IMG/VR virus record: IMGVR_UViG_3300046525_000096
Location: 1 to 61,841 of that record
From: a virus
Direction: 5' to 3' (one strand)
Length of the DNA stretch: 61,841 nucleotides
Made by a program: the position numbers and the translations under genes. The stretch's first letter is position 1, and each line of letters starts with the position of its first letter. The notes beneath the pieces were generated by a model. The model did no database searches. It had not been told where the DNA came from and worked only from the letters and a program-made list of their open reading frames with translations. Of the stretch, positions 1 through 61,841 are shown piece by piece.

Positions 1-395
1 ACGGCGGTGGCCATGATCTCGCCCTGCAGCAGGTCGTTGCCGTAGACGATGCCGGGGCCGCCGGACAGGCAGATGCGGAAGCGTTCGTCCCAGCCGGGCG
101 TCCTGGGGCGATGGTCGTCGCCCATGAACGCGAGGAATCGGTAGTGGGGCGCTTCTTCGACGGCGACAGCGTTGAGGGTGCCGCACATCCGGAGGCGGGG
201 ACCGAAGCGCCAGCCGATATGCGGGTTGTCGAGGCTATCCATCATGTGCTCGCGGTAGCCGGCCAGCATGGGGTCGTCGTCGTCGACGGCGAAGAGCAGG
301 TCGGCGGTGGCGCCGGTCTGTCGCCAGCAGTCGAGGATGGCGGGGACACTGTCGGGCCGACCGCGCGTGGGCACGATCATCAGGAGGTCGTCCAT
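1..395 (-). CDS. GT2-like glycosyltransferase, partial (3' end off window)
   Basis: The visible 131 residues begin [14 protein letters not shown], a nucleotide-sugar-binding N-terminus of the GT-A/GT2-like type, followed by an acidic VDDDDP and an FMGDDHRPRTPGWD segment that holds the DxD-like metal/sugar site. The gene continues off the left edge, so the C-terminal half is missing. An AAGGAGGTG ribosome site lies just upstream, and the start overlaps the end of the SGNH hydrolase gene by 16 bases, so the two are probably co-translated. Relatives are common in actinophage tail and host-interaction clusters, where they may modify virion proteins or surface sugars. The family is clear; the acceptor is unknown. 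Confidence 0.75.
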   Translation of the reverse strand, partial: MDDLLMIVPTRGRPDSVPAILDCWRQTGATADLLFAVDDDDPMLAGYREHMMDSLDNPHIGWRFGPRLRMCGTLNAVAVEEAPHYRFLAFMGDDHRPRTPGWDERFRICLSGGPGIVYGNDLLQGEIMATA

Positions 396-1090
396 GGGCA
401 CCTCCTTACGGGTGAGGCCTGCAGGCTTGCGGATAGGGCTGACGCGTAGGCGGCAGCCATCCGCTGGTAGCCCTGATCGTTAGGGTGCAACCGGTCGGCC
501 ATCTCGTCGTCGCCCAACTCGGGAGGCTCGACCCAACTGAAGCTGTGGTGGGGCGCCTCACTGCGCACGATGGCGTTGAAGGTGGCCGCGTCACCCTCGA
601 GCCCGTCCGTGGTCGGGATGAGCCCCTGCACGATGACAGTGACATTGGGCTGGTCGCGCTCGATCTGGTCGATCAGCGCGATGAGCCGGTCTGCCGCGCC
701 GAGCCTGTCCCCGCGGTCGAGGTCGTTGATCCCAAGGTGGAGCAGGACGACATCGGGCCGCGCATCGGCAACCCATCCGTCAACGCCGGCTCGGATCTGG
801 TCGATCATGTATCCGCTGTGGCCCTCGTGGTCCGGGTCGGCGAAGCCTCCGCCGTGCTCGGAGCCGACGAAGTCGACCTCGATGTTGGTGCGCCCGGCCA
901 GCGCCCGCCAGAGCGGAAGCCGATAGCCGCCTCCGGTCGAGCTGCCGACTCCTGCGGTGATGGAGTCGCCGAGCGGCATGACCCTGACGGTGGCCCTCGC
1001 TGACGTCGCTGGCGCGCACGGAGCTGCTGTGCTCGGTACGCATCCGACAAGTCCGATCAGCGAGGCCACGATCAGGAGACGCCGTACCAC
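380..1090 (-). CDS. SGNH/GDSL-type esterase lipoprotein
   Basis: The 236-residue protein has a lipoprotein signal (LIGLVGC, lipid-anchor Cys17) and then the SGNH blocks: GDSITAG with the nucleophilic serine, GIND (block III Asn) and HPND (catalytic Asp/His region). It should be a secreted esterase or deacetylase anchored outside the membrane. Enzymes of this fold on phages often deacetylate surface glycans. The ATG start lies inside the end of the upstream tail-fibre gene (19-base overlap), and its stop overlaps the glycosyltransferase start, so the three form one translationally coupled unit. A lipobox is odd for a virion enzyme and may point to lysogenic conversion instead. Confidence 0.8.
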
Positions 1091-3012
1091 TGGGACGCCC
1101 AGCCGGTGTTGATGATCGTGGTGGTCTGCGAGGACAGGGTCAGCGAGCTCGGTAGCGACGTCTGCGCCGTAAGCATGTTGCTGTAGCGGAGGTTCGGCGC
1201 GGACAGCCCGGCGTTGACCGAGATGCCGGCGCCGGAGGCCTTGAACGTCAGGCTGTTCGTGGCCCAGGTGGATCCGTTGCCGAGCAGCATGGCGATGAAG
1301 TACGTCCCGGCCGCCGCGCTAAACGGACTAACCAGCGGCAGGGCCTTCGCGGTCGCTCCGGTCATCAGGGACGAGCTGATGTCCGCCGTGGTGCCCCTCA
1401 GCGTCCCGCCAGAGTCGTAGACGCCGAGGTAGCAGTTGGACAGAACCGCGGCTGCGTCGATGCCCGCGAGGCCGATCCACACGTTCGACCAGGTGATGGC
1501 CTCGCGAAGGATGATCCGCACCAGCGTGATCCGACCCGCTACGCCCGCGCTGCTCTGCGCAGTCACGTGGCCGGCCATGTTCGGGTCGTAGGTCCACGCC
1601 AGCAGGTTCTGGTCTGAGGGCCGGTCTGCCCAGCCCGATCCGGCCGGACCAGCGGTGCTGCCGTCCACGACGAGACCCAGGTTGGCGAGCGCGGACAGCA
1701 GGCTGGTGTAGGCGCTGCCATCCCCGCGGGACCCGCTGACGGTCTGCCGGGTGATCGCGGTAGCGCCGTGGAAACCGATCTTGTTGGCCGCTCCGTCGAG
1801 CGTGTGCCGGGTCGTGCCGTACAGGGCGTCCACGAACTCGACGAGGCCGGCGATTTGGGAGGCCTGGGCGTTGGAGGCGAACCGCAGGAACGAATGCTGC
1901 GTTCCGTTGAATCCCGTCCCGCTCCAGTTGGAGAGGATCATGTCGGCGCCGGTGGCCTCGAAATCCAGGGCCGAGCCTCCGCGGCGGAACCTGTACCCCT
2001 TGGTGAAGTCCGAGACGGTGAGGTCGCCACCAGACACGACGGCGTTCCCCGCGACCTGAAGGCCGGCGAGCCATGCGGTGCCCGCTTCGATCGAGCTCAC
2101 CCTGGTCAGCGCGTCGTTGACGTAGCCGTCGAGCGCGGACAGCGCGACCTGCGTCGCGAACTTCGTGTCTCCGTATGCCCGGTCGCCGTGCGGGTCGAGG
2201 GCGTCCTTATGCGCGGTGACCTTGGCTGTCGCGCCAGAGGTGGTCTCGAGGGCCGCAGTGTCGGCGATCCCGTGGACCGCGGTTGTGTCGGCTTCGTGGG
2301 CCGTCAGGGCACCGGCTGCTGCCGCTCGGTCGCCGTGCGGGTCGGTGGCTGCGGAGTGAGCCGTGACCTTCGCGGTGGCGCCGGCCGGGGTCTCGTAGGC
2401 GGCGTTGGCCCGGGTGACCTCGTTGGCGATGGCTGCGTCGGTGTAGGCCTCGGCGTCGGCGTTGTTGCCGTCCGCTCCGGCCGGGCCCTGGGGGCCAGTC
2501 GGCCCGGTCGCGCCCGTCGCGCCAGTGGCCCCGGTTGTTCCCGTGGCGCCAGTCGCGCCAGCAGGGCCCTGAGGTCCGGTCGGTCCCGTAGGTCCAGCTG
2601 GGCCGGTCGGTCCGGCCGGGCCCGGGACGGTCACGTAGTCGCCGTTGGCCGGGTTCGTCGGCGCGAGGTCGGACAGCTGGACGGTCGGCCCGAGGCTGGC
2701 CGCCAGGAGGATGGAGTAGCTGCGGCCGGGGGCGTCGTAGGGCCGCTCGATGACCCGGTACGTCCAGCCGGTGGGCACGCAGTCTGCGGCGTCGGAGGCC
2801 AAGAGCTTGACCCCGCTGGAACCATCAGCGGCTTTGAGGACGCCATCGACCCAGGTGCCTACAGCGTCGCCCATGATGATCGCGCCGTGGAGGGCGGAGG
2901 TGATCGTGGACACCTGGGGGCGGAAGGTCACCTTGCCCTGCATCGGGGCGCCGTCGGGGTGCGGGCGGATGTCCGTGATCGTGACGGTCTGGAGGCCGAC
3001 GGGCAAACTCAT
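1072..3012 (-). CDS. Collagen-repeat phage tail-fibre protein
   Basis: The 646-residue protein has an N-terminal domain resembling siphophage fibre anchors (about 1-130). A run of Gly-X-Y triplets ([10 protein letters not shown].., GATGATG..) over about residues 130-185 should form a collagen-like triple helix. It is followed by alanine-rich, likely coiled-coil repeats (TAKVTAH..DPHGDRA occurs more than once) and a beta-rich C-terminus suited to receptor binding. A GAGGAGG ribosome site precedes the ATG. It lies next to an esterase and a glycosyltransferase, which fits a host-recognition cassette. It sits far from the main tail operon at 40-53 kb. Confidence 0.82.
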
Positions 3013-3028
3013 CAGGGCCTCCTCGCGG

Positions 3029-3220
3029 TCAGGTAGGCGGTCGCCCGCACCAGGTGCAGCGGGGGTCGAGACCGGCCCGGTAGTCGTGGAGGTTGAAGCG
3101 GTGCCGGAGGCGACGCGTTTTGACGTACAGCCAGATCCAGGCCTTGTAGCTGCGCGGGACGGGGTCGAGCTCGTCGCCGGACCATGGGGAGGGGATGCCG
3201 AGGGCGGTGGTGCGGTCCAC
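3029..3220 (-). CDS. Small conserved phage-type protein with one CxxC
   Basis: From the GTG at 3220, with a GAGAGG ribosome site, the product is 63 residues. It is aromatic and basic in the middle ([19 protein letters not shown]) and ends in CTWCGRPPT, a lone CxxC that could bind zinc as a dimer. It sits just ahead of the tail-fibre gene on the same strand. I do not recognise a function. A longer in-frame extension exists upstream but reads as out-of-frame, low-complexity sequence. Confidence 0.55.
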
Positions 3221-3231
3221 GAATTCCCCTC

Positions 3232-3465
3232 TCAGGTGGCCTTGGGCCTCCGCTGGGGCATGGGCGGTGCGGTGCCGGGCTGGAGCAGGTCGCCGGTGTA
3301 CTCGTCGCGGGTGGCGTGCGGGAGTTCGAAGACGTTGTAGCGGACCCGGCCGCGACCCGACCCGTAGCGCTGGATGCGGCCCTCGTGGGCCCACCGGCGG
3401 ATGGTGACGCCTGGGCGGCCCGCGTAGTAGGCGGCGGCCGTCTCGTCGACGAGGGCGATACTCAC
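3232..3465 (-). CDS. Small helix-turn-helix DNA-binding protein
   Basis: The 77-residue product, started from GTG 3465 behind GGAGG, contains AAAYYAGRPGVTIRRWAHEG and then a Gly/Arg-rich wing (YGSGRGRVRYNVFEL). This is the layout of an excisionase or MerR-like winged helix that reads a short DNA site. The rest is a short proline-rich tail. It may regulate the adjacent tail-fibre genes. A strong hairpin lies directly upstream, so transcription into it may be controlled. Confidence 0.62.
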   Translation of the reverse strand: MSIALVDETAAAYYAGRPGVTIRRWAHEGRIQRYGSGRGRVRYNVFELPHATRDEYTGDLLQPGTAPPMPQRRPKAT

Positions 3466-3485
3466 GGCCACCTCCGGGTACGACA

Positions 3486-3510
3486 AAGGCCCGCCGGGTG
3501 GGCGGGCCTC
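3486..3510 (-). terminator. Hairpin with T-run (minus-strand terminator or attenuator)
   Basis: GGCCCGCC and GGCGGGCC form an 8-bp GC stem around a five-base loop. On the minus strand a short T run (TTTGT) follows. It lies between the start of the small HTH gene and the region to its right, so it probably ends or attenuates leftward transcription before the tail-fibre group. Confidence 0.5.
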
Positions 3511-3671
3511 AAAGTCACACGTGTCCAGTGAGACTGACGATACGTTCGCCCACCTCTGCGCGTCAACCAAGACTGACAAACCGATAGTTCGCGCCATGAC
3601 GGCTGGACTCGATCCGGCGAACCCCGCCTGATCCGTAACGCCGAGACCCCCGTGCGCGGCAGACTGTGCGC

Positions 3672-3869
3672 ATGGGGGTCTCTGACGTCTCGTATCTGGT
3701 GCGTGGCCGTACCCGCGAGCAATGCCAGCAGGCCCTCGACCGCCTGTGTCTGCTCCTGGGTGCCGAGCCGACGACGGGGCCAGCGCAAGCGTGCGGCGAG
3801 CGGTGGATCGCGCGGGCGGTCCCAACGCCGCAGGCCCCCGCGGTCGGCGAGGGCCTGGTCGAGCGGTAG
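3672..3869 (+). CDS. Small plus-strand protein, unknown
   Basis: A 65-residue product begins MGVSDVSYLVRGRTREQCQQALDRLCLLLGA and looks like a short alpha/beta fold with an amphipathic helix. It is the only plus-strand gene in this stretch, opposite to its neighbours. No clear ribosome site precedes the ATG, and an AGACTG hexamer 5 bases upstream could be a -10 element of a leaderless transcript. Codon use matches the neighbours. I do not know its function. Confidence 0.5.
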   Translation: MGVSDVSYLVRGRTREQCQQALDRLCLLLGAEPTTGPAQACGERWIARAVPTPQAPAVGEGLVER

Positions 3870-3870
3870 G

Positions 3871-4143
3871 TCAGCGGTCTTCGAGCGGGTGCTCGCGCCG
3901 GTAAACGGCGACACAGCTCCCGCAGAGGTCGCCGACCTCCTCGTCGCCGCTCATGTAGTGGTGCTCGCCGCAGAAGTAGCCGCCGCATCCATGCTCGTCA
4001 CCGCCGGGTTCCCTGCCGCACAGGTAGGCGAGGCCGCGGTCGATGTCCGCCTCGCAGCCGTCCTGTTCGCAGGTGGCCGTGACCGCGTAGCCGGCTTCGA
4101 TCCGCTCGCCGTTGCGGGTGATCTCGTAGTGCGCGTATCCCAT
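3871..4143 (-). CDS. Cysteine-rich zinc-finger-like small protein
   Basis: The 90-residue protein carries cysteines and histidines spaced like a double zinc-binding site: CEQDGC, CGREPGGDEHGCGGYFCGEHH and CGSC. The C-x2-C and C-x2-HH groups resemble treble-clef or RING-like small domains. An AAGGAGAT ribosome site precedes the ATG. It is the first of many small metal-binding proteins in this element, and its role is unknown. Confidence 0.65.
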   Translation of the reverse strand: MGYAHYEITRNGERIEAGYAVTATCEQDGCEADIDRGLAYLCGREPGGDEHGCGGYFCGEHHYMSGDEEVGDLCGSCVAVYRREHPLEDR

Positions 4144-4153
4144 GCTGATCTCC

Positions 4154-4549
4154 TTAGAGTGCGGCCATGCCCAGGGCGGCGAGGGCGAGGGCTGTGACGT
4201 GGGCGGTCTGGTCTACGTGTGCTGCCCCGCCTCGGCTGATCCAGTCTGCGGATCCGGTGTTCGTCATCCACCAGGTGACGGGCCAGCGCCGGTCGATGAA
4301 GGCGTGGCTGCCGGTGATCCAGGCGAGGGCCGCGGCGGCTGCCGGGAGACTGACGGTGAGGTCCAGTGGAGCCCAGCCGACGGCAAGGGCTGCGGCGGTG
4401 GTGACCGTGTGAGTGCCTGCGTGGCTCAGGTTGGCTGTCCAGCCCTTCCGGCCCCTCTCCATCTTGTGGGCGGCCTGGTGATCGGTCTGCAGGACGTAGT
4501 CGGCGATCAGGTGAGCGACGTACAGCAGGACGAAGAGGTTGGCGAACAT
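4154..4549 (-). CDS. DUF3307-type membrane protein
   Basis: The 131-residue protein begins MFANLFVLLYVAHLIADYVLQTD, the hallmark of DUF3307 proteins, and has three or four likely membrane helices. Proteins of this family occur on phages and plasmids, but no reaction is established. The gene lies between a zinc protein and two other small membrane proteins downstream of the TraB-like translocase, so it may belong to a membrane complex for transfer. Confidence 0.68.
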   Translation of the reverse strand: MFANLFVLLYVAHLIADYVLQTDHQAAHKMERGRKGWTANLSHAGTHTVTTAAALAVGWAPLDLTVSLPAAAAALAWITGSHAFIDRRWPVTWWMTNTGSADWISRGGAAHVDQTAHVTALALAALGMAAL

Positions 4550-4557
4550 TAGGCTCC

Positions 4558-5004
4558 TCAGCTGCCGTTGTTGGTGGTCTTGGCGATCAGCCCGCGGGTC
4601 TGGGTGTTCACAGTGTGATGCTGCTGGCTGACAGGCCCGCTGTAGTGGTGGTGCTGCTCCGCAGGCGCTGCTTCCACGGCCGCCTTGATGGCGCTGACGA
4701 CCTTGGCCACGCCGCCGAGTACGAGTACGGAGCCGATCGAGACGACCCCCACCACTACGGGGTCGACGTGACCCAGCGCGTACAGGACCAGGGACAGGGA
4801 GCCTCCGATCGGCACGAAGGCGACGCCTGCGGCCAGCATGATGGTGCTGGCGTCCGTCGCCTTCTGGCTCATGGGCGGCCGGCCGGGCTGGGCGACGGGC
4901 GGGGTCGGGCCGATGGCGGGGATGGGTGTGGGGTCGCGGTAGGCGGTGGCTGGCTGCAGGGCCTCGTTGACTGCGGCGATGAGGCGATCGGCGTCGGTGG
5001 TCAT
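4558..5004 (-). CDS. Small membrane protein with His-rich tail, Spd-like
   Basis: Started from ATG 5004, which has a GAGG site, the 148-residue product has a short cytoplasmic N-terminus, two hydrophobic helices (about 55-105) and a polar tail with HHHYSGPVSQQHH. Its position directly after another small membrane gene and the TraB-like gene resembles the spd (plasmid spread) genes of Streptomyces conjugative elements. That analogy is inferred from context; I do not recognise the sequence itself. Confidence 0.55.
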   Translation of the reverse strand: MTTDADRLIAAVNEALQPATAYRDPTPIPAIGPTPPVAQPGRPPMSQKATDASTIMLAAGVAFVPIGGSLSLVLYALGHVDPVVVGVVSIGSVLVLGGVAKVVSAIKAAVEAAPAEQHHHYSGPVSQQHHTVNTQTRGLIAKTTNNGS

Positions 5005-5012
5005 CGCGGGCC

Positions 5013-5240
5013 TCACTTGCTGGAGACGTCGTTGACGGTGTCGCTGGCCGTCTTCACGCCGGTGCCGAAGACTTCCTGGACCTTGGCGACTCCTTCGGCG
5101 CCCCAGGGGGTGGCGACGAGGAGGATCCAGAACAGGGAGACGACGAGGAACTCGCGGCGCTTGAAGCCGGCGTCCTTTTTCATCCAGACGCCGATGCCGA
5201 TGGCGGCGAGGAGGAACAGGGCGGTGGTGGTGAGGGTCAT
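5013..5240 (-). CDS. Small two-helix membrane protein
   Basis: A 75-residue protein with two hydrophobic segments (ALFLLAAIGIGVWM and FLVVSLFWILLVATP) joined by a basic loop. Its ATG overlaps the TGA of the TraB-like gene by four bases, which implies translational coupling and a stoichiometric link. It is likely a membrane partner of the translocase. Confidence 0.62.
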   Translation of the reverse strand: MTLTTTALFLLAAIGIGVWMKKDAGFKRREFLVVSLFWILLVATPWGAEGVAKVQEVFGTGVKTASDTVNDVSSK

Positions 5241-7795
5241 GACGCGCTCCTGGTGTCTGCGAGGGGGCTTTCGAGGGGGGCGGCGGTGTGCCAGTCGCGT
5301 TCGACCTTGCGGAGCCTGTCGAGACGCTGGAGGCGGGCGGTGGCGTTGGCGACGTTGGTGGGCTTGAGGCCGGTTACGTCGGCGATGGCCTTGTTTCGGC
5401 GGGCGCCGTCGTCGACTGCGTTCCAGACGAGCTGTGATCGGGTGAGCGGCACCAGTTCGTCGAGATCGTCGTCCTCGACTTCCGCCGCCCCACTGACGTG
5501 CATGTCGATGACGGTCGGGCTCTTGCGGTTCTTGGTGTGCTCGGTCGCGACGAGTTCCCGGAGGAAGGCTTCTTCATCGGCGGCGTTGAGGTGCCGGTAC
5601 TCGTCTCGGCGCAGGTACGCCAGGCCCGCTCGCTCGGCCTCGGGGGCGGTGAGGGTCTCCATGGGGAACTGGCGGCTGAGGCGGGCGGGGTTGGTGTGGA
5701 AGGCGGCGCGGGACTGGATGTACTGATCCTTGCCGTCGGCCATGTAGAAGACTCCGCCGGTCTCGGAGCCGTCGGGGAAGCGTTCGGGCAGGGGCTCAAG
5801 CCGGTACTGGGGGGTTCGGGAACCGAGGGACATGACGTCCACGTCGGCACGGGCGGTGCGGAAGAGTGCGATGTTGCCTGACTGGAGCATGTCTCGGATG
5901 GCGTTGGCGCTGTTGTCGGAGCCGAGGCTGTCGAGGTTGGGGATCTGAACCCAGATTCGCGCGCTGATGCCTGCGGCCCGCGAGAGGCGGCCGACGCTGG
6001 AGACGGAGCGTAGGAGCGGCTTGACGTGGTCGGCCTGGGGGTCCTTGAGGACCATCTCGTTGAACTCGTCCCAGGTGACGGCCATGGGGGCGAAGGGCTC
6101 CCATGGGACGAAGAAGGAGCGTCCGTCCTCGGTGTAGCCCTCGGCGTCCAGCCACTGCATGGTCATCTGCTGGGCGTAGCGGTACTCGGAGACCCGGTTG
6201 GCGCTCTGACCCATGAGCATGGCTCCGTAAGGGGACTTGACGAGCCAGTCGAGGTCGTTCATCCAGGGGGCGTAGCCGGCGCCGCCCTTGCCGTCGGCCA
6301 GCCAGGAGACGAAGCGGTTCTTGCGCTGGGCGACCTGAAGGTCTTCTTCGAGGCTGGTCTTGCCGGCGCCGGTGGTTCCTGAGCCGAAGGCGTGAACGGC
6401 GCTGGCTGAGGGCCGTCCGGACATGCCTCGGCGCGTGGGGTCGTACTTGAGGAGCCGCCACCGGGTGGGGTGGCCGTAGATGTCCTGGCCGACCGTGATG
6501 TATCCCTGGTCGTCCATGGTGAGGGCGTCCAGGTCGAGTGCGACGCCGCGCTGAAGCGGGTTGTGGCTCATCTCGTTGACTTCGATGCGCCGTGAGTCGA
6601 GGACGCGGAGGTGGAGGCGGGCGGCGGCTCCCTCGCCTTGCAGGTCGAGGGCCTGGGCGATGCTGCCGGCCTGCACGTCGGCGACGCCGGATCCGCGGCG
6701 GGGCATGAGGAGCTTGAAGCGGCGCCCGTGCTCAGTGCGCTCGACGTCGTACAGCACGCTGCCGTTGTAGGGGCTGTACTCCTGCCAGACGGCCGGCAGG
6801 TCGTTCTCGTCCAGCTCCCCGGCGGCGACAGCCCGCAGGCGGACGGTGAGCTTGGCCCGTCCGGCGGCCATGTCGTCGGGCCGGTAGATGTTGACGGCCC
6901 GCGGTGGGACCTCGAAGGCGATCGATACGGCGTCCTGGCCGAGACCGAGGGCGGGCTTGGCTGTGGTGGAGACGATGACGGCAGTGAGCTTGTCGTCGTC
7001 CAGGTGCACGCTGACGAGCCGTGATGCGGGCAGCGGGCCCCGCTCGCAGGCGATCCACTCGTTCCAGCGGGCCAGGTACCACTCGACGGTCGCCGCCTGG
7101 ACCTGGGCGGGGTTGGCGGGGTTGGGCTTGTGCCACATGTGCGCGCCCCACGTCGCAGCGAGCGAGGTGACGACCAGGGGGGCCCACCAGGGCGTGTCGA
7201 GGTAGCCGGTGGCGGGGATCACGGCCAGCGGTCCGGCGCGCAGGGCCATCTCCATGGCGCTGTAGCGACGCCACCAGCCGTTCGTCCAGTCAGGCAGGGC
7301 CTTCGTCCAGGCGCTGCGCAGGAGCTCGCAGCGGGCCCGCCGGGCGTCGGCCGTCGCCTTGCGGACCAGGGCCGGGCGCTGGGCGTGCGCGTACCAGCCG
7401 TTGGCGGCGCCGTGAACCGGGACGAGTATGCCGTCCGAGCCCATGGTCAGCGCCTGGCCGTGGTCTTGAGCTAGGCGTCGGCGCATGCGGCGCACGGTGC
7501 GCCGGTAGCCGCGGCGGCTGGAGCGGCACATCCACTCCCACGGCTCGCCCTGGCCGGGCAGCCAACGCCAGGGACCGGGCATCATTCCCAGGGCGGCCCA
7601 GCCGGCTGCTGCGCCGGTGGCACCCAGGGTGGTGACGAGGAGGGGGTCGCCGGTGAGCATGGAGGCGGCGCCGATGCCGGTCCCGATGTAGAGGCCGGGG
7701 TTGTTGAGAGTGGCGATCCGGGCGCGGATCCCGGTGAGTTCCTGCGGGTCGTCGTTGGTGGTGGTGCGCGGGGTGGGTACGGTCGTCGTCGCCAT
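5237..7795 (-). CDS. TraB/FtsK-family DNA translocase
   Basis: The 852-residue protein has hydrophobic N-terminal segments (about 35-70 and 190-220). Its RecA-like motor carries Walker A GTTGAGKTS near residue 475 and Walker B AVTWDEFNEM near 575. The C-terminus is a small winged helix (about 780-830) that resembles the sequence-reading domain of TraB and FtsK. TraB proteins of Streptomyces form hexameric pores that move double-stranded DNA between mycelial cells, and this is the expected role. The coupled small membrane genes and a divergent KorSA-like repressor fit a conjugation operon. A phage packaging or chromosome-dimer role is less likely, because a separate terminase is present. Confidence 0.85.
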   Translation of the reverse strand: MATTTVPTPRTTTNDDPQELTGIRARIATLNNPGLYIGTGIGAASMLTGDPLLVTTLGATGAAAGWAALGMMPGPWRWLPGQGEPWEWMCRSSRRGYRRTVRRMRRRLAQDHGQALTMGSDGILVPVHGAANGWYAHAQRPALVRKATADARRARCELLRSAWTKALPDWTNGWWRRYSAMEMALRAGPLAVIPATGYLDTPWWAPLVVTSLAATWGAHMWHKPNPANPAQVQAATVEWYLARWNEWIACERGPLPASRLVSVHLDDDKLTAVIVSTTAKPALGLGQDAVSIAFEVPPRAVNIYRPDDMAAGRAKLTVRLRAVAAGELDENDLPAVWQEYSPYNGSVLYDVERTEHGRRFKLLMPRRGSGVADVQAGSIAQALDLQGEGAAARLHLRVLDSRRIEVNEMSHNPLQRGVALDLDALTMDDQGYITVGQDIYGHPTRWRLLKYDPTRRGMSGRPSASAVHAFGSGTTGAGKTSLEEDLQVAQRKNRFVSWLADGKGGAGYAPWMNDLDWLVKSPYGAMLMGQSANRVSEYRYAQQMTMQWLDAEGYTEDGRSFFVPWEPFAPMAVTWDEFNEMVLKDPQADHVKPLLRSVSSVGRLSRAAGISARIWVQIPNLDSLGSDNSANAIRDMLQSGNIALFRTARADVDVMSLGSRTPQYRLEPLPERFPDGSETGGVFYMADGKDQYIQSRAAFHTNPARLSRQFPMETLTAPEAERAGLAYLRRDEYRHLNAADEEAFLRELVATEHTKNRKSPTVIDMHVSGAAEVEDDDLDELVPLTRSQLVWNAVDDGARRNKAIADVTGLKPTNVANATARLQRLDRLRKVERDWHTAAPLESPLADTRSAS

Positions 7796-7823
7796 CCGCT
7801 TGTCTCCGATTTCGCGGTTGGGA

Positions 7824-7853
7824 GGGGCGGGGTCAGTGGGTGACCCCGCCCTT
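7824..7853 (-). terminator. Strong hairpin ahead of the TraB-like gene
   Basis: AGGGGCGGGGTCA pairs with TGACCCCGCCCTT around a five-base loop, with one mismatch in 13 pairs. It lies between the stop of the upstream small gene and the TraB-like start on the minus strand. It could terminate or attenuate transcription and so hold down the translocase, which is toxic when unregulated in related elements. Confidence 0.55.
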
Positions 7854-7863
7854 CGTGGTCGGT

Positions 7864-8256
7864 CTAGCGGCGCTGGTTGAAGACGGGCTCGGCCATCTGC
7901 ACGGTGTGGGTGCGGTTGGCGTCGGCCATCCGGCCGTGCTGGCCTTCCGTCTCGCCGGCGAGACCCTGGGCTGCGGTGGCGAGGGCGTCGGACGCGGAGA
8001 CGATCGCGGCGACGCTGCCTGCCATGGCGGTCGAGAGCGTCGAGATCTCCATGTAGGCGGTCGTGGTGGGTTCGTCGACGCTGAGGATGGTCATCGCTTC
8101 GGACAGGTAGCGGGCGGACGCGGCCCGGTCGTCGAACCGGTCCTTCATGCGTTCGACGGCCCGCCGGGTCCGGGCGGCGCGGATGCCGTAGGCGGCAGCC
8201 CTGGCCATGACGGCGGCGTAGGTGATGGTCGTACCGACGGTCTTTGCGACGCTCAT
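7864..8256 (-). CDS. Small alpha-helical protein of the transfer operon
   Basis: Started from ATG 8256 with an AGGAG site, the 130-residue protein is almost all helix, with a basic segment (GIRAARTRRAVERMKDRF) and an alanine-rich region that may pack on membranes. It lies just upstream of the TraB-like gene and just downstream of the long proline-rich gene, and is likely a transfer accessory protein. I do not recognise a family. Confidence 0.58.
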   Translation of the reverse strand: MSVAKTVGTTITYAAVMARAAAYGIRAARTRRAVERMKDRFDDRAASARYLSEAMTILSVDEPTTTAYMEISTLSTAMAGSVAAIVSASDALATAAQGLAGETEGQHGRMADANRTHTVQMAEPVFNQRR

Positions 8257-8258
8257 GT

Positions 8259-9371
8259 TCAGGCTCCTGTCGTCTCGAAGATCTCGGTGTGGGCGGCGGT
8301 GTCTTCGGCGTCGACGGCGTCGCTGACGTAGAAGGGCCGTTCGGCGACCGACTCCATGTCGGCGGCGATTCCCGCGTACACGCCCTGGCCGGCCTCGAGG
8401 AGGTTCTTGGCCTTCACGACGGCTTCGTCCTGGGCGTAGGTGTGCTGCTTGAGCTGATGCAGCTGGCTGTTGATCAGCTGGTACTGCTCCATGCAGCGGG
8501 TGACCCAGCCGATGACCCGGTCCCCGACGTTGGCGTTGCGGAGGGCGGCGATGAGGTCGTCGGCTCGCCCGATCTCGCGCTCGCAGCGCTCTTGGAGCCG
8601 GTCGTAGACGGTGAGGTCGTCGTCGCACATGAGGGACAGCTCTTCGCTTTCGTCCCTGACGGATTCGTAGGTGACTTCGGAAGCCATGCGGCCGACTCCG
8701 TTCTCGCTGGGCTGGTCTGGGGATACGGACGTGACGGGTTCGGTGGTCTCGGCGGGTGTTGCGGGGGCCTCGGGTTCCCTGGGTGCAGGAACCGCGATGG
8801 CGTTCGGAGGGGTCGGCGCCTCAGGTTGGGCGGAGCTGGGAGGCGCATCCGAAGCGGGCGCGGTGGGCGCCGGGGCGACCGGGGCCTCGGGGGCCGGGGC
8901 CGCCGCCGTTTCGGGCTTGGTGAGGGGGACCTTGTCGGGGAGGCCCACGGTGGGCGGCTCGGTCGGCATGGGCGGCACCACGGGCGGAGCGGTGATCGGG
9001 GCGGGATCAGGAGCGCCTTCCGCCACGCGCCGCTTGCGGTACTCCTTGAGGGCCGAGCGGCCCGTGTCACGGGCCCAGTACACGCCCTTGGCCGCCCAGT
9101 TCCCCAGGTGCCGCCCCGCCGGAGTGGCGACGCGCTCCACCGGGGTGTGGCCGCGGTAGCCGGCACGGAACGCCTCGGGCAGCGTCAGGGGCTCGCTGTC
9201 GCTTTCCGCCGGTGCAGTGCCGTGCTTGTCGGCGATCTTGCGGACGGCCCTTTCGTGACGGACCCGCTCTCGCCTCAGGTCTCGCTCGGCGGGGCTGATT
9301 CCCAGCCGAGCCTGTTCGCTCTGCGCCCCTGCGGCCCACGCCAACAGGCAAGCGGCGAGCAGAACCTCCAT
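8259..9371 (-). CDS. Membrane-anchored Pro/Ala-rich coiled-coil protein
   Basis: The 370-residue protein has an N-terminal anchor helix (MEVLLAACLLAWAAGA), a basic region, a long Pro/Ala/Glu-rich linker (about 125-225) and a helical C-terminus (about 230-345). The linker could reach across the cell wall or connect to partners. An AAGGAGA site precedes the ATG. Proteins of this layout occur near traB in Streptomyces elements; the assignment here rests on context. Confidence 0.58.
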   Translation of the reverse strand: MEVLLAACLLAWAAGAQSEQARLGISPAERDLRRERVRHERAVRKIADKHGTAPAESDSEPLTLPEAFRAGYRGHTPVERVATPAGRHLGNWAAKGVYWARDTGRSALKEYRKRRVAEGAPDPAPITAPPVVPPMPTEPPTVGLPDKVPLTKPETAAAPAPEAPVAPAPTAPASDAPPSSAQPEAPTPPNAIAVPAPREPEAPATPAETTEPVTSVSPDQPSENGVGRMASEVTYESVRDESEELSLMCDDDLTVYDRLQERCEREIGRADDLIAALRNANVGDRVIGWVTRCMEQYQLINSQLHQLKQHTYAQDEAVVKAKNLLEAGQGVYAGIAADMESVAERPFYVSDAVDAEDTAAHTEIFETTGA

Positions 9372-9420
9372 CGGGTCTCCTTACGTTCTGCGACGGGAGG
9401 AGGTGAATGCGGGCCTCGTG

Positions 9421-9434
9421 CGCGCACGTGCGCG
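9421..9434. promoter_or_regulatory. 14-bp perfect palindrome
   Basis: CGCGCACGTGCGCG is a perfect palindrome in the short gap upstream of the proline-rich gene, followed by a directly repeated GTGAATGA around 9470-9486. It could be an operator for a dimeric regulator. Nothing in the window shows which protein would bind it. Confidence 0.35.
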
Positions 9435-9486
9435 CGTAGCAGGTCCGAAAGTTCACGTCTACCCAGGTGAATGAACGAGTGAATGA

Positions 9487-9672
9487 TTACCGTGTGTAGC
9501 GTTCCGTGATGTGCTGGAGGGCGTCCGCCGCTTCCTGCCAGGCCCGGTTGGCGATCACCGGGTCCACCTGTCGGAGGATGCTGCGGAGGCGGTCCATGCG
9601 CCGAGTCGCCCCGGTCTTCGGAGACGCGGCATCCGCGCGCTTGATCTCCTTGGTCCAGTAATTCGAGCTCAT
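9487..9672 (-). CDS. Small helical protein, unknown
   Basis: A 61-residue protein (MSSNYWTKEIKRADAASPKTG..) with a strong GGGAGG ribosome site. It appears to be two amphipathic helices. It lies between two membrane-protein genes of the transfer region. The 180 bases upstream hold no convincing gene; a CRDC-containing minus-strand frame there overlaps the next gene and was not called. Confidence 0.52.
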   Translation of the reverse strand: MSSNYWTKEIKRADAASPKTGATRRMDRLRSILRQVDPVIANRAWQEAADALQHITERYTR

Positions 9673-9853
9673 GGCGTCCTCCCTTCGACTGGAGAGCAGG
9701 GCTGCCGGGTCTGCTTGCCGGATCTGCGAACGTTCCGCTCACCGGGTCACTCATCGGCCTGCTACCTGCGGTGGTTCCGACTGCTTCCGGCAGTCTCGGC
9801 AAGGTCCAGGGGCGGGTGCCGCTGGGCCCTGCCGGCGGTGCCGGAGTGTTGGG

Positions 9854-10936
9854 CTAGGCGGGTACGGCTTCGGCTTCGCGGGTTTCGATCGCACCCCAAG
9901 TCCGGCGGACGCGGTCCTCGCGGGCCTGGAATCCGGCCTCCTTGAAAGCGGCATACGCCTGCCGGTAGGAACGGGGCGGCTCCATCGCGTAGCGCAGCCA
10001 ACGCACGACCACTTCAAGCTGCTCATCGGTGAGGGTCACGCCCGGTTTGGGTACCGCGACGCCGTCGGCAAGAGCGAGCTCCTCGAGGGTCATGGCGTCT
10101 TCCACGAGGGCCTGCTCCACGTCGACTGCGCCGTGGGCCGCGGGCGGGGTGGCCATGGCCTCGATTTCCGGGATGACCTGCGTGGCCACCGCGTGGCCAC
10201 CCTGCTCAAGCGGGATGTGGTCGGCTTCCGTGGCCACGGGGCGTGGCCCGACGGCAATCAGCTCCCGAGCCAGGAAGGCGGCGGCCTCCCTGCCGTGCTT
10301 CCTGTCGGACTTCGCGAGGGTCGTCCCGGCCTTTGCTCGGGCCTTACTGAGCTTCTTCTGGGCCTCGGTCAGCACCTCGGCTCGGGCGATCTGCCGCTCC
10401 ATCTCGGCAAGGTGCTCGGCAGTCTCGACGACTACGTCGGTGCAGGCTTCAGACGCCAGCTGCCGGGCGTCGGCCGCGGCAAGTGCTCGGGCGTTGCGTG
10501 CTGAGGCGGACTGCTCCGCGATCAGCGTGGCTGTCGCACTGTCGGCGAGCATGTTGTCTGCGAAGATCCGCAAACCCATGAGGACGGCAGCGGCAACCGG
10601 GACGCCAGCGAACACCTTGGCGTGCCCCAGGATCAGCAGCGTCCCCACGGAGACGCCGATCGCCACGGCGGAGACCCCAAGCATGACGACCATGCCGATC
10701 CTGGAACGCTGGCGGATCGCCACTTCCGACATTCGCAGCGAGCCGATCCACAGGGCGTCGTACACGATCGCGATGGCCCAGCCGACGGCGAGAGCCGCCC
10801 TACCCTGCAGGCCGATCATCTGCCCGAGCTGGCCTCCGACCGTGACAGCCATCAGAAGCAGGGCGGCTGCGATCAAGAGCCTTTCGAGGATGGCGAAGGG
10901 ATTCACCCCTCCAGCCCACCCCTTGATCCGGTCCAT
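9854..10936 (-). CDS. Four-helix membrane protein with coiled coil and C-terminal HTH, Spd-like
   Basis: From ATG 10936, with an AAGGAGG site, the 360-residue product has about four N-terminal membrane helices (residues 15-135), then a long charged coiled coil (about 140-235). A C-terminal region of about 60 residues (PPRSYRQAYAAFKEAGFQAREDRVRRTWG) looks like a helix-turn-helix. The layout resembles DUF2637/SpdB2-type proteins of Streptomyces conjugative elements, where a membrane part joins a DNA-contact domain. A role in spreading the element within the mycelium is inferred. Confidence 0.6.
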   Translation of the reverse strand: MDRIKGWAGGVNPFAILERLLIAAALLLMAVTVGGQLGQMIGLQGRAALAVGWAIAIVYDALWIGSLRMSEVAIRQRSRIGMVVMLGVSAVAIGVSVGTLLILGHAKVFAGVPVAAAVLMGLRIFADNMLADSATATLIAEQSASARNARALAAADARQLASEACTDVVVETAEHLAEMERQIARAEVLTEAQKKLSKARAKAGTTLAKSDRKHGREAAAFLARELIAVGPRPVATEADHIPLEQGGHAVATQVIPEIEAMATPPAAHGAVDVEQALVEDAMTLEELALADGVAVPKPGVTLTDEQLEVVVRWLRYAMEPPRSYRQAYAAFKEAGFQAREDRVRRTWGAIETREAEAVPA

Positions 10937-10965
10937 GGCTCCTCCTTTCAAGTCAAGGTCGGCTA

Positions 10966-11184
10966 TCAGGCGGCGAGCGGCTGGTCGTCGAGCTCGTCGA
11001 GGAGGCTGCTGGAGCGCCGGTTCTGGGCGTCGTAGGCGCTGGCCTCCAGCCAGACCTCGGCGGCCGTGTCGAGGTCGCCTCGGTGGAGGGCGGAGAAGTA
11101 GCGGGTGGTGATGTCCTGGCGGACCTGGTGTTCGGCCCAGGCCGACTCGGTCCCCAGCGGCGTCTTGATCAGGGTGAACGTCAT
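10966..11184 (-). CDS. Small acidic protein, unknown
   Basis: A 72-residue protein, MTFTLIKTPLGTESAWAEHQ.., with an alanine- and glutamate-rich helix in the middle and LLDELDDQ near the end. The leader AAGGACCACCGCCATG is shared with the next gene upstream, which suggests a small duplication of the translation start. Function unknown. Confidence 0.55.
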   Translation of the reverse strand: MTFTLIKTPLGTESAWAEHQVRQDITTRYFSALHRGDLDTAAEVWLEASAYDAQNRRSSSLLDELDDQPLAA

Positions 11185-11213
11185 GGCGGTGGTCCTTCCT
11201 TGAACGACGTGGG

Positions 11214-11306
11214 TTAGCGGCGCGGGTTGGCGAACGCGACGAAGAGCGTGAAGGCGATGAGGCCGACGAGCGCAAGCATCGACAGGACGATGAGCACGTA
11301 GGTCAT
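11214..11306 (-). CDS. 30-residue membrane peptide
   Basis: The product MTYVLIVLSMLALVGLIAFT.. is one hydrophobic helix with a basic end (FANPRR). It has its own ribosome site in the shared AAGGACCACCGCC leader. Short single-helix peptides are common beside spd genes and may modulate the membrane complex. Confidence 0.5.
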   Translation of the reverse strand: MTYVLIVLSMLALVGLIAFTLFVAFANPRR

Positions 11307-11347
11307 GGCGGTGGTCCTTCCGGTGGTCAGGCGGGATGGGTTGGGGT

Positions 11348-11560
11348 TCAGCGGTCGGCGGTGATGTGCGGGGGTTCGGTCAGGACGCCGGCCAGATCGG
11401 TGTGGAGTTCGTAGTCGTCCTCCCAGCACTCAAAGCCGTAGCCGTCGCCCTCCTCGTACCGGCGGAGCGGGTGGCCGCAGTGGGACGGCGGGTTGTTGAC
11501 GTCGATCCGGTCCCCGGTCCACAGGTCGCTGTCGAAATCCGGGGTGGGGATGAAAACCAT
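11348..11560 (-). CDS. Small acidic protein, unknown
   Basis: A 70-residue protein (MVFIPTPDFDSDLWTGDRID..) with a strong AAGGAGGG ribosome site. It holds a lone histidine/cysteine pair (SHCGHPL, FECWEDD), which may be a weak metal site. No family recognised. Confidence 0.55.
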   Translation of the reverse strand: MVFIPTPDFDSDLWTGDRIDVNNPPSHCGHPLRRYEEGDGYGFECWEDDYELHTDLAGVLTEPPHITADR

Positions 11561-11563
11561 GGG

Positions 11564-11740
11564 TCAGCCCTCCTTGCGGACGCGCTTCATGGCGTCCGTG
11601 ATGTCGCGTTCGGTGGCGCCGGCGTCGTATGCCGCTCCCATCGCGTCCAGAACCTGGCGCGGGCTGGTGAGGCAGGCGGGTCCGCCGTGGGCGATGACCT
11701 CACGGGCGGCGGTCTCGATCAGCTGGTCCTTGCTGGGCAT
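11564..11740 (-). CDS. Small helical protein, unknown
   Basis: From ATG 11740, with a GAGGAGA site, the 58-residue product is helical (DQLIETAAREVIAHGG, RDITDAMKRVRKEG) and looks like a compact three-helix DNA- or protein-binding bundle. It is co-oriented with its neighbours. Confidence 0.52.
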   Translation of the reverse strand: MPSKDQLIETAAREVIAHGGPACLTSPRQVLDAMGAAYDAGATERDITDAMKRVRKEG

Positions 11741-11757
11741 GTGCGTCTCCTCGGTGG

Positions 11758-12048
11758 TCAGGCGGTGGGTCGGGGCATGGCCCGGCAGGTCTCGGCGTGG
11801 GCCTGAGCCCAGCTGCGGGCGGACTGTTCGGCGTCCTCGGCGGCCTGCGTAGTCGTGATCCACTCGCCGGGGTGGGGGTGCTTCCTCCACTCGATCCAGC
11901 GCTGGGTGTCGCATCCACGGCAGCTGGCTGACGTCTCCGAGGCGGAGGCTTCGTCGTCTCGCGGACCGTGCTCGGTGATGTCGACAGCAGCGCCACCGAC
12001 CGTCAGGTAGCGGGCGATGACACCCTCGGGCCAGGCGGTTTCGGGCAT
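11758..12048 (-). CDS. Small protein with CRGC motif
   Basis: The 96-residue protein has a CRGC motif (residues 43-46), a conserved-looking WIEWRKHPHPGEWITT segment and a helical C-terminus ending in an AETC. The cysteines may form a zinc knuckle. It belongs to the run of small genes between the Spd-like genes and the GntR repressor. Confidence 0.55.
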   Translation of the reverse strand: MPETAWPEGVIARYLTVGGAAVDITEHGPRDDEASASETSASCRGCDTQRWIEWRKHPHPGEWITTTQAAEDAEQSARSWAQAHAETCRAMPRPTA

Positions 12049-12085
12049 GACTGTCCTCCGGTTGGTCGTGCCGGGGTGGGGTGGG

Positions 12086-12160
12086 TTAGAGCGCGCGGCC
12101 GATGAGGAAGGCGACGAGGATCAGCGGCCAGATGATGGCCAGCAGGTACAGGACGCGCAC
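12086..12160 (-). CDS. 24-residue membrane peptide
   Basis: GTG 12160 opens VRVLYLLAIIWPLILVAFLI.., a single hydrophobic helix that ends in GRAL. Its start sits two bases after the stop of the preceding tiny gene, so it is likely translated by coupling. It would escape automatic gene calling because of its length. Confidence 0.45.
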   Translation of the reverse strand: MRVLYLLAIIWPLILVAFLIGRAL

Positions 12161-12162
12161 GG

Positions 12163-12249
12163 TCACTCGCCGTCCTGCGGGTCGATCGGATCGTGATCAC
12201 CCTGGCCGCACCAGTCGCAGGCGGTGGCGGCGCCGGCCGGGGCGCTCAC
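12163..12249 (-). CDS. 28-residue zinc-knuckle peptide
   Basis: The GTG start overlaps the stop of the upstream HTH gene in a GTGA arrangement. The product VSAPAGAATACDWCGQGDHD.. contains one CxxC. It shares the VSAP opening with several tiny genes at 27-28 kb. Its length and its coupling on both sides support it as real; the role is unknown. Confidence 0.45.
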   Translation of the reverse strand: MSAPAGAATACDWCGQGDHDPIDPQDGE

Positions 12250-12491
12250 AACGTCACCGCCAGCTCGCTCATCGGGATGCCGCGGTCGTCGAGGTACTGC
12301 ATGAACGCGGGCCGACTGACGCGGATCGTTCCGCGGCCGGAGCCGACGCGATAGGAGGGGAGGCGACCCGACTTGATCTCTCGATAGATCGTCGTCTGGT
12401 CGACCCGAAGGGCGATGGCGATGAGCCTGACCCCCAAGGGGCGGCCATCGGGTGCCTGCTGCGGGGCAGACACGGTAAGCTCGTGCTGCAT
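12246..12491 (-). CDS. Excisionase-like helix-turn-helix protein
   Basis: The 81-residue product (ATG 12491; a GTG at 12545 would give 99) contains LIAIALRVDQTTIYREIKSGRLPSYRVGSG, a MerR/excisionase-type winged helix, then a basic wing and a helical end. In Streptomyces integrative elements such genes sit near korSA and serve as Xis or replication regulators. It is transcribed away from the GntR repressor, so both could be controlled from the shared gap. Confidence 0.68.
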   Translation of the reverse strand: MQHELTVSAPQQAPDGRPLGVRLIAIALRVDQTTIYREIKSGRLPSYRVGSGRGTIRVSRPAFMQYLDDRGIPMSELAVTL

Positions 12492-12743
12492 CTCTGAGAC
12501 CCAATCTCTGATGCGCAGGCCCTGACGGGCTCGGTGTTCCAGCACCGAGACACCCCCGTCGGGGCCTTTGCGTTGAAGACATCGCTGAACTTGTCGGTTC
12601 TGCTGCTCTTGCCGACACAGAGGAAGTTATAACAACTATGACTCCTTGCGCAAGGCTGCGAGCGGGTCGTCACGGAAACGGCTGTAGGAGCACTGGTCAG
12701 GGCCGTGGTTCACTTGTAGTAACTAGTAGACGAAAGGGGCAGC
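12492..12743. promoter_or_regulatory. Divergent control region of the KorSA-like repressor
   Basis: This gap lies between the leftward HTH gene and the rightward GntR gene. It contains an AGTT-ATAAC-AACT near-palindrome at about 12625-12640, a CTTGCGCAAG palindrome at about 12650, a TTGTAGTAACTAGTAGA element that includes ACTAGT just before the repressor start, and a CCCCG-CGGGG hairpin at about 12552. KorSA-type repressors usually bind their own promoter and that of tra, so these are the best operator candidates. Confidence 0.45.
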
Positions 12744-13511
12744 GTGACCTCTAAGCCGAAACCGGCGTACCAGCAGATCGCCGACGACATTCGCCAGCGC
12801 ATCCTCGACGGGGACTACCGCTCGGGGGAGAAGCTGCCGACCGAGGCGGCCCTGATGGCCGAGTACGGCATGTCCCGCATCGTGATCCGCAACGCCATCC
12901 AAACCCTCGTGAGTGAAGGCTTGGTCACCACAGAACGCGGTAAGGGCATGTACGTCCGCAGGCAGCAACCACTGCGCAAGCGGATCTCGGGCGACCTTTA
13001 CGGCAAGAGACCAGTCGGCTCTCCCGTGCAGGCTGCGACGGAAGCCGGCGGGCGGCGATCCGAAATCGAATCGTCCACGCGCCGAACCGAGGCAACCAAG
13101 GTCATCGCCGAACGCCTCGCGCTCGAGCCTGGTGACGAGGTCGTCCGAACCACCTACACGTTCTTCGCCGACCACGACGTGATCAAACTGTCGACCTCAT
13201 ACGAGCCGCTCGCCCTGACTGGCGGTACGGCCATTGAGCACCCGGAGGGCGGGCCCATTTCGGGCGTCGTGGCCCGCTTCGACCTGATCGGCCTGCACAT
13301 CACAAGGGTGGTTGAAGAGGTTACTGCGCGGGCCCCCCGGCCGCGCGAGGCCGAGACTCTGAAGCTCCCGCCGGGCGTACCGGTCATCGTCGTTGCACGC
13401 ACGTACTACGTGGATGAGCTGCCTGTCGAGACGTGCGACATTGTGGTTGCCGCGCACCAGTACGCGCTTTCGTACACGATCCCGATCCCACCGCCCGGAA
13501 CTGCCGCCTAG
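12744..13511 (+). CDS. GntR-family repressor with UTRA domain, KorSA-like
   Basis: The 255-residue protein starts at GTG behind AAAGGGG. Residues 8-75 are a GntR winged helix (YQQIADDIRQRILDGDYRSGEKLPTEAAL, then the recognition helix MSRIVIRNAIQTLVSEGL). Residues 95-250 are a UTRA/HutC-type effector domain. In pSAM2-like elements KorSA keeps replication and transfer off in the integrated state. It is encoded opposite to the transfer genes and followed by its own terminator. The ligand is unknown. Confidence 0.85.
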   Translation: MTSKPKPAYQQIADDIRQRILDGDYRSGEKLPTEAALMAEYGMSRIVIRNAIQTLVSEGLVTTERGKGMYVRRQQPLRKRISGDLYGKRPVGSPVQAATEAGGRRSEIESSTRRTEATKVIAERLALEPGDEVVRTTYTFFADHDVIKLSTSYEPLALTGGTAIEHPEGGPISGVVARFDLIGLHITRVVEEVTARAPRPREAETLKLPPGVPVIVVARTYYVDELPVETCDIVVAAHQYALSYTIPIPPPGTAA

Positions 13512-13523
13512 GACTGACCTCGG

Positions 13524-13555
13524 AAGCCCCCATTGCCCGCGCGGTGGGGGCTTTC
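13524..13555 (+). terminator. Rho-independent terminator of the GntR gene
   Basis: AAGCCCCCA and TGGGGGCTT pair around a 12-base loop, followed by TTCGTGTT, 13 bases after the GntR stop codon. Confidence 0.75.
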
Positions 13556-13599
13556 GTGTTCTGCTGTCGCCCCGGGTGGGTGTGCGGGATGCTGGCCGG

Positions 13600-13758
13600 A
13601 TGGAGCAGAAGCCGTGCCAACCGTGTGGCGGGACCGGGCTCACTGAGCGGACCGAGCACAGTGTCGAGACGGACGAAAAGGGCAATCAGCGGCCGGTGAC
13701 GAGGCAGTGGACGGGTCAGTGCACTGCCTGCAGTGGTTCCGGCAGCACCTACGGGTAG
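13600..13758 (+). CDS. DnaJ-type zinc-finger mini-protein
   Basis: The 52-residue product MEQKPCQPCGGTGLTERTEH.. has CQPCGGTG and CTACSGSG, two copies of the CxxCxGxG motif of DnaJ cysteine-rich domains, so it probably folds on one zinc. No ribosome site is visible, and a GATGCT hexamer lies 6 bases before the ATG, consistent with a leaderless start. Similar mini-proteins occur beside transfer genes in Streptomyces elements. Confidence 0.6.
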   Translation: MEQKPCQPCGGTGLTERTEHSVETDEKGNQRPVTRQWTGQCTACSGSGSTYG

Positions 13759-13766
13759 GAGGACGG

Positions 13767-14060
13767 ATGCGCACGGTTTACGTCTGTATGGGGTGTGCGG
13801 TGCAGTATCTGCCGCCGGAGTCGATGACGTACCCGGAGGCGGGTGTGGAGGCGAGTCCGCTGCACTGTGCGCTGCCGGGGTGCCGGTCCAACGTGGAGGA
13901 GTCGCTGCGGCTGCTGGGGGTTCCGGAGGAGGTGGCGGTTCGGTGGCTGCGGCGGGCGGCGGGCCTTGACGGCGTGGTGCGGCGTCCGCGATCAGGTCGA
14001 CGGGCGCGGGGCGGGCGGGCGGTCTCGGCGCCGGCGTCGGCCCGTAGCCGGCTGCTGTAG
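13767..14060 (+). CDS. Small cysteine-containing protein with basic tail
   Basis: ATG 13767 follows GGAGG by 4 bases. The 97-residue product has CMGC near the N-terminus, CALPGC at 32-37, a helical segment (EESLRLLGVPEEVAVRWLRRAAG) and an Arg-rich C-terminus suited to nucleic-acid binding. It is likely co-transcribed with the DnaJ-type mini-protein and ends at a strong two-way terminator. Confidence 0.58.
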   Translation: MRTVYVCMGCAVQYLPPESMTYPEAGVEASPLHCALPGCRSNVEESLRLLGVPEEVAVRWLRRAAGLDGVVRRPRSGRRARGGRAVSAPASARSRLL

Positions 14061-14073
14061 CCAGGCACGGGTG

Positions 14074-14104
14074 AAGGCCCCCAGCCGCGATGGCTGGGGG
14101 CCTT
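14074..14104. terminator. Bidirectional terminator
   Basis: AAGGCCCCCAGCC and GGCTGGGGGCCTT form a perfect 13-bp stem with a five-base loop. It separates the convergent plus-strand gene (ends 14060) from the minus-strand gene (ends 14107) and serves both. Confidence 0.8.
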
Positions 14105-14106
14105 CG

Positions 14107-14721
14107 TCATGCGGCTTGCTTGGGCTGGAGGAGCTGGGCTCGGGTGTGGGGCTGGCCGCACTTCGGACAGTCGGCCCCGCCCCCGTATAGGTGGAAGGTG
14201 AACGGGTATCCGCATGCCGTGCAGGTGGCGGGGGCCTTAACTGGGGCGGTGGCGCCGTCGACAAGGGCCGAGCAGGTGCGCCGGATGTGTCCGATCTCGT
14301 GGGCGAATTCGTCGAGGGCCAAGTGCCGTTCGGCTGCGCGCGGGAGGTTGAGGCGGAGGGTGGCAACGGCCCAGTCGATGCGGTATTGGAGTCGGCCGCC
14401 GAAACCAACGGCGGCGAGTCCATAGGTGGCCCAATCTTCGACCCACGCTTCGAGGGTGCCGACTATGCCGCCCTCCGCGGTGAGGTCGAGGATCTTCATG
14501 CTGGCGGGGATGGACGGGCTGCGGCTGCCCGAAACGGACTCGCCGACGCCACGGCTGCCGGGCTCGATGCGGAGGCAGAGGCGGGCGTACAGGCCGCCGG
14601 GTCCGGCGATGGTGGCGAGGTCGTCGCCGATGCGGCGCTCGCAGGGCTTGCAGGCGTAGCGGCCGAGCTCGTCTTCCCACAGCTCGCGGGAGCAGACGGT
14701 GCAGTCGGGGCTCTCGTTCAC
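14107..14721 (-). CDS. Double zinc-ribbon protein
   Basis: From GTG 14721, with AGGAGA, the 204-residue product has an N-terminal CTVC..CKPC ribbon, a helical core with HLALDEFAHEIGHIRRT, and a C-terminal CTAC..CPKC ribbon. Zinc-bracketed helical proteins of this size occur in actinophage early regions. I cannot assign a role. It closes the long leftward early operon. Confidence 0.62.
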   Translation of the reverse strand: MNESPDCTVCSRELWEDELGRYACKPCERRIGDDLATIAGPGGLYARLCLRIEPGSRGVGESVSGSRSPSIPASMKILDLTAEGGIVGTLEAWVEDWATYGLAAVGFGGRLQYRIDWAVATLRLNLPRAAERHLALDEFAHEIGHIRRTCSALVDGATAPVKAPATCTACGYPFTFHLYGGGADCPKCGQPHTRAQLLQPKQAA

Positions 14722-14752
14722 GGCGTTCTCCTGTGCGGGCGGTTCGGGCGGG

Positions 14753-15091
14753 TCAGTGCCAGATGCGGATGACGGCCTTGGGGTGGACGAGGCAGGCATC
14801 GCGGAGGGCCGTCAGGTAGGCGAGGGCGCCTTCGTAGTCGCCCCAGCCGTTGCTCGGTTCCATGGCCCGGTAGTAGTCGGGCCTGGCGAGCATCTGGTCG
14901 ACGGCGAGGCGGAGCGCTGGGAGGCTGGCGCCGGCGGGCTGGTCTTTGAGGTCGCCAAGGCTGTGGCCGAGGGCTTCGGTCCACATGCGGGCGACGTTGA
15001 CGGTGTAGTTGCCGATATCGGCGACGCAGACGGTGAGGGGTTCGGGGCCGCCTGTGTCGACGTCGAGATACAGGCTGATGTCGTAGCTCAT
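14753..15091 (-). CDS. Conserved phage-type small protein
   Basis: A 112-residue protein, MSYDISLYLDVDTGGPEPLT.., with alternating strands, then helices (LPALRLAVDQMLARP, GALAYLTALRDACL). It overlaps the upstream gene by four bases (ATGA). Proteins with this opening are frequent in actinobacterial mobile elements, but the function is unknown to me. Confidence 0.6.
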   Translation of the reverse strand: MSYDISLYLDVDTGGPEPLTVCVADIGNYTVNVARMWTEALGHSLGDLKDQPAGASLPALRLAVDQMLARPDYYRAMEPSNGWGDYEGALAYLTALRDACLVHPKAVIRIWH

Positions 15092-15495
15092 GGCTGCTCC
15101 TTCGGCTGGTCCCCGCGGAGTGCGGCGAGGAGTCCGGCCTGCTGCTCGGGGGTGAGGTGCTGGCGGGCCCAGGCGCGGGCGGCATCAGCACGTTCGACGA
15201 GGGTGACGGCCCGGCGGCGAGCCTGCTCGTACTCGTCGGCGGTGGGTGCGCAGTCGCCGCGTCCGCAGTGCGGGCAGTAGCCAGAGGCGATGGCCGAGGC
15301 AACGTGTGCTGGGCTAACGACTGAGGCTGCGCTGGCGAGGAACCCGTCGAGTGCGGTGTGGAGCGCCGCCAGGTTGGAGTGGCTGAGGCCGACGTCGGCG
15401 GACCAGGCCTGGGTGTCGAGGTAGTTGATGTTCGGCAGGTGGAGGATCACGCCGTCGCCGTTCGGGTTCGGGGTGATGTGGGGCCGGTCGATCAC
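15088..15495 (-). CDS. Small phage-type protein with CPHC
   Basis: The 135-residue product has an N-terminal beta-rich part (NPNGDGVILHLPNINYLDT), a CPHCGRGDC zinc knuckle near residue 75 and a helical C-terminus. It overlaps both neighbours by four bases, so the group is read as one coupled unit. Confidence 0.58.
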   Translation of the reverse strand: MIDRPHITPNPNGDGVILHLPNINYLDTQAWSADVGLSHSNLAALHTALDGFLASAASVVSPAHVASAIASGYCPHCGRGDCAPTADEYEQARRRAVTLVERADAARAWARQHLTPEQQAGLLAALRGDQPKEQP

Positions 15496-15701
15496 AGGTA
15501 CTCCTCGGTCGGCTCGATCGTGGTGATGCGGCGGGTGCGCCAGTAGGTGGCCCGTCCTGCGGGTCGGCCGTGGTCGCCGGGAATGGGCCGTGGCCGGGTG
15601 TGGAGCCAGGCGGCGAGGTCGTCGTCGGTCCAGTCCGGCGGGCCGGTGTCACAGGGCTCGACCGCCCAGCCGTCGGACCACAGTTCGAGCTGGCTGCTCA
15701 C
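15492..15701 (-). CDS. Small tryptophan-rich protein, unknown
   Basis: GTG 15701 overlaps the upstream stop (GTGA). The 69-residue product (VSSQLELWSDGWAVEPC..) has five tryptophans and a DWTDDDLAAWLHTRP helix. No family recognised; coupling on both sides supports it. Confidence 0.55.
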   Translation of the reverse strand: MSSQLELWSDGWAVEPCDTGPPDWTDDDLAAWLHTRPRPIPGDHGRPAGRATYWRTRRITTIEPTEEYL

Positions 15702-15913
15702 GACTCGGCCGGCAGGTCGGACGCCGCGACGGTCTCGAACCACCACCACACGCCGCGCTCCCAGTGGTCGACGCGAGCGGTGCGGTTGCCGTGCTCACGG
15801 AGGGCAGTCGCGAGGAACGCGTAGGCGGCCTTCTCACTCGTGTGCTCGGATGTGACGCGGACGTCGGTACCGGTGAGGGTGACGCGCCATGGCTTGCGGG
15901 GACGGCTGGTCAC
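15698..15913 (-). CDS. Small beta-strand protein, unknown
   Basis: The 71-residue product MTSRPRKPWRVTLTGTDVRV.. has a strand-helix-strand look and a WERGVWWWFETV strand. It starts the four-gene overlap group and has a perfect hairpin just upstream. Confidence 0.56.
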   Translation of the reverse strand: MTSRPRKPWRVTLTGTDVRVTSEHTSEKAAYAFLATALREHGNRTARVDHWERGVWWWFETVAASDLPAES

Positions 15914-15940
15914 GGTGCTGCTCCTGGTGTGCGGGGTGGG

Positions 15941-15968
15941 GGCCGGCCTGCGGGGTGGCAGGCCGGCC
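15941..15968. terminator. Perfect 11-bp hairpin
   Basis: GGCCGGCCTGC and GCAGGCCGGCC flank a six-base loop. It lies between the 50-residue zinc protein and the next minus-strand gene. It has no T run, so it may act as a weak terminator or an RNA-processing site in the long operon. Confidence 0.5.
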
Positions 15969-15979
15969 TGAGGGCGAGG

Positions 15980-16132
15980 TCAGGAGGACGGGGCGCAGTC
16001 GTCGTGCCGGTCGCAACGGCATGAGCCGCACGCCGCGCACAACTCGTCCGGGTCGGTGTCGCAGTGGCCGCAGCCGCCGAGGAGGGCGGTCTCCAGGTCG
16101 TGGGCGGCGAGCATGCGGTCGAGGGCGTTCAT
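15980..16132 (-). CDS. 50-residue cysteine-rich protein
   Basis: The product MNALDRMLAAHDLETALLGG.. is followed by CGHC, CAACGSCRC and a final cysteine: seven cysteines in 26 residues, most likely one or two zinc sites. A GGAGAAG ribosome site precedes the ATG. It is too short for many gene callers but has clear coding signs. Confidence 0.55.
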   Translation of the reverse strand: MNALDRMLAAHDLETALLGGCGHCDTDPDELCAACGSCRCDRHDDCAPSS

Positions 16133-16156
16133 GGGCTTCTCCGGGATCGTGGTCGG

Positions 16157-16300
16157 CTAGTAGGCGGCGGTGCCCCAGCGGCAGTTGGGGCACAGCCAGG
16201 CGGGGAAGGGCCGCTCGGGAATGGGGTGGTCGAGCTCGAAGGCCGTGGTGCCGCACTCGGGGCATTCGTCGGGCGCAGGCTCCTGGGGGTTGAAGGCCAT
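16157..16300 (-). CDS. 47-residue zinc-ribbon protein
   Basis: MAFNPQEPAPDECPECGTTA.. with CPEC and CPNC spaced 23 residues apart is a classic zinc ribbon. The start overlaps the upstream stop (TGATG). A regulatory or RNA-polymerase-binding role is possible, as for other phage zinc ribbons, but is not shown. Confidence 0.6.
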   Translation of the reverse strand: MAFNPQEPAPDECPECGTTAFELDHPIPERPFPAWLCPNCRWGTAAY

Positions 16301-16515
16301 CAGGCGACCTCGTAGTTGGCGGTCAGCGTCCAGCCGGCCTGCTCGTACTTCGGGACGGTGTGGGTAATGACCTCTTCGCGGCAGCAGGTGTAGGACTCGC
16401 CGTCGCCGCCGTGGACGTGGATGGATTCGAGGTCCTTCCACAGCTCGATCGTGAGTTCGTCGCCGTCGCAGGTCATGATCCAGACCTCGTGGACGTGGCT
16501 GTCGTCGCTGTACAT
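16300..16515 (-). CDS. Small beta-rich acidic protein
   Basis: A 71-residue product (MYSDDSHVHEVWIMTCDGDE..) of alternating strands, with CC and several histidines. It has an AAGGAGCAG ribosome site. Unknown function. The 118 bases upstream of it hold no gene I can support. Confidence 0.55.
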   Translation of the reverse strand: MYSDDSHVHEVWIMTCDGDELTIELWKDLESIHVHGGDGESYTCCREEVITHTVPKYEQAGWTLTANYEVA

Positions 16516-16633
16516 GTTCTGCTCCTTGGGGTGTCGGCTCGGGTGGCGGGCTTCCGCGGGGCCTACAGCGGCCTCGCAGAAGTCCGGGGGTAGCGAGGGG
16601 CATTGACGGCGAGTTCGGCCCGCAGGTGGGCGT

Positions 16634-16987
16634 CTAGGCGGTCGGACGGGCCTGCCGGGCCCGCCGCTGTTCCGTCCGGTACGCCCGCTCGCCCTCGACG
16701 CAGGCCTCGCACGGCTCCTCCTCGCGGTACTTGTGGGCGGCGTACCCGGCGTGGTCGCCGTGCCGGTGGGGCCGTCCGTCGAGGAGACCAGCGCGGCAGG
16801 CCAGAAGAACGGCGTGCGGGGCATTGCGGGCGCCGAGGTTCGCCATCGCCCGGTTGACGGCCGCGGTCAACCCCTTCGGAGTCAGCACCATTTCGGTGGC
16901 GATTTCCGCATGGGTGCGGCCGTCGGCAACCAAGGCGAGGATGCGTAGCTGGTGCTCGGTCAGCACCGGCCGGGCGGGCGCGGTCAC
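16634..16987 (-). CDS. LuxR-type HTH protein
   Basis: The 117-residue protein contains LTEHQLRILALVADGRTHAEIATEMVLTPKGLTAAVNRAMANLGARNA (residues 9-56), a clear LuxR/GerE four-helix DNA-binding domain without a receiver domain. A C-terminal CEACVEGERAYR adds a possible zinc knuckle. It overlaps the DUF4326 gene by four bases. It may be a stand-alone regulator of the early operon or of host genes. Confidence 0.72.
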   Translation of the reverse strand: MTAPARPVLTEHQLRILALVADGRTHAEIATEMVLTPKGLTAAVNRAMANLGARNAPHAVLLACRAGLLDGRPHRHGDHAGYAAHKYREEEPCEACVEGERAYRTEQRRARQARPTA

Positions 16988-17406
16988 GACTCGCCGCCGT
17001 ACAGGCTGGCCGTGTACTGCCGCAGGACGTCGTCCGTGTCCCCGTCCGAGTTGGCGAGGGCCAGTAGCACGGCGCCGTGGCAGATGTCCGGCTGGCCGTC
17101 CTCGGGCAGCGGGCAGGTGCAGGCGAGGTCCCTGCCCCGAAGGTCGGGCAGTTCGGCCAGGATGCGACGGAGGTCAAAGATCTGGCGGCCGATCCGGTAG
17201 GTCGGGCTGTACCAGCCGCTGGCCGTGCCGACTCGCAGCCATTCCGCGAAGTTGACGACGGCGACCCTTCGAGGGTCGGTGAACCCAGCGTCGGCGGCGT
17301 CCTGGATGGTGAACGGGTTTCCGAAGCGGCTGGGTCGGCTGACGATCACGGCGTTGTCGGGCTTGCGCCACCCACGGGTGCGCTCGCGCTGGATTCGGTT
17401 CGGCAT
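16984..17406 (-). CDS. DUF4326 protein
   Basis: The 140-residue protein begins MPNRIQRERTRGWRKPDNAV and has the family signatures RPSRFGNPF, LRGRDLACTCPL and CHGAVLLALAN. DUF4326 proteins are widespread on phages; the conserved basic, cysteine and histidine residues suggest nucleotide or nucleic-acid handling, but no reaction is proven. It follows the DNA methyltransferase gene, from which a terminator separates it. Confidence 0.82.
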   Translation of the reverse strand: MPNRIQRERTRGWRKPDNAVIVSRPSRFGNPFTIQDAADAGFTDPRRVAVVNFAEWLRVGTASGWYSPTYRIGRQIFDLRRILAELPDLRGRDLACTCPLPEDGQPDICHGAVLLALANSDGDTDDVLRQYTASLYGGES

Positions 17407-17439
17407 CAGGGTTCTCCTTGCGTGAGAGGCTGGGCTGGC

Positions 17440-17467
17440 CCCCGCCCCGACTGAGCCTCGGGACGGG
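17440..17467. terminator. Hairpin after the methyltransferase gene
   Basis: CCCCGCCCCGA and TCGGGACGGGG pair with one mismatch around a seven-base loop, between the methyltransferase stop and the DUF4326 start on the minus strand. Confidence 0.55.
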
Positions 17468-17516
17468 GGTCCTGCTGTCCGGGTTGCCTGGCGGGTGGTT
17501 GTCGGTGCCGTGCAGG

Positions 17517-18563
17517 TCAGGCGGCAGGCAGCATCGCCGCGGGGTTGAGGCGCGGACGGGCTGCGAAGTGGCCGTCGGGGCTGAGGTCGATACCGACGTA
17601 ATCCAGGCCTGCCTCCGCGGCAGCGACTCCGGTGGTGCCCGTGCCTGAGAACGGGTCGAGCACGCGGCCCGGACGCCAGGCGTTGTGTCCGCAGTCCGTC
17701 CAGCCGGTCGTCACGCGGGGCGCCATGGTGAACTCGCGGAAGTAGCCGCCGAGCACGGCCTTGGCCTCGGCCGCGAGCGCCTGCACACCTGCGGAGTTTC
17801 GGCCGGTCCCGGTCTGGATCGCGAGAGCCTTCCCGGCGTCGGAGATCCCGGTGGCCTGGATCGCCGCGATGTGAGCCGCGGTCAGGCCAGCGTCTGCGGC
17901 GAGCTGCATTGCGCGGCGGGCCTGCGGCCGGGTCTCATCCAGCTGGTGGCCGCGGCCGAGGATGCGCTCCTGGCGGGCGCCGCACTGGGTGCAGACGCTG
18001 GTGGGGCAGCCGAGGAGAATGGCTCGGCGGGCCAGTTCGGTGGGGAACGGGGCAAGGTGGGCATGTAGCCCGCGCTCGGGTTCGATGCGCCACACGTCGC
18101 CCGGGTTGGCGCCGCGGCCGTATCGCTCGGCGTAGCCGGTGAGGTCGTAGTGGTAGCGGCGGCGGGTCAGGTGCAGGACGTACTCGTGGCGCGAGGCGAG
18201 GCGGTCGCGGACGGGGTCGGGCATGCCGCGGGTCTTGGCCCAGACGACGCGGTTGCGGACGAGCCAGCCGGCCGTGATCGCGGCGGCTTCGAGGAGGGCA
18301 GGGATGCCTGCAAGGGAGCGCCGGTGCCACGTGTCCCCGACGTTGAGGAACACGCTGCCGGTCGGGGTGAGGACGCGCTGCCATTCGGTGAGGCAGTCCA
18401 TGAGCGCGGTCACGTAGTTAGCGGGGGTGGACTCCTGTCCAAGCTGGCCCGCCACGCCGTAGTCGCGCTTCTTCCAGTATGGCGGAGAGGTGACGACGAG
18501 ATCGACGGACCGGACAGCAAGGGGTAGGTGCCTGGCGTCAGCAACGGCGAGGGTGCTGGTCAT
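17517..18563 (-). CDS. Orphan SPPY-type DNA methyltransferase
   Basis: From ATG 18563, with an AGGAAGG site, the 348-residue protein has motif IV TSPPYW at residues 25-30 and motif I DPFSGTGTTG near 305. That order (IV before I) defines beta-class N4-cytosine or N6-adenine methyltransferases. An internal CTQCGARQE knuckle lies near residue 180, and the middle region would recognise the target. No restriction enzyme is adjacent, so it likely protects phage DNA from host restriction or marks it. Base specificity cannot be read from the sequence. Confidence 0.88.
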   Translation of the reverse strand: MTSTLAVADARHLPLAVRSVDLVVTSPPYWKKRDYGVAGQLGQESTPANYVTALMDCLTEWQRVLTPTGSVFLNVGDTWHRRSLAGIPALLEAAAITAGWLVRNRVVWAKTRGMPDPVRDRLASRHEYVLHLTRRRYHYDLTGYAERYGRGANPGDVWRIEPERGLHAHLAPFPTELARRAILLGCPTSVCTQCGARQERILGRGHQLDETRPQARRAMQLAADAGLTAAHIAAIQATGISDAGKALAIQTGTGRNSAGVQALAAEAKAVLGGYFREFTMAPRVTTGWTDCGHNAWRPGRVLDPFSGTGTTGVAAAEAGLDYVGIDLSPDGHFAARPRLNPAAMLPAA

Positions 18564-18766
18564 CGGATGGCCTTCCTGGGTTGGCGGGATGCCTGTCGGC
18601 GGGCGGGGATCTGCTGCTGCCAGTCGGTGCCGTTGAGTGCGGCTTCGAGGTCGGCGCGGTGGCGGATCTTTTCGGCGCCGGTCCAACGGGGGCGGCGAGG
18701 GTTCTGGAGGGCGGCGGCGAGGTCGGCCTGCCAGCGGGCCTGCTGCTCGGCCGTCGAGGCGGTCAC
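18560..18766 (-). CDS. Small basic helical protein
   Basis: The 68-residue protein (MTASTAEQQARWQADLAAAL..) is two helices with a basic C-terminus. Four-base overlaps on both sides show co-translation with the methyltransferase. Possible accessory factor; no family known. Confidence 0.58.
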   Translation of the reverse strand: MTASTAEQQARWQADLAAALQNPRRPRWTGAEKIRHRADLEAALNGTDWQQQIPARRQASRQPRKAIR

Positions 18767-18993
18767 CGGTCGGCCTCGGCGACGTACTGGTAGCCGTTGC
18801 GGGTCGGACGGAAGCGGTCGAGGCGGATTCGGGTCCGTCGGCCGGATTGGAGCAATGCGTGATCGCGACCGATGACCGGCTCGACAAGAGCGTGCGTGCC
18901 GTCAATCTCCGCGATGCGGATGCGACGGCCGTAGCTCCGTTCGTCGTTGTGCTGCCAGATCTGGCCGACGGCCGGGGTCGGACTCCCGGTCAT
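18763..18993 (-). CDS. Small beta-barrel-like protein
   Basis: The 76-residue product has the pattern VGQIWQHNDERSYGRRIRIAEID..ALVEPV..RRTRIRLDRF, resembling a small SH3-like or KOW-like barrel found repeatedly in Streptomyces phage early genes. Four-base overlaps on both sides. Function unknown. Confidence 0.6.
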   Translation of the reverse strand: MTGSPTPAVGQIWQHNDERSYGRRIRIAEIDGTHALVEPVIGRDHALLQSGRRTRIRLDRFRPTRNGYQYVAEADR

Positions 18994-19235
18994 GCGGCGG
19001 TCCCTCCGGCTTCGGCCGGGTTCGTGATCCGGATGGCCTCAGCGGCCTTGCGGGCCGCCTGAATGTCGTGGCACGGCCATTGGTCCTCGTCGCGGACGCA
19101 ATAGCCGCCTTCGGGGACGTGGAGCATGAGGGTGTCGGCGAGCCACCACATCAGCGTTCCGCTGGCCCAGTCATCGCGGGCTCGGAGGATCTCGGCGGCT
19201 GCGCGGATCTCCTCGGTAGGCGTCATGTCGTTCAC
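18990..19235 (-). CDS. Small helical protein, unknown
   Basis: The 81-residue product (a second ATG at 19226 would give 78) has TPTEEIRAAAEILRAR, a WWLADTLMLHVPEGGYC centre and a final helix. It is part of the ATGA-coupled chain. Proteins with this opening recur in actinobacterial mobile DNA. Confidence 0.58.
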   Translation of the reverse strand: MNDMTPTEEIRAAAEILRARDDWASGTLMWWLADTLMLHVPEGGYCVRDEDQWPCHDIQAARKAAEAIRITNPAEAGGTAA

Positions 19236-19546
19236 GCTGCGGTCTCCTGGGCTTCTTCGTAGCGGCGGTTGTGGACGGGGCTGCTGTCGGGGCGTTGGAT
19301 GCCGTCGTCGTGGCAGGGGGTGCCGGGCGTTACCTGGCAGGTGGGGCAGACGGCGGTGGCGGTGGCGTGGGCTGCGAGTCGGGCGGGGCAGGGGGCGGTC
19401 TTGGTATGGCGGCCGGAGATCGTGGTGCAGCGGACGTTCTCGGCGGCGGCGCAGTGGGGGCAGCGGACGGCGAGCGCGGGATGCCGGGGCGGGCGCCCCT
19501 GCCGGAGGGCGGCGGGCATCGGGGCGGAGCGGGGACGGTCGGTCAC
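19232..19546 (-). CDS. Tandem zinc-knuckle protein
   Basis: The 104-residue product has CPHCAAAENVRC and CPTCQVTPGTPC, two near-identical zinc-binding repeats with a TISGR/HTK motif between them. Such CPxC-x6-C repeats occur in small phage proteins thought to bind nucleic acid. Overlaps both neighbours by four bases. Confidence 0.66.
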   Translation of the reverse strand: MTDRPRSAPMPAALRQGRPPRHPALAVRCPHCAAAENVRCTTISGRHTKTAPCPARLAAHATATAVCPTCQVTPGTPCHDDGIQRPDSSPVHNRRYEEAQETAA

Positions 19547-19818
19547 GGGTTCACCTCAAGACATTCGGTGTCGGGCGGACGCCAGCCGGCATCCAGGAGC
19601 CGGGCAACGATCCGGCGAGCCGTCTCCTCGGGGGTGCCTTCGCCGAACCCGGGGAAGGCGGCAGGGTTCTGGGCGCGGCCCTTCTGGACGGCGAGGACTG
19701 CGCTGACATGTGCGGTGATCCACTGCGTGGCTACGTCGATCCCGTTCTGGCCATGTGCGTAGCCAATGCGGGCGATGGCGCAGTCGACGGCGGCCATACG
19801 GGGGTCGTCGGCCTTCAT
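19543..19818 (-). CDS. Small helical protein, unknown
   Basis: The 91-residue product has two helices (AAVDCAIARIGYAHGQNG, VATQWITAHVSAVLAVQKG) and a conserved-looking GWRPPD end. It overlaps the DnaC-like gene by four bases and may act with it, but I see no known domain. Confidence 0.58.
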   Translation of the reverse strand: MKADDPRMAAVDCAIARIGYAHGQNGIDVATQWITAHVSAVLAVQKGRAQNPAAFPGFGEGTPEETARRIVARLLDAGWRPPDTECLEVNP

Positions 19819-20549
19819 GCGGCACCTCGCCGACTGGGGCCGTCCATGCCGATGACGGTGGTCATCTGCCGGAGCCGGTCGGTGATCCGGGCGCCGAGGG
19901 TCGTCGTGAGGTCGGGCCCCTGCCGGACGCCCTCGTCGTTGCGGGAGTCCGCCTCAAGGTTGCTGGTGATGATCGTCGGGAGGGATTCGTTGTAGCGCTC
20001 GTTGAGCAGCCGGTACGTCGCCTCCTCGGTGAACTCGGTGATCTTCTCGGTGCCGAGGTCATCAATCAGCAGGAGTGGGATCCGCTTGAGCCGCTTCACC
20101 TCGTACTCGGTGCCGCGCTCGCTGCCGCCGGGCCGCATCAGGGCGTACATGTCGGGGGCGGTAACAGCCACGAACTCGTACTTCTCGGGTCCGCAGTCGG
20201 CGATCAGGCGGAGCGCGCCGTAGGCCTCGTGGGTCTTGCCAGTGCCGAACGGGCCAGTGATGAGGAGGAAGCCGGCGGTCCGGGGGTCGGTGGCGACGCG
20301 CTGGGCCCACTGACGGACGCTGGGGTGACCGCACGTGGCGTCCTGGTAGCGGTAGGGGGTTGCAGCCTGCCAGCGCTTCAGCGCCCATTCGGCGCGGCGG
20401 CGGCGGTGGTATTCGGGGTGGCCGGGTTCGCTGGAGTCATCGACCGGCAGCGGGTCGACTCCGATGAGGCCGCGCGCTTCGAGAACGGCGGCGAGCTTGC
20501 GGGCGATGCGTTCGGCGCCCTGCTCGCCGAAGGTCATTGGCTCGGTCAT
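19815..20549 (-). CDS. DnaC/IstB-like helicase-loader ATPase
   Basis: From ATG 20549 the 244-residue product has Walker A ITGPFGTGKTH (about residues 97-107), Walker B LLLIDDLG (160-166) and a sensor-1 TSN in PTIITSNL. This is the AAA+ helicase-loader type that puts the host replicative helicase on the phage origin. It overlaps the initiator gene by four bases (ATGA), the usual pairing of origin-binding protein and loader. A cysteine near residue 73 replaces any longer zinc domain. Confidence 0.87.
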   Translation of the reverse strand: MTEPMTFGEQGAERIARKLAAVLEARGLIGVDPLPVDDSSEPGHPEYHRRRRAEWALKRWQAATPYRYQDATCGHPSVRQWAQRVATDPRTAGFLLITGPFGTGKTHEAYGALRLIADCGPEKYEFVAVTAPDMYALMRPGGSERGTEYEVKRLKRIPLLLIDDLGTEKITEFTEEATYRLLNERYNESLPTIITSNLEADSRNDEGVRQGPDLTTTLGARITDRLRQMTTVIGMDGPSRRGAA

Positions 20550-21424
20550 GATCCGAATCCCTTGTGGTAGTTGGCCTTCGGGTTGGGCTGGAAGGGCTGG
20601 TGCTTCTGGCCGTCGCGGACAACATGGAGGTTGGGCTGGCCAGCGGGAGCCTCGGGGTACTCGTCGTGGTAGCGCTCGAGGCGGAGCCAGTTCGCGGGGT
20701 AGCTCGTGTACTGGGGGTCCTTGCCAGCGACGGAGCGGGCGTAGGCCTGGGCGGCGTCGACGATGCGCTTCGGATCGGCGCCCTTGCGGATCTCTGCGAT
20801 CCACTGTTCCTGGGCCTTGCCCCTGTTGATCTTCTTCGGATAGGTCAGCCAGAACGCACCGAAGGCTTCGAGGAAGTCATCAGCCCGCGAAGAAGAATCT
20901 TCTTCTTGAGGGGAGTGAGGGGCTGAGGGGAAGGGGTCCGGGGTTTCCGGACCCAATCCATGTGGTTCCCGGACCCTATCGGGGTCGTTCCCGGACCCTT
21001 TCTCGGAGTTAGGGTCCGGGTTCTCCGGACCCTTTTTCTCGGTTTGGGTCCGGGGATCCCGGACGCTATCTCCGTCATTGGGTCCGAGGTTTCCGGACCC
21101 TGTGGGCTCGTTAGGGTCCGAGGTTTCCGGACCCTGTGCGGGCGCCATGACCGGGATCCTGTACACCGCACGGCTTCCCCGGCGCCCCGCGCTGACGGTC
21201 TCGAGGGCCTTTTTCAGGCGCAGCGCCTTCATGACCTCGTACCGGCTGGACCGGGCCGGGAGGCGCATGCGCTGAGCGATGGTTGGGTCATCCTCGATGC
21301 CCGGCCAGCACTCCCGGGTGCCATCGTTGGCGTTCTCCGCGAGGACGCTCAGGGCGTACCGCTCGCGCCAAGTCAGGTCGGCTGGCGCGTAGTCCAGCAC
21401 CTCGACGAACAGGCGGATTCCCAC
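20546..21424 (-). CDS. Phage-type replication initiator (origin within gene)
   Basis: The 292-residue protein has an N-terminal winged helix (about 15-75, ERYALSVLAENAND.., TIAQRMRLPARSSRYEVMKAL). A low-complexity middle (about 95-165) full of GPETSDPN/GSGNLGPN-like units is followed by a C-terminal helical domain (FGAFWLTYPKKINRGKAQEQW..SYPANWLRLERY) like that of DnaD/O-type initiators. The middle is the protein reading of a DNA iteron array, so initiator and origin are nested as in lambda O. It is coupled to the DnaC-like gene. Confidence 0.85.
   Translation of the reverse strand: MGIRLFVEVLDYAPADLTWRERYALSVLAENANDGTRECWPGIEDDPTIAQRMRLPARSSRYEVMKALRLKKALETVSAGRRGSRAVYRIPVMAPAQGPETSDPNEPTGSGNLGPNDGDSVRDPRTQTEKKGPENPDPNSEKGSGNDPDRVREPHGLGPETPDPFPSAPHSPQEEDSSSRADDFLEAFGAFWLTYPKKINRGKAQEQWIAEIRKGADPKRIVDAAQAYARSVAGKDPQYTSYPANWLRLERYHDEYPEAPAGQPNLHVVRDGQKHQPFQPNPKANYHKGFGS
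20934..21134. repeat. Iteron array, likely replication origin
   Basis: Five 21-bp palindromic units of the form GGGTCCG-N7-CGGACCC start at 20934, 21012, 21046, 21080 and 21114 (one has CGGACGC). Two weaker half-units have CGGACCC at 20970 and 20992. Right half-sites are spaced 22, 22, 34, 34, 34 and 34 bp. Because 34 is not a multiple of three, the units are read in different frames in the protein, so the DNA rather than the peptide is conserved. An AT-rich run (AAGAAGAATCTTCTTCTT) lies just outside at about 20890-20907 and could be the melting site. Confidence 0.85.
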
Positions 21425-21465
21425 GGGGCGTCTTCTCTCTGGCTGGTGCGGGTGGTGGTGGTGGG

Positions 21466-22299
21466 CTAGGCCGCGGCGGGTCGGCGGCGGTCGCGGACGT
21501 GCCCTTCGAGGACTTCCTGGGCGATCTGCCGGACGTAGGAGAGGCTGGCGCCGGTGCGCTCCTGGACGGCCCGGACGGATTCGCCGCTGAGGAGCAGGTG
21601 CCTGGCCTCATCGCGCTTCTTCGAACGCGACTCCGGCTCTGACGCGGCTTCCTCGGGCCTGGTGGCGGGGTCGTCGATGTCGCCCTCCCAGTCGATCGGG
21701 CTGTGCCATCCGAGGCGCTTGGCCCGGGCCCGGGCAACCGCGCTGGGGCCGGACTGCCAAGCCAACTGCGCGTAGGCGAGGCGGATCGGCTGGGCGATCG
21801 AGCCGCTGACTGTCTTCCAGTGGCCGTTCGCGACGAGGCTGACCGTCTGTTCCGGGAGTCCGGAGACACTCGCAATGGAGCGGGCTCCGTGGCCGATGGC
21901 GTACAGGGCCTGCACGCGGCGGGTCGTGCCGATTGCCGGCCGGTTTGCGGTGTCGTTGAAGTCGGCCGCCTTGACGCTCTTGAGCTGGCGAGCGACGTTC
22001 CGGTGGGCGAACTTGCCGCGGCGGCGGTGAATCTTGGCCACGGATGCGGGTGCGACCCCGGCGCGGACTGCGATGAGCGCGTAGGACATGCCCGACGCCA
22101 CCAGCTCGTCGACGTGCTCCGCTACCGGGCCGATGGGTACGGACGGCGGGTTGTCAGAGGCGCGCTCGACGTCCCGTACCTTGCATGCCCGTGCATGGAA
22201 GGCGACGCATCGCGTGCATCGGCAGGGTTCCCACGACTTGTCCTTCGGTCCTGCGTAGCGGTAGAGCGTTCCGTGAGCCGGGAGCTTCTTCGCGGTCAC
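21466..22299 (-). CDS. Multi-HTH DNA-binding protein
   Basis: The 277-residue protein opens with a CRCTRC knuckle. It has three HTH-like segments: GMSYALIAVRAGVAPASVAKIHRR (about 70), GARSIASVSGLPEQTVSLVANG (about 138) and GESVRAVQERTGASLSYVRQIAQ (about 243). It looks like a protein that scans DNA by repeated small domains, common in actinophage early regions, perhaps an early transcription regulator. It lies just upstream of the initiator. Confidence 0.7.
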   Translation of the reverse strand: MTAKKLPAHGTLYRYAGPKDKSWEPCRCTRCVAFHARACKVRDVERASDNPPSVPIGPVAEHVDELVASGMSYALIAVRAGVAPASVAKIHRRRGKFAHRNVARQLKSVKAADFNDTANRPAIGTTRRVQALYAIGHGARSIASVSGLPEQTVSLVANGHWKTVSGSIAQPIRLAYAQLAWQSGPSAVARARAKRLGWHSPIDWEGDIDDPATRPEEAASEPESRSKKRDEARHLLLSGESVRAVQERTGASLSYVRQIAQEVLEGHVRDRRRPAAA

Positions 22300-22598
22300 T
22301 GATCTTCCTCCGTCCGGCGGGTCTGGTGGGGGATGGTGGGGAACTCGGCGGCGATGATGCGGGCGAACTCCTGGTCGAAGGCGTGCTGTTCGACCAGCTG
22401 CCGCGCTTCCCGTGCTGCGGCGAGGTCGGCCTCCACGTCGGCCCTGGTGCGGCGGGTGCTGGTTGTCTGCTGCCAGCGGCGGACCTCGCGGCGGGCCCGG
22501 ATGTGCCGGTCGAGGAGCCAGCAGAGGATCCGGTAGGCGGCGAGGATCGCCAGGATGATCACGGTGAGGGTGGCCGCGCCGGCCTCTGAGGGACTCAT
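22296..22598 (-). CDS. Membrane-anchored coiled-coil protein
   Basis: From ATG 22598 the 100-residue product has one membrane helix (TLTVIILAILAAYRILCWLL), a basic stretch and an Ala/Glu-rich coiled coil. Overlaps of four bases on both sides. It may tether a replication or transfer component to the membrane. Confidence 0.6.
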   Translation of the reverse strand: MSPSEAGAATLTVIILAILAAYRILCWLLDRHIRARREVRRWQQTTSTRRTRADVEADLAAAREARQLVEQHAFDQEFARIIAAEFPTIPHQTRRTEEDQ

Positions 22599-22957
22599 GC
22601 GGCGCTCCGGTATGCGGCGGTGCCGATCCACAGGTGGCAGATGCTGCGGTGGACGGTGGCCCGGTGGGACCCGCCGAACTCGACGTGCTCGACCACTCCG
22701 CGCTTCGAGGCCCTGATGAAGCGGGGCCCCCAGCAGTTCGGGTGCGGCGGTTCCCCGACGAGGTTTTCGCGGATGAGGTCGGCGGCCTGGAAGGGGACGC
22801 CGCGGCGGGCCATGGCCTCTATAGCGTCGTCGCACTGGGCGGCCCACTCGGGATCCAGGTGGCCGATGCGCTTGGTGCCGCGCTTCTTGGCTGCCTCGCC
22901 GGCGGCCGGGTCGATGACGGTGGGGACGGGGGCGGGTATCTGGAGCTGACCGGTCAT
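22595..22957 (-). CDS. Conserved small phage protein, unknown
   Basis: From ATG 22957, behind GGAAGGACACCGCC, the 120-residue product has LDPEWAAQCDDAIEAMARRGVPFQAADLI, a short helix pair, then PHPNCWGPRFIRASKRGVV and a strand-rich end. The pattern resembles small actinophage proteins found next to replication genes. No assigned role. Confidence 0.6.
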   Translation of the reverse strand: MTGQLQIPAPVPTVIDPAAGEAAKKRGTKRIGHLDPEWAAQCDDAIEAMARRGVPFQAADLIRENLVGEPPHPNCWGPRFIRASKRGVVEHVEFGGSHRATVHRSICHLWIGTAAYRSAA

Positions 22958-22991
22958 GGCGGTGTCCTTCCGGATCTGCTGTGCTTGGGGT

Positions 22992-23023
22992 GGGGTCGGC
23001 CGCATGGCCCGCGGCCGATCCCC
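22992..23023 (-). terminator. Hairpin between early genes
   Basis: GGGG(A)TCGGCCGC pairs with GCGGCCGATCCCC around ATGGCCC, with one bulged base, between the stop at 23033 and the start at 22957. Probably a partial terminator in the leftward operon. Confidence 0.5.
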
Positions 23024-23032
23024 AGGTGCGGG

Positions 23033-23479
23033 CTAGAAGGGCGGGGTGTCGCCCCACGGGTCAGGCAGGTTGGCCCGCTCTGCCAGGCGGACCGACGGCG
23101 GCTTCAGGGCGGTGTCGAGGTCCATGCCGACGTACTCGGTCAGGTACTGATCGACTTCGGCGTCGATGTTGTGGCCGATGTCGTCGAGGTGCCGCGAGAG
23201 CCCCTTGGCGTGCTGGTGGGCCTCGTCCGTTTCGCTGAGCGCGAGCCCTTCGGCGACCTGCCGGACGAGCGCGTACCGGTAAGCGACGATCGTCGCCCGG
23301 TGGCTGGCCGTGTCAGCGGCCTGGGTTTCGCCAGCGGCGAGGGTGGCGTGGACCTGCGCCATGCGGAGGTGGAGGTCCGCGGCAGCCGGGTTGACGGGCA
23401 TGGCCCGCGGCCCGTCGCCGGTCATGAATGACGCCTTACTGAGGTGGCGTTCGGCTTCCGCGCGGTGGTTGATGGTCAT
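23033..23479 (-). CDS. Helical phage protein, unknown
   Basis: The 148-residue product is helical, with AEAERHLSKA at the start, an internal alanine-rich hairpin and a proline-rich end (NLPDPWGDTPPF) that resembles the tails of single-strand-binding proteins. It lies in the recombination module next to recT and could interact with SSB or RecT. Confidence 0.55.
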   Translation of the reverse strand: MTINHRAEAERHLSKASFMTGDGPRAMPVNPAAADLHLRMAQVHATLAAGETQAADTASHRATIVAYRYALVRQVAEGLALSETDEAHQHAKGLSRHLDDIGHNIDAEVDQYLTEYVGMDLDTALKPPSVRLAERANLPDPWGDTPPF

Positions 23480-23539
23480 GTCGTGTGGTCTCCTTGAGGC
23501 GGGGCGCCGCAGGTTCGGGCCGCGGCGCCCCGAGTGCTG

Positions 23540-24154
23540 TTACGGGACGGGTCGCGCGCAGGCCTCGCACAAGGCGTCCGGGCCGGAGCCGGTGAATGGG
23601 CCGTCGGTGTCCTGGCAGCGGGAGCATCGGATCGGCTCCGCCGTCAGCTCCGGTAGAGCAACCCCGGCCAGCTGGCCGTTCCGCCAGGCCGCCATCACCG
23701 CGTCGCGGCCCGTCTTGCCGAACGCCACCCGGTGGCCGCGCGCTCGAGCCGGGGCGATGGCCACGCCGGGTACGTCGTGGATGACGCCCGTCTCCGGGTC
23801 CGGCCACCCCGTCCCACCGACCGCGGTCAGCTCGGCGAGGAGCTTCTTCTCGAACGCGGGCCGGACGCTGGTCACGAACTGCCGCTCGATCTCGGCGGCG
23901 TGGTGCTCGAGAACCCAGGCCTTGAAGGCGTCGGGATCGGTGACGCGGGCCTCGGCGCTGCCGGAGGTGAGGCTGGTCTTCGCGACCTCGGTCCCATCCG
24001 GGAGCATGATCGCGATCTGCCGGGTGCCGGTCTCGGCGGCGGCCTGGTCGAGGAGCTTCTGCACCTCGTCACGCTTCGCCTTGTACGCCACCTCGATGAC
24101 GTCGAGGAGGGTGCGAAGGTAGGCCTCCTGGGCGGCGGCGTCCTTGAGGCTCAT
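23540..24154 (-). CDS. RecT-partner protein with C-terminal zinc ribbon
   Basis: The 204-residue product has an N-terminal helix bundle (AYLRTLLDVIEVAYKAKRDEVQKLLDQA), a central alpha/beta part and a C-terminal CSRC..CEAC ribbon. Its ATG overlaps the RecT stop by four bases. Proteins at this position in actinophages are conserved and are probably recombination accessories; a nuclease motif is not visible. Confidence 0.62.
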   Translation of the reverse strand: MSLKDAAAQEAYLRTLLDVIEVAYKAKRDEVQKLLDQAAAETGTRQIAIMLPDGTEVAKTSLTSGSAEARVTDPDAFKAWVLEHHAAEIERQFVTSVRPAFEKKLLAELTAVGGTGWPDPETGVIHDVPGVAIAPARARGHRVAFGKTGRDAVMAAWRNGQLAGVALPELTAEPIRCSRCQDTDGPFTGSGPDALCEACARPVP

Positions 24155-25224
24155 GCCGCCACCCCGCCGAGGAGCTGGGTCATCTCGGTGAGCTGCTGCA
24201 GTCCGGCGTCGGCGATGGCGATGCCGTAGGACCGCTGGAACTCCTCGTCGAGGTTGTCCAGGCCCGCCTTGGCGGCGGTCGCGCGGAGCCGCTGCTCGAC
24301 CGCGGCGATGGGGTCGTCCACGATCTCGGCCTCAACGACGTCCTCGGCCGGGGCCGGTGCCGGCGCGGTGGCCTTCGCTTTGCCCACATCGGCGATCTGC
24401 GCGAGGTACTCGGGGCGGGCGCCCTCGGACTGGGCGTCCTTCCAGATCAGGCGGACGGTGGCTGCGTCGGGGGCCTTGTGCGCCTCGTGCAGGTAGTCAC
24501 GGCCAGCGGGCGTCAGGGAGTCGGGCGGCAGGTCGGCGACGGCCGCCTGTACGGTCGCGGCGGGGGTGGCCCACTGGTCAGGTTCGCCCGTCTTGACCCG
24601 GTGGAGCTGGGTGACCTCCGCCTCCATCGGCAGGCCGTCCGCGTCGACCCTGGCGCCGATCTCCTCCGGCGTGTAGATGGCGCCGTGCAGCACCTCAGGG
24701 CAAGACACGCGGACGCACTCGGCGATGGCTCGGGCTCGGAGCATGGCCCGCGGGTACTTCTCCCAGCTCTGCTTCTCGCCCTTGCTGCTGCGGGAGTAGG
24801 GGCGATTGTTGCGGATCTCGCACAGGCCTGCGGTGACGGCGTCGTCGAGTGTCCACTCGATTCGGTTCTCGAATTCGGGGTCATCGCTCCGCCAGATGCT
24901 GACGACGCACGACTCATTGGTCGGGGTGATGCGGACCTTGTGGCCGGCTTCGCGGGCCCGGGACAGCATGAGGTCTGCGGACTGAGTCGGCTTCCCCTTG
25001 ATCACGTGGATAGTCGTGATGGTGGTGACCACGTCGAGTCCGAGGGCTCGGCCGTACTCCAGGGCCCAGAGGACGGAGGCGGGCCGGTTGCGGTAGGCGT
25101 CGGGGAGGAGGGGTGTGTCGGCGAGGGACTCGCAGAACAGCCAGGCTTCGCGAGGGGTCATGGTCCCCAGGGAGAGGGCTCCACCTGCGGGATTCGGATG
25201 GGCTTTGACCAGTTCGGTACTCAT
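24151..25224 (-). CDS. recT: RecT-family single-strand annealing protein
   Basis: From ATG 25224, with GAGGA, the 357-residue protein has the RecT core. The family-typical segments are ALEYGRALGLDVVTTITTIHVIKGKPTQSADLML (about 55-90), WTLDDAVTAGLC and WEKYPRAMLRARAIAECVR (about 155-175). The C-terminal third is an Ala/Pro-rich linker and a helical domain. RecT anneals homologous single strands and promotes phage recombination. No RecE-type exonuclease is adjacent, so it may use a host enzyme. Confidence 0.88.
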   Translation of the reverse strand: MSTELVKAHPNPAGGALSLGTMTPREAWLFCESLADTPLLPDAYRNRPASVLWALEYGRALGLDVVTTITTIHVIKGKPTQSADLMLSRAREAGHKVRITPTNESCVVSIWRSDDPEFENRIEWTLDDAVTAGLCEIRNNRPYSRSSKGEKQSWEKYPRAMLRARAIAECVRVSCPEVLHGAIYTPEEIGARVDADGLPMEAEVTQLHRVKTGEPDQWATPAATVQAAVADLPPDSLTPAGRDYLHEAHKAPDAATVRLIWKDAQSEGARPEYLAQIADVGKAKATAPAPAPAEDVVEAEIVDDPIAAVEQRLRATAAKAGLDNLDEEFQRSYGIAIADAGLQQLTEMTQLLGGVAA

Positions 25225-25255
25225 CGTGATCCTCATCGAGGGTGTGCGGTGCCGT

Positions 25256-25280
25256 CGGGCGGGCGGTGGTCGCCCGCCCG
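25256..25280 (-). terminator. Perfect 10-bp hairpin upstream of recT
   Basis: CGGGCGGGCG and CGCCCGCCCG flank GTGGT. It lies between the recT start and the stop of the next gene upstream, so leftward transcripts must read through it; a natural control point for recT expression. Confidence 0.5.
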
Positions 25281-25339
25281 GGGCTGTTGTGGTTGGTGCG
25301 CCGGGGCCGCGGTCCGTGGGATGCGTGGCCCCGACGGGT

Positions 25340-25549
25340 TCAGAGGGCCTGCGCCAGGCGGGCCAGTCGGTGCGATACGTCCTCGCGGGGGCAGACCGTG
25401 CCGGTGTCCGTCGTGGTCCAGCCCGCCGCGTCGGCCTGCTCGTCGGCCTCGGCCTGCGTGGCGTACAGGGCCACGTGGTCCCCGTTCTCCAGCGACCTCA
25501 GGCAGATGTCGCAGTCGACGACGAACGATGTGACGGGGCGGTAGCTCAT
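25340..25549 (-). CDS. Small protein with CDIC motif
   Basis: From ATG 25549 the 69-residue product is MSYRPVTSFVVDCDICLRSL.. with strands and a helix, resembling short FxLD/zinc-type phage proteins. Overlaps the upstream gene by four bases. Confidence 0.58.
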   Translation of the reverse strand: MSYRPVTSFVVDCDICLRSLENGDHVALYATQAEADEQADAAGWTTTDTGTVCPREDVSHRLARLAQAL

Positions 25550-25935
25550 CGCGCCCACCCCGGTACGTGCGTCGGGCTGGTGCCGGCGAGGGGCGAGAGG
25601 TGCAGCGGCAGGACCGGGATCGGCTGTGTCTCCGCGACTGCGGGGTGGGCGGCAAGGCTGCCGACCTTGCGGGTGTTGGCGAGCTGCGACCGGAGTGCGG
25701 TTACCTCGACCTCGAGGGCGTCCGCGTGCTGCGTGGTCTCGGCGAGCTGGGCTGTGACCTCGCCCAGCTGGCTGACCTTCGCGTTCGCGGCATCCCGGGC
25801 GGCGTGTGCCTGGTCGAGCTGGTCGCGCATCAGGCCGAGGCCGGCGTGCGCCTTGGCCAGCAGGTGACGGAGCCGGTGCACCTCGTCGACCGCGCGGTGC
25901 AGACCCGACGGGCGGGCTATGTCGAGGAGGCTCAC
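25546..25935 (-). CDS. Coiled-coil protein
   Basis: The 129-residue product is one long heptad-rich helix (LRHLLAKAHAGLGLMRDQLDQAHAARDAANAKVSQLGEVTAQLAE.., residues 20-95) followed by a proline-rich tail. Likely a homo-oligomeric scaffold or regulator. No homologue recognised. Confidence 0.58.
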   Translation of the reverse strand: MSLLDIARPSGLHRAVDEVHRLRHLLAKAHAGLGLMRDQLDQAHAARDAANAKVSQLGEVTAQLAETTQHADALEVEVTALRSQLANTRKVGSLAAHPAVAETQPIPVLPLHLSPLAGTSPTHVPGWAR

Positions 25936-26252
25936 GCCGGGACCGCCTTCTCGTCGAAGCTGAGGCTGTCGAGGAGCCCGTTCAACTGCCGGGTGCGTTC
26001 GGCGAGCCGCTCGTCCAGCTCGGCGCGAAGTTGGTCGACCGAGGCGAACAGCTGACGGATGTTGTCCGGGGCGTCGGCGATCTCCATGGCCAGGTTGCCC
26101 GCCCAGTCCGGCAGCGTCGCCAGGACGGTCCCCTGGTGGGTGACCTCCCAGACGTCGACCCCGTCGACCGTGTTCTCGCGGATGTGCCAGGTGCCGCCGT
26201 AGGTGGTGTCGGCCATCTCGCGGCGGACGATCGCCTCACGCTTCGGACTCAT
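25932..26252 (-). CDS. Small protein with C-terminal coiled coil
   Basis: From ATG 26252 (an ATG at 26264 would add four residues) the 106-residue product has a beta-rich N-terminus (GGTWHIRENTVDGVDVWEVTHQGTVLATLPDW) and a helix (IRQLFASVDQLRAELDERLAERTRQL). It is coupled to the following gene by a four-base overlap. Confidence 0.56.
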   Translation of the reverse strand: MSPKREAIVRREMADTTYGGTWHIRENTVDGVDVWEVTHQGTVLATLPDWAGNLAMEIADAPDNIRQLFASVDQLRAELDERLAERTRQLNGLLDSLSFDEKAVPA

Positions 26253-26256
26253 CGGC

Positions 26257-26712
26257 TCATGCATCGGAGGCACCTGCCTCAGCATCGAACTGGAGGCCGA
26301 CCTGATAGATCTCCCAGTCGTCCGGCCCATAGGCATACGGCTCCCAGCCGCCCTTGAAGAATCGCCAACCGAGCGCTGTGAGCTCGCCATCTTCGGGATG
26401 TTTGGTGATGGAGTCGCAGCGGAACGCCCAGTCGTCGCCGTCGCGGTAGGTCTGACCCGGCTGGTAGAAGCCGGGCCCAGCGTTCGCCGCTCGGCCATCG
26501 AGGGGCATTCCGGCGGCCGGGCTGTGAGGTACCGCGCCCACGACCGACCACTCGGCGACCCGGTGGTCGGACTCGTAGCCCGTCGAACCCCACTGGTCGG
26601 TGACTGCCCAACGGGCCGGGTGCGGAGGGGAAGGCCATAGCACCGCGAGGCTCAAGCAGGACGGGGAGAGGCGGACCGAACCGATGAGGTCCGGCAGTTT
26701 GGTGTCAGCCAC
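26257..26712 (-). CDS. Phage-type protein, unknown
   Basis: The 151-residue product is rich in Trp, Gly and Asp, with AFRCDSITKHPEDGELTALGWRFFKGGWEPYAYGPDDWEIYQVGL. It looks like a compact beta domain. Part of the coupled small-gene string; role unknown. Confidence 0.56.
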   Translation of the reverse strand: MADTKLPDLIGSVRLSPSCLSLAVLWPSPPHPARWAVTDQWGSTGYESDHRVAEWSVVGAVPHSPAAGMPLDGRAANAGPGFYQPGQTYRDGDDWAFRCDSITKHPEDGELTALGWRFFKGGWEPYAYGPDDWEIYQVGLQFDAEAGASDA

Positions 26713-26920
26713 GGTGGCCTCCGGTCTGGATGTGGTGGCCGAGCCCGATCAGCCCGGCGGATGCGGTGGCCAGCCCCAGGGCCGCGAGGATCACGGCCCG
26801 CTGGTCGGCGTCCTGGACCCGCCGCACGATGTACGCGACAGCCGAACGCTCCTCGTCCTCGCTGTTCCCGGGCAGGGACACCAGCGGCGCCTCGTCGTGC
26901 GGGCCGGGGTCGATGCCCAT
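26705..26920 (-). CDS. Small helical membrane-associated protein
   Basis: From ATG 26920, in a TGATG overlap with the upstream stop, the 71-residue product has AVAYIVRRVQDADQRAVILAALGLATASAGLIGLG, an amphipathic helix leading into a hydrophobic one. The stop overlaps the next gene by eight bases. Confidence 0.52.
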   Translation of the reverse strand: MGIDPGPHDEAPLVSLPGNSEDEERSAVAYIVRRVQDADQRAVILAALGLATASAGLIGLGHHIQTGGHRG

Positions 26921-27111
26921 CACAGGCCTCCGATCCGGGAGCCGAACGACTCGACGTCCTCGACGTAGCCAGCGGCCACCGAGTCCGCGAAATCCGGGTC
27001 GGGCTCGCGGGCCACCAGACCCAGGCCCCGAAGCAGAGCCGGCGCCACCAGCACGGGCGGCAGATCCGACAGGAGCACCGACGTCACCGCCTCGGTACGG
27101 CGGGCGCTCAC
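26920..27111 (-). CDS. Tiny coupled early protein, VSA-type start
   Basis: GTG 27111 overlaps the upstream stop. The 63-residue product, VSARRTEAVTSVLLSDLPPV.., has a leucine-rich helix and an acidic end. It is one of six genes in this window that open with (M/V)SA(P/R). Confidence 0.5.
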   Translation of the reverse strand: MSARRTEAVTSVLLSDLPPVLVAPALLRGLGLVAREPDPDFADSVAAGYVEDVESFGSRIGGL

Positions 27112-27290
27112 GACGCCACCGCCTTCACGAGACGGTCCCAGTACGCCTGCCGCTGGATCCGGCACGCGTCGCACGAGCAGCCGACCTTGTGCCAGCGCGC
27201 AGTCGTCGCCCGCTCGGCCGCCAGACGCTTGATCAGCGAGGCCTCAGCAGCCGGACTCAACCGGCGCATCCCCTCCGAAGGCAACGTCAT
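27108..27290 (-). CDS. Tiny protein with CSCDAC motif
   Basis: From ATG 27290 the 60-residue product is helical with HKVGCSCDACRIQRQAYWDRL, a short zinc-knuckle-like element in a basic context that could touch DNA or RNA. Four-base overlaps on both sides. Confidence 0.54.
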   Translation of the reverse strand: MTLPSEGMRRLSPAAEASLIKRLAAERATTARWHKVGCSCDACRIQRQAYWDRLVKAVAS

Positions 27291-27472
27291 GACGCGATCT
27301 CCCAGTTCGTGACCTTCATGCGGGCGAGGTGCAGATCGAGCCGGTACTGAACCCAGACGGCCGGCGACCACAGCCCCTGCGGACCGAAGCACTGCGCGTA
27401 CCAGCGGTCCTCCTCCGCGAACGCGTCCTGCAGCAGGTCTTCCAGCGGACGCGGCTCCGTCGGGGCGCTCAC
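27287..27472 (-). CDS. Tiny coupled early protein, MSAP-type start
   Basis: GTG 27472 opens VSAPTEPRPLEDLLQDAFAE.., a 61-residue acidic then tryptophan-rich product (WYAQCFGPQGLWSPAVWVQYRLDLHLARM). GTGA overlaps on both sides. Unknown; the aromatic face suggests a protein partner. Confidence 0.52.
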   Translation of the reverse strand: MSAPTEPRPLEDLLQDAFAEEDRWYAQCFGPQGLWSPAVWVQYRLDLHLARMKVTNWEIAS

Positions 27473-27642
27473 GCCGCACCACCCAGCAGGCTGATCAGCC
27501 GGGCACGTGCCTCGTCGTCGAGGAGCAGCGCCACCGGACTCTCGTCCTCAGCCACGCAGCACACGAGGAGTTCGGTCTCTCCGCACAACCGATCGGGCTC
27601 AACCGAGCAGTCGATCCGGCGGACGATAATCGGGGCACTCAC
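27469..27642 (-). CDS. Tiny coupled early protein, VSAP-type start
   Basis: GTG 27642 opens VSAPIIVRRIDCSVEPDRLC.. (57 residues), strand-rich with three or four cysteines. GTGA overlap upstream. Unknown role. Confidence 0.5.
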   Translation of the reverse strand: MSAPIIVRRIDCSVEPDRLCGETELLVCCVAEDESPVALLLDDEARARLISLLGGAA

Positions 27643-27836
27643 GACGCGCCTCCAAAGTTCAGGTACGTGCCGTAGACGGCGCCGGGGAACGGAAGCGAGT
27701 CGGCGTCGAGGTCGAGGAGCTGGTGCCGCTGCTCGGCCAGCTCGCCGGCACGGAATCGGGCGGTGGCCTGACGCTTCAGGGCGAGCATCTGCAGGTCGGC
27801 GTCCAGGCGGGCGATCTGCGGCAGCGGCGCGCTCAT
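27639..27836 (-). CDS. Tiny coupled early protein, MSAP-type start
   Basis: The 65-residue product MSAPLPQIARLDADLQMLAL.. is a helical hairpin followed by a GAVYGTYLNFG turn. Overlaps both neighbours by four bases. Confidence 0.52.
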   Translation of the reverse strand: MSAPLPQIARLDADLQMLALKRQATARFRAGELAEQRHQLLDLDADSLPFPGAVYGTYLNFGGAS

Positions 27837-28084
27837 CGGACCGCCCCCCAGGTGTGCAGGGCGGTACCGGCCGGGCCGGACACCAGGACGTCACCGGGCT
27901 GGAAGTGCCGCTCGGCCACGGCACGGTCCTGCGAGACGCTGTCAGCGAGCGTCAGCCAGGACGGCCGGCCGTCCCAGCTGTCGATCGGCGTCCGCACCGC
28001 GTACTCGACCGCGACGGGCAGCGGCACAGGCGACAGCAGTAGGGCCGCGAACAGCAGGGCGGGGTCGATCGTCGGCGCGCTCAT
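27833..28084 (-). CDS. Small coupled early protein, MSAP-type start
   Basis: From ATG 28084 the 83-residue product starts MSAPTIDPALLFAALLLSPV.., with a hydrophobic N-terminal helix and a strand-rich end. Overlaps of four bases on each side. Unknown role. Confidence 0.54.
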   Translation of the reverse strand: MSAPTIDPALLFAALLLSPVPLPVAVEYAVRTPIDSWDGRPSWLTLADSVSQDRAVAERHFQPGDVLVSGPAGTALHTWGAVR

Positions 28085-28440
28085 CGGGCACCTCCGCAGG
28101 TGCAGCGAGCGGTGACGCCACCGACGTAGCCGCAGGAGTCTTGGTGGCCGCCGTTCGGGATCCACGGTTCCGGGTCGGCCATCCGGCGCAGCATCCGCGC
28201 GGCCCAGGAGGCGCCACCCCGGACCTCGGCGGGGAAGGCGAGCTTGCCTGCGTCCACGGCGTCGGCGGCCTCGGCCAGAATCTCGACGCGCTTCAGGGCG
28301 TCGTACCGGGCGAGCAGTTCCTCGGGCGACTCGTCGACGATCGAAGCGTCCTCGGCCATCCGGAGACCGGCGAGGATGTCGGCGCGGGTCGCGTCGACGG
28401 GGTTGGTGGGAGCCGGATCACCGGCGATGATGTCGTTCAC
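28081..28440 (-). CDS. Helical protein with C-terminal cysteine cluster
   Basis: GTG 28440 follows GGAGAAGAGG. The 119-residue product has helices (ADILAGLRMAEDA, EELLARYDALKRVEILAEAADAV) and ends in CGYVGGVTARCTCGG, a compact zinc-like site. It starts the leftward chain of coupled early genes. Confidence 0.58.
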   Translation of the reverse strand: MNDIIAGDPAPTNPVDATRADILAGLRMAEDASIVDESPEELLARYDALKRVEILAEAADAVDAGKLAFPAEVRGGASWAARMLRRMADPEPWIPNGGHQDSCGYVGGVTARCTCGGAR

Positions 28441-28547
28441 GGGTCCTCTTCTCCTTGCATGGATGCGTGCAGGTGAGGGTGGATCGGGAGGCCCTCGGCC
28501 GGCCGGGGACCGGGAAGAAACCGGCGGTCGGGGCCGAACAGCCGCAG

Positions 28548-28814
28548 CTAGGCGGCCTTGCGCTCGACGGGGGCGTTCGACGCGTCGAGGTCGGGGTTGA
28601 AGCTCCGGTCGGCCATCTTCTTTTTGGCCTCGTGTGCCAGCACTCCGTCGAGGGGGAAGAGCAGGCCCCTTCCCTGCCTGAAGCCGGGCGGGAAGTCCCG
28701 GTCAGCCTTAGAGCGGGCGGTGTAGAGCGCGTTGAGGGTCATGTGCCACCTCTTCGCCAACTGCTTCGCCGAGAGGTACATCGGCACGGCCTCAGCCGTC
28801 GCGGTCTCGTTCAT
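28548..28814 (-). CDS. Excisionase/AlpA-like HTH protein
   Basis: From ATG 28814 the 88-residue product has MYLSAKQLAKRWHMTLNALYTARSKADRDFPPGFRQGRGLLFPLDGVLAHE, the winged-helix pattern of Xis/AlpA proteins with the F/Y-x-GR-x-LLF wing. It probably directs excision with the integrase or switches on early genes. It overlaps the XRE repressor gene by 23 bases. Confidence 0.75.
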   Translation of the reverse strand: MNETATAEAVPMYLSAKQLAKRWHMTLNALYTARSKADRDFPPGFRQGRGLLFPLDGVLAHEAKKKMADRSFNPDLDASNAPVERKAA

Positions 28815-29040
28815 CACTTCCCTCGTTCTCGTAGGTGATCGCGGCGATGGCGGCTCGGGCGCTGCGTTCGTCTTGTAGCCGAAGCGCTATCCGTCTGAGC
28901 AGGTCAGGGCCGGGGTTGCCTTGTCCTCGTTCGATCCGTGAGAGCCACCCTGGAGAGATGCCGATCAGCTGGGCGAAGCCCGTCAAGCTGAAGCCGCTCT
29001 CTTCCCGCTGGCTGCGGATCCGGTTTCGTCCCGCTTGCAC
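28792..29040 (-). CDS. XRE-family repressor (leftward, Cro-like position)
   Basis: The 82-residue product has the HTH REESGFSLTGFAQLIGISPGWLSRIERGQGNPGPDLLRRIA (residues 12-52). GTG 29040 has no ribosome site; TAATCT lies 6 bases upstream, so the transcript may be leaderless. It is divergent from a second XRE gene across repeated operator-like sites, as in a CI/Cro switch. Confidence 0.78.
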   Translation of the reverse strand: MQAGRNRIRSQREESGFSLTGFAQLIGISPGWLSRIERGQGNPGPDLLRRIALRLQDERSARAAIAAITYENEGSDERDRDG

Positions 29041-29207
29041 ATCGCAAGATTAGGCAAGTTTCGGCAGGCAAGTCAAGGCATGGGTGAGCAAGATTAGGCA
29101 AGATTGCGTTGATGCAGGTCAGCGGCCTGAAGCTGCCTGTCACTAGGTGCCGGATCTTGCTAGCTTGTTGCCTAGCGTTGCTTGTCGTTGCGTGGAGACT
29201 GGAGACC
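29041..29207. promoter_or_regulatory. Operator region of the lysogeny switch
   Basis: The gap between the two XRE genes has two identical 15-bp sites, GCAAGATTAGGCAAG, at 29044-29058 and 29088-29102 (44 bp apart), a related GGCAGGCAAGTC between them, and inverted relatives CTTGCTAGCTTGTTGCCTAG and GTTGCTTG at 29157-29184. Leftward and rightward promoters must both pass through these sites, so they are the likely repressor operators. Confidence 0.65.
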
Positions 29208-29756
29208 ATGAACCGCGACCCAGAAGCGTGGAAGAGGCTCGGCCGCTTGTTCCGCAACGCGCGAGAGATCGAAGGACTCACGCGCGCAGAGTTCGCTCTC
29301 AAGGCCAGCGTCTCGGAGAAGGCCGTCTATAACGCCGAGAAGGGCGACGTCCCCAGCAGGCATCAGCCACCCACCCTCGTGAAGATCTCCGTCGGGCACG
29401 GCTGGCGACCGGAGAGTATCCAGCAGATCCTTGACGGCGGAGACCCCATTCCCATCGAGGAGGGCGGCGCATCGTCGCAGGCCAGTTCACTCGCGACAGG
29501 AACCCCCGCTCAGGTGCTCGAGCTCGTCCCGCGCGTCTACGAGTTCGGGCGGCTCTGTAGCTCCCTCGGAGCAAAAGCAGCCGCTCGCGACGAGTTCGAT
29601 GCCGCCGTGCAGCACCTGCTGGAGTCGGTTTCCGTCGGCGCCGCCAAGCAGAGCGGCTTCTCTTTGGCCGCCTACCGACCTCACGCACTAGGTGAAGGCG
29701 TGCCCGCAGACGACGCGGACGCCATTCTCCGCGCCATGGAGCAAGACGGGCACTGA
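29208..29756 (+). CDS. XRE-family repressor (rightward, CI-like position)
   Basis: From ATG 29208, with GGAG, the 182-residue product has an HTH (RLGRLFRNAREIEGLTRAEFALKASVSEKAVYNAEKG, about 8-45) and a helical C-terminal region that may dimerise. It precedes an ImmA-like protease and the integrase on the same strand, the usual order of an immunity cassette. Longer upstream starts exist but would overrun the operators. Confidence 0.77.
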   Translation: MNRDPEAWKRLGRLFRNAREIEGLTRAEFALKASVSEKAVYNAEKGDVPSRHQPPTLVKISVGHGWRPESIQQILDGGDPIPIEEGGASSQASSLATGTPAQVLELVPRVYEFGRLCSSLGAKAAARDEFDAAVQHLLESVSVGAAKQSGFSLAAYRPHALGEGVPADDADAILRAMEQDGH

Positions 29757-29832
29757 GTGACAGCGCGAGCGGCCTGATAGGTGACGGCCCGTCACCACGG
29801 GCCGCAAGTCCCGACACGCCCGTAACTTTCGG

Positions 29833-29864
29833 ACCGTTTACTTTCCACGCAGTAGTCAAACGGT
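29833..29864. promoter_or_regulatory. Inverted repeat upstream of the ImmA-like gene
   Basis: ACCGTTT and AAACGGT are inverted across 18 bases, followed by TGTACAA, a possible -10. Just before it, GTGACGGCCCGTCAC and GGCCCG-CGGGCC overlap as alternative hairpins at 29781-29803. This may be a promoter/operator for the protease-integrase pair. Confidence 0.45.
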
Positions 29865-29918
29865 GTACAAAGAGTTTCCAACAGCGCCTGCCACGCGGTT
29901 TACGGACGTGGGGGTCGT

Positions 29919-30347
29919 ATGTCCTATTCGCCGTTGGCAGTGCTCGATGATCTGCGCATACCTGTCGTGCGCGTGCATCTTCGGGACACCTGGGGTGCAT
30001 GGTCGCCCCTGCATCGGAAGATCGTCGTTGCGGCCGGGCTCTCTGCGGCACAAGAACTATGCGTCTTGGCGCACGAGGTCGAGCATGCCCTGGCTGACGA
30101 TCTCGGATGCGGGGTCGGCCTTGAAGCGGCTCACCCGCTCAGCCTTCCCCAAGAGCGTCGCGCGGACCTGCTGGCCGCTCGTAAGCTCATTGCCATCTCG
30201 GATCTCGCAGCTGTCGCCCAGTGGGCCGACGACGTGCGCACTGCCGCAGACGAGCTCGGTGTGACCGAACGTATGCTGCGGGTCCGGCTTCACGACCTCA
30301 ACGGAGAGGGGTGGCCGTGGCCGGCTACATCGAAGACCGCTGGCTGA
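29919..30347 (+). CDS. ImmA/IrrE-type metallopeptidase
   Basis: The 142-residue product has H52-E53-V-E-H56 (VLAHEVEHAL), the zinc site of ImmA/IrrE proteases, and a downstream ERRADLLAARKLI that matches the family's third-ligand helix. In integrative elements ImmA cleaves the XRE repressor to induce excision. It follows the CI-like gene and its end overlaps the integrase start, linking repressor destruction to integrase synthesis. Confidence 0.82.
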   Translation: MSYSPLAVLDDLRIPVVRVHLRDTWGAWSPLHRKIVVAAGLSAAQELCVLAHEVEHALADDLGCGVGLEAAHPLSLPQERRADLLAARKLIAISDLAAVAQWADDVRTAADELGVTERMLRVRLHDLNGEGWPWPATSKTAG

Positions 30348-31759
30348 ACAAGCGCCCGAACAAAGAGACTGGCGAGCGCGAGAAGACCAAGTACTACGGA
30401 CAGGGCCTTCGCTACAAGGTCGCGGGGATTCCCGGTGTCAAGGCCAAGTCGTTTCCCGACGGCAAGCTCGCCCAGGCCAAGGCCTGGAAGGCCAAGGCCG
30501 AGCATGAGACCTCCACCGGCGAGTTCATCGACCCGCGGCGCGGCGACATGCTGCTGAAGGAGTACATCGAAGAGCACTGGTGGCCGGGCCGGACCGATGA
30601 GCCCTCCACTCGCGACCCCATGCGCTCTCGCATCTGGGGTCACGTCATCCCGCTGCTCGGGGACAAACGTCTCAGGGATGTCGACGCTTCCGCACTCCGA
30701 ACCTTCAAGGCTGAACTGCTCAGCCGGGTTGAAGGGTCTGCCCATGTAATCTGGGTTCACCTCAACACCATCCTCGAAGCCGCGGCCGACGACCAGCGGA
30801 TCGCGCGCAATCCCTGCCGACACTCGCGGTCCGTGCAGGCGCCGAAGAAGCCTAAAAGCAAGGCTGAAGCCTGGACCAAGGCGACCGCGCTGGCGGTCCG
30901 TGAACACCTCCAGCCCCGCTACCGCCTGGCTCTTGACCTTGGGGTCGGCGCGGGTCTGCGTCAGGGTGAGGCCTTCGGGCTGGGCCTGGAGGACATCGAC
31001 TTCGAGGCTGGCGTTATCCATGTCAATCGGCAGCTCCGTTGGACGGCCGCGGGGCAGCCGTACTACCGGCTCCCCAAGGGCGACAAGGTGCGCGAGGTCC
31101 CCGTTCCTCCTGGGATCCTCAGCCGGATCCGCGAGGCCGTTGAGGTCTTCCCTCCACTCTCCTGTGAGTTGCCCTGGCGGAACCCGGAGGAGCCGGAGAC
31201 GGATCTGGAAGCGCGACAGCGGCGGCCGATCACGGTAAACCTGCTGCTGTCCACGTCGCAGGGCAAGCGCATCTACTACCGCACCTGGAACGACCTCACC
31301 TGGAAGCGCGCGCTGGCCAAGGCGGGCGTAATCGAGATCATCGGCATGAAGGAAGAGAAGGAACGGCAGGGGCGGCGCCGCACCAAACCGGTGTACGAGG
31401 TGGCACGCAAGGACATGTTCCACGTCTGCCGGCACACGTTCGCCTCGGTGCAACTGGAGGCGGGCGAGTCGCCAGTGACGTTGTCGCGGTGGCTTGGGCA
31501 CGCCTCGCCGAACATCACGATGGAGCACTATGCTCATTTCATGCCGGAGGCAGGGGCCCGTGGCCTGCAGGCGATGAGCGGCTGGTTCGCGGAAGGGCCT
31601 CGGACCATTCTCCCTGGGAACTCCCTGAGGCTCCCGAAGCTGGTGATCCCATCACAGTTCGCGCAGGTGAGCAGCGTGATCGACTCGGCTTCTCTCATGA
31701 AGGTGAAGTACAAGGAGACCGCCCGCGGCGGTCTCGCGGTCAACGTCATCGAGTGCTGA
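30317..31759 (+). CDS. int: Tyrosine-type integrase
   Basis: The best start is GTG 30317, seven bases after GGAGAGG; GTG 30311 is too close to that site. The 480-residue product has an N-terminal arm-binding part (about 1-70), a SAM-like core-binding domain (70-180) and the catalytic domain with Arg near 214 (GLRQGEA), His369-x-x-Arg372-His373 (HVCRH), LGHAS and nucleophile Tyr405 (MEHYAHF). It would integrate the element by site-specific recombination, likely at a tRNA gene. A 100-residue insertion between the active-site boxes is typical of actinobacterial integrases. Confidence 0.88.
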   Translation: MAGYIEDRWLNKRPNKETGEREKTKYYGQGLRYKVAGIPGVKAKSFPDGKLAQAKAWKAKAEHETSTGEFIDPRRGDMLLKEYIEEHWWPGRTDEPSTRDPMRSRIWGHVIPLLGDKRLRDVDASALRTFKAELLSRVEGSAHVIWVHLNTILEAAADDQRIARNPCRHSRSVQAPKKPKSKAEAWTKATALAVREHLQPRYRLALDLGVGAGLRQGEAFGLGLEDIDFEAGVIHVNRQLRWTAAGQPYYRLPKGDKVREVPVPPGILSRIREAVEVFPPLSCELPWRNPEEPETDLEARQRRPITVNLLLSTSQGKRIYYRTWNDLTWKRALAKAGVIEIIGMKEEKERQGRRRTKPVYEVARKDMFHVCRHTFASVQLEAGESPVTLSRWLGHASPNITMEHYAHFMPEAGARGLQAMSGWFAEGPRTILPGNSLRLPKLVIPSQFAQVSSVIDSASLMKVKYKETARGGLAVNVIEC

Positions 31760-31886
31760 CCGATGATCCCTGACCTGCAGGTTCCAAGTCTTGCGATACC
31801 TTGCGTTGCCTTGCGTTAGTTAGCGACCTGCCGCCCCCTGACCGCTCCCTGGGGGCCTGAACTCCCCAGGAACTCCCTGGGAACTC
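31609..31886. repeat. Arm-site candidates: CTCCCTGGGAACTCCC pair and 10-bp tandem repeats
   Basis: CTCCCTGGGAACTCCC occurs inside the 3' end of the integrase gene (about 31610) and again about 31873, with extra AACTCCC-type copies between. Between them are three direct 10-bp repeats CTTGCG(A/T)T.. at 31790-31819, one helical turn each. Together they look like protein-binding arms of an attachment site next to the integrase gene. Confidence 0.55.
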
Positions 31887-32064
31887 CCCCTGTGGAGATG
31901 AGGAAGTCCCAGCACAGAGGAGCCCCGCGCCCATGGGGAGGGCGCGGGGCTCACTCATACCCGCCCGAGAACAACGCCTGCCTGCAATTGCCTCGGGGGG
32001 TAGCTATGGAGATGGCCTCACTGGTGAGGCTGACTTATGATCATGAAACCCACAACGTTTGTGG
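31760..32064. other. Gene-free region after integrase, probable attP
   Basis: About 300 bases hold no gene. They contain the tandem repeats, a TGCAGGTCAG motif (minus strand, 31770-31779), a strong terminator and a promoter-like TATGAT. The position directly after int is where attP normally lies in actinobacterial elements. The core identity sequence cannot be named without the host junctions, and no tRNA 3' end was found here. Confidence 0.5.
31921..31951 (+). terminator. Integrase terminator
   Basis: AGCCCCGCGCCC and GGGCGCGGGGCT form a perfect 12-bp stem with a seven-base loop, 160 bases after the integrase stop. Confidence 0.7.
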
Positions 32065-32066
32065 GT
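32015..32066 (+). promoter_or_regulatory. Two palindromes flanking a -10 element
   Basis: GCCTCAC-TG-GTGAGGC (32015-32030) and ACCCACAA-CGT-TTGTGGGT (32048-32066) are perfect inverted repeats on either side of TATGAT (32036-32041). The second covers the start of the following XRE gene, so that gene is probably self-repressed, and a second regulator may use the first site. Confidence 0.6.
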
Positions 32067-32319
32067 GCACGACCGGGACCAGCAGCAGGCGCGAGGGGCG
32101 GCGAGGCCGTCGCCACCGACGCCTGCCGAGCTCCTGGGGCGGCGCATTGCCGCCCTCCGCTGCGACGCCGGTTTAAGCCAGGAGAAGGTCTTCCTCGCAG
32201 CTGACATCCCTAGGGCGACTTACCAGCGCATCGAGATGGGTCGAGCTGACGCCCGGTACAGCCACTTGCTTCGCATCGCTGCCGTCCTCCGCTGCCCTGT
32301 CCGAGACCTGCTGCCGTAA
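32065..32319 (+). CDS. Small XRE-family regulator
   Basis: The start is uncertain: GTG 32065 is taken because a TTG at 32059 lies within the operator-like palindrome. The 84-residue product has LLGRRIAALRCDAGLSQEKVFLAADIPRATYQRIEMGRADARYSHLLRIAAVL, a full XRE domain, and little else. It may control its own gene or the neighbouring accessory genes. Confidence 0.72.
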   Translation: MHDRDQQQARGAARPSPPTPAELLGRRIAALRCDAGLSQEKVFLAADIPRATYQRIEMGRADARYSHLLRIAAVLRCPVRDLLP

Positions 32320-32562
32320 CGGTGAGCGTGCGGCCGGTTTCGGTCACACGCTCGATATCCATCCTGCCTGGCATATGCCGTGAGCGGTAGGTGTCACTCG
32401 CATATATGCAGACGCAGAGTTCGCACCCCTTGCGAATCTGTTACCAACCGTCAATCTGACACCATGACTTACAGCCCGGTGACTACTGTCTCGTGCCCCA
32501 GATTCGTGGATGCGAACCAGCCAAACTGGCGGGCTCCCACTCCTGCGCTCGAGGGACGGATT
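32320..32562. other. Gene-poor gap
   Basis: No gene is supported here. A 46-residue plus-strand frame from ATG 32464 runs through the downstream terminator hairpin and looks accidental. The sequence CATATATGC near 32400 is locally AT-rich. Confidence 0.3.
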
Positions 32563-32600
32563 CCCGCCTCTCCCGCCGCCGCCGCAGCGGAAGAGGCGGG
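32563..32600 (-). terminator. Terminator of the small zinc genes
   Basis: CCCGCCTCT and AGAGGCGGG form a 9-bp stem with a long GC loop directly after the minus-strand gene that ends at 32604. Confidence 0.6.
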
Positions 32601-32603
32601 GGT

Positions 32604-32792
32604 CTAGGGGCGGCGTGCGAAGTGGCGCGCCATCATCGCGGTCACGTTCCGCCGTGGGACGCACTCCGCGTCGCCCACTTTGTGGCTGTAGTCGTTGGGG
32701 CGGGCGCCGCTCGCGCTGTCCCTGACGATCACGTTCGCGGGCCCGGTGATGGGCTGGTCGCAGACGCAGCAGATCCGGTCGGCGGCGGTCAC
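32604..32792 (-). CDS. Small CCVC-type zinc protein
   Basis: GTG 32792 overlaps the upstream stop (GTGA). The 62-residue product has ICCVCDQPITGPANVIVRDSASGA, a knuckle resembling MYM or HIT-type mini fingers, and a C-terminal helix. Coupled to the gene upstream. Confidence 0.57.
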   Translation of the reverse strand: MTAADRICCVCDQPITGPANVIVRDSASGARPNDYSHKVGDAECVPRRNVTAMMARHFARRP

Positions 32793-33112
32793 GTCGTCGC
32801 CCCGTGCTGCGGGCAGGCTCGCGGGAACCAGCGGATGAGTACGTCGGCTCGCTGCGCGGTTTGTGTCCCGAGGTCGATTGCGGTGGCGTTGTCGAGGATG
32901 ATCCCGCAGTGGACGCAGGCCTGGCCGCGTTCCTGCTGCTTGGTGAGGGTGCGGTGCGCAATGCACTTTCGGATCTCCCACTCCTGGCCGGCGGCGGTCG
33001 TAACGGCTCCGTCCGGGTACAGGGTGGTGGTGACGGCGCCGCAGTCCCAGCAGGCCTCGCCGTGGAGGCGGGCGGTGCTGGCGGCGTCGAGGGCAGGGGT
33101 GTCGGCGGGCAC
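32789..33112 (-). CDS. Small double-knuckle protein
   Basis: From GTG 33112, with AAGGAG, the 107-residue product has CWDC near the start and CVHC near residue 65, with C/H residues between (KCIAHRTL) and a final CPQH. These could form two zinc sites. A GTG at 33151 would add 13 residues. Confidence 0.56.
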   Translation of the reverse strand: MPADTPALDAASTARLHGEACWDCGAVTTTLYPDGAVTTAAGQEWEIRKCIAHRTLTKQQERGQACVHCGIILDNATAIDLGTQTAQRADVLIRWFPRACPQHGATT

Positions 33113-33242
33113 GGGTTTCTCCTTTGCCTCACTACGGCGTGTGCTCGCCACTAGCCTTTCGTGTACGGACCGTCAGGGGGAGCGCCTGTGTGTCCGCTCC
33201 CGTCCGCAACGGTGCGGATACCGCGGACAGCGAGGTGCGCGC

Positions 33243-34451
33243 ATGGATGAGACGTTCGGTCAGGCGTTACGGCGCCTGCGTGGCAGCCGGTCAGTACGCG
33301 ACGTCGCACGCCTGGCAGCCTGCGGGAAAACGCACGTCAGCGACCTGGAGACCGGCAAGCGGCAGCCGACCGCCACGATCGCCGCTGCCCTTGACCAGGC
33401 CCTCGGAGCCGGCGGGGAGCTGATCGCCCTCGCTGATGTCCGGCCTGGCTCGTCGCCGCTCGATCAGGCGGACGCGCTGCAGCAGGGCTTGCATGAGGCA
33501 CTGGCCGCCGGCCCCATGACAGCGGTCTCGCTGGAGGACTGGGAGTACACGGTGGCCCGCCACGGCCGGGCGACCCGGTACAGGCCGGAGGGTGACCTGC
33601 TGCCAGAGCTGCTGGCCGACTTCACAGACCTTCGGCTGGTCCTCACCCACCGGCAGCCGGCGCCCGCGCGGAAGCGGCTGACAGTCGCTGTGGCGCAGAT
33701 GTCGGGGCTGATGGCGCTCACGCTGCTGAAGCTCGGCGACAGCCGCTCGCGGGCGTGGTGGCGTACCGGCAGGGCTGCCGCAGCGGCGGCTGAGGACCGG
33801 GCGACGCTGTCGTGGATGTACGCGCAGGAGGCGTACCAGCTGTATTACGGCGGCGACATGGAGGGTGCGGTCGAGCTCGCGACGCGGGCCCAGCATCTTG
33901 CGGGCGGCCTGCCATGCGTGGGGCCGGCGCTGGCCGCACCGCTCGAGGCGCGTGCCCTGGCGGTGCTGCGGCAGCGGGACGGTGTTGTCGAAGCTCTCGG
34001 GCGGGCGGAGGTTGCGTTGGAGCGGCTGCCGGAGGCGGACCGGATCGGCTCGGCGTTCGGGTACAGCGAGAGTCAGCTCCGCTTTCATGCGGGGAACGCG
34101 CTGACCCACCTCGGGGACGTCGAGCGCGCGGCCGAGCAGCAGGCGCGCGCGCTGGAGCTGTATCCACTGCGGGATCACACCGACCGTGCGCTGATCGCGC
34201 TGGACCAGGCCATAGGGTCGGCGATTCGCGGGGACGCGGCGGGGGCCGCAGTCCGTGCGACGACGACGATCGTCGACTTGCCGGAGGAGCACCGGTCTGC
34301 GCTGATCATCTACCGGGCGCGGGAAGTCGCGGCTAGGGTGCCCGAGGCACGGACGGTGCCGGAAGTGCGGGTGCTGCGCGAGGTGCTGGCGTTGCCCCCT
34401 GGCGAGAGGAACACGAGTGCGCATCGAGCAGGCCACCGAAGTAGACGTTGA
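33243..34451 (+). CDS. XRE-TPR transcriptional regulator
   Basis: From ATG 33243, with GAGGTG, the 402-residue protein has an XRE domain (FGQALRRLRGSRSVRDVARLAACGKTHVSDLETGKRQPTATIAAALDQAL, about 5-55) and a long helical C-terminus of TPR-like repeats (about 110-395). This is a common Streptomyces regulator type that may sense a peptide or small ligand. It overlaps the downstream acetyltransferase gene by 35 bases, so the two are read together. Confidence 0.77.
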   Translation: MDETFGQALRRLRGSRSVRDVARLAACGKTHVSDLETGKRQPTATIAAALDQALGAGGELIALADVRPGSSPLDQADALQQGLHEALAAGPMTAVSLEDWEYTVARHGRATRYRPEGDLLPELLADFTDLRLVLTHRQPAPARKRLTVAVAQMSGLMALTLLKLGDSRSRAWWRTGRAAAAAAEDRATLSWMYAQEAYQLYYGGDMEGAVELATRAQHLAGGLPCVGPALAAPLEARALAVLRQRDGVVEALGRAEVALERLPEADRIGSAFGYSESQLRFHAGNALTHLGDVERAAEQQARALELYPLRDHTDRALIALDQAIGSAIRGDAAGAAVRATTTIVDLPEEHRSALIIYRAREVAARVPEARTVPEVRVLREVLALPPGERNTSAHRAGHRSRR

Positions 34452-34860
34452 CGTCATCTCCGAGATCCTCGGGGAGATCGAGGCCTACTACGGGGGGCAG
34501 CCGACCCCCGGGGATCCCGAGCAGATCCGCGGCGCCCTCTTCTCGGCCCGGCCGGCGGCGACCGTGCTCCTCGCCCGTGACGGCGGCCAGGTCTTCGGCC
34601 TGGCCTCGTACAGCCTGCTCTGGCCTGCCGCCGGGGCCGACACCAGCCTGTACCTGAAGGAGCTGTACGTGCGGGAGTCGGCCCGGCGCCGCGGTGTCGC
34701 CGGGGCGTTCATGTCCGCGCTGCAGGACGCTGCCCGTAAGGCGGGCTGCTCGCGGGTGGAGTGGACGGCTGACGCCGACAACCCGGCGGCGCTCGCCTTC
34801 TACGCGGCACTCGGCGCCGAACCCCGTGATGGGAAGGTCTTTTACCGCCTCGAGCAGTAG
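34417..34860 (+). CDS. GNAT-family N-acetyltransferase
   Basis: The 147-residue GTG-started product has the acetyl-CoA signature LYVRESARRRGVAGAFMSALQDAARKAGCSRVEW (about 85-118) and the family's final NPAALAFYAALGAEP. It would transfer an acetyl group to an amine of unknown identity. The overlap with the XRE-TPR gene suggests that the regulator and enzyme act in one pathway or resistance function. Confidence 0.8.
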   Translation: MRIEQATEVDVDVISEILGEIEAYYGGQPTPGDPEQIRGALFSARPAATVLLARDGGQVFGLASYSLLWPAAGADTSLYLKELYVRESARRRGVAGAFMSALQDAARKAGCSRVEWTADADNPAALAFYAALGAEPRDGKVFYRLEQ

Positions 34861-34892
34861 GCCTGTGGGTGGTGCCCGATATCCTGTGCGAC

Positions 34893-35039
34893 ATGATCCC
34901 AACCCCTGCCGCCGAGGACCGCGTGTCCGAGCTGAACGAGCGGATCCGTGCGCTCGTGCTGGCGGGCGGTGCGGGATCCGACGAGTACCAGCTGCTGCTC
35001 GGCGAGTGGCTGCGGGCGTCTGTCGTACCTGCCGCCTAA
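34893..35039 (+). CDS. Small 48-residue protein, likely leaderless
   Basis: MIPTPAAEDRVSELNERIRA.. is a two-helix product. TATCCT lies seven bases before the ATG and no ribosome site is visible, so transcription probably begins at the start codon. Similar small proteins occur in Streptomyces mobile elements; role unknown. Confidence 0.52.
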   Translation: MIPTPAAEDRVSELNERIRALVLAGGAGSDEYQLLLGEWLRASVVPAA

Positions 35040-35048
35040 GATCCGGGC

Positions 35049-35279
35049 GTGGCAATCGAACTCACTGATGATCTGATCCAGCTTCAGCGCGCTTCTGATG
35101 CGGCTCATGCTGCCGTGCGCGAGAACGCGTCCCCCGGAGCCTGGGCGGCCTGGAGGGACCGTGCTGGCGAGGTCCAGGCGGCGGTGACCGCCTACGCCGT
35201 CGAGATCGGCGAGCCGCGGAACAAGGTCGAGGCAGCGGTGAAGAAGGCGGCCCGCTACCCGGAGCCGCCAGCCGCCTGA
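35049..35279 (+). CDS. Small helical protein, likely leaderless
   Basis: The 76-residue GTG-started product (MAIELTDDLIQLQRASDAAH..) is an alanine-rich three-helix protein. A TAAGAT hexamer overlaps the stop of the previous gene, six bases before the GTG. Function unknown. Confidence 0.58.
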   Translation: MAIELTDDLIQLQRASDAAHAAVRENASPGAWAAWRDRAGEVQAAVTAYAVEIGEPRNKVEAAVKKAARYPEPPAA

Positions 35280-35347
35280 CGCGATCCCGTTCATCGATCC
35301 CGAGACCTGGTGACGCACCGCTACCACATCGCTACGCTGCCTGGGTG

Positions 35348-35545
35348 ATGGACAACGAGACCTTCGCCCGCCGGTTCAACGCAATGATGCTTTCCTCGAA
35401 AGTCGCAGCAGACCCGAGTCTCAGCGACGACGACAGGGAGCTGATGGGACTGATCTTCGATAGTCATGCTGCACCCCTGGTCGAGGATAGGGATGCCACG
35501 ATCACGGCGCGAGGGGGTACCGGCGTCGAGCAAACGGATCAGTAG
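35348..35545 (+). CDS. Small helical protein, likely leaderless
   Basis: From ATG 35348 the 65-residue product MDNETFARRFNAMMLSSKVA.. is helical and acidic. TACGCT lies nine bases before the ATG. A strong hairpin follows. Confidence 0.52.
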   Translation: MDNETFARRFNAMMLSSKVAADPSLSDDDRELMGLIFDSHAAPLVEDRDATITARGGTGVEQTDQ

Positions 35546-35898
35546 CTGGCGACATGGGTCCGCCCGTCGGTCGCTGTCCCCGAGGGGTCCGACGGGCGGT
35601 AGCGCACATCCGCCCAGCCGCATCCCCGCGTGCTCGGTGCCGATGTTGTGGTGCTCATGCTAGGTGGCGCCGCCGACAATGCGGCCAACTGAGCCTCATG
35701 AGCGGTGCATTCGTGGGAGCCTGTTGCCTTCCGATGTGGATCGGATGAGGTCGAGCCCGCTTCTTGTCTTGCCTGACGGGCGGGTTCGGCCGTCCGATCG
35801 TTGCGTGAACGTCCCCTTCACTCTTTCGAGTTACCCCCCTTGCCAACTTCGCCATACGTATGTCAAAGTTGAATCATCGCAAGGGAGAGGGGAACCCG
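35546..35898. other. Gene-free region before the plasmid-like gene pair
   Basis: No convincing gene. It contains a perfect terminator hairpin at 35560-35599, a locally T-rich stretch (CTTCACTCTTTCGAGTTACCCCCC) and promoter-like sequence near 35850 (TATGTCAAAGTTGAATCATC) ahead of the next gene. A basic 66-residue minus-strand frame at 35655-35855 has no ribosome site and was not called. Confidence 0.4.
35560..35599 (+). terminator. Terminator of the small-gene group
   Basis: CCGCCCGTCGG and CCGACGGGCGG form a perfect 11-bp stem with an 18-base loop shortly after the last small gene. Confidence 0.6.
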
Positions 35899-36411
35899 AT
35901 GAACACCACCACCGCCGCCACCGAAGCCCAGGTCACCGCCGCCACCATCCGCATCTGGTGCCGCCGAGGAGTCGTCGCCGCCACCAAGACGGCCGGCAAG
36001 TGGGCCATCGACACCGCCTCCCTTGCCCGCCGCATCGCCATCGGCGCCCGGCGCCTGGCCCGCAAGACCAAGCAGGCCATCCTGACCCCCGAGGCCCTCA
36101 CCGCGATCGGCGGCAGCCGCTGGCAGCGCAACGGCATGGACCGCATCTACTTCAGCAACTGGGCCGAGTTCGCCGGCCTGCAACTGTCCTTCTACGGCAC
36201 GGGCAGCATCTCCGGCGCCACCTGGCAGGGCCAGCTGGTCTCCAACTCGCAGGGCTGCAAGCTCGCCACCAGCATCGACAAGCTGTGGTTCGACGTCACC
36301 GACAGCCGGTTCCACGCCCGCTTTGGCTTCGGCGAGTCCCGTGAGGCCACGCCCCGCGAGGTCTTCCTGGGCGCCGTCGCTGGCATTCGCCAGGCCGCCG
36401 CTGCCATCTGA
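35899..36411 (+). CDS. Plasmid-type HTH protein
   Basis: From ATG 35899, behind GGAGAGGGG, the 170-residue product has an N-terminal VTAATIRIWCRRGVVAATKTAGKWAIDTASLARRI, a MerR-like helix-turn-helix. The C-terminal alpha/beta part (YFSNWAEFAGLQLSFYGTGSISG.., LWFDVTDSRFHARFGFG) is of unknown type. It forms a pair with the next gene and could regulate copy number, partition or exclusion. Confidence 0.62.
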   Translation: MNTTTAATEAQVTAATIRIWCRRGVVAATKTAGKWAIDTASLARRIAIGARRLARKTKQAILTPEALTAIGGSRWQRNGMDRIYFSNWAEFAGLQLSFYGTGSISGATWQGQLVSNSQGCKLATSIDKLWFDVTDSRFHARFGFGESREATPREVFLGAVAGIRQAAAAI

Positions 36412-36435
36412 TCCAAGTGACCAAAGGAGCCCATC

Positions 36436-36969
36436 ATGGCCGTCACCACCGATTACGGCAGCTGGTACAACGTCCAGGGCCACGAGCTCAGCGCCGCCAG
36501 CACGGTCCGCACCGCAGCCGGGGACTACCCCGACGACTACGACCTTGACGAGGTTGAGGCCGCCTACCTGGTTGCCATCCAGGAGGCTCTGCCACCCGGC
36601 GTGTACGTCAACGGCCTGGAGTTCATCGGCCCCTACAACGACGAAGACAAGAACTTCGACGGCTACCCCGCCGACGAGTACGGCGACCTCGACCTGACCG
36701 CCATCGTCGAGTCCGTCGACCTGATGGCGATCCTCGAGGAGCACGAGCTCATCAACATCGACGAAGTGGCGGTCCGACTGGGCTACAAGGGGCAGAAGCC
36801 CTCGGCGACAGCCCGCAAGACGCTCGCCCGATGGGGTGTCAAGGCGGTCGCGGCCCGCCCCCACCCGGAGTCGAACCGGCCCCAGCACCTGTACCGCGCA
36901 AGCCAGGTCGAGGAGGCCATCCAGAACCGACCGGGCCAGGGCAAGCGTACCGACCGCTCCGACAGCTGA
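36436..36969 (+). CDS. Acidic protein with C-terminal HTH
   Basis: The 177-residue product has a clear AAAGGAG site. Its first 115 residues are acidic; the last 60 (DEVAVRLGYKGQKPSATARKTLARWGVKAVAARPHPESNRPQHLYRASQVEEAIQNRPGQGKR) form an HTH with a basic wing. Paired with the preceding HTH gene, it may be a plasmid-maintenance or regulatory duo. Confidence 0.62.
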   Translation: MAVTTDYGSWYNVQGHELSAASTVRTAAGDYPDDYDLDEVEAAYLVAIQEALPPGVYVNGLEFIGPYNDEDKNFDGYPADEYGDLDLTAIVESVDLMAILEEHELINIDEVAVRLGYKGQKPSATARKTLARWGVKAVAARPHPESNRPQHLYRASQVEEAIQNRPGQGKRTDRSDS

Positions 36970-36980
36970 CTCGCCAACAG

Positions 36981-37012
36981 AGAAGGCCCCCAGCCTGAAG
37001 CTGGGGACCTTC
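36981..37012. terminator. Terminator of the plasmid-type pair
   Basis: AGAAGGCCCCCAGC pairs with GCTGGGGACCTTCT around CTGA, with one mismatch, twelve bases after the stop codon. Confidence 0.7.
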
Positions 37013-37147
37013 TCGGCGATGGTGGTGGGCCGGGACTTCACGTCCCTCCCCGGCGCAGGGGTTCGCGCTGCCCGCCCCGCGCAGACGCCGATCAAGCGTC
37101 CGGTACGCCTGCCCGTATCAGGGGCTCGGGGCCAGTGTGATACGCGG

Positions 37148-37468
37148 CTATCGCTTGAGGACGTGGCCGCAGGGAGCAAGCGTGAACACCCGAGCCGATC
37201 TTGTGTACCGGGGAAATGTCGGGGCGAGCATGAAAGGCTCCACGTTGACGTAGTCGACAGTCAACCCGGTTGCGTCGCGGCCGCAGACCGGGCACGGAAT
37301 CGTCGTCCGCGTGCCAGCCTCACACTCGGCCACCATCGCGGTCAGCTCATCCGACCAGGAGCCGTCCGGCTGCTCCCACTTGTCGAGCGGGTCCCGGGTG
37401 TCCTCGAAGGGGATCGACGGGGGCTCGCAGTCGGTGCCCCACGGCAGTTCGGTGGGCGTGTCAGGCAT
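37148..37468 (-). CDS. Small protein with CPVCGRDA zinc knuckle
   Basis: The 106-residue product has a strong AGGAGG site, an acidic tryptophan-rich N-terminus and CPVCGRDATG..APCGHVLKR at the C-terminus, a Cys3-His zinc-type arrangement. Unknown role. Confidence 0.6.
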   Translation of the reverse strand: MPDTPTELPWGTDCEPPSIPFEDTRDPLDKWEQPDGSWSDELTAMVAECEAGTRTTIPCPVCGRDATGLTVDYVNVEPFMLAPTFPRYTRSARVFTLAPCGHVLKR

Positions 37469-37476
37469 GGCGCCTC

Positions 37477-37587
37477 CTAAGGGTGCGGGTTGTCGCGGAT
37501 GATCCTGTTCGCCTGCCGGCAGAACCAGACGACCGCAGCGAAGATGCCGTACACGCTGAACGCTCCGACGATCAACGGACCGGACAT
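37477..37587 (-). CDS. 36-residue membrane peptide
   Basis: ATG 37587 follows AAGGAGG. The product MSGPLIVGAFSVYGIFAAVV.. is one membrane helix with a basic end. The ribosome site is among the strongest in the area, so it is probably translated. Confidence 0.5.
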   Translation of the reverse strand: MSGPLIVGAFSVYGIFAAVVWFCRQANRIIRDNPHP

Positions 37588-37624
37588 GACGCCTCCTTCG
37601 GGTGGCTCCAGTGTGGCAGGGCGG

Positions 37625-38014
37625 TCAGACCATGGGCATCGCTATGGTCCAGCATTTGTCCATGCACTCGTTGCCGTCGTGTGGCAGGCCGGTGCCATCC
37701 AGGTCGTTGAACTCGACGGCGCGCATGGCCGCCAGACACCACTCACCCTTGTCGGTCAGCCAGGCGCCGCTGAGACTGGAGCCGTGCTCCAGCAGGCCGG
37801 CCCTGTCGAGCGACGACAGGATGATGTGGCTGGTGGCGCCACGGCCGGTGAGCTCTTCCGCGCGCCGCCACCGGCTCCCCTCGTGCAGTGGCGTCAGGGC
37901 GAGCAGGTCCCGGATCAGGTCGTAGGCCTCGTCCGGGTTGCCGCACCCACACATGCCAAGGTCGTCATAGAAGATCTTGTAGAGGTGGCTGAGCGTTTCC
38001 TCGCGATCGTGCAC
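37625..38014 (-). CDS. Winged-helix-like small regulator
   Basis: From GTG 38014 the 129-residue product has CGCGNPDEAYDLIRDLLALTPLHEGSRW, then SHIILSSLDRAGLLEHGSSLSGAWLTDKGEWCLAAM, a helix-helix-wing pattern like many phage winged-helix proteins. It is transcribed with the second recombinase region. Confidence 0.55.
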   Translation of the reverse strand: MHDREETLSHLYKIFYDDLGMCGCGNPDEAYDLIRDLLALTPLHEGSRWRRAEELTGRGATSHIILSSLDRAGLLEHGSSLSGAWLTDKGEWCLAAMRAVEFNDLDGTGLPHDGNECMDKCWTIAMPMV

Positions 38015-38064
38015 GACCTCTCCTCTGGTTGATGAGCAGCGCATAACGTTCCCTTAAGTCCTGG

Positions 38065-39090
38065 TCAGAGTCCGATGTCGTCGCTTGCGGCGTCGACCCA
38101 GCGGTCGGCTTCCTGGATGTACCCCCAGAACACGGGGCTGTTGGCGGCGTGCCCACTCTGCGCGCGGATCTTCTCTTCCCGCTTGCCGGCCTTCCGCGCG
38201 ACGGTGATGAACCCGGCCCGCATCGAGTGTCCGGTGAGTCGGACGGCGACCCCGGCCCGTTCGGCGCTACGGGAGATGACCTCTTGGCAGCCGGACGGGG
38301 AGAGGCTGTCGTCGCCGAGGTGTCCGTGGACGCTGACGGGACGGAAGGCGGGGCCGCTGGTGAGTCCGGCGGCAGCCTTCCAGGTGAGCCAGGCGCGAAC
38401 GGGGCAGGTGTCGGGGTTCTTGCCGTAGGCGACGACGACGTCCCGGGGCGGGCGCTGCTTGACCGAGGGGACGTGGACGTCAAGTCCTTTGCTGACATGC
38501 TTGATGCCATCGGTGCGGAGGGCGGAGACTTCGGCGGAGCGGCCGGCGATCCCGAACGCCATCAACCACAGGGCGCGGTCGCGGAGTCCGGCGAGCCCAG
38601 CGGGGGCGGCGGCGTACATCTGACGGAGCTGCTCGGGGGTGGCGGCGGGGGCTTTGCCTCGCCCTCGGGCGATGCGGTCGGGGTCGGCCTTGAGGGGCTT
38701 GAGCGCTTGCCGGGCGGCAACCGTGGCTGCCTTGGGGACTTCGACGCCTTGCGCCCGCGCGGTGACGGTGACGCCGGTGATCCGCCGGTCGATGCTGGCC
38801 GGGGCGGCGAGCTTGATGGTGTCGAGCCAGACGACGAACCCGACGAGGGTGCCTTTGGTGACGGCCGTGAGCGGAAGCCGGTGGCCGGTGCGCGCTGCGA
38901 GCCAGCCATGGAACTGCTCCCAGAGCGCCCAGTCGTTCTCGTACCCCCGCTTCGTGTTGTGGGGGCGGATGGAGTCGAGGTGTTCCTCGGCGGCCTGCTC
39001 CATGGCGGCGAGGACGGCGAGGGTCGCCGGGTCGTAGGCGGCTGGGGCGGTGGCCTGCAGCGGGACGAGCTCGCCCGCCACCGAGCTCAC
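38065..39090 (-). CDS. Second tyrosine recombinase
   Basis: The 341-residue GTG-started product has a SAM-like N-domain (HLDSIRPHNTKRGYENDWALWEQFHGWL) and catalytic residues Arg184 (GRSAEV), His288-x-x-Arg291 (HSMRAG), Gly-His314 and Tyr324 (FWGYIQEADRW). It is XerC/D-like in size and lacks the long arm-binding region of the integrase at 30 kb. Possible jobs are dimer resolution, integration of a separate element, or inversion. Its start overlaps the next gene upstream by four bases. Confidence 0.85.
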   Translation of the reverse strand: MSSVAGELVPLQATAPAAYDPATLAVLAAMEQAAEEHLDSIRPHNTKRGYENDWALWEQFHGWLAARTGHRLPLTAVTKGTLVGFVVWLDTIKLAAPASIDRRITGVTVTARAQGVEVPKAATVAARQALKPLKADPDRIARGRGKAPAATPEQLRQMYAAAPAGLAGLRDRALWLMAFGIAGRSAEVSALRTDGIKHVSKGLDVHVPSVKQRPPRDVVVAYGKNPDTCPVRAWLTWKAAAGLTSGPAFRPVSVHGHLGDDSLSPSGCQEVISRSAERAGVAVRLTGHSMRAGFITVARKAGKREEKIRAQSGHAANSPVFWGYIQEADRWVDAASDDIGL

Positions 39091-39437
39091 GCCTCCTCGC
39101 TCGGGGCTTCGTCCCGGAAGACACCTTCGGCAGCCTCAACCACGATGTCCAGGAGGGGGCCAACGCTGGAGTCCGACTGTCCAGTGGGCCAGTCCATGGA
39201 ACCGTAGCTGGAGTGGAGCCATTGCCGGGCCACCACCTGGTACATGCCCCCGCGCCGCTCGGTCGCATCCCACAGCTGGATCAGGTCGCCGACGGCGGGA
39301 GGGTGGGGAGTGTGGAGGCAGGTGTCGCCTTGCCGGTTGTTGATGCTGATCTTCCTGTACCGATAGCCACCCTCGACCGGGATGCGTTCGTGGAACGAGG
39401 TGCGCGGCAGAGGTGCTGCGGCGGGGATCTGAGGCAT
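39087..39437 (-). CDS. Small protein coupled to the recombinase, likely leaderless
   Basis: From ATG 39437 the 116-residue product is strand-rich (VEGGYRYRKISINNRQGDTCLH, YQVVARQWLHSSYG). TACAAT lies six bases before the ATG and no ribosome site is present. The four-base overlap with the recombinase gene suggests that both are read from one leaderless transcript. Confidence 0.55.
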   Translation of the reverse strand: MPQIPAAAPLPRTSFHERIPVEGGYRYRKISINNRQGDTCLHTPHPPAVGDLIQLWDATERRGGMYQVVARQWLHSSYGSMDWPTGQSDSSVGPLLDIVVEAAEGVFRDEAPSEEA

Positions 39438-39619
39438 GCTCAATTGTACCAATTCCGGGCGCCGATATGGCATCTTATCGAGGCCTCAACATCCCAACGG
39501 GTCTTCGCTAGGTGGGGGTTATCGCGAGTGACCTCGCCCGGAGGTCGCAGTTCCGCAACAGGGTCCCGGCGCAGGGCCCTCGGCGGTACGGTCGCATCTT
39601 CAACCACCTGGGGGTCGCC

Positions 39620-40225
39620 ATGCGCCTGCGTACCGTTCCTGTCACCCTGCTCCTGCTGGCTGCCGTCGCCGCGTGCGACGCGAAGCCGGATCCCGTTCCT
39701 CTCCCCGGCGGGACCGGAGCACCCACCGCTGCCGCCTCCGCGCCCGCGGCGCCGCAGGCCCTCGCGCTCGGCACCCCGTCGGAGACCGTCGGCTCTGGCG
39801 GCACGGGACGTCTGCAACTGACGCCCACGACGATCGCCTACCTGCCCGCAGGTTCCACGTTGGAGAAGCCGCAGACGGAGTCGTTCGCCTTCGTCACGGT
39901 GAAGGTCCAGGCAATGACCGCGGTGGCTGCCGCACAGGCCGCGCCAATCAGCGGTGGCGGCTGGAGCTGGATCGCCCCTGACGGGCAAGCGATCGAGCAG
40001 GGCAACGGCGCCGCGTTCAACGTGGTGGCCGAGAGCTTCAACGCGGGAGGGCCGATCCAGCCCGGCAGCTTCGTATGGGACGGACAGGTTTTCGACCTGA
40101 AAACCGTACAGGCCGGCGGGACACTGGTGTACGTGGACGGCGCTGGGACCGCGTACCGGTGGGCGATGCCGAAGGCAGACACGGGCCCGCAGGTGGAACA
40201 GGTGAAGAAGGAGCTGGCGCCCTGA
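39620..40225 (+). CDS. Secreted lipoprotein
   Basis: From ATG 39620, with GGGGG, the 201-residue product has a lipoprotein signal (LLLLAAVAAC, Cys19), a Pro/Ala linker and a beta-rich domain with strands such as TESFAFVTVKVQAM and GSFVWDGQVFDL, like DUF4352-type extracellular domains. It is encoded against the late operon next to the lysis end, so it may be a lysogenic-conversion or superinfection-exclusion protein. The exact role is inferred. Confidence 0.7.
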   Translation: MRLRTVPVTLLLLAAVAACDAKPDPVPLPGGTGAPTAAASAPAAPQALALGTPSETVGSGGTGRLQLTPTTIAYLPAGSTLEKPQTESFAFVTVKVQAMTAVAAAQAAPISGGGWSWIAPDGQAIEQGNGAAFNVVAESFNAGGPIQPGSFVWDGQVFDLKTVQAGGTLVYVDGAGTAYRWAMPKADTGPQVEQVKKELAP

Positions 40226-40236
40226 CACGGCAAAAC

Positions 40237-40258
40237 GCCCCCTCCCGAAGGAGGGGGC
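40237..40258. terminator. Bidirectional terminator
   Basis: GCCCCCTCC and GGAGGGGGC flank CGAA, between the convergent lipoprotein gene and the last gene of the late operon. Confidence 0.8.
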
Positions 40259-40265
40259 ACGTCAT

Positions 40266-40559
40266 TCATTCCTTGTTCTCGTCGCGTTGGACCCACCGGG
40301 CGATGGCGTCGATGACGGCCGGGTCCAGCTTCGCCAGCTCGGCAATCGCTACGCTGTCGGTCGGGTTGGGGGCGATGCCTGCTTCCGCGAGCGCTGTGTC
40401 GAGGGCGAGCGTGTTCGCCTGCTCCTCAGCCGGCGGTTCTGTTGGCAGATCCGGAGGTGGCTGACTCTGGGGCGGGAGGAGGCCCAGCTCGACGAGGGCG
40501 GCCACGTCGGCAAGCGGCGGCCTCGGACTTCGAGGCGTGGGCGCAGGTTCAGGATCCAC
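40266..40559 (-). CDS. Proline-rich small phage protein
   Basis: The 97-residue product has a proline-rich first half and a helical second half (NTLALDTALAEAGIAPNPTDSVAIAELAKLDPAVIDAIARWVQRD). It is the last gene of the late operon, next to holin-like genes. Role unknown. Confidence 0.55.
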   Translation of the reverse strand: MDPEPAPTPRSPRPPLADVAALVELGLLPPQSQPPPDLPTEPPAEEQANTLALDTALAEAGIAPNPTDSVAIAELAKLDPAVIDAIARWVQRDENKE

Positions 40560-40574
40560 GTCGCACTCCAGTTC

Positions 40575-40928
40575 TCACACGTCGCTGCGCTCGAGTACGC
40601 GCGCCGCTCTGGCGGACATCGGCCGAGGAGCGGGGGGTTCGCCTCCGGTCTTGCGGATGGACCCGACGAGGTCGCGAATGCGGACGAGCAGCCAGGCTAT
40701 GGCCTCGTCGTTCTCGGAGAGCTTCTCTCGCTGCAATTCGGCCTCGGTCTCCCGGAGCGCGATCCGCGTCTCGAGTCGTTCGATGGCCTTGCCTTGCTGC
40801 TCGCTGACGGCCACGAAGTCATCGCGGCGTTCCTGCCTGGGCGTCCGGCGTGCGGCGCGGGCCGCCCACACGCCGCATGCGCCAGTCGCCACCGACACGC
40901 CTACCGACGCCCAGGTCTCAACACTCAT
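40575..40928 (-). CDS. Membrane-anchored coiled-coil protein of the lysis module
   Basis: The 117-residue product has an N-terminal membrane helix (ASVGVSVATGACGVWAA) and a long charged coiled coil. This Rz1/spanin- or holin-partner-like layout is frequent downstream of actinophage holins. It overlaps the membrane gene upstream by 11 bases. Confidence 0.6.
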   Translation of the reverse strand: MSVETWASVGVSVATGACGVWAARAARRTPRQERRDDFVAVSEQQGKAIERLETRIALRETEAELQREKLSENDEAIAWLLVRIRDLVGSIRKTGGEPPAPRPMSARAARVLERSDV

Positions 40929-41352
40929 AAGGGGGCTCCACTCGCTTCCGCCGGGGCGGCTCTGCCCACCCCAGCACCACCATGATTGGGACGGTGATTG
41001 CCGCCCAAACCGCTGCCGCCGCCCAGCCGCGGGGGTAGTCCCCGAGGAGCCAGGAGGCCAGATAGGTCGTCATCCACGGCACGACGATCAGTACCAGGGC
41101 CACGAAGCCTGCAGCGTCACGGCCCGGCGGAGCCCATGCGCTTACCAACGCGATCAGTCCAGCGACGATCCAGCACCATGCCCACGAGGTGAGTGGCATC
41201 AGAAGTAGTGCCACTTTCAGCCCGCGCTGGTCGGGTTGCGGCTGGACAATCTGCCCCCATCCGACGAGCAGCCACACGAAGCCGTAGCAGGAGAGGATCG
41301 TGCCGCGGCGGCCCAGCTGACGCCTGAGCCGCCGGACCGCACGGCACCGCAC
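40918..41352 (-). CDS. Polytopic membrane protein of the lysis module
   Basis: The 144-residue GTG-started product has about four hydrophobic helices and a basic N-terminus. It lies between the holin-like and coiled-coil genes and could be a second holin or antiholin. Confidence 0.58.
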   Translation of the reverse strand: MRCRAVRRLRRQLGRRGTILSCYGFVWLLVGWGQIVQPQPDQRGLKVALLLMPLTSWAWCWIVAGLIALVSAWAPPGRDAAGFVALVLIVVPWMTTYLASWLLGDYPRGWAAAAVWAAITVPIMVVLGWAEPPRRKRVEPPYEC

Positions 41353-41712
41353 CTACACGCCCGAGAGCGGGCGGGGGACCGCGGCGGCCGGTACGGGAGC
41401 GGTGATCTGGGTGCGGTCCCACATGGCGACGACGGCGGCTGCGGCGGCGAGGACGACGGCCTGCTGTTCGGCAGACCAGTCGAGGCCGAATCCGACGGCG
41501 AGCGCGAGGGCGGCCTGGGCGAAACCGAGGACCGCAGCGCCGATCGCGTCGTGCGCCATGACAGCGAGGATGAGGCCGACGAGCGCGGCGGCGACGGCGT
41601 TGATGACGGCCTGCTGGTCGGCGCTGACATCGAGGCCGAACGCTGCGAGGAGCTTGACGCCGATGGCGACGAGGCCGAGCCAGAGAGCCGGCTCGCGGTT
41701 GAAGATTTTCAT
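41353..41712 (-). CDS. Holin-like protein with internal repeat
   Basis: The 119-residue product has two copies of FGLD(V/W)SA(D/E)QQAV followed by an alanine-rich membrane helix, and two to three membrane segments overall. It lies two genes after the endolysin, where holins lie in actinophages. It would form membrane holes that release the endolysin. Confidence 0.68.
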   Translation of the reverse strand: MKIFNREPALWLGLVAIGVKLLAAFGLDVSADQQAVINAVAAALVGLILAVMAHDAIGAAVLGFAQAALALAVGFGLDWSAEQQAVVLAAAAAVVAMWDRTQITAPVPAAAVPRPLSGV

Positions 41713-41721
41713 GGGTCCGTC

Positions 41722-42063
41722 CTACGCCTTGAGGGTGGTTTCGATCATGTAGCCGACAGGGCAGTTGCCCAGGTCGGCCGACCCGGACTTGACGCGTCCG
41801 ATGGAGACCTTCTGGTCGCCGTCTCGGATGGGCAGCGAGACACGGCCGCCCGTCGAGGCGACCTTCAGCTCGCCGATGCGCCAGGCGCCGTTGTTGTAGA
41901 CGGCGGTGCGGAGGGTCGCGTCGCCGAAGTCGCAGGCGAAGGACAGGTAGACGCCACCCCAGCCGATCGCGCCGCCGTTCTGCGGCGGGAGCGGGATCAG
42001 GGTGCCGAACTGGGGGCCGTCCGCCAGGAATCCAGACTTGACCTCACCGATCACAAGAGCCAT
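41722..42063 (-). CDS. Small beta-rich virion or lysis protein
   Basis: The 113-residue product MALVIGEVKSGFLADGPQFG.. is strand-rich with a single cysteine pair. It lies between the endolysin and holin genes. It may be a minor tail or cell-wall-binding protein. Confidence 0.52.
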   Translation of the reverse strand: MALVIGEVKSGFLADGPQFGTLIPLPPQNGGAIGWGGVYLSFACDFGDATLRTAVYNNGAWRIGELKVASTGGRVSLPIRDGDQKVSIGRVKSGSADLGNCPVGYMIETTLKA

Positions 42064-42065
42064 GG

Positions 42066-42698
42066 CTACCTCACTTCTTCATCGAGACGCCGCCGGTCGG
42101 CGGGCTTGGAGGGGGCAGCGAAGGAAGCCGCCCAGGTGCGGAGCTCCGCGGCGCTGCCGAGGTGGCTGTAGTTCGTGTCGACGGGACTGTCCGTGTACTG
42201 GTGGAACAGCCACGGCGCCTGGATGCCGGGGTCGCCGGCCTTGCGTCCGCCTGTGGCGATCCAGAGGAAGTCGCCGTAGAAGCCAGTCGTGTCGACGCTC
42301 TTCCAGTACGAGGTGTTGCAGTACATGCCGACCGGGTTGTGCGGCATCTTCGCCTTGACGTACCGCAGCCACTCCTCCTTGTACGCGAGCTGCCGGGCCT
42401 GGCTGACGCCCTGGTTGGCGTCGTCGTAGCCCTCCCAGTCGAGGATGATCACGTCGCCGGGCTGCCAGGCGACCTGCGCGAGGAAGTAGTCGGCCTCCGC
42501 CTTGGGACTGTTGGCCATGTGGGGGTAGTGGTAGCCGCCCCAGACCAGGCCGTGAGCCTTCGCGTGATCGCGCTGGCGGGTCCACTTCGGGTTGACGTAC
42601 CCGAGCCCCTCGGTGATCTTGACGAAGGCGAAGGAGAGCCCGGTGATGTCCGGCTGGCTGGTCTGGTACGACGCCCAGTCCTGTCCGTAGATGCCCAT
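42066..42698 (-). CDS. GH25-type endolysin (muramidase)
   Basis: The 210-residue product is a single catalytic domain: YGQDWASYQ with Asp7, FVKITEG with Glu30, and ILDWEG with Asp87 and Glu89, the catalytic pair of GH25 lysozymes. The end HQYTDSPVDTN is family-typical. It cuts the glycan strand of peptidoglycan for host lysis. No separate wall-binding domain is seen. Confidence 0.88.
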   Translation of the reverse strand: MGIYGQDWASYQTSQPDITGLSFAFVKITEGLGYVNPKWTRQRDHAKAHGLVWGGYHYPHMANSPKAEADYFLAQVAWQPGDVIILDWEGYDDANQGVSQARQLAYKEEWLRYVKAKMPHNPVGMYCNTSYWKSVDTTGFYGDFLWIATGGRKAGDPGIQAPWLFHQYTDSPVDTNYSHLGSAAELRTWAASFAAPSKPADRRRLDEEVR

Positions 42699-42726
42699 GC
42701 AGATCTCGCTTCCGTGGCGCTCGGGG

Positions 42727-43395
42727 CTAGGCGCTGATGTAGGTGACGTACATGTACGAACCGGCTTCGTTCACGTAGGCCGTGGAGAGGGAGCCGCCAG
42801 AGTTCTGGCCACCAGCGATTTCGACAAAGTCGCCAACGCCGAGGAAGAGAGTGTGTGTGACTTCCATGATCCCGGCGAGGTTTCCGGCCGCCGCGATGTT
42901 GGCCGCCCCTTGGATGAACGTGCCGTTGTAGTGGACCCGGCAGCCGCGGCTGCCGTTCGTGTTGTTGGCGAACGCGGCGCGCCCGCGGACCTCGTACCAG
43001 CCGGCGAGCTGGGCGGTATACCGGGTGGTGTTCGTGACGGTGGAATGTCCGCCGTGGGTGTCCAGCACCTCGGTGTCCATGGTCAGTGGCAGCCAGACCG
43101 TGTTGGCCACCGACTGCGTAATGGTCTGCCTGCCGATGAACATCGGCTTGACCGTCGTGGCCGTGCTCACCCAGCTGGTGCCGTCGTACACCGTGAGCAA
43201 CTTCTCGGCGGTGACCCAGGCGGTCATGCCGGCGATGGGGCTGGCGATGGCTGCATTGCGGGCGGCAACGGAGGCGAACCGCATGACCATCTGGGGAACG
43301 ACGGCCGCCAGGTTCTGCGCGAGGGTCGCAGCGTTCGGCGGGTCTGTGAGGGAGGCGATCTGTATGCCTTGCCCGTAGGCGTCGGTGGTGGGCAC
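42727..43395 (-). CDS. Tail-fibre/appendage protein with C1q-like end
   Basis: The 222-residue GTG-started product has an N-terminal helix (TLAQNLAAVVPQMVMRFASVAARNAAIASP) and a beta-rich C-terminal domain (VANTVWLPLTMDTEV..TRYTAQLAGWYEVRGRAAF..YMYVTYISA) like the C1q/TNF jelly roll of phage receptor-binding proteins. It is the distal fibre candidate of the main tail operon. Confidence 0.68.
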   Translation of the reverse strand: MPTTDAYGQGIQIASLTDPPNAATLAQNLAAVVPQMVMRFASVAARNAAIASPIAGMTAWVTAEKLLTVYDGTSWVSTATTVKPMFIGRQTITQSVANTVWLPLTMDTEVLDTHGGHSTVTNTTRYTAQLAGWYEVRGRAAFANNTNGSRGCRVHYNGTFIQGAANIAAAGNLAGIMEVTHTLFLGVGDFVEIAGGQNSGGSLSTAYVNEAGSYMYVTYISA

Positions 43396-43410
43396 GCGGG
43401 GCCCCCTTTC

Positions 43411-44013
43411 TCAGGTGATGCGGTAGCTGACGCCCTCGAGGGCAGCCCAGACGGCAGTGCCGGTGAAGTCCGTGATCTGGAGCAACCCAGCGGTGGTGAT
43501 CTCCAGGGGGGAGGCGTTGCCGGTGGAGATCATGCAGGTGCAGCGGACGAGGACCGGCGGCCTGGCCGCAGTGGGCAGGGTGGCGATCGTGGAAGTCGTC
43601 GTCGTGGATGCCGGCGCGCGGGCCAGCCCCGAAAGGCTCACGGTCCCGTCCGAGTTGATGCGGTACGCCGGAGCACCGTAGGGCGCACCCCACGCGGCCC
43701 AAGTGCCGTTGTACGAGAGCGCCTGCCACGTGCCGGCCGTGCTGGCCGCGGCCGTCTTGCCGAGGGCGAGCCAGTTGCCGGAGCCGGAGACGGTGATGAC
43801 GATGGTGTCGCCGATGGCGGGGGCGAGGTAGTCGGCGGCGCGGCGGGCGACGATGCCGTCGGTGGTGGTAACCGTGCCGGTGGAACCGATGCTGGCGACA
43901 ACGGCGAGTCGCCAGTCGGCGCCGCGAACTCCGGGAATCTGGTCGCTGGCCTGTTGGACCTGCCCCTGTAGGGCGTCGGCGAGGTCGGCCCAGACGCGGC
44001 GCTGAGTGCTCAC
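43411..44013 (-). CDS. Tail-tip/fibre protein
   Basis: GTG 44013 overlaps the upstream stop. The 200-residue product has a helical start (RRVWADLADALQGQVQQASDQI) and then beta-rich repeats ending in YRIT, typical of tail-tip accessory proteins. Confidence 0.62.
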   Translation of the reverse strand: MSTQRRVWADLADALQGQVQQASDQIPGVRGADWRLAVVASIGSTGTVTTTDGIVARRAADYLAPAIGDTIVITVSGSGNWLALGKTAAASTAGTWQALSYNGTWAAWGAPYGAPAYRINSDGTVSLSGLARAPASTTTTSTIATLPTAARPPVLVRCTCMISTGNASPLEITTAGLLQITDFTGTAVWAALEGVSYRIT

Positions 44014-45110
44014 GCGTCCTCCTTGGCGCTGATGGTGCGGAGCGTGCACAGGCCGTCGACGCTCAAGGGCATGTCGAAGGAGGCGACCTGGTGGAGCTCG
44101 GCCGTGCCGTCGGGGTAGACGATCCGCAGGACGTCGCCGCTGGCCAGGGCCGGGTTGGGTAGGCAGGTGACGTCGGCGGTCGCGTTGGATGCGGTGGTGG
44201 CTCGCAGGCGCAGCGTGGCAGCCGACGTACACTGCCCGGTCGTGACCAGGGTGGGGGACGTGATGAAGTCGGGCCTGTGTCCGAGCGGCCCGTCCCAATA
44301 GGTGGGACTGCCGGGATCCGTATCCACGACTAGCGACGAGACGGGTGCGACCCCCTCCTCGGTGTTTTCGCCGCGGGCGAGCACCCCGTTGAAGACTGCG
44401 TCCAGCGACATGCCTCGGTCGGCGCTGACGTAGGTGCCGCCCTCGCCGGCGGCGATGGTCCACACGGGGGTGGTGGTCAGCGGGTCCGGGAGCTCGGCGA
44501 GGACGAAAACACCCTCGGGGTCGCAGTACACCTCCGCGCCGATTGCTGCGCCGAGCTCGAGGACGGCAGCCCACGGGTCTCCCTCGATGTCCCAGGTGCG
44601 GGCTCCGATGGTGGCGTCCGTGACGGCCGTCGAGTTGATCTCGGCGGTGGGAATCGATCGCTGGATCAGGGAGGTGATGGCGCCGACTGCGGTGCCGGTC
44701 GCGTGGTACGGGGTGGTGAACCGGTCGTCGGCGATCACTGCCTCGAGGCCTTTGCCGGAGAGGGTGACCGGCCCTTCGTCAACGTCGCCGGAGACCTCGT
44801 CGAGGCGGAACAGGCCGAGCGGAATGAGCTCCTCGGCGCCGTCGTTGTAGCGGATCCCGCGCAGGATCCGCAGCTGAGCGCCGTACACGGACGCCTTGTC
44901 GACGGCGGTACGGGGGATCATTGCCGGGTCGGCCAGGGTGACCGAGCAGGTCCGGCGTGCCGCTGACTTGCGGTCCACGGAGACGCTGCCGTCGATGTGG
45001 TCCAGCGTTTCGACGCCGCCGTCGGCCCGGAACAAGATCACCTTCGTGACGACCACATGGGACTCGGCGAGAGCCGCCAGGAACCTGCTGGAGACTGCGT
45101 ACACGCTCAC
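44010..45110 (-). CDS. Tail hub-like protein (DUF5047/gp37-like)
   Basis: The 366-residue product begins MSVYAVSSRFLAALAESHVVVTKVILFRADGG and has the pattern of baseplate-hub proteins: an N-domain (1-100), a region with TPYHATGTAVGAITSLIQRSIP, and a C-terminal beta domain ending in LHQVASFDMPLSVDG. It likely joins the tail tube to the tip. Confidence 0.7.
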   Translation of the reverse strand: MSVYAVSSRFLAALAESHVVVTKVILFRADGGVETLDHIDGSVSVDRKSAARRTCSVTLADPAMIPRTAVDKASVYGAQLRILRGIRYNDGAEELIPLGLFRLDEVSGDVDEGPVTLSGKGLEAVIADDRFTTPYHATGTAVGAITSLIQRSIPTAEINSTAVTDATIGARTWDIEGDPWAAVLELGAAIGAEVYCDPEGVFVLAELPDPLTTTPVWTIAAGEGGTYVSADRGMSLDAVFNGVLARGENTEEGVAPVSSLVVDTDPGSPTYWDGPLGHRPDFITSPTLVTTGQCTSAATLRLRATTASNATADVTCLPNPALASGDVLRIVYPDGTAELHQVASFDMPLSVDGLCTLRTISAKEDA

Positions 45111-45113
45111 CCC

Positions 45114-47336
45114 CTACTGGTCGAGCAGAACTGCTTCCCACGTGGCGTACCGGGCGAGCACATCCGTCCAGGTGGCGTTCTCCGTGAGGGCGTCCTGCCA
45201 GGTGCGCGTGCCGGAGCCTGCGACGCCGACGGTGGTGGGCATGTCGGACTGGGTCAGGGGCAGCGCCCAGGTGCGCCATGGGTCGGACGAGGTTCCGCCG
45301 CCCCGCTCCTCGCTGATGGCGCCGACGCTGACGTACATGTCGTCGACTCCGTGCCCAGGTGCTGCCTGCCATAGCAGGATGACGCCGGTGTCGAGCAGCA
45401 GGTGGAGGGCTTGGCGCTCTTCGTCCGTCTGCGTGTACAGCGCGAGTTCTCCCTCGAGGCCGCCGCGGACGTCCGAGAGGGTGATCGCGTTCCTGCGCCC
45501 GCGCACTCGGTGGGCTGCCTGCTGGATCGGCCTTTGCCACTCCGGACCGCGGGCGACCAACAGCTTGAGACTGCGCTGGGGACTGCCAGGGTCCTTTAGC
45601 CAGGCATAGTTCGGATCGTCGTGGGTGATGGTGGCGATGTCGCTCGTGCGGGACTCGACAGCGGCGCCGACGGACTGCACGATCTCGACGTAGTAGCTGA
45701 CGGGAGTATCGAGTGGTGCTTCGTAGTCCTCGATGATCAGCTGGTCGGTGGCGATCGGGCTGGCGGACAGCAACCCTGCGGGCCCCCGGACGAGGGTGCG
45801 AGTTCCGCCGGAGAGGACTCGCCAGACCGACAGCAGGTAGCCGACGGTCAGTTCCCGCAGGGTCAGCGTGATGCTGGCGGTCTCGTCGTCGGCTGTGGCG
45901 GATATGAGCGGGAGGGCCTGCCAGAGCGCGACCTGGTCGATCCGCATGACCGACGAGGTGGACGTCGCTGCGAGGGACAGCTCAATGGCCGCCTGCGTCG
46001 CGGCCGCCGGGACGGTAAAGCTGCTGGTGAGGGACCACCAGTTGGGGGTGGGGGCCGCTGACGCCCCGCTGCTCGTGAGGCCGAGGTCGACGTTGGTGGC
46101 GCTGTACCAGCGGACCCCGCGGCTGATTGTCCAGCCGCCGGCCGTGACGTTCTCGACCAGCTGGAGCCGGTAGGACAGGCCGCCAGCCGCCCCGACCTGG
46201 AATTTCGCCGACCGTAGGACGCTGGTGGTGGCGGTGGCGGAGGACACGGTGAGGGCATAGGCGCCGTCGATGGCGTAGGTGCCCCACGGGGTGGAGCGGG
46301 CCAGGGTGGCGACACCGCTGGTGACGGTCCAGCCCGCGACGTCGGCTTCGAAACTGGCGTCGGCGTAGGGAACGACGGAGCCCTGCCGGATGACGGGGGC
46401 GGTCGCGATGACGGCGCCGTCGATTCGCATGACCTGGGCTGCCGTGCCAGAGGTGATCCCGACGGCGAGGGTGGCATAGGCCGTGTTGGCGGGCGCGACC
46501 GCGGAGACCCGCTGCTGGTAGTAGCTGGTGCCGGGAGCGGCGAGGTTGGCTCGGGTGGCGGAGAGCTGCGAGTTCGCGGCGTTGTAGAACCGCAGCTCGA
46601 CCCAGGTGGTGCTGCCGGAGGTGGGCGGGTTGAGGTAGCAGTAGCCGACGTACTCGGTGCCTGGCGTCGCAGCCGGGGTCTCGGTGACTTTCGCGGCGGC
46701 GTTGCCGTTCGCGGTGACGGTCAGGGCCAGGACATGCCCGCCCGCGAGGTAGGCATCGACAGGCCACGACACGACCGGGACGGCCCGGGCTATCGAACAG
46801 TTCGTCTCGGCGACCCAGCGCAGGGTGGCGCTCTCGAGGGTCTCCGCGTCAAAGCTGAGCAGGTTGCCGGTGGTGCGTATCGGCAGGCCGAGATAGACGT
46901 TCTCGAAATGGTTCGTCACCCCTGAACCGGCGGGGGTCGCCGATACCAGCACCTGCGCCGTGGCCGCGGTCGCCGGGGCGAGGCCGGCGACCGAGATTCG
47001 GTGCCAGGTCGCCGAGGCTGCGGCCGTGGACAGGGACCAGGTGATGCTGACCTCGCTGCCACCCGAGGTCAGCCACCTGATACCGATCCGCTCCGGGACG
47101 GTCGCCCCGGACGCGTCGGCGAACGCCTGGTATTCCTGCCCCGGGGTGACGGGGTAGGAGGCAGCTGTGCGGGCCTGCATCTCGCCGGATACCGCACTGA
47201 TCAACTTCAGGGTGCCGTCGCCGTTACGGCCGCCAGTGCCCTTGGTGATGACGCAGTTGAACTTGGCCAGCCAGCCCGAGGTGTTCGGGTCGACGGACTC
47301 GGTGACGGCGGACAGGAAATTGCCGGGGATTGCCAT
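45114..47336 (-). CDS. Tail protein with tandem carbohydrate-binding-like domains
   Basis: The 740-residue product has at least three beta-sandwich units recognisable by repeats of the type YPVTPGQEYQAFADASG / ATPGTEYVGYCYLNPP and the closing SLSTAAASATWHRISV / YYQQRVSAVAPANTAYATLAVGI. They resemble CBM4/9-type sugar-binding modules (about 1-145, 160-305, 320-455). The C-terminal part (about 470-740) is a tail-attachment region. The modules may hold the phage to wall glycans. Confidence 0.72.
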   Translation of the reverse strand: MAIPGNFLSAVTESVDPNTSGWLAKFNCVITKGTGGRNGDGTLKLISAVSGEMQARTAASYPVTPGQEYQAFADASGATVPERIGIRWLTSGGSEVSITWSLSTAAASATWHRISVAGLAPATAATAQVLVSATPAGSGVTNHFENVYLGLPIRTTGNLLSFDAETLESATLRWVAETNCSIARAVPVVSWPVDAYLAGGHVLALTVTANGNAAAKVTETPAATPGTEYVGYCYLNPPTSGSTTWVELRFYNAANSQLSATRANLAAPGTSYYQQRVSAVAPANTAYATLAVGITSGTAAQVMRIDGAVIATAPVIRQGSVVPYADASFEADVAGWTVTSGVATLARSTPWGTYAIDGAYALTVSSATATTSVLRSAKFQVGAAGGLSYRLQLVENVTAGGWTISRGVRWYSATNVDLGLTSSGASAAPTPNWWSLTSSFTVPAAATQAAIELSLAATSTSSVMRIDQVALWQALPLISATADDETASITLTLRELTVGYLLSVWRVLSGGTRTLVRGPAGLLSASPIATDQLIIEDYEAPLDTPVSYYVEIVQSVGAAVESRTSDIATITHDDPNYAWLKDPGSPQRSLKLLVARGPEWQRPIQQAAHRVRGRRNAITLSDVRGGLEGELALYTQTDEERQALHLLLDTGVILLWQAAPGHGVDDMYVSVGAISEERGGGTSSDPWRTWALPLTQSDMPTTVGVAGSGTRTWQDALTENATWTDVLARYATWEAVLLDQ

Positions 47337-47339
47337 GCT

Positions 47340-50300
47340 TTACCCCTTCCGTCCGGCTCGCACGGTGTTCAGTAGCTGACGAGTCCCGGCGGTAACGCGA
47401 CTGTCCGCACGGTCGTCGATGTAGGCATGGAATGCCTGGCCCTCCACGACGAGTACGAGCTGGTCGCCGGGCCCAAGACCTGAAGGCCCGTTCGGACTGG
47501 CGGCCAGCCGCATCAGGCCGTTGGCCTGCTGTGTCGTGAATACAGGCTCGGGCCGCCCGGTGCCGTTGTAGGCGAGGTTCATCCCGGGCTGGAGGAAGCC
47601 GCCAGAGTCGAATTTCCCGAGGGCTGGAGCGAATCCGTACCAGTCCTGGAAGAGGCTGTTGTTGTAGCCGCGGGCTCGGCCGCCAACGACGACGCCTTCG
47701 CCGCCCCGGGACTCGACGTTCATGCCGGCCAGGGTGCCGGCGGTGTGACCGACCCCGTTGTTCGTGATGCCGACCATGAACGGGCTACGCAGGTTGCGGC
47801 GCCACCCGGCTGGGGCCGTGTCCCCCTGGAAGCTGAAGGTCGACCACAGGCGCCCCAGCGGGGACTGGCCCAGGATCACCTTCTGGATTCCGGACATGAA
47901 ACCGGAGCAGTCCCAGCTGGGGTCGCCCGCGCCACCCCACTGGTAAGGCTTGCCGGCCTGGGACCGGGCGAAACCCATGGCCGCGGCCACGGATCCGCTG
48001 GCCGAGCCGCCGATGATGTTCTCTGCGGCGGCCACGACTTTGTCCTTCAGCGCCTTCAGCATCTTGATCGGGAACTGGCTCAGGGCCTGGGCCCATGTCG
48101 AAGCGGATAGACCCTCCTTGACCTTGTCCTTGATGAACTGAGTTGCCGCGTCCCACGCCTTGCTGGGGCTCGTCATGAACTCGATGCCGTCCATGACGGC
48201 GCCGCCGATCTGCCTCGCCTTGCCGGAGAGCCAGTCGACAACGCCTCCGTCTGCGAAACGCGGGAGTCCGACAGCTCCGCCCTTGGCAAAGGCGGATCCG
48301 CCGCGGATGGCCTGGGCGCGAAGCTGCTCGACCGCGCTGTGGCCGCCTGCGCCCTGCACCTCGCGCGCCGTCCACACGTGCTCGCCGTTACTGAGAAGAG
48401 CGGGAATGGAATCCGATGTTGCCGTCCCAGCACCGAATACGCTGCCGCCGCTGGCGAACGTCAGCGGGTTCAGCTTTCCAGCGCCGGTGAATTCGGCGAT
48501 CGTGTTCCAGACCTTGCGGATTCCATTGTTATAGACGGTGTCGACCACGAACTGGACGGGCTTGCGCGTGATTTCACGCAGCCTGTCCCAGATCAATCCG
48601 ATGGCGGTGATGCCGGTGCTGAAACTGTCCTTGACGTTCTCCACGCCCCGCTTGAGCAGGTCGAAGATCGGGCGGATGCCGATGTTCCAGGCGTTCGCGA
48701 TGATGTTCTTGATGCCCTCCCAGACGGGTTTGATCGTGTCGTCCCAGAACCTCATGAACTGCGGAGCCAGGACGTTCTTGACGTAAGCGGCCAACACGTC
48801 GAAGACCAGCTTGATCTGCTGCCATTTCTCGGCGATGATCCCGGCAATGTAGTTCCAGACGGGCTTGATGATGTTGGCCCACAGCCACGAAAAGACTGCC
48901 CCGACTCCCCTGACGATCACCATGATGTTGTCGAAGGCGGGCTTGATCGCGACGTCCCACAGCCACACCGCGAGCGCAGCAATCAGGTTGAAGGCCGGCT
49001 TGATCGCCGTATCCCACAGCCACATTGCAATCGCGCCCAGGATCTTAAACAAGATGACCAGGGGGGCGATCAGCATGGTGGCCAGGACGGTGAAGAGGAT
49101 CTTCGCGGCGCCCCAGATGAACGTGAAGGCCGGGCTGATCGCGTTGGTCCATAGCCACATCGCCACGCGGCCCACGAACTGCAGGGCAGACCAGATGCCC
49201 GCCAGGATTGGCTGGAGGATCGACCAGGCGTAAGCCGCTCCGGTCTTGATCCCCTCCCAGGCAGCAATGACCGCCTCGCGGAACCATGTCCAGTGCTTAA
49301 AAGCGTAGATGACTGCGGCAACCAGGGCCACGATCCCGATTATGATCAAGGTAATCGGGTTGGCGGACATGGCCGCGTTCAGGATGATCATGGATAGTGT
49401 CCACAGCTTCGTGGCCACCCAGACCCCATACAGCAACTGGATCAGCCACGGCAGGGTGTTCGCGATGGACCCGATGACGCTGAAGATGGCGCCCAGAGTC
49501 GCCAGAACCGGACCCGACAGCGGCGAGGCGGCCCGCGAAACTTCAAAGAGCCCAGAAGCAATCTTCCCGATGGACTCCGCAAGGATCGGCGCCATCTGGG
49601 CGGAGTAGGACAGGAACTGCTCGAACTTGTCGGAGCCCTTCAGGCCGGTTGCCCATGACGCCCACCGACCGGTGATCGTCTGCATGCGCTCCGAGATGGA
49701 GTCCATGTGCGGAAGGAATGCGTCGATGATCCCGCCGAACGTCTTGAATACGTTCCCGAAGGCGACGCCCAGCCCGACCGTCGCCGGCAGGACCGACTTG
49801 GCGAGGTCATCACGGAAGGACTGCCACCACGGCGACTTGAAGCCAGCTGAGACCTTGTCCTGCAAGATTCCGATCGCCTTGGCCGCGTTCAGGACGAAGG
49901 GGGTCAGCCCCGGCAGGCTGTTCTTGATTCCCTCCAGCGCCCGGGTGAACAGCGGCATCACCGCAGGCTGCAGCGACTCCGACCAGGCCTTGAACGCGGT
50001 CCGCAGAGACTGGAAGGCGTCGAACGTGCCGCGCGCCGACGGGGTCAGCTTGGCCAAGGCTGCCTGGTACTTAGACTGCGCGAGGGCAGCCTGATCCACA
50101 CCCCCGGCCGCCGAGGCGGATGCGGAGGCGATCTGGCGCTGGGCGGATGCGATGGAGTCGGCGGCCTGAGCGGATACGCGAGCGACGTTCTCCTGCGCTC
50201 TGGACACTCCAGCCTGCGCGTCGGCGACACCGCGGGCGCGGTCCGCGACGGTCTGCTGAGACTGGGCCAGCCGATCCTGGGCCTGCTTGACGACGGCGGT

Positions 50301-51662
50301 TCCCTCGACGCCGGTCTTGGCGGCGCCGGCCTGCTCTTCGGAAAGCCTGCGGGTCTCGGTCGTCTGTTCCTTCAGTCGCTGGGTGGCCTGCTCGACCGCG
50401 AGGACCGCACGCTGCTTCTCCAGCGTGGTCGCCTTGGGGTCTGCTTCAACCTCCCTGCGTCGCTGCTCGGCCTCCGCCAGGGAGAGCTCAGCCTCCCGAA
50501 CGGACAGCTGGGCGTCCGCGTACCGATTGGAGAGATCTTCGAGCTGGCGGGCAGCGTCCTTGCGGGCCTGCACGAGATCCTGCTGGGCCTGAGTCGAGGC
50601 CTTCTGCGCGTCTGCAAGCTGCCGCTCCGCGTCGGAGACGCCGCGGGCGGCCTGACGCACCTGGTCGCGAGCGGACGCTATCTGCGAGGCGGCATTGCGC
50701 TCGGCAGACGCCAGGGCCTGCTGCGCGCCCGCCATCTGCAGGGCCCTCGACGCCGCCTGCGCTCCGGCCTGCGCGCCCCGGTCGGATGCCGATGCTGCGG
50801 CGTCCTGGGCGGCCTTCTGCGCCTGAAGGGCGCCTGCGATGCCAATGAATGCTGGTGCGGCGACCGCCGCAAGTGCGCCGACACCCGCCGCCGAGGCGAC
50901 CGCAGCGGACCCGATTGCCCCAACGCCTGCCGCGAGCACCGGGATCGCAGGAAGAGCCGCAAGGCCTCCAATAGCCACCGTCAGCTGAAGTACAGCGGAC
51001 AACGCGCCGGAAGTGTCGACGTCGATCCTGGCGCGCCTGCCATCCACAGCGTCGATCTCGGCGTGCACCAGCGCCAGTTGAGCACGCGCGGCAGCAGTGT
51101 CCGCGCGCACCTGGACGTTGGGGTGCTCAGCGCCGAGACGGCGCAGCTCAGCCTCGATGAGGCGAATCTCCGCCCGGGCGGCGCCCGCATCGATGTCGAT
51201 GCCAATGCGTTTGCCTGCCAGGGTCTCCATGCGCACGCGCAGCGCCTGAAGGTCGGAATCGGCCTCGGATGTGCTGGCGTCGATCCGGATCTTCGGAAGC
51301 GACCGGAAAGCCGCCTCGAGCTTGAGCTTGAGGGAGCGGCTGAACGCCCCACCGGTCTCCTCTCCCTCCCGCGCGGCAGACGCGCGGGCTTCCCGCCCAC
51401 CCTGGACGATGCCGGCCCGCAGCGCCCCGCGGATCTCGGCTGTGATGCGTGATGCGATCTGGCGGCCGATCTCCTGGCCGATGGACAGGCCGACCGCCCC
51501 AACCTCGCGCTGCATGGCAGGGCCGAAGCTGCGGCCAGCAGCCTCGCCGGCATCCTCGCCCGCCCGGGTTGCCGCAGGTACCAGCGTGGCCCGCAGCCGT
51601 GCGTAGATGCCGGAGGTGTTCGGGATGACGTCGACCTCGACCGAACCGACGGTAATCGCCAC
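47340..51662 (-). CDS. Tape measure protein with NlpC/P60 domain
   Basis: The 1440-residue protein has a long coiled-coil N-third (about 280-560), a central hydrophobic region with repeated WLW and WDxAIKPAF motifs (about 780-960), and a peptidase-like domain near 1225-1330. In that domain YQWGGAGDPSWDCSGF supplies the cysteine (about residue 1250) and GVGHTAG the histidine of an NlpC/P60 fold. Length sets tail length (about 200 nm by the usual rule). The enzyme domain would locally open peptidoglycan during DNA entry. Confidence 0.9.
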   Translation of the reverse strand: MAITVGSVEVDVIPNTSGIYARLRATLVPAATRAGEDAGEAAGRSFGPAMQREVGAVGLSIGQEIGRQIASRITAEIRGALRAGIVQGGREARASAAREGEETGGAFSRSLKLKLEAAFRSLPKIRIDASTSEADSDLQALRVRMETLAGKRIGIDIDAGAARAEIRLIEAELRRLGAEHPNVQVRADTAAARAQLALVHAEIDAVDGRRARIDVDTSGALSAVLQLTVAIGGLAALPAIPVLAAGVGAIGSAAVASAAGVGALAAVAAPAFIGIAGALQAQKAAQDAAASASDRGAQAGAQAASRALQMAGAQQALASAERNAASQIASARDQVRQAARGVSDAERQLADAQKASTQAQQDLVQARKDAARQLEDLSNRYADAQLSVREAELSLAEAEQRRREVEADPKATTLEKQRAVLAVEQATQRLKEQTTETRRLSEEQAGAAKTGVEGTAVVKQAQDRLAQSQQTVADRARGVADAQAGVSRAQENVARVSAQAADSIASAQRQIASASASAAGGVDQAALAQSKYQAALAKLTPSARGTFDAFQSLRTAFKAWSESLQPAVMPLFTRALEGIKNSLPGLTPFVLNAAKAIGILQDKVSAGFKSPWWQSFRDDLAKSVLPATVGLGVAFGNVFKTFGGIIDAFLPHMDSISERMQTITGRWASWATGLKGSDKFEQFLSYSAQMAPILAESIGKIASGLFEVSRAASPLSGPVLATLGAIFSVIGSIANTLPWLIQLLYGVWVATKLWTLSMIILNAAMSANPITLIIIGIVALVAAVIYAFKHWTWFREAVIAAWEGIKTGAAYAWSILQPILAGIWSALQFVGRVAMWLWTNAISPAFTFIWGAAKILFTVLATMLIAPLVILFKILGAIAMWLWDTAIKPAFNLIAALAVWLWDVAIKPAFDNIMVIVRGVGAVFSWLWANIIKPVWNYIAGIIAEKWQQIKLVFDVLAAYVKNVLAPQFMRFWDDTIKPVWEGIKNIIANAWNIGIRPIFDLLKRGVENVKDSFSTGITAIGLIWDRLREITRKPVQFVVDTVYNNGIRKVWNTIAEFTGAGKLNPLTFASGGSVFGAGTATSDSIPALLSNGEHVWTAREVQGAGGHSAVEQLRAQAIRGGSAFAKGGAVGLPRFADGGVVDWLSGKARQIGGAVMDGIEFMTSPSKAWDAATQFIKDKVKEGLSASTWAQALSQFPIKMLKALKDKVVAAAENIIGGSASGSVAAAMGFARSQAGKPYQWGGAGDPSWDCSGFMSGIQKVILGQSPLGRLWSTFSFQGDTAPAGWRRNLRSPFMVGITNNGVGHTAGTLAGMNVESRGGEGVVVGGRARGYNNSLFQDWYGFAPALGKFDSGGFLQPGMNLAYNGTGRPEPVFTTQQANGLMRLAASPNGPSGLGPGDQLVLVVEGQAFHAYIDDRADSRVTAGTRQLLNTVRAGRKG

Positions 51663-51681
51663 GAGAGCCTCCTCTCGCGCG

Positions 51682-52430
51682 TCAGGCCGCGCCTCCGTTG
51701 ATCAGTTCGAACAGCTTGGTCGCGCCGGTATCCGTAAGTACGGGCTTGACCCGACGCCGCCGCGCCCCGGGCCGCGGAATGGGCTCAGGCGGGGGCGGCC
51801 GCCTGCTCTTGCTGTCGGTGTTCGCGCAGATCAGTACGTACTCAACACGCCGCAGCGCGTCGATAGCTGACGCCAGGAGCAGTTCTGTCTGGGACCAGCG
51901 CGCCTTCTCCGGCTCCCCTGTGTCCGCCTGCTTGTCCAGGTCTTCCTCAGACAGGGCCGCGCGCAGAGCCGTCATCGTGGCCGACTCGGGCGGCAGCCCC
52001 TGAATGAGAACCCGCAACCGTCGGGAGGTCATCTCCCCGCGATGGTAGGCATCGAGCTGGTCGGCATCGCGCGGGTAGTGGTGCGCCAGGTCGGCCTCTA
52101 GCGCTTCCGCGTGCGCCTCGGCGACCGACTGGGTCCACTCGACTTTCCCACCGACTCGCCGGAAGCCTCGCCAGCGGCGTTCACGAACTCTCCGACCTGG
52201 TCGTTCGTCGGGTCGAGGTCGAGATACAGGTCGTAGGAGTCCGGGCTGAGCACCTGGTCCATGAAACTGTCGAGATCTCCCTCGCGCAGCATGCGCATGG
52301 CGCTCTGCCGCCACGCGCCGGAGGGCACGATCTCCAGGGTCTTCCCGCAGAGTTCGGCAGTGACGTAGTGCCCGGCGGCTTCTGTCTCCTGGGCCTCGGC
52401 GGGGGTGACGATGTCGGAGGTTTCGGTCAC
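51682..52430 (-). CDS. Tail-assembly chaperone GT fusion by -1 frameshift
   Basis: Translation from ATG 52430 slips back one base at GGGAAAG (52143-52149 on the window) and continues in the frame that ends at 51682, giving about 248 residues. Zero-frame codons are GTG-GGA-AAG; after slippage GGG-AAA-GTC reads GKVEWTQSV.., and the rest is helical with an Ala/Arg-rich end. In lambda-like phages gpGT bridges tape measure and tail tube during assembly. Position between tail tube and tape measure fits exactly. Confidence 0.82.
52098..52430 (-). CDS. Tail-assembly chaperone G (zero frame)
   Basis: The 110-residue zero-frame product begins MTETSDIVTPAEAQETEAAG and has the conserved-looking SGAWRQSAMRMLREGDLDSFMDQVL core. 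It is the short partner of the frameshift product and would be the more abundant form. The tail KSSGPSRSPRRTRKR after the slip site is read only without frameshifting. Confidence 0.8.
   Translation of the reverse strand: MTETSDIVTPAEAQETEAAGHYVTAELCGKTLEIVPSGAWRQSAMRMLREGDLDSFMDQVLSPDSYDLYLDLDPTNDQVGEFVNAAGEASGESVGKSSGPSRSPRRTRKR
52143..52149 (-). promoter_or_regulatory. Programmed -1 slippery site GGGAAAG
   Basis: The minus-strand heptamer G-GGA-AAG matches the X-XXY-YYZ rule in the zero frame of the chaperone and equals the site used by phage lambda for G/GT. The long open frame after it has no start of its own that would leave room for independent translation. Confidence 0.85.
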
Positions 52431-52471
52431 GGCGCGGTCCTTTCGTGGGGGCGCGGTCGCGGAATGGTGCA

Positions 52472-52513
52472 GGCGGGCGAGCCGGGACCGCGCCAGGTAT
52501 CGGCTCGCCCGCC
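52472..52513 (-). terminator. Perfect 12-bp hairpin after the tail-tube gene
   Basis: GGCGGGCGAGCC and GGCTCGCCCGCC flank an 18-base loop. It lies just after the major tail protein stop, where a partial terminator would let the tail tube be made in excess of the chaperones. Confidence 0.65.
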
Positions 52514-52526
52514 CGTATGGGGGGGG

Positions 52527-53111
52527 TCAGGACCCGGTGTAGGCGGGCGTGACCGGGACCATGTCCGCGTGATACACCGTGTTGCCGGCGGCGTCCGGGT
52601 AGGCGGTGATCGTCCACTCGAAGCCGGCCATCTCGTCCTGCTTGTGAGTGACGTCGCTGCGGTCGCTGACCTCACCCTCGGGGACGTAGAAGCCGCGCGC
52701 GGTGTCACCGTCGAAGATCGCAAACCAGAAGGCCCGACGGTCCGGGACAGGGCTCGCGGTCTCGGCGAAGGAAGTCAGGCCGGAAACGGGTGCGAGCTCT
52801 GCGACCGGGATCCGGTACTGCAGCGACTGCACGGTCGTCCGGCTGGTTTCCCAGGCGGTCAGCTTGAACGTCCTCAGCGACTTCGTGATCTGGGTACGAA
52901 TCGGGGACGTCAGGCCCCACGGCGTGAACTCCTGGGAGTCCTCGTCGAAGCCCTGTACGAGGCCGTCGTCGGAGATGCAGCCGAGGGGCTGCCAGGGTGC
53001 GGCCGGCTGGGTCAGCGGGGTTGCGGGGGCGGCGGTGCCGAGGTCGGCGACCCATCCGCCGCCGTTGGCGCCGATCTGGGTCAGGTCCGCTGCGCGGGTG
53101 ATGTTGACCAT
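52527..53111 (-). CDS. Major tail (tube) protein
   Basis: The 194-residue product MVNITRAADLTQIGANGGGW.. has the strand-rich pattern of phage tail-tube proteins (FKLTAWETSRTTVQSLQYR, FWFAIFDGDTARGFYVPEGEVS, FEWTITAYPD). Position between the tail terminator and chaperones, and flanking hairpins, support the call. Confidence 0.8.
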   Translation of the reverse strand: MVNITRAADLTQIGANGGGWVADLGTAAPATPLTQPAAPWQPLGCISDDGLVQGFDEDSQEFTPWGLTSPIRTQITKSLRTFKLTAWETSRTTVQSLQYRIPVAELAPVSGLTSFAETASPVPDRRAFWFAIFDGDTARGFYVPEGEVSDRSDVTHKQDEMAGFEWTITAYPDAAGNTVYHADMVPVTPAYTGS

Positions 53112-53134
53112 GGTGTGGGTCTCCTACATGCGAA

Positions 53135-53156
53135 GACCCCGCCAGCGGACGGGGTC
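53135..53156 (-). terminator. Hairpin upstream of the tail-tube gene
   Basis: GACCCCG and CGGGGTC pair around eight bases, with TCTTCG following on the minus strand. It may process or attenuate the late transcript between connectors and tail tube. Confidence 0.5.
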
Positions 53157-53185
53157 GGGACAGGGCCGGCGCGGTCCTGGACCGG

Positions 53186-53587
53186 TCAGGAGACCGGGTG
53201 ACTGTAGATCTGATAGGTGGCCCCGACACGGCGGAGCCCGGTGTTCTCGTAGGGGCGGGCTCCCGGGGCGGCAACGGTCTGCACGCGGCCGACGACCGCG
53301 CCTCCCGTCGTGGACCCAGGCAGCTGAGTGAGCAACAGCCCGCGAATCTGAAGAGACAGAACGACAGCTGCGCCGCGAGTGGCCGCGTACACGTCGACAT
53401 CGACGAGAGCCTGGTCAAGCCGGAAGCCGTCGTCGCCACCGGCCGCGATGCGCCCGACCTGGACTGTCGGCAGCTCGTCGAGCAAGGCGTTGTCGAGCTC
53501 ATCCCGGACAACGACGCCGCTACCGAGCCGAGCCTGCACCCACTGGATGACCAGCAGTTCCACGTCCACGGATCCCACGGCGGCCAT
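53186..53587 (-). CDS. Tail terminator/completion protein
   Basis: The 133-residue product is beta-rich, with VELLVIQWVQARLG at the start and ALVDVDVYAATRGAAVVLSLQIRGLLL in the middle, the pattern of gpU-like tail terminators. It caps the tail tube and joins it to the head. Confidence 0.68.
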   Translation of the reverse strand: MAAVGSVDVELLVIQWVQARLGSGVVVRDELDNALLDELPTVQVGRIAAGGDDGFRLDQALVDVDVYAATRGAAVVLSLQIRGLLLTQLPGSTTGGAVVGRVQTVAAPGARPYENTGLRRVGATYQIYSHPVS

Positions 53588-53922
53588 CAGCGGCCTCCGA
53601 TGGTAGCCGCGCGCAGCAGCACGTGGTGGGCGTGGACCTTCTCGGTGCCGTACTCCACCCAGCGGGCATAGTAGGCCGAGTTCCCGACCACGCCGACCGG
53701 ACGCTTCTTGCCCGACCTGCCGACGGCCTTGCGTTCGACCTTCGCGTACCAGGATGCCTTGTACACGCCGGGGTGCGGGTCGCCGGGGCCGCCTACGGGA
53801 GAGACGCTCTCGGCGACCGCTTTGATGACCTCAGCACGGCGCTGCATCTCGGAGGCGATCATAGGTGAGTTGAGGAGCTGTCCGACGCCTCGGGTGGACA
53901 TCTTGAAGCGGGCCGCAGCCAT
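53587..53922 (-). CDS. HK97 gp10-like head-tail joining protein
   Basis: From ATG 53922, with AGGAG, the 111-residue product has the HK97 gp10 end GNSAYYARWVEYGTEKVHAHHVLLRAA and a basic centre. It is part of the head-tail neck. Confidence 0.75.
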   Translation of the reverse strand: MAAARFKMSTRGVGQLLNSPMIASEMQRRAEVIKAVAESVSPVGGPGDPHPGVYKASWYAKVERKAVGRSGKKRPVGVVGNSAYYARWVEYGTEKVHAHHVLLRAATIGGR

Positions 53923-53931
53923 GATCAACTC

Positions 53932-54294
53932 CTATCCGGTGACGCGGTCGGCGGCGAATTGAACCGGTCCGGCCAGGCCCGTGTAGGGGCTTCGGCCCCA
54001 ATCGCCGGGCTGGCCGGTGACCTCGCAGACTTCCCCGCGAATCCGGACCCGGTCCGTGGTGATGACGTCGGCTCCAGGCGGCGCGTAGACCGTCCAGCCG
54101 ACGATGACCGTGTCCCTGGCCTGCTGCTGCTCCCCGCCCACGGCCGCGGATTCCTGCCTCGGGGCGACGACGCAGCCCACAATCGCCGTCTCGACCACCG
54201 TGCCGGGAATCGGCTGGCCGCGCGGGTCTCGACCGGGTGACGGTCCCCGGCGCAGCCGGACCACGGTCTCGCCGTAGGGGTAGGGGGCGGGCAT
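53932..54294 (-). CDS. Head-tail stopper-like protein
   Basis: ATG 54294 lies in a TGATG overlap. The 120-residue product is an SH3-like beta barrel (VIVGWTVYAPPGADVITTDRVRIRGEVCEVTGQPGDW) typical of head-closure proteins. It plugs the portal channel after packaging. Confidence 0.7.
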   Translation of the reverse strand: MPAPYPYGETVVRLRRGPSPGRDPRGQPIPGTVVETAIVGCVVAPRQESAAVGGEQQQARDTVIVGWTVYAPPGADVITTDRVRIRGEVCEVTGQPGDWGRSPYTGLAGPVQFAADRVTG

Positions 54295-54710
54295 CAGACC
54301 CACCCCCAGCCGGGCTCGTACTCCAGTCCAGGCCCGTAGCTGTCATCGACCGGCCAGGTCGGCGACGGGTCCGCGGCGACGGGGGTGGGGTCGACCGTGA
54401 ACGCGCCCCCGCGACCGGCCAGGGACTTGAGGGCGGCCTTGTCAGCTTTCGTCAGGTACAGGCCACCGGAACCCTGCGGACGCTGGACCGACATCGGGCC
54501 GATCGTCTCGTAGGACACCTGCTGCGGATTGACATAGGCCCGGCCAGCCACCGACAGGACGACCGCGGTCGCCTCATCCGGCAGCGGTTTGACCACCGAC
54601 TGACACAGGGCGACGGCCTGCTCGATCAGCAGGTCCGCCCGATCGCCAGCGATCTCCTCCAAGCCCAGGTACAAGGCCAGCTGCTCAGCGGTAGGAGGTA
54701 CGAATGTCAT
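54294..54710 (-). CDS. Head-tail adaptor (gp6-like)
   Basis: The 138-residue product has the helical start of adaptor proteins (PTAEQLALYLGLEEIAGDRADLLIEQAVALCQSV) and a helix pair near AGRAYVNPQQVSYETIGPMSV. It would bind under the portal ring. Confidence 0.74.
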   Translation of the reverse strand: MTFVPPTAEQLALYLGLEEIAGDRADLLIEQAVALCQSVVKPLPDEATAVVLSVAGRAYVNPQQVSYETIGPMSVQRPQGSGGLYLTKADKAALKSLAGRGGAFTVDPTPVAADPSPTWPVDDSYGPGLEYEPGWGWV

Positions 54711-54719
54711 CGAATCCTC

Positions 54720-55733
54720 CTAGGCCAGGGCCTCCACGGCATCGCACCAAGTGGCGAGGTCGGGGGCAGGATCCAGCTCGGCAGAGCGCGCCTTTGCCCG
54801 CTTCGAGACGAGCCCGTACTCGGTCTTGCTGGTCAGCAGCTTGCGGATCGCCATCTCGTAGCCGTCCACGTCGTGCAGGTCGATGAACACGCCGGCCTCG
54901 CCCAGCGACTCGCACAGCCCCGGGGTGGGGTGGGCGATCACGGGCAAACCGCTGGCCATGGCCTCGACCCCGGCACGGCCCCACGATTCGTAGGACGACG
55001 GCATCAGCAGGATCTTCGTCCGCCCGTAGACGGCGTCCCGCATCTCGTGGCCGCACATGTGGTCGATGATCTCGACATTGGGCAGGTCGGGGACGATCTG
55101 CTCGCCATAGGCGCCAACAACCGCAAGGAACTCAACGTCAGGCATGCGGCGGGCGAGCTTCTCGAAGAGGGCCCCGCCCTTCTCGAGGTTGAGGTTGACC
55201 AGCGTGACCTTGCTGCCCGGCCTGGTCCGGTACTCGTCGGCGAAGACGGGCGGACGGACGATTACCTCGGTCCCGGGGCGGACGCCCTTGGGGTACTCGG
55301 CGAAGAAGAGCTCAGCCTCCCGCTTCATCCACTGGGAGTTGTAGACGGCGAGCGAGCAACCCTGCGCCATCTCCCGGAAGGACTGGGTGTGCGTGTTGTG
55401 GCAGACCACAGCCAGGGGCTTGCCGTACCCGCGAGCCAGCGCACCGGCGGACGGGACGTTCTCCAGATGGGAGACGACCACGTCCGCCCGCCGGATGGCC
55501 GAGGCGGCGTCGAGGCGGGACTGGAGCGGAACGACCTGAACGCCGTCGAGCTCGTAGTCGGCCTTGTCGTCGGTGTAGCGGGACAGCCACACCGACACTT
55601 CGTGCCCGCGTTCGACGAGCGCGCGAAGCTGGGAGTGGACCATCCACTCCGCTCCCGCGTTGTGGCGCGGCGGGTAGCCGTGCAGCCGGGCGACGATCCG
55701 CATCGGCGCCCGGCCACCCCCCACGCCCGGCAT
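54720..55733 (-). CDS. GT4-type glycosyltransferase within the head operon
   Basis: The 337-residue product (ATG 55703 may be the true start, giving MRIVARLHGY) has two Rossmann-like halves. They carry LHGYPPRHNAGAEWMVHSQLRALVERGHEVSVW near the start and PSSYESWGRAGVEAMASGLPVIAHPTPGLCESLG near residue 255, with the paired glutamates of GT4 retaining enzymes. It overlaps the capsid stop and is read in the same operon, so capsid or other virion proteins are plausible acceptors. It could also modify host surface sugars. Confidence 0.85.
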   Translation of the reverse strand: MPGVGGGRAPMRIVARLHGYPPRHNAGAEWMVHSQLRALVERGHEVSVWLSRYTDDKADYELDGVQVVPLQSRLDAASAIRRADVVVSHLENVPSAGALARGYGKPLAVVCHNTHTQSFREMAQGCSLAVYNSQWMKREAELFFAEYPKGVRPGTEVIVRPPVFADEYRTRPGSKVTLVNLNLEKGGALFEKLARRMPDVEFLAVVGAYGEQIVPDLPNVEIIDHMCGHEMRDAVYGRTKILLMPSSYESWGRAGVEAMASGLPVIAHPTPGLCESLGEAGVFIDLHDVDGYEMAIRKLLTSKTEYGLVSKRAKARSAELDPAPDLATWCDAVEALA

Positions 55734-56689
55734 CAGGAGGAGCCGCCAGCCGCCAGGTACTTCACGAACGCTTCGGTGTCGCCGAGGACGAAGCCGTAGT
55801 ACGCCTCCGCCAGCAGGAGCACGAGGTTCTCCTGGAAGGCGGAGTGCACGCCGCCGTCCTCGTCGATGTACGTTGCCTCGCGGCTGATCTTGATGGTGAT
55901 GTCCATCCCGACGCCGTATGCCGTCTGGGACCAGTCACCGCCGATCCCGCGGAGGCCGGTGTCGACCGTGCCGGACTGACGGCGGAGCTTGCCGGAGACC
56001 GACCGCGAGTAGGCAACCGGCTCACCGACGAGCGTGCCAGCCAGGGCCGCACCCGTACCAGGGACCGTGGTGTCGACGAAGATCGGGCGGCCGGTGGTGT
56101 CCGTCGCGCCGAGCAGGGCGGGCTTCATCCGGTGGTCCAGCAGGGTGCCGGTGTAGTCCCAGTCATCGTCGACGGTCTCCTTCATGCCGTTGACGATGTC
56201 CTTGTAGATACCGCCAGTGGACTGGGAGGCCGTCCCGATGGTGACCGACTTGCTGGTCTCCGCCAGGTAGTCGGGGAACGGCCCGGTCGCGCCCTTCATC
56301 GTCTTTCCGTGAATCGCGGCCCGGTCGAACGCCCGGGAGAACGCGGTCGGAAGGTCGTTCTGCAGCTGCGTCCACAGGCCGGCAGCGTTGGACTGCACGA
56401 CCTCCATCGCGACCGGGATGAGGACGGCGATCTTCTTGCCGCTCATGGTCTTGATGTCGACGCCGCCGGTACCCAGCGGCTTGCGGCCAGCCTGGTCGAC
56501 CCAGTCGGCGGTCGGCACGTCCAGCGGGACCGGGATGGCGGTGGTCGCGGACATCGACAGGGGGATGCGCCGGGACAGGGCCATGACGGCGGACTGCTCG
56601 ACGGACTTCTCGAAGATCGGGCCGGTCAGCGTCGGCGGGAGGAACGTCGCATCGACGTCACTCAGCTTGATGGGATTGGTGTGAGCCAT
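55733..56689 (-). CDS. Major capsid protein, HK97 fold
   Basis: The 318-residue product has the HK97-type sequence: SVEQSAVMALSRRIPLSMSATTAIPVP near the start, VDIKTMSGKKIAVLIPVAMEVVQSN (E-loop/P-domain strands), AFDRAAIHGK and a C-terminal ITIKISREATYIDEDGGVHSAFQENLVLLLAEAYYGFVL. A separate scaffold gene lies just upstream. Confidence 0.9.
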   Translation of the reverse strand: MAHTNPIKLSDVDATFLPPTLTGPIFEKSVEQSAVMALSRRIPLSMSATTAIPVPLDVPTADWVDQAGRKPLGTGGVDIKTMSGKKIAVLIPVAMEVVQSNAAGLWTQLQNDLPTAFSRAFDRAAIHGKTMKGATGPFPDYLAETSKSVTIGTASQSTGGIYKDIVNGMKETVDDDWDYTGTLLDHRMKPALLGATDTTGRPIFVDTTVPGTGAALAGTLVGEPVAYSRSVSGKLRRQSGTVDTGLRGIGGDWSQTAYGVGMDITIKISREATYIDEDGGVHSAFQENLVLLLAEAYYGFVLGDTEAFVKYLAAGGSS

Positions 56690-56704
56690 GGAGGGCTACC
56701 TCTC

Positions 56705-57289
56705 TCAGCGGCCCTTCAGGGCCTTTGCCATGAGTCCGGCGAATTCCTCCGCCGGCGTGGAAGGGGTTCGGTTGCCGTTGCCCGAGGAGCCCTGGGTACG
56801 GTCCGGGAGGGGACGGCGCGGGCCGCCCTCGTCGGGACGGGCCCAGTGCGGCTTGCGCTTGAGGAGATCGGCGAGAGCTTCCTTGATGGCATCGGTGTCG
56901 ATCACGCCGTCCTCGTCCACGTAGGTGGCGAGGTCCAGCGAACCGACCGCGTCCTCCGGGTCTGCGAATTCGCGAGCCAGCGCCTCCACCTTCGAGGCGA
57001 CGGCGGCGCGGACGGCCCTCTCGGCCCGCTCCCGCTGCGCGGCCAGCTGGTCATTGAGGCGCTCCGCCTCCGTCTTCTGGGCGTCCTCGAGCTCCTTGGC
57101 CTTGGCTGCCAGGGGTTCGAGCACCTTCAGGCGGTCACGGAGGCTCTTGGCCTCACTGTTGGCCTTGCGGATCTTCGCTTCGGCTCGTGCGCGATCGAAA
57201 GGCTCTTCCTCAGCGCCGTCCGCCTCCAGGGCGGTCTCAGGCTCCTGCGGTTCCTCGGCGGCCTGCTCGGTCTCCTCGTTTTCGGGCAT
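56705..57289 (-). CDS. Capsid scaffold protein
   Basis: From ATG 57289 the 194-residue product is a long charged coiled coil (ARAEAKIRKANSEAKSLRDRLKVLEPLAAKAKELEDAQKTEAERLN..) with an acidic N-terminus and a short C-terminal helix for capsid binding (PAEEFAGLMAKALKGR). Typical of Siphoviridae scaffolds. Confidence 0.82.
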   Translation of the reverse strand: MPENEETEQAAEEPQEPETALEADGAEEEPFDRARAEAKIRKANSEAKSLRDRLKVLEPLAAKAKELEDAQKTEAERLNDQLAAQRERAERAVRAAVASKVEALAREFADPEDAVGSLDLATYVDEDGVIDTDAIKEALADLLKRKPHWARPDEGGPRRPLPDRTQGSSGNGNRTPSTPAEEFAGLMAKALKGR

Positions 57290-57346
57290 GGTGAAACGGC
57301 CCTCCAGGGGCTGAGATGGGGCCACCTCCAGGGCGGCCATGGGGGG

Positions 57347-58117
57347 TTACAGAACGGACAGATGCCCGTGATCGGCGAGAGCCCGTCGGAATCGGCGCAG
57401 CTGATCGCCCGGATAGGGTGCGGCGTAGTCGCGGTAGAGCCGCTCCCACTCGCGTGCGTGATCGGACAGCTCGAATCGCTGCCCCTTGAAAACCGGGACC
57501 ACGCCGCAGTGGCAGCCGTCGTGGGCCCGGAAACCTGCAGTGTCCTGCTTGTACACCACCCCGCGGGTCGCTAGGAGCTTGCAGAAGGCGCAGGCACCCA
57601 GCGCAGCCGCGCGGGCCCAGGCAGTTGCCTGCCGGTCCTGGCGCACTGCCTCCTGCACCGTGCCCCGCCCCTGGTCGGTGACCAGCTTCTGCGCGACTGC
57701 CTCGGCCTTCTTCTCCGCCTGCTCCAGGCGGACTTCCAGCGGTTCCCGTTGCGCCTCGGTCGTGTCCGGGTCCTCCGGATCCCGCTCCCAGACGTCCTTG
57801 GTTGCCCATCGCAGGCTGCTTTCAACCTGCTCATCGGACGGCGGCTCGACCAGGGGCACCGTGAAGCTGCCGGTGACCGCAGCCGCGACGCGCTCGGCCT
57901 CGTAGTAGTCGGCAGCCAGACTGGCCGATGCGGAACCGTACTGCTCGACGAGCGCACGCACCGCCTCGATCCACTCCGGTACGGAGGCTTCGAGGCGAGA
58001 CGGGATGATCAGTCGTCGCAGGCCACGCATGTCCCGGGTCAGCAGCCGCGATAGCCCGCGCTGGGCTCGGCGTTGAGCGTCAGCCGACCGGCCGCCGTCA
58101 GACGCCGGCGACGGCAT
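57347..58117 (-). CDS. Minor head protein (VG15/Mu-F-like)
   Basis: The 256-residue product is helical, and the segment GACAFCKLLATRGVVYKQDTAGFRAHDGCHCGVVPVFKG (about 185-225) has cysteine-histidine pairs typical of actinophage minor head or capsid-maturation proteins. It sits between portal and scaffold. A protease role is possible but no catalytic triad is evident. Confidence 0.75.
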   Translation of the reverse strand: MPSPASDGGRSADAQRRAQRGLSRLLTRDMRGLRRLIIPSRLEASVPEWIEAVRALVEQYGSASASLAADYYEAERVAAAVTGSFTVPLVEPPSDEQVESSLRWATKDVWERDPEDPDTTEAQREPLEVRLEQAEKKAEAVAQKLVTDQGRGTVQEAVRQDRQATAWARAAALGACAFCKLLATRGVVYKQDTAGFRAHDGCHCGVVPVFKGQRFELSDHAREWERLYRDYAAPYPGDQLRRFRRALADHGHLSVL

Positions 58118-59531
58118 CGGTAGCTCCCGCGTCAGGCTGGCTGCTTGGCGAGGCCAGGGCTGTCAGCTGCCGGACCATGTCGGCGCCGCGGGAGCGTCGA
58201 CGTTCCGCTGCGACCCGCTGCCGCTGGTCCTCGGTCAGGCCAGCCATCTCCAGCACGACGTCGCCGTCTGCCGGAAGGATCCCCGCCTGGACCATCTTGA
58301 CGGCGGCATCGGTCTGCGCGGCAATCGTGGGCGTGGCCGGGTTCCGCCATACGGTCTCGATGCGCCGCGCCTTCTCAGGGGGTCGCCCGTCCCGCACCCA
58401 CAGGGCCAGCCGCATGGCGTCCCGGTGGGTGGCGCTGAACCGGCGAATCCGGCGCTCAGCCTTCTTGACCAGCATGCCCTCACTGGAGCGGATGGCGTCC
58501 GCGCTGGCGGGGTTGTCGCTGGTGTAGCCGAGCATGTGCGGCGGCAGCCCCAGCTGGGTGGCCATGATCCGCGCGTACAGGTCGATGATCTTCGTCTGGC
58601 CTGAGGGATCGTGGGCGGTGAACGCGCCCACGACCGGAACATTGCCGTCCTCGTCGCGCTCCAGAGCCAGGACGCGGCCGATGTACGTCTCCCAGGCGCT
58701 CTTCGTGTTGCCCTCGGCATCCTGGAATGCCGACTCGGAGGCGCCGAGAATGTAGCGCTGCGGGGCCCCGAAAAACTCAGCCGCGACCTCGATGCCCATC
58801 AGCCGACGACATGCGGCATCCGTGATCGACATAACCTCTGGAGTGATCTCGCTGCGGCCAATCCGGTCCGCTGTCCGCTGGCGATTCGCCATCCGCAGCA
58901 CCGGAACCATGCCCAGGTTGTGGATGTCACGGTCAAGGACCGTCCAGCCCCCATCGGCCTCCACCGCGTAAACCGTCTGCATCGGCAGGTACAGCGTCAC
59001 GAGACGCTCCTCCGGAGAAAGCCCGAAGTCCTGCCCGGTGGACTGGCACTCACGCAGCGCTGAGGTCGACAGGCGAAGCCGGGCATCCCAGGCCAGCGTC
59101 ATATCGAGGGGCGACTCGAACGTCACCAGCGGCTGGTCCTCCGCACCCTCACCCGAGCCCACAGCAACGTACTCACGACCGTAGGTGAGGGCATCCAGAT
59201 GCCCGAGCGAAGCCTCGTCAACCCAGTCGTTCGCCTCGGCGATCTCCAGCAGGTCCGAGCTGTCAGCCCCATCCGCCCAGCGGAAGGCCTCCAAATCGAG
59301 GCGCTGCTCCAGCGCCTCGACGCCGATCCGGGGCCAGCCAATGACCGTGTGAAGGGTCTTCAGCTGCGGCGGAACCGAGATCCCAAGGTCCCGGACCAGC
59401 TGCTCGCCATTGAAGTAGGCATCGAGGAGCTCCAGCTTGAACCGCTGATTGAGGAGATCCGAGCGGAGCATGGTGAGGATGCCGAGCTCGTCCTCCGACA
59501 GCGACAGCAGGGGAAGAGTGGGAGTCGTCAC
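58098..59531 (-). CDS. Portal protein
   Basis: GTG 59531 overlaps the terminase stop by four bases. The 477-residue product has portal features: an N-terminal helix and stem (DLLNQRFKLELLDAYFNGEQLVRD), YGREYVAVG, and FTAHDPSGQTKIIDLYARIMATQLGLPPHMLGYTSDNPASADAIRSSEG, close to SPP1 gp6-type portals. It forms the DNA gate of the head. Confidence 0.87.
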   Translation of the reverse strand: MTTPTLPLLSLSEDELGILTMLRSDLLNQRFKLELLDAYFNGEQLVRDLGISVPPQLKTLHTVIGWPRIGVEALEQRLDLEAFRWADGADSSDLLEIAEANDWVDEASLGHLDALTYGREYVAVGSGEGAEDQPLVTFESPLDMTLAWDARLRLSTSALRECQSTGQDFGLSPEERLVTLYLPMQTVYAVEADGGWTVLDRDIHNLGMVPVLRMANRQRTADRIGRSEITPEVMSITDAACRRLMGIEVAAEFFGAPQRYILGASESAFQDAEGNTKSAWETYIGRVLALERDEDGNVPVVGAFTAHDPSGQTKIIDLYARIMATQLGLPPHMLGYTSDNPASADAIRSSEGMLVKKAERRIRRFSATHRDAMRLALWVRDGRPPEKARRIETVWRNPATPTIAAQTDAAVKMVQAGILPADGDVVLEMAGLTEDQRQRVAAERRRSRGADMVRQLTALASPSSQPDAGATDAVAGV

Positions 59532-61258
59532 CGCAGCACCACCACCCGTCCCTTGCCGCGGACCGTGGACCGCTTCGTCCAGGCCGTCGAGTTCATGACC
59601 ATCCGGCGCAGCATCCGTGCGCCGATCGCGCACACCGCGAGGTCGACCTTTCGGGCCGACTCCCGGTGCTCCTTGCCGATCGTGTAGCCCCACCGGTTGG
59701 TGCGCCGACGGGCGTTGGCGACGTGCTGGCGCAGCACCTTGTGGCCGTCATGGGTTAGCTGCCGTTCCAGGACATCCCGATAGAAACGGTCGACGGCCTC
59801 GGTGAACACCTGCTGGCGGCGGGGGTCGCGCATGTCCCACATGACCGCGTGCTGACCGTGGCCGGAGGCGACGGCCTTCAACTTCAGCCGCTTCCCGTAC
59901 CGCTGAGCCCAGGCGTCGATGTAGCCGTCCCAGTAGCGCTCGCCATCCGCCTCATCGAAGCCCGAGCCCGGGTCCGCAAAGAACGCGATCGGCTTGTACG
60001 TGGCGAAGGTCAAGTCCACGACGCCATCGACCTCCTCGCGAGGCACTCGCCACGGGACCCCATCGGGCCAGTTCGGCGGCTTCTGCCAAACGCCGAGCGT
60101 CTGCAGGTGTCCGTCGGACAGGCGGCACGCCACCAGGCCCGTCGCGTCGTCGCTCTTGGAGCCGTCAAAGAAGAGGACGATCTCGTCGCCGTCCTGCAGC
60201 TCAATCCCCTCATGCGGACAGGCGTTCCATTCGTAGGGCGCCAGGTAGGCGTCCTCCGAGGCTGTGATCTGGTTGAACCAGAACCGGCGGCTGCGGGACG
60301 GTGGATTGCGGACGTCGAGGATCGACGCCTTCAGCCGCTCGATGTCCAGCCAGGTCGAGTCGCCGCGGACCGCCCGCAGTGTCGGCTCGATCCACTCTTC
60401 CGACAGCTTGGCCTCGGCTGGCGCCTCGAGGCTGTCGTAGAACAGGCCGACATCAGCCGCACGGCCAGTTTCGGCGGACTCGTAGGCCTCGCGGGTGCGT
60501 TCGGCGACGCTATCCTCGCCGGGCTCATAGGCGTTGGTGTTGGCGAGCGTCCTGGACTGGCCGTCAGCGCTCTTGGTGGCGTTGCGCTCAATGACCGCAG
60601 CCATCTCGTGCCCTTGGTTCGACTCCAGCCAGTGGTGCGTCTCTCCCAGATTTACGGCCGTTGGCCGGCCGCCTTCGAGGGCACGAGGCGAGCTGGTGAC
60701 CGCCTCGATGCGGGCCCGACCCTTGTCGGCGTAGATGATCTCCTTGCCGAGGTCAATCCGGTACTCCTCGACGGCCCGCTTCGTCAGGATCGACGGGAAC
60801 AGCGTCATCGTGTTCCGGGTCTGATCCTGAGACACCGCCGCGATCTGCACCCAGGCTGCCGGGTGAGGCTGACCGAGAGGCTGCCCCGGAGGAACGCCCC
60901 ACTCGTTGCCCTCGTCGGCGACCTGCCCATACCGGCACGGGCCGACGAACTCAAAGGCCGACCACGTCGCGATCAGCGGGTCCTTGCCCCAGCCCTTCAG
61001 GCGCTGGATCACCCCATCGCGCCACAGGAACCGGTTCGTCACCGGATCCATGGCGTACCACCACAGCGTCAGCCGGGCCTGTTCGGCGGTGTACCGCCAC
61101 GGCGCCCCGACGTAGTGCTGCAGGTAGGTTGCCGTCCAGGCCAGCGCCTGCCAGCCGAGCGTGTACTCAGGGAGGATGAACTTTCCGTCCTCACCGCGCT
61201 GCCACGTCGGTCCGATGGTGAAGGGGGTGACGACCTCGGGGACCGCGCCGTCATCCAC
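59528..61258 (-). CDS. Terminase large subunit
   Basis: The 576-residue product has an N-terminal ATPase with an unusual Walker A RLKGWGKDP (residues 86-94) in place of GKT/S, and a following PAAWVQIAAVSQDQTRN. The C-terminal nuclease has LFFDGSKSDD, FFADPGSGFDEADGERY and a final acidic site. It drives DNA packaging and cuts concatemers. This atypical P-loop occurs in other actinophage terminases. Confidence 0.86.
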   Translation of the reverse strand: MDDGAVPEVVTPFTIGPTWQRGEDGKFILPEYTLGWQALAWTATYLQHYVGAPWRYTAEQARLTLWWYAMDPVTNRFLWRDGVIQRLKGWGKDPLIATWSAFEFVGPCRYGQVADEGNEWGVPPGQPLGQPHPAAWVQIAAVSQDQTRNTMTLFPSILTKRAVEEYRIDLGKEIIYADKGRARIEAVTSSPRALEGGRPTAVNLGETHHWLESNQGHEMAAVIERNATKSADGQSRTLANTNAYEPGEDSVAERTREAYESAETGRAADVGLFYDSLEAPAEAKLSEEWIEPTLRAVRGDSTWLDIERLKASILDVRNPPSRSRRFWFNQITASEDAYLAPYEWNACPHEGIELQDGDEIVLFFDGSKSDDATGLVACRLSDGHLQTLGVWQKPPNWPDGVPWRVPREEVDGVVDLTFATYKPIAFFADPGSGFDEADGERYWDGYIDAWAQRYGKRLKLKAVASGHGQHAVMWDMRDPRRQQVFTEAVDRFYRDVLERQLTHDGHKVLRQHVANARRRTNRWGYTIGKEHRESARKVDLAVCAIGARMLRRMVMNSTAWTKRSTVRGKGRVVVLR

Positions 61259-61688
61259 CGATCGAAGAGCGGTAGTCGGCGATGGCAGTCACGGAGGCCG
61301 GTACGACAGAGACTGCCGGCTTGCGCTCCAGCTCAATCCTGGCGCGACGCCGGTCCCCTTCGGTCGTCAGCAGGCTGGCCATGACGCTGTTGAGCGCGGC
61401 CACGTACTGCCCGTTCGGAGGACGGTCAGACTGCAGGCCGCGGGACATGAGCTCCGCCGCATACCTGGCCATCGCCCAGTCGGACGGCTCGTAGAACGCC
61501 GCCTGGCCGGAGTCCCGCAGCGAGAGGTACCACTCGGTGGCGATCGGGTGCCACAGCGGGTCAGGTTCGGGGAGGGGCGGCAGTTCAGAGGGGGCGCCGG
61601 CCTTGCCCTGGACGAGCGTCGGCCCGTCGTCGGCATTGCGGCGTCGGCGCTCCTCGGAGCGCTTGGGGACGGGACCACGAGTGCCCAC
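61251..61688 (-). CDS. Terminase small subunit
   Basis: From GTG 61688, with GGAGG six bases upstream, the 145-residue product begins GTRGPVPKRSEERRRRNADDGP, the standard opening of actinophage small terminases, and has helical middle parts (MARYAAELMSRGLQS). It recognises the packaging site. It overlaps the large subunit by eight bases. Confidence 0.84.
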   Translation of the reverse strand: MGTRGPVPKRSEERRRRNADDGPTLVQGKAGAPSELPPLPEPDPLWHPIATEWYLSLRDSGQAAFYEPSDWAMARYAAELMSRGLQSDRPPNGQYVAALNSVMASLLTTEGDRRRARIELERKPAVSVVPASVTAIADYRSSIGG

Positions 61689-61841
61689 GGCGACCTCCAG
61701 GGTCTGACGCACGCCACCAGGGCGAGCAGGAAGGGCGATTGGAGACGTACAGAACAGGGCTGCCACCAGGGCGCCCCATGATCGATTAATGCGTTAGTGC
61801 AGGTCAGAGGCCTAGGAAACCCGTACAGAATTCCAGGTGCT
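61689..61841. other. Region upstream of terminase (window end)
   Basis: About 150 non-coding bases. They include a repeated CCACCAGGGCG and two GTACAGAA motifs, a TCGATTAAT AT-rich patch and a segment at 61791-61813 that closely resembles 29106-29128 in the lysogeny region. In this position a cos/pac site or late promoter is likely. The sequence stops here. Confidence 0.4.

Follow-up and report, generated by a model that had tools for sequence, protein, structure and literature searches.

Iterons nested in the replication initiator gene of a Streptomyces phage appear to be exchanged together with the domain presumed to read them

The window (the whole stretch of DNA analyzed here, a 61.8-kb phage record of IMG/VR that contains genes for terminase, portal, tape measure and tail fibre) appears to come from a Streptomyces phage whose replication start lies inside the gene of the protein that recognizes this start. 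The PHROG 270 profile match of that protein, the putative initiator (Table 1), covers residues 15–263, i.e. most of its length. A Pfam scan at E values up to 0.1 returned no family, the lambda O profile included, and a search by sequence for homologues of solved structure found none. AlphaFold2 modelling revealed a confidently predicted, winged-helix-like N-terminal domain (residues 1–90), relatives of which match HTH_36, a disordered linker (residues about 100–180) rich in Pro, Gly and Asp, and a helical C-terminal domain of moderate confidence. The next gene downstream overlaps the initiator gene by 4 nt (ATGA) and encodes a DnaC/DnaI-like protein, in agreement with the initial annotation of this DNA, which had described a coupled DnaC-like gene. 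Other neighbours are a RecT-like gene (24151–25236) and a DNA methyltransferase gene (17517–18905). The gene 5′ of the initiator gene (21466–22299) encodes an HTH protein that belongs to PHROG 1590, a group of unknown function (E 1.3e-38), and weakly matches repressors and homeodomain-like HTHs.

Table 1. Features of the initiator locus (positions in the window)
Feature	Position	Strand	Remarks
DnaC/DnaI/IstB-like helicase-loader ATPase gene	19815..20549	-	phrog_50 E 9.1e-31; IstB_IS21 E 1.2e-9; DnaI and similar NCBIfam models
Replication initiator gene	20546..21424	-	292 aa, GTG start; PHROG 270 replication initiation protein E 1.8e-27
C-terminal domain, residues 184-254	20663..20875	-	phrog_10293 E 2.2e-16; common to initiators with different iteron words
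AT-elevated tract, candidate unwinding element and module-boundary zone (GAAGAAGATTCTTCTTC tract)	20873..20933	-	directly behind array
Array, seven GGGTCCG sites within linker-coding region	20934..21134	-	
Site 7, full palindrome	20934..20954	-	codon phase 2
Site 6, left half only	20956..20976	-	codon phase 1; next site 22 bp away
Site 5, left half only	20978..20998	-	codon phase 0; next site 22 bp away
Site 4, full palindrome	21012..21032	-	codon phase 2
Site 3, palindrome with one mismatch	21046..21066	-	codon phase 1; coding-strand left arm GCGTCCG
Site 2, full palindrome	21080..21100	-	codon phase 0
Site 1, full palindrome	21114..21134	-	codon phase 2
Winged-helix N-terminal domain, residues 1-90, presumed array reader	21155..21424	-	AlphaFold2 pLDDT mostly >90
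Conserved stretch just 5′ of initiator start codon	21427..21480	-	54 bp matching L006 at 90.7% identity; N-domain and array of L006 are different

Most of the disordered linker is encoded by the array. On the plus strand CGGACCC occurs at 20948, 20970, 20992, 21026, 21094 and 21128, and CGGACGC at 21060; the 21-bp palindrome GGGTCCG-N7-CGGACCC begins at 20934, 21012, 21046 (with the right arm CGGACGC), 21080 and 21114. On the coding strand the seven sites begin at nucleotides 290, 324, 358, 392, 426, 448 and 470 of the gene. The initial annotation had counted seven right half-sites (one of them CGGACGC) at spacings of 22, 22, 34, 34, 34 and 34 bp, with five palindromes, inside the initiator gene, and this count was exact. 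Its description of the repeats as helically phased did not hold: at 10.5 bp per turn of B-DNA, 22 bp correspond to 2.10 turns and 34 bp to 3.24 turns, so the sites do not lie on one common face.

Elsewhere in the window no second array of the GGGTCCG word was found, only scattered matches with two or three mismatches, and no turning point of the GC skew was seen at the array. In a scan of 394 Streptomyces genomes the exact palindrome-plus-half-site pattern was clustered in only two (G001 and G051), both of which carry a homologous gene, and three further genomes contained one isolated match apiece. Since the pattern clusters only at the homologous gene, host operators were rejected as candidates.

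Behind the array, the segment 20888–20926 has the largest AT excess of the gene over the expectation from codon usage (z 5.6), owing to use of the less common codons TCT, GAA and GAT. The highest AT fraction of any 40-bp segment within the 110 bp behind the array averaged 0.497 in 92 relatives, whereas the N-domain averaged 0.400 and the C-domain 0.415; the tract, at only about 50% AT, is milder than that of lambda. Short direct repeats of CCCCTCA, 8–9 bp apart, are present behind the array of the window (20903–20933, coding strand). In relatives of two N-domain types (e.g. L039, L027 and L054) the motif CTACTA was observed behind the array, in 17 of 55 tracts of one type and 10 of 13 of the other, and in none of the control segments; on the other strand it reads TAGTAG, which is reminiscent of the DnaA-trio.

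Judged from these sequences, the array is very probably an origin of the lambda O/pSK41 kind, situated in the linker-coding region of the initiator gene and recognized by the initiator itself. It could instead be an operator or silencing array through which the same protein regulates its own operon or organizes the region, with replication starting elsewhere; winged-helix N-domains do resemble transcription regulators, and operators are typically palindromic. We consider this improbable, given that the array begins 290 nt inside the gene and not at a promoter, that the protein belongs to a replication-initiator family and adjoins a helicase-loader gene, and that the AT-elevated tract lies behind the array.

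The array was further examined at the level of codons. From site 1 to site 7 the codon phase rotates (2, 0, 1, 2, 0, 1, 2), because 34 and 22 both leave a remainder of 1 on division by three, and the one DNA word is read in three frames to give GPETSDP, GSGNLGPN and SVRDPRTQ in turn. When the peptide was held fixed and recoded synonymously 200,000 times with the codon usage of the phage itself, the maximum was eight half-sites (11 observed) and two exact palindromes (four observed); in 3,000 recodings the commonest 8-mer reached at most five copies (nine observed). The failure of recoding to reach the observed repeats indicates that they are a feature of the DNA, and both tests agree with the earlier claim that repeats lying in different frames reflect selection on DNA. 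The initial annotation had also suggested comparing homologues for conserved spacing with changed peptide; in the GGGTCCG class the DNA words are retained while the surrounding peptide changes, which is the opposite of peptide repeats kept while DNA repeats are lost. A disordered linker rich in Pro, Gly and Asp, and the location of most sites of the TCAGTGTC class in one frame, might suggest that a low-complexity peptide repeat is what has been selected, the DNA repeat being secondary or due to recent duplication. This is hardly credible for a word that specifies different peptides in three frames, is not produced by recoding of the same peptide and has half-sites that survive peptide changes in homologues, and the peptide-repeat reading was rejected on the rotation of the codon phase and the recoding test.

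The organization of the array is conserved. Seven sites starting from nucleotide 290, in matching codon phases, were found in eight genes of the same N-domain class (the window, L002, L003, L004, L005, L007, L009 and L023), whereas in the ninth gene of the class (L010) the array is degraded. The order of steps is 34-22-34-34-22-22 except in the window and L007 (34-34-34-34-22-22), which differ from the other six by 12 bp in frame. L007, from a prophage of Streptomyces sp. NBC_01214, encodes a protein 92% identical to that of the window over residues 1–280. The right arm is perfect in 23 of 26 sites that precede a 34-bp step and in 0 of 22 that precede a 22-bp step (descriptive counts, as the sites are related by descent), which suggests that the 22-bp steps are half-site steps. 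In keeping with this rule, site 2 of the window and L007, which is followed by 34 instead of 22 bp, has a perfect right arm. The change from 22- to 34-bp spacing had previously been taken as a sign of two sub-arrays; instead, the spacing separates half-sites from full palindromes, and most homologues alternate between the two. A full site could fold into a 7-bp stem once transcribed, yet mRNA hairpins serving pausing, stability or protection between the two protein domains are most unlikely and were rejected, since none of 111 deviations from the arm consensus is matched by a compensating change in the partner arm, sites 5 and 6 retain a single arm in all eight homologues, and the word follows the type of DNA-binding domain.

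Homologues were gathered from IMG/VR and Streptomyces genomes, including by scans with split N-domain alignments. When the 143 distinct homologous ORFs were scanned without a preset word, 96 proved to contain a significant repeat array. The repeats represent at least seven clear word classes (GGGTCCG, TCAGTGTC, GTCACGCA/GTCACGGA, GGGGTAGC, GGTACGTC, GGGGTCCG/TCCGGACC and GGTGACGT), most of them palindromic, besides the singleton words GGTCCCCC and GGGTCACC. A pairwise comparison of 7-mers, made without class labels and with pair counts and a Fisher test that ignore relatedness, revealed a common high-copy 7-mer in 378 of 379 pairs having N-domains at least 55% identical and unrelated C-domains, versus 5 of 276 pairs having C-domains at least 55% identical and unrelated N-domains; the exceptions listed among these five concern the GGGGTCCG class, the word of which is similar to GGGTCCG. 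The N-domain tree has a single change of word (branch support 100) and five changes of C-domain class. Along the C-domain tree, in which many forks are unresolved, the label changes 16 times, a count of N-type/word changes in which the labels of the smaller N types were set by N cluster. These comparisons point to the winged-helix N-domain, and not the C-domain, as the part with which the iteron word goes. The co-variation of the word with the N-domain of the same gene makes this initiator the most likely reader, which argues against a partition (centromere-like) or packaging site lying in the gene by chance, a reading that we regard as very doubtful: centromere-like sites are also typically palindromic clusters and the weak fold matches include a pNOB8 centromere-binding protein, but the neighbours scanned include no partition gene.

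A few homologues with similar N-domains have a weak or undetectable array (e.g. L006, of the GGGGTAGC type). In the N4 class (L025, L029 and L081) the N-domain has no detectable similarity to that of the window and the word GGGGTCCG is much like GGGTCCG, a likeness due either to remote homology or to convergence. No close relative was found among cultured phages. A clear palindromic array was absent from the homologues of Bongo, Jinkies, MrSmee, Darolandstone and Raleigh, the repeat in the ToastyFinz homologue did not exceed that of its shuffles, and the Rousseau homologue has a AATCGCAT repeat (5 against 3). The likely initiators of Darolandstone (NC_048072.1) and Raleigh (NC_047795.1) are annotated as “mucin-2” in RefSeq, probably because of the low-complexity linker. 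A homologue of the window's loader follows the initiator gene in 37 of 49 cases with the FGAFW type of C-domain and 18 of 24 with the GIPEA type, and in 0 of 11 TCAGTGTC initiators with the TAQTIVGEW type (L034, L036, L038, L157-L168), so that the choice of a different helicase partner may lie with the C-domain.

Natural chimeras define the ends of the exchanged segment. In L006, which has another N-domain type, DNA homology to the window extends over 54 bp (21480 to 21427), is lost across the N-domain and array, and returns at 20936, within the last base pairs of the array, to continue through the C-domain and loader. In L008 (TCAGTGTC class) homology returns at 20872 (83% identity). L005 is the reverse case: it is homologous from 21439 to 20907, its C-domain is different and its loader is homologous again. 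The three breakpoints near the array end (20936, 20907 and 20872) indicate that the array travels with the N-domain and that the boundary lies in the tract directly behind it; the alignment places the 5′ boundary of the module exchanged in L006 at the conserved stretch just upstream of the start codon. Judging from the sequences of about 90 relatives, the recognition domain appears to be exchanged as one cassette with the DNA repeats that match it. Sequence evidence supports both the identity of the reader of the sites and the end point of the module.

The initial annotation had proposed that the initiator gene contains an origin recognized by its own product. This proposal appears well supported by the comparison, in that the word follows the N-domain, the repeats are of a DNA word, and both an AT tract and a loader gene are present. 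In such an origin the winged-helix N-domain would bind the GGGTCCG words; full palindromes would probably be occupied by dimers, and half-sites 22 bp apart probably by single subunits or through shared contacts. A nucleoprotein complex formed over the seven sites would open the AT-elevated tract, and the C-terminal domain would load the replicative helicase with the co-translated DnaC/DnaI-like protein. The linker peptide would be largely a by-product of the DNA sites, the N-domain and array would form one inherited, exchangeable specificity module, and the C-domain and loader would form the other. We infer binding, stoichiometry, melting, helicase loading and origin activity alike.

An origin nested in an initiator gene is a known principle, a textbook case in lambda and found also in pSK41 and SPP1. 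The lambda origin in gene O consists of inverted-repeat iterons inside the initiator gene next to an AT-rich tract, and the Stx phages P27 and 933W have six iterons, the added ones lengthening the protein linker (PMC5043065, PMC7466680). The window shares with lambda O the inverted-repeat iterons inside the gene, the adjacent AT-rich tract and a downstream gene for a helicase-loading partner. It differs in that its initiator has no match to the lambda O profile, the partner is a DnaC/DnaI-like ATPase and not lambda P, seven sites with 34/22 spacing and half-sites replace the four to six regular iterons of lambda and Stx phages, and the family comprises at least seven word classes.

In modular terms the closest systems are those of pSK41 and pPR9. 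The winged-helix N-domain of the pSK41 Rep protein (RepA_N) reads Rep boxes in the centre of rep, where the origin encodes a linker that is dispensable in the protein, and in the chimeric rep of pPR9 the N-domain (HTH_36, pfam13730) and origin were replaced as a unit while the C-domain stayed (PMC5703833). In the window, likewise, repeats in the linker-coding centre are exchanged with the N-domain. By fold, the window protein is most similar to RepA_N N-domains, although the matches are weak (E about 0.019–0.07, TM about 0.5), and no PF06970 (RepA_N) match was obtained at E up to 10 for the window and four related records. Unlike pSK41 and pPR9, the window system is phage-borne, with its own loader gene and GC-rich palindromes, and the swaps occurred across many lineages, not in one as for pPR9. 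In gene arrangement it resembles SPP1, whose gene 38 encodes an origin-binding protein and contains the oriL repeats, with an unwinding element nearby and the helicase loader gp39 (PMC6316719). SPP1 has a second origin, oriR, elsewhere, whereas no further array of the GGGTCCG word was found in the window.

We found no description of the Streptomyces initiator family in the open-access literature; neither the family nor its spacing rule nor the extent of module exchange appears to have been described. We tentatively propose, on grounds that leave it somewhat short of probable, that Streptomyces phages and prophages may keep a large set of exchangeable origin-specificity cassettes in at least seven word classes. 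Each cassette would comprise a winged-helix domain and its own set of nested iterons, with the conserved sequence 5′ of the start codon and the unwinding tract as its boundaries. Recombination would swap such cassettes onto a common helicase-loading half and thereby allow replicons in one host to avoid cross-recognition, much as plasmids do when they change incompatibility group.

Few natural cases, pPR9 among them, are known in which a recognition domain and its sites have changed jointly. The natural chimeras described here, of which there are tens with their boundaries mapped, constitute a ready test series for how an initiator can take on a new DNA word and retain its helicase-loading half, and the lambda-like design allows modular exchange to be tested directly. 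The chimeras also allow origins to be predicted in many Streptomyces phages that lack annotation, and could supply new compatible replicons for Streptomyces genetics.
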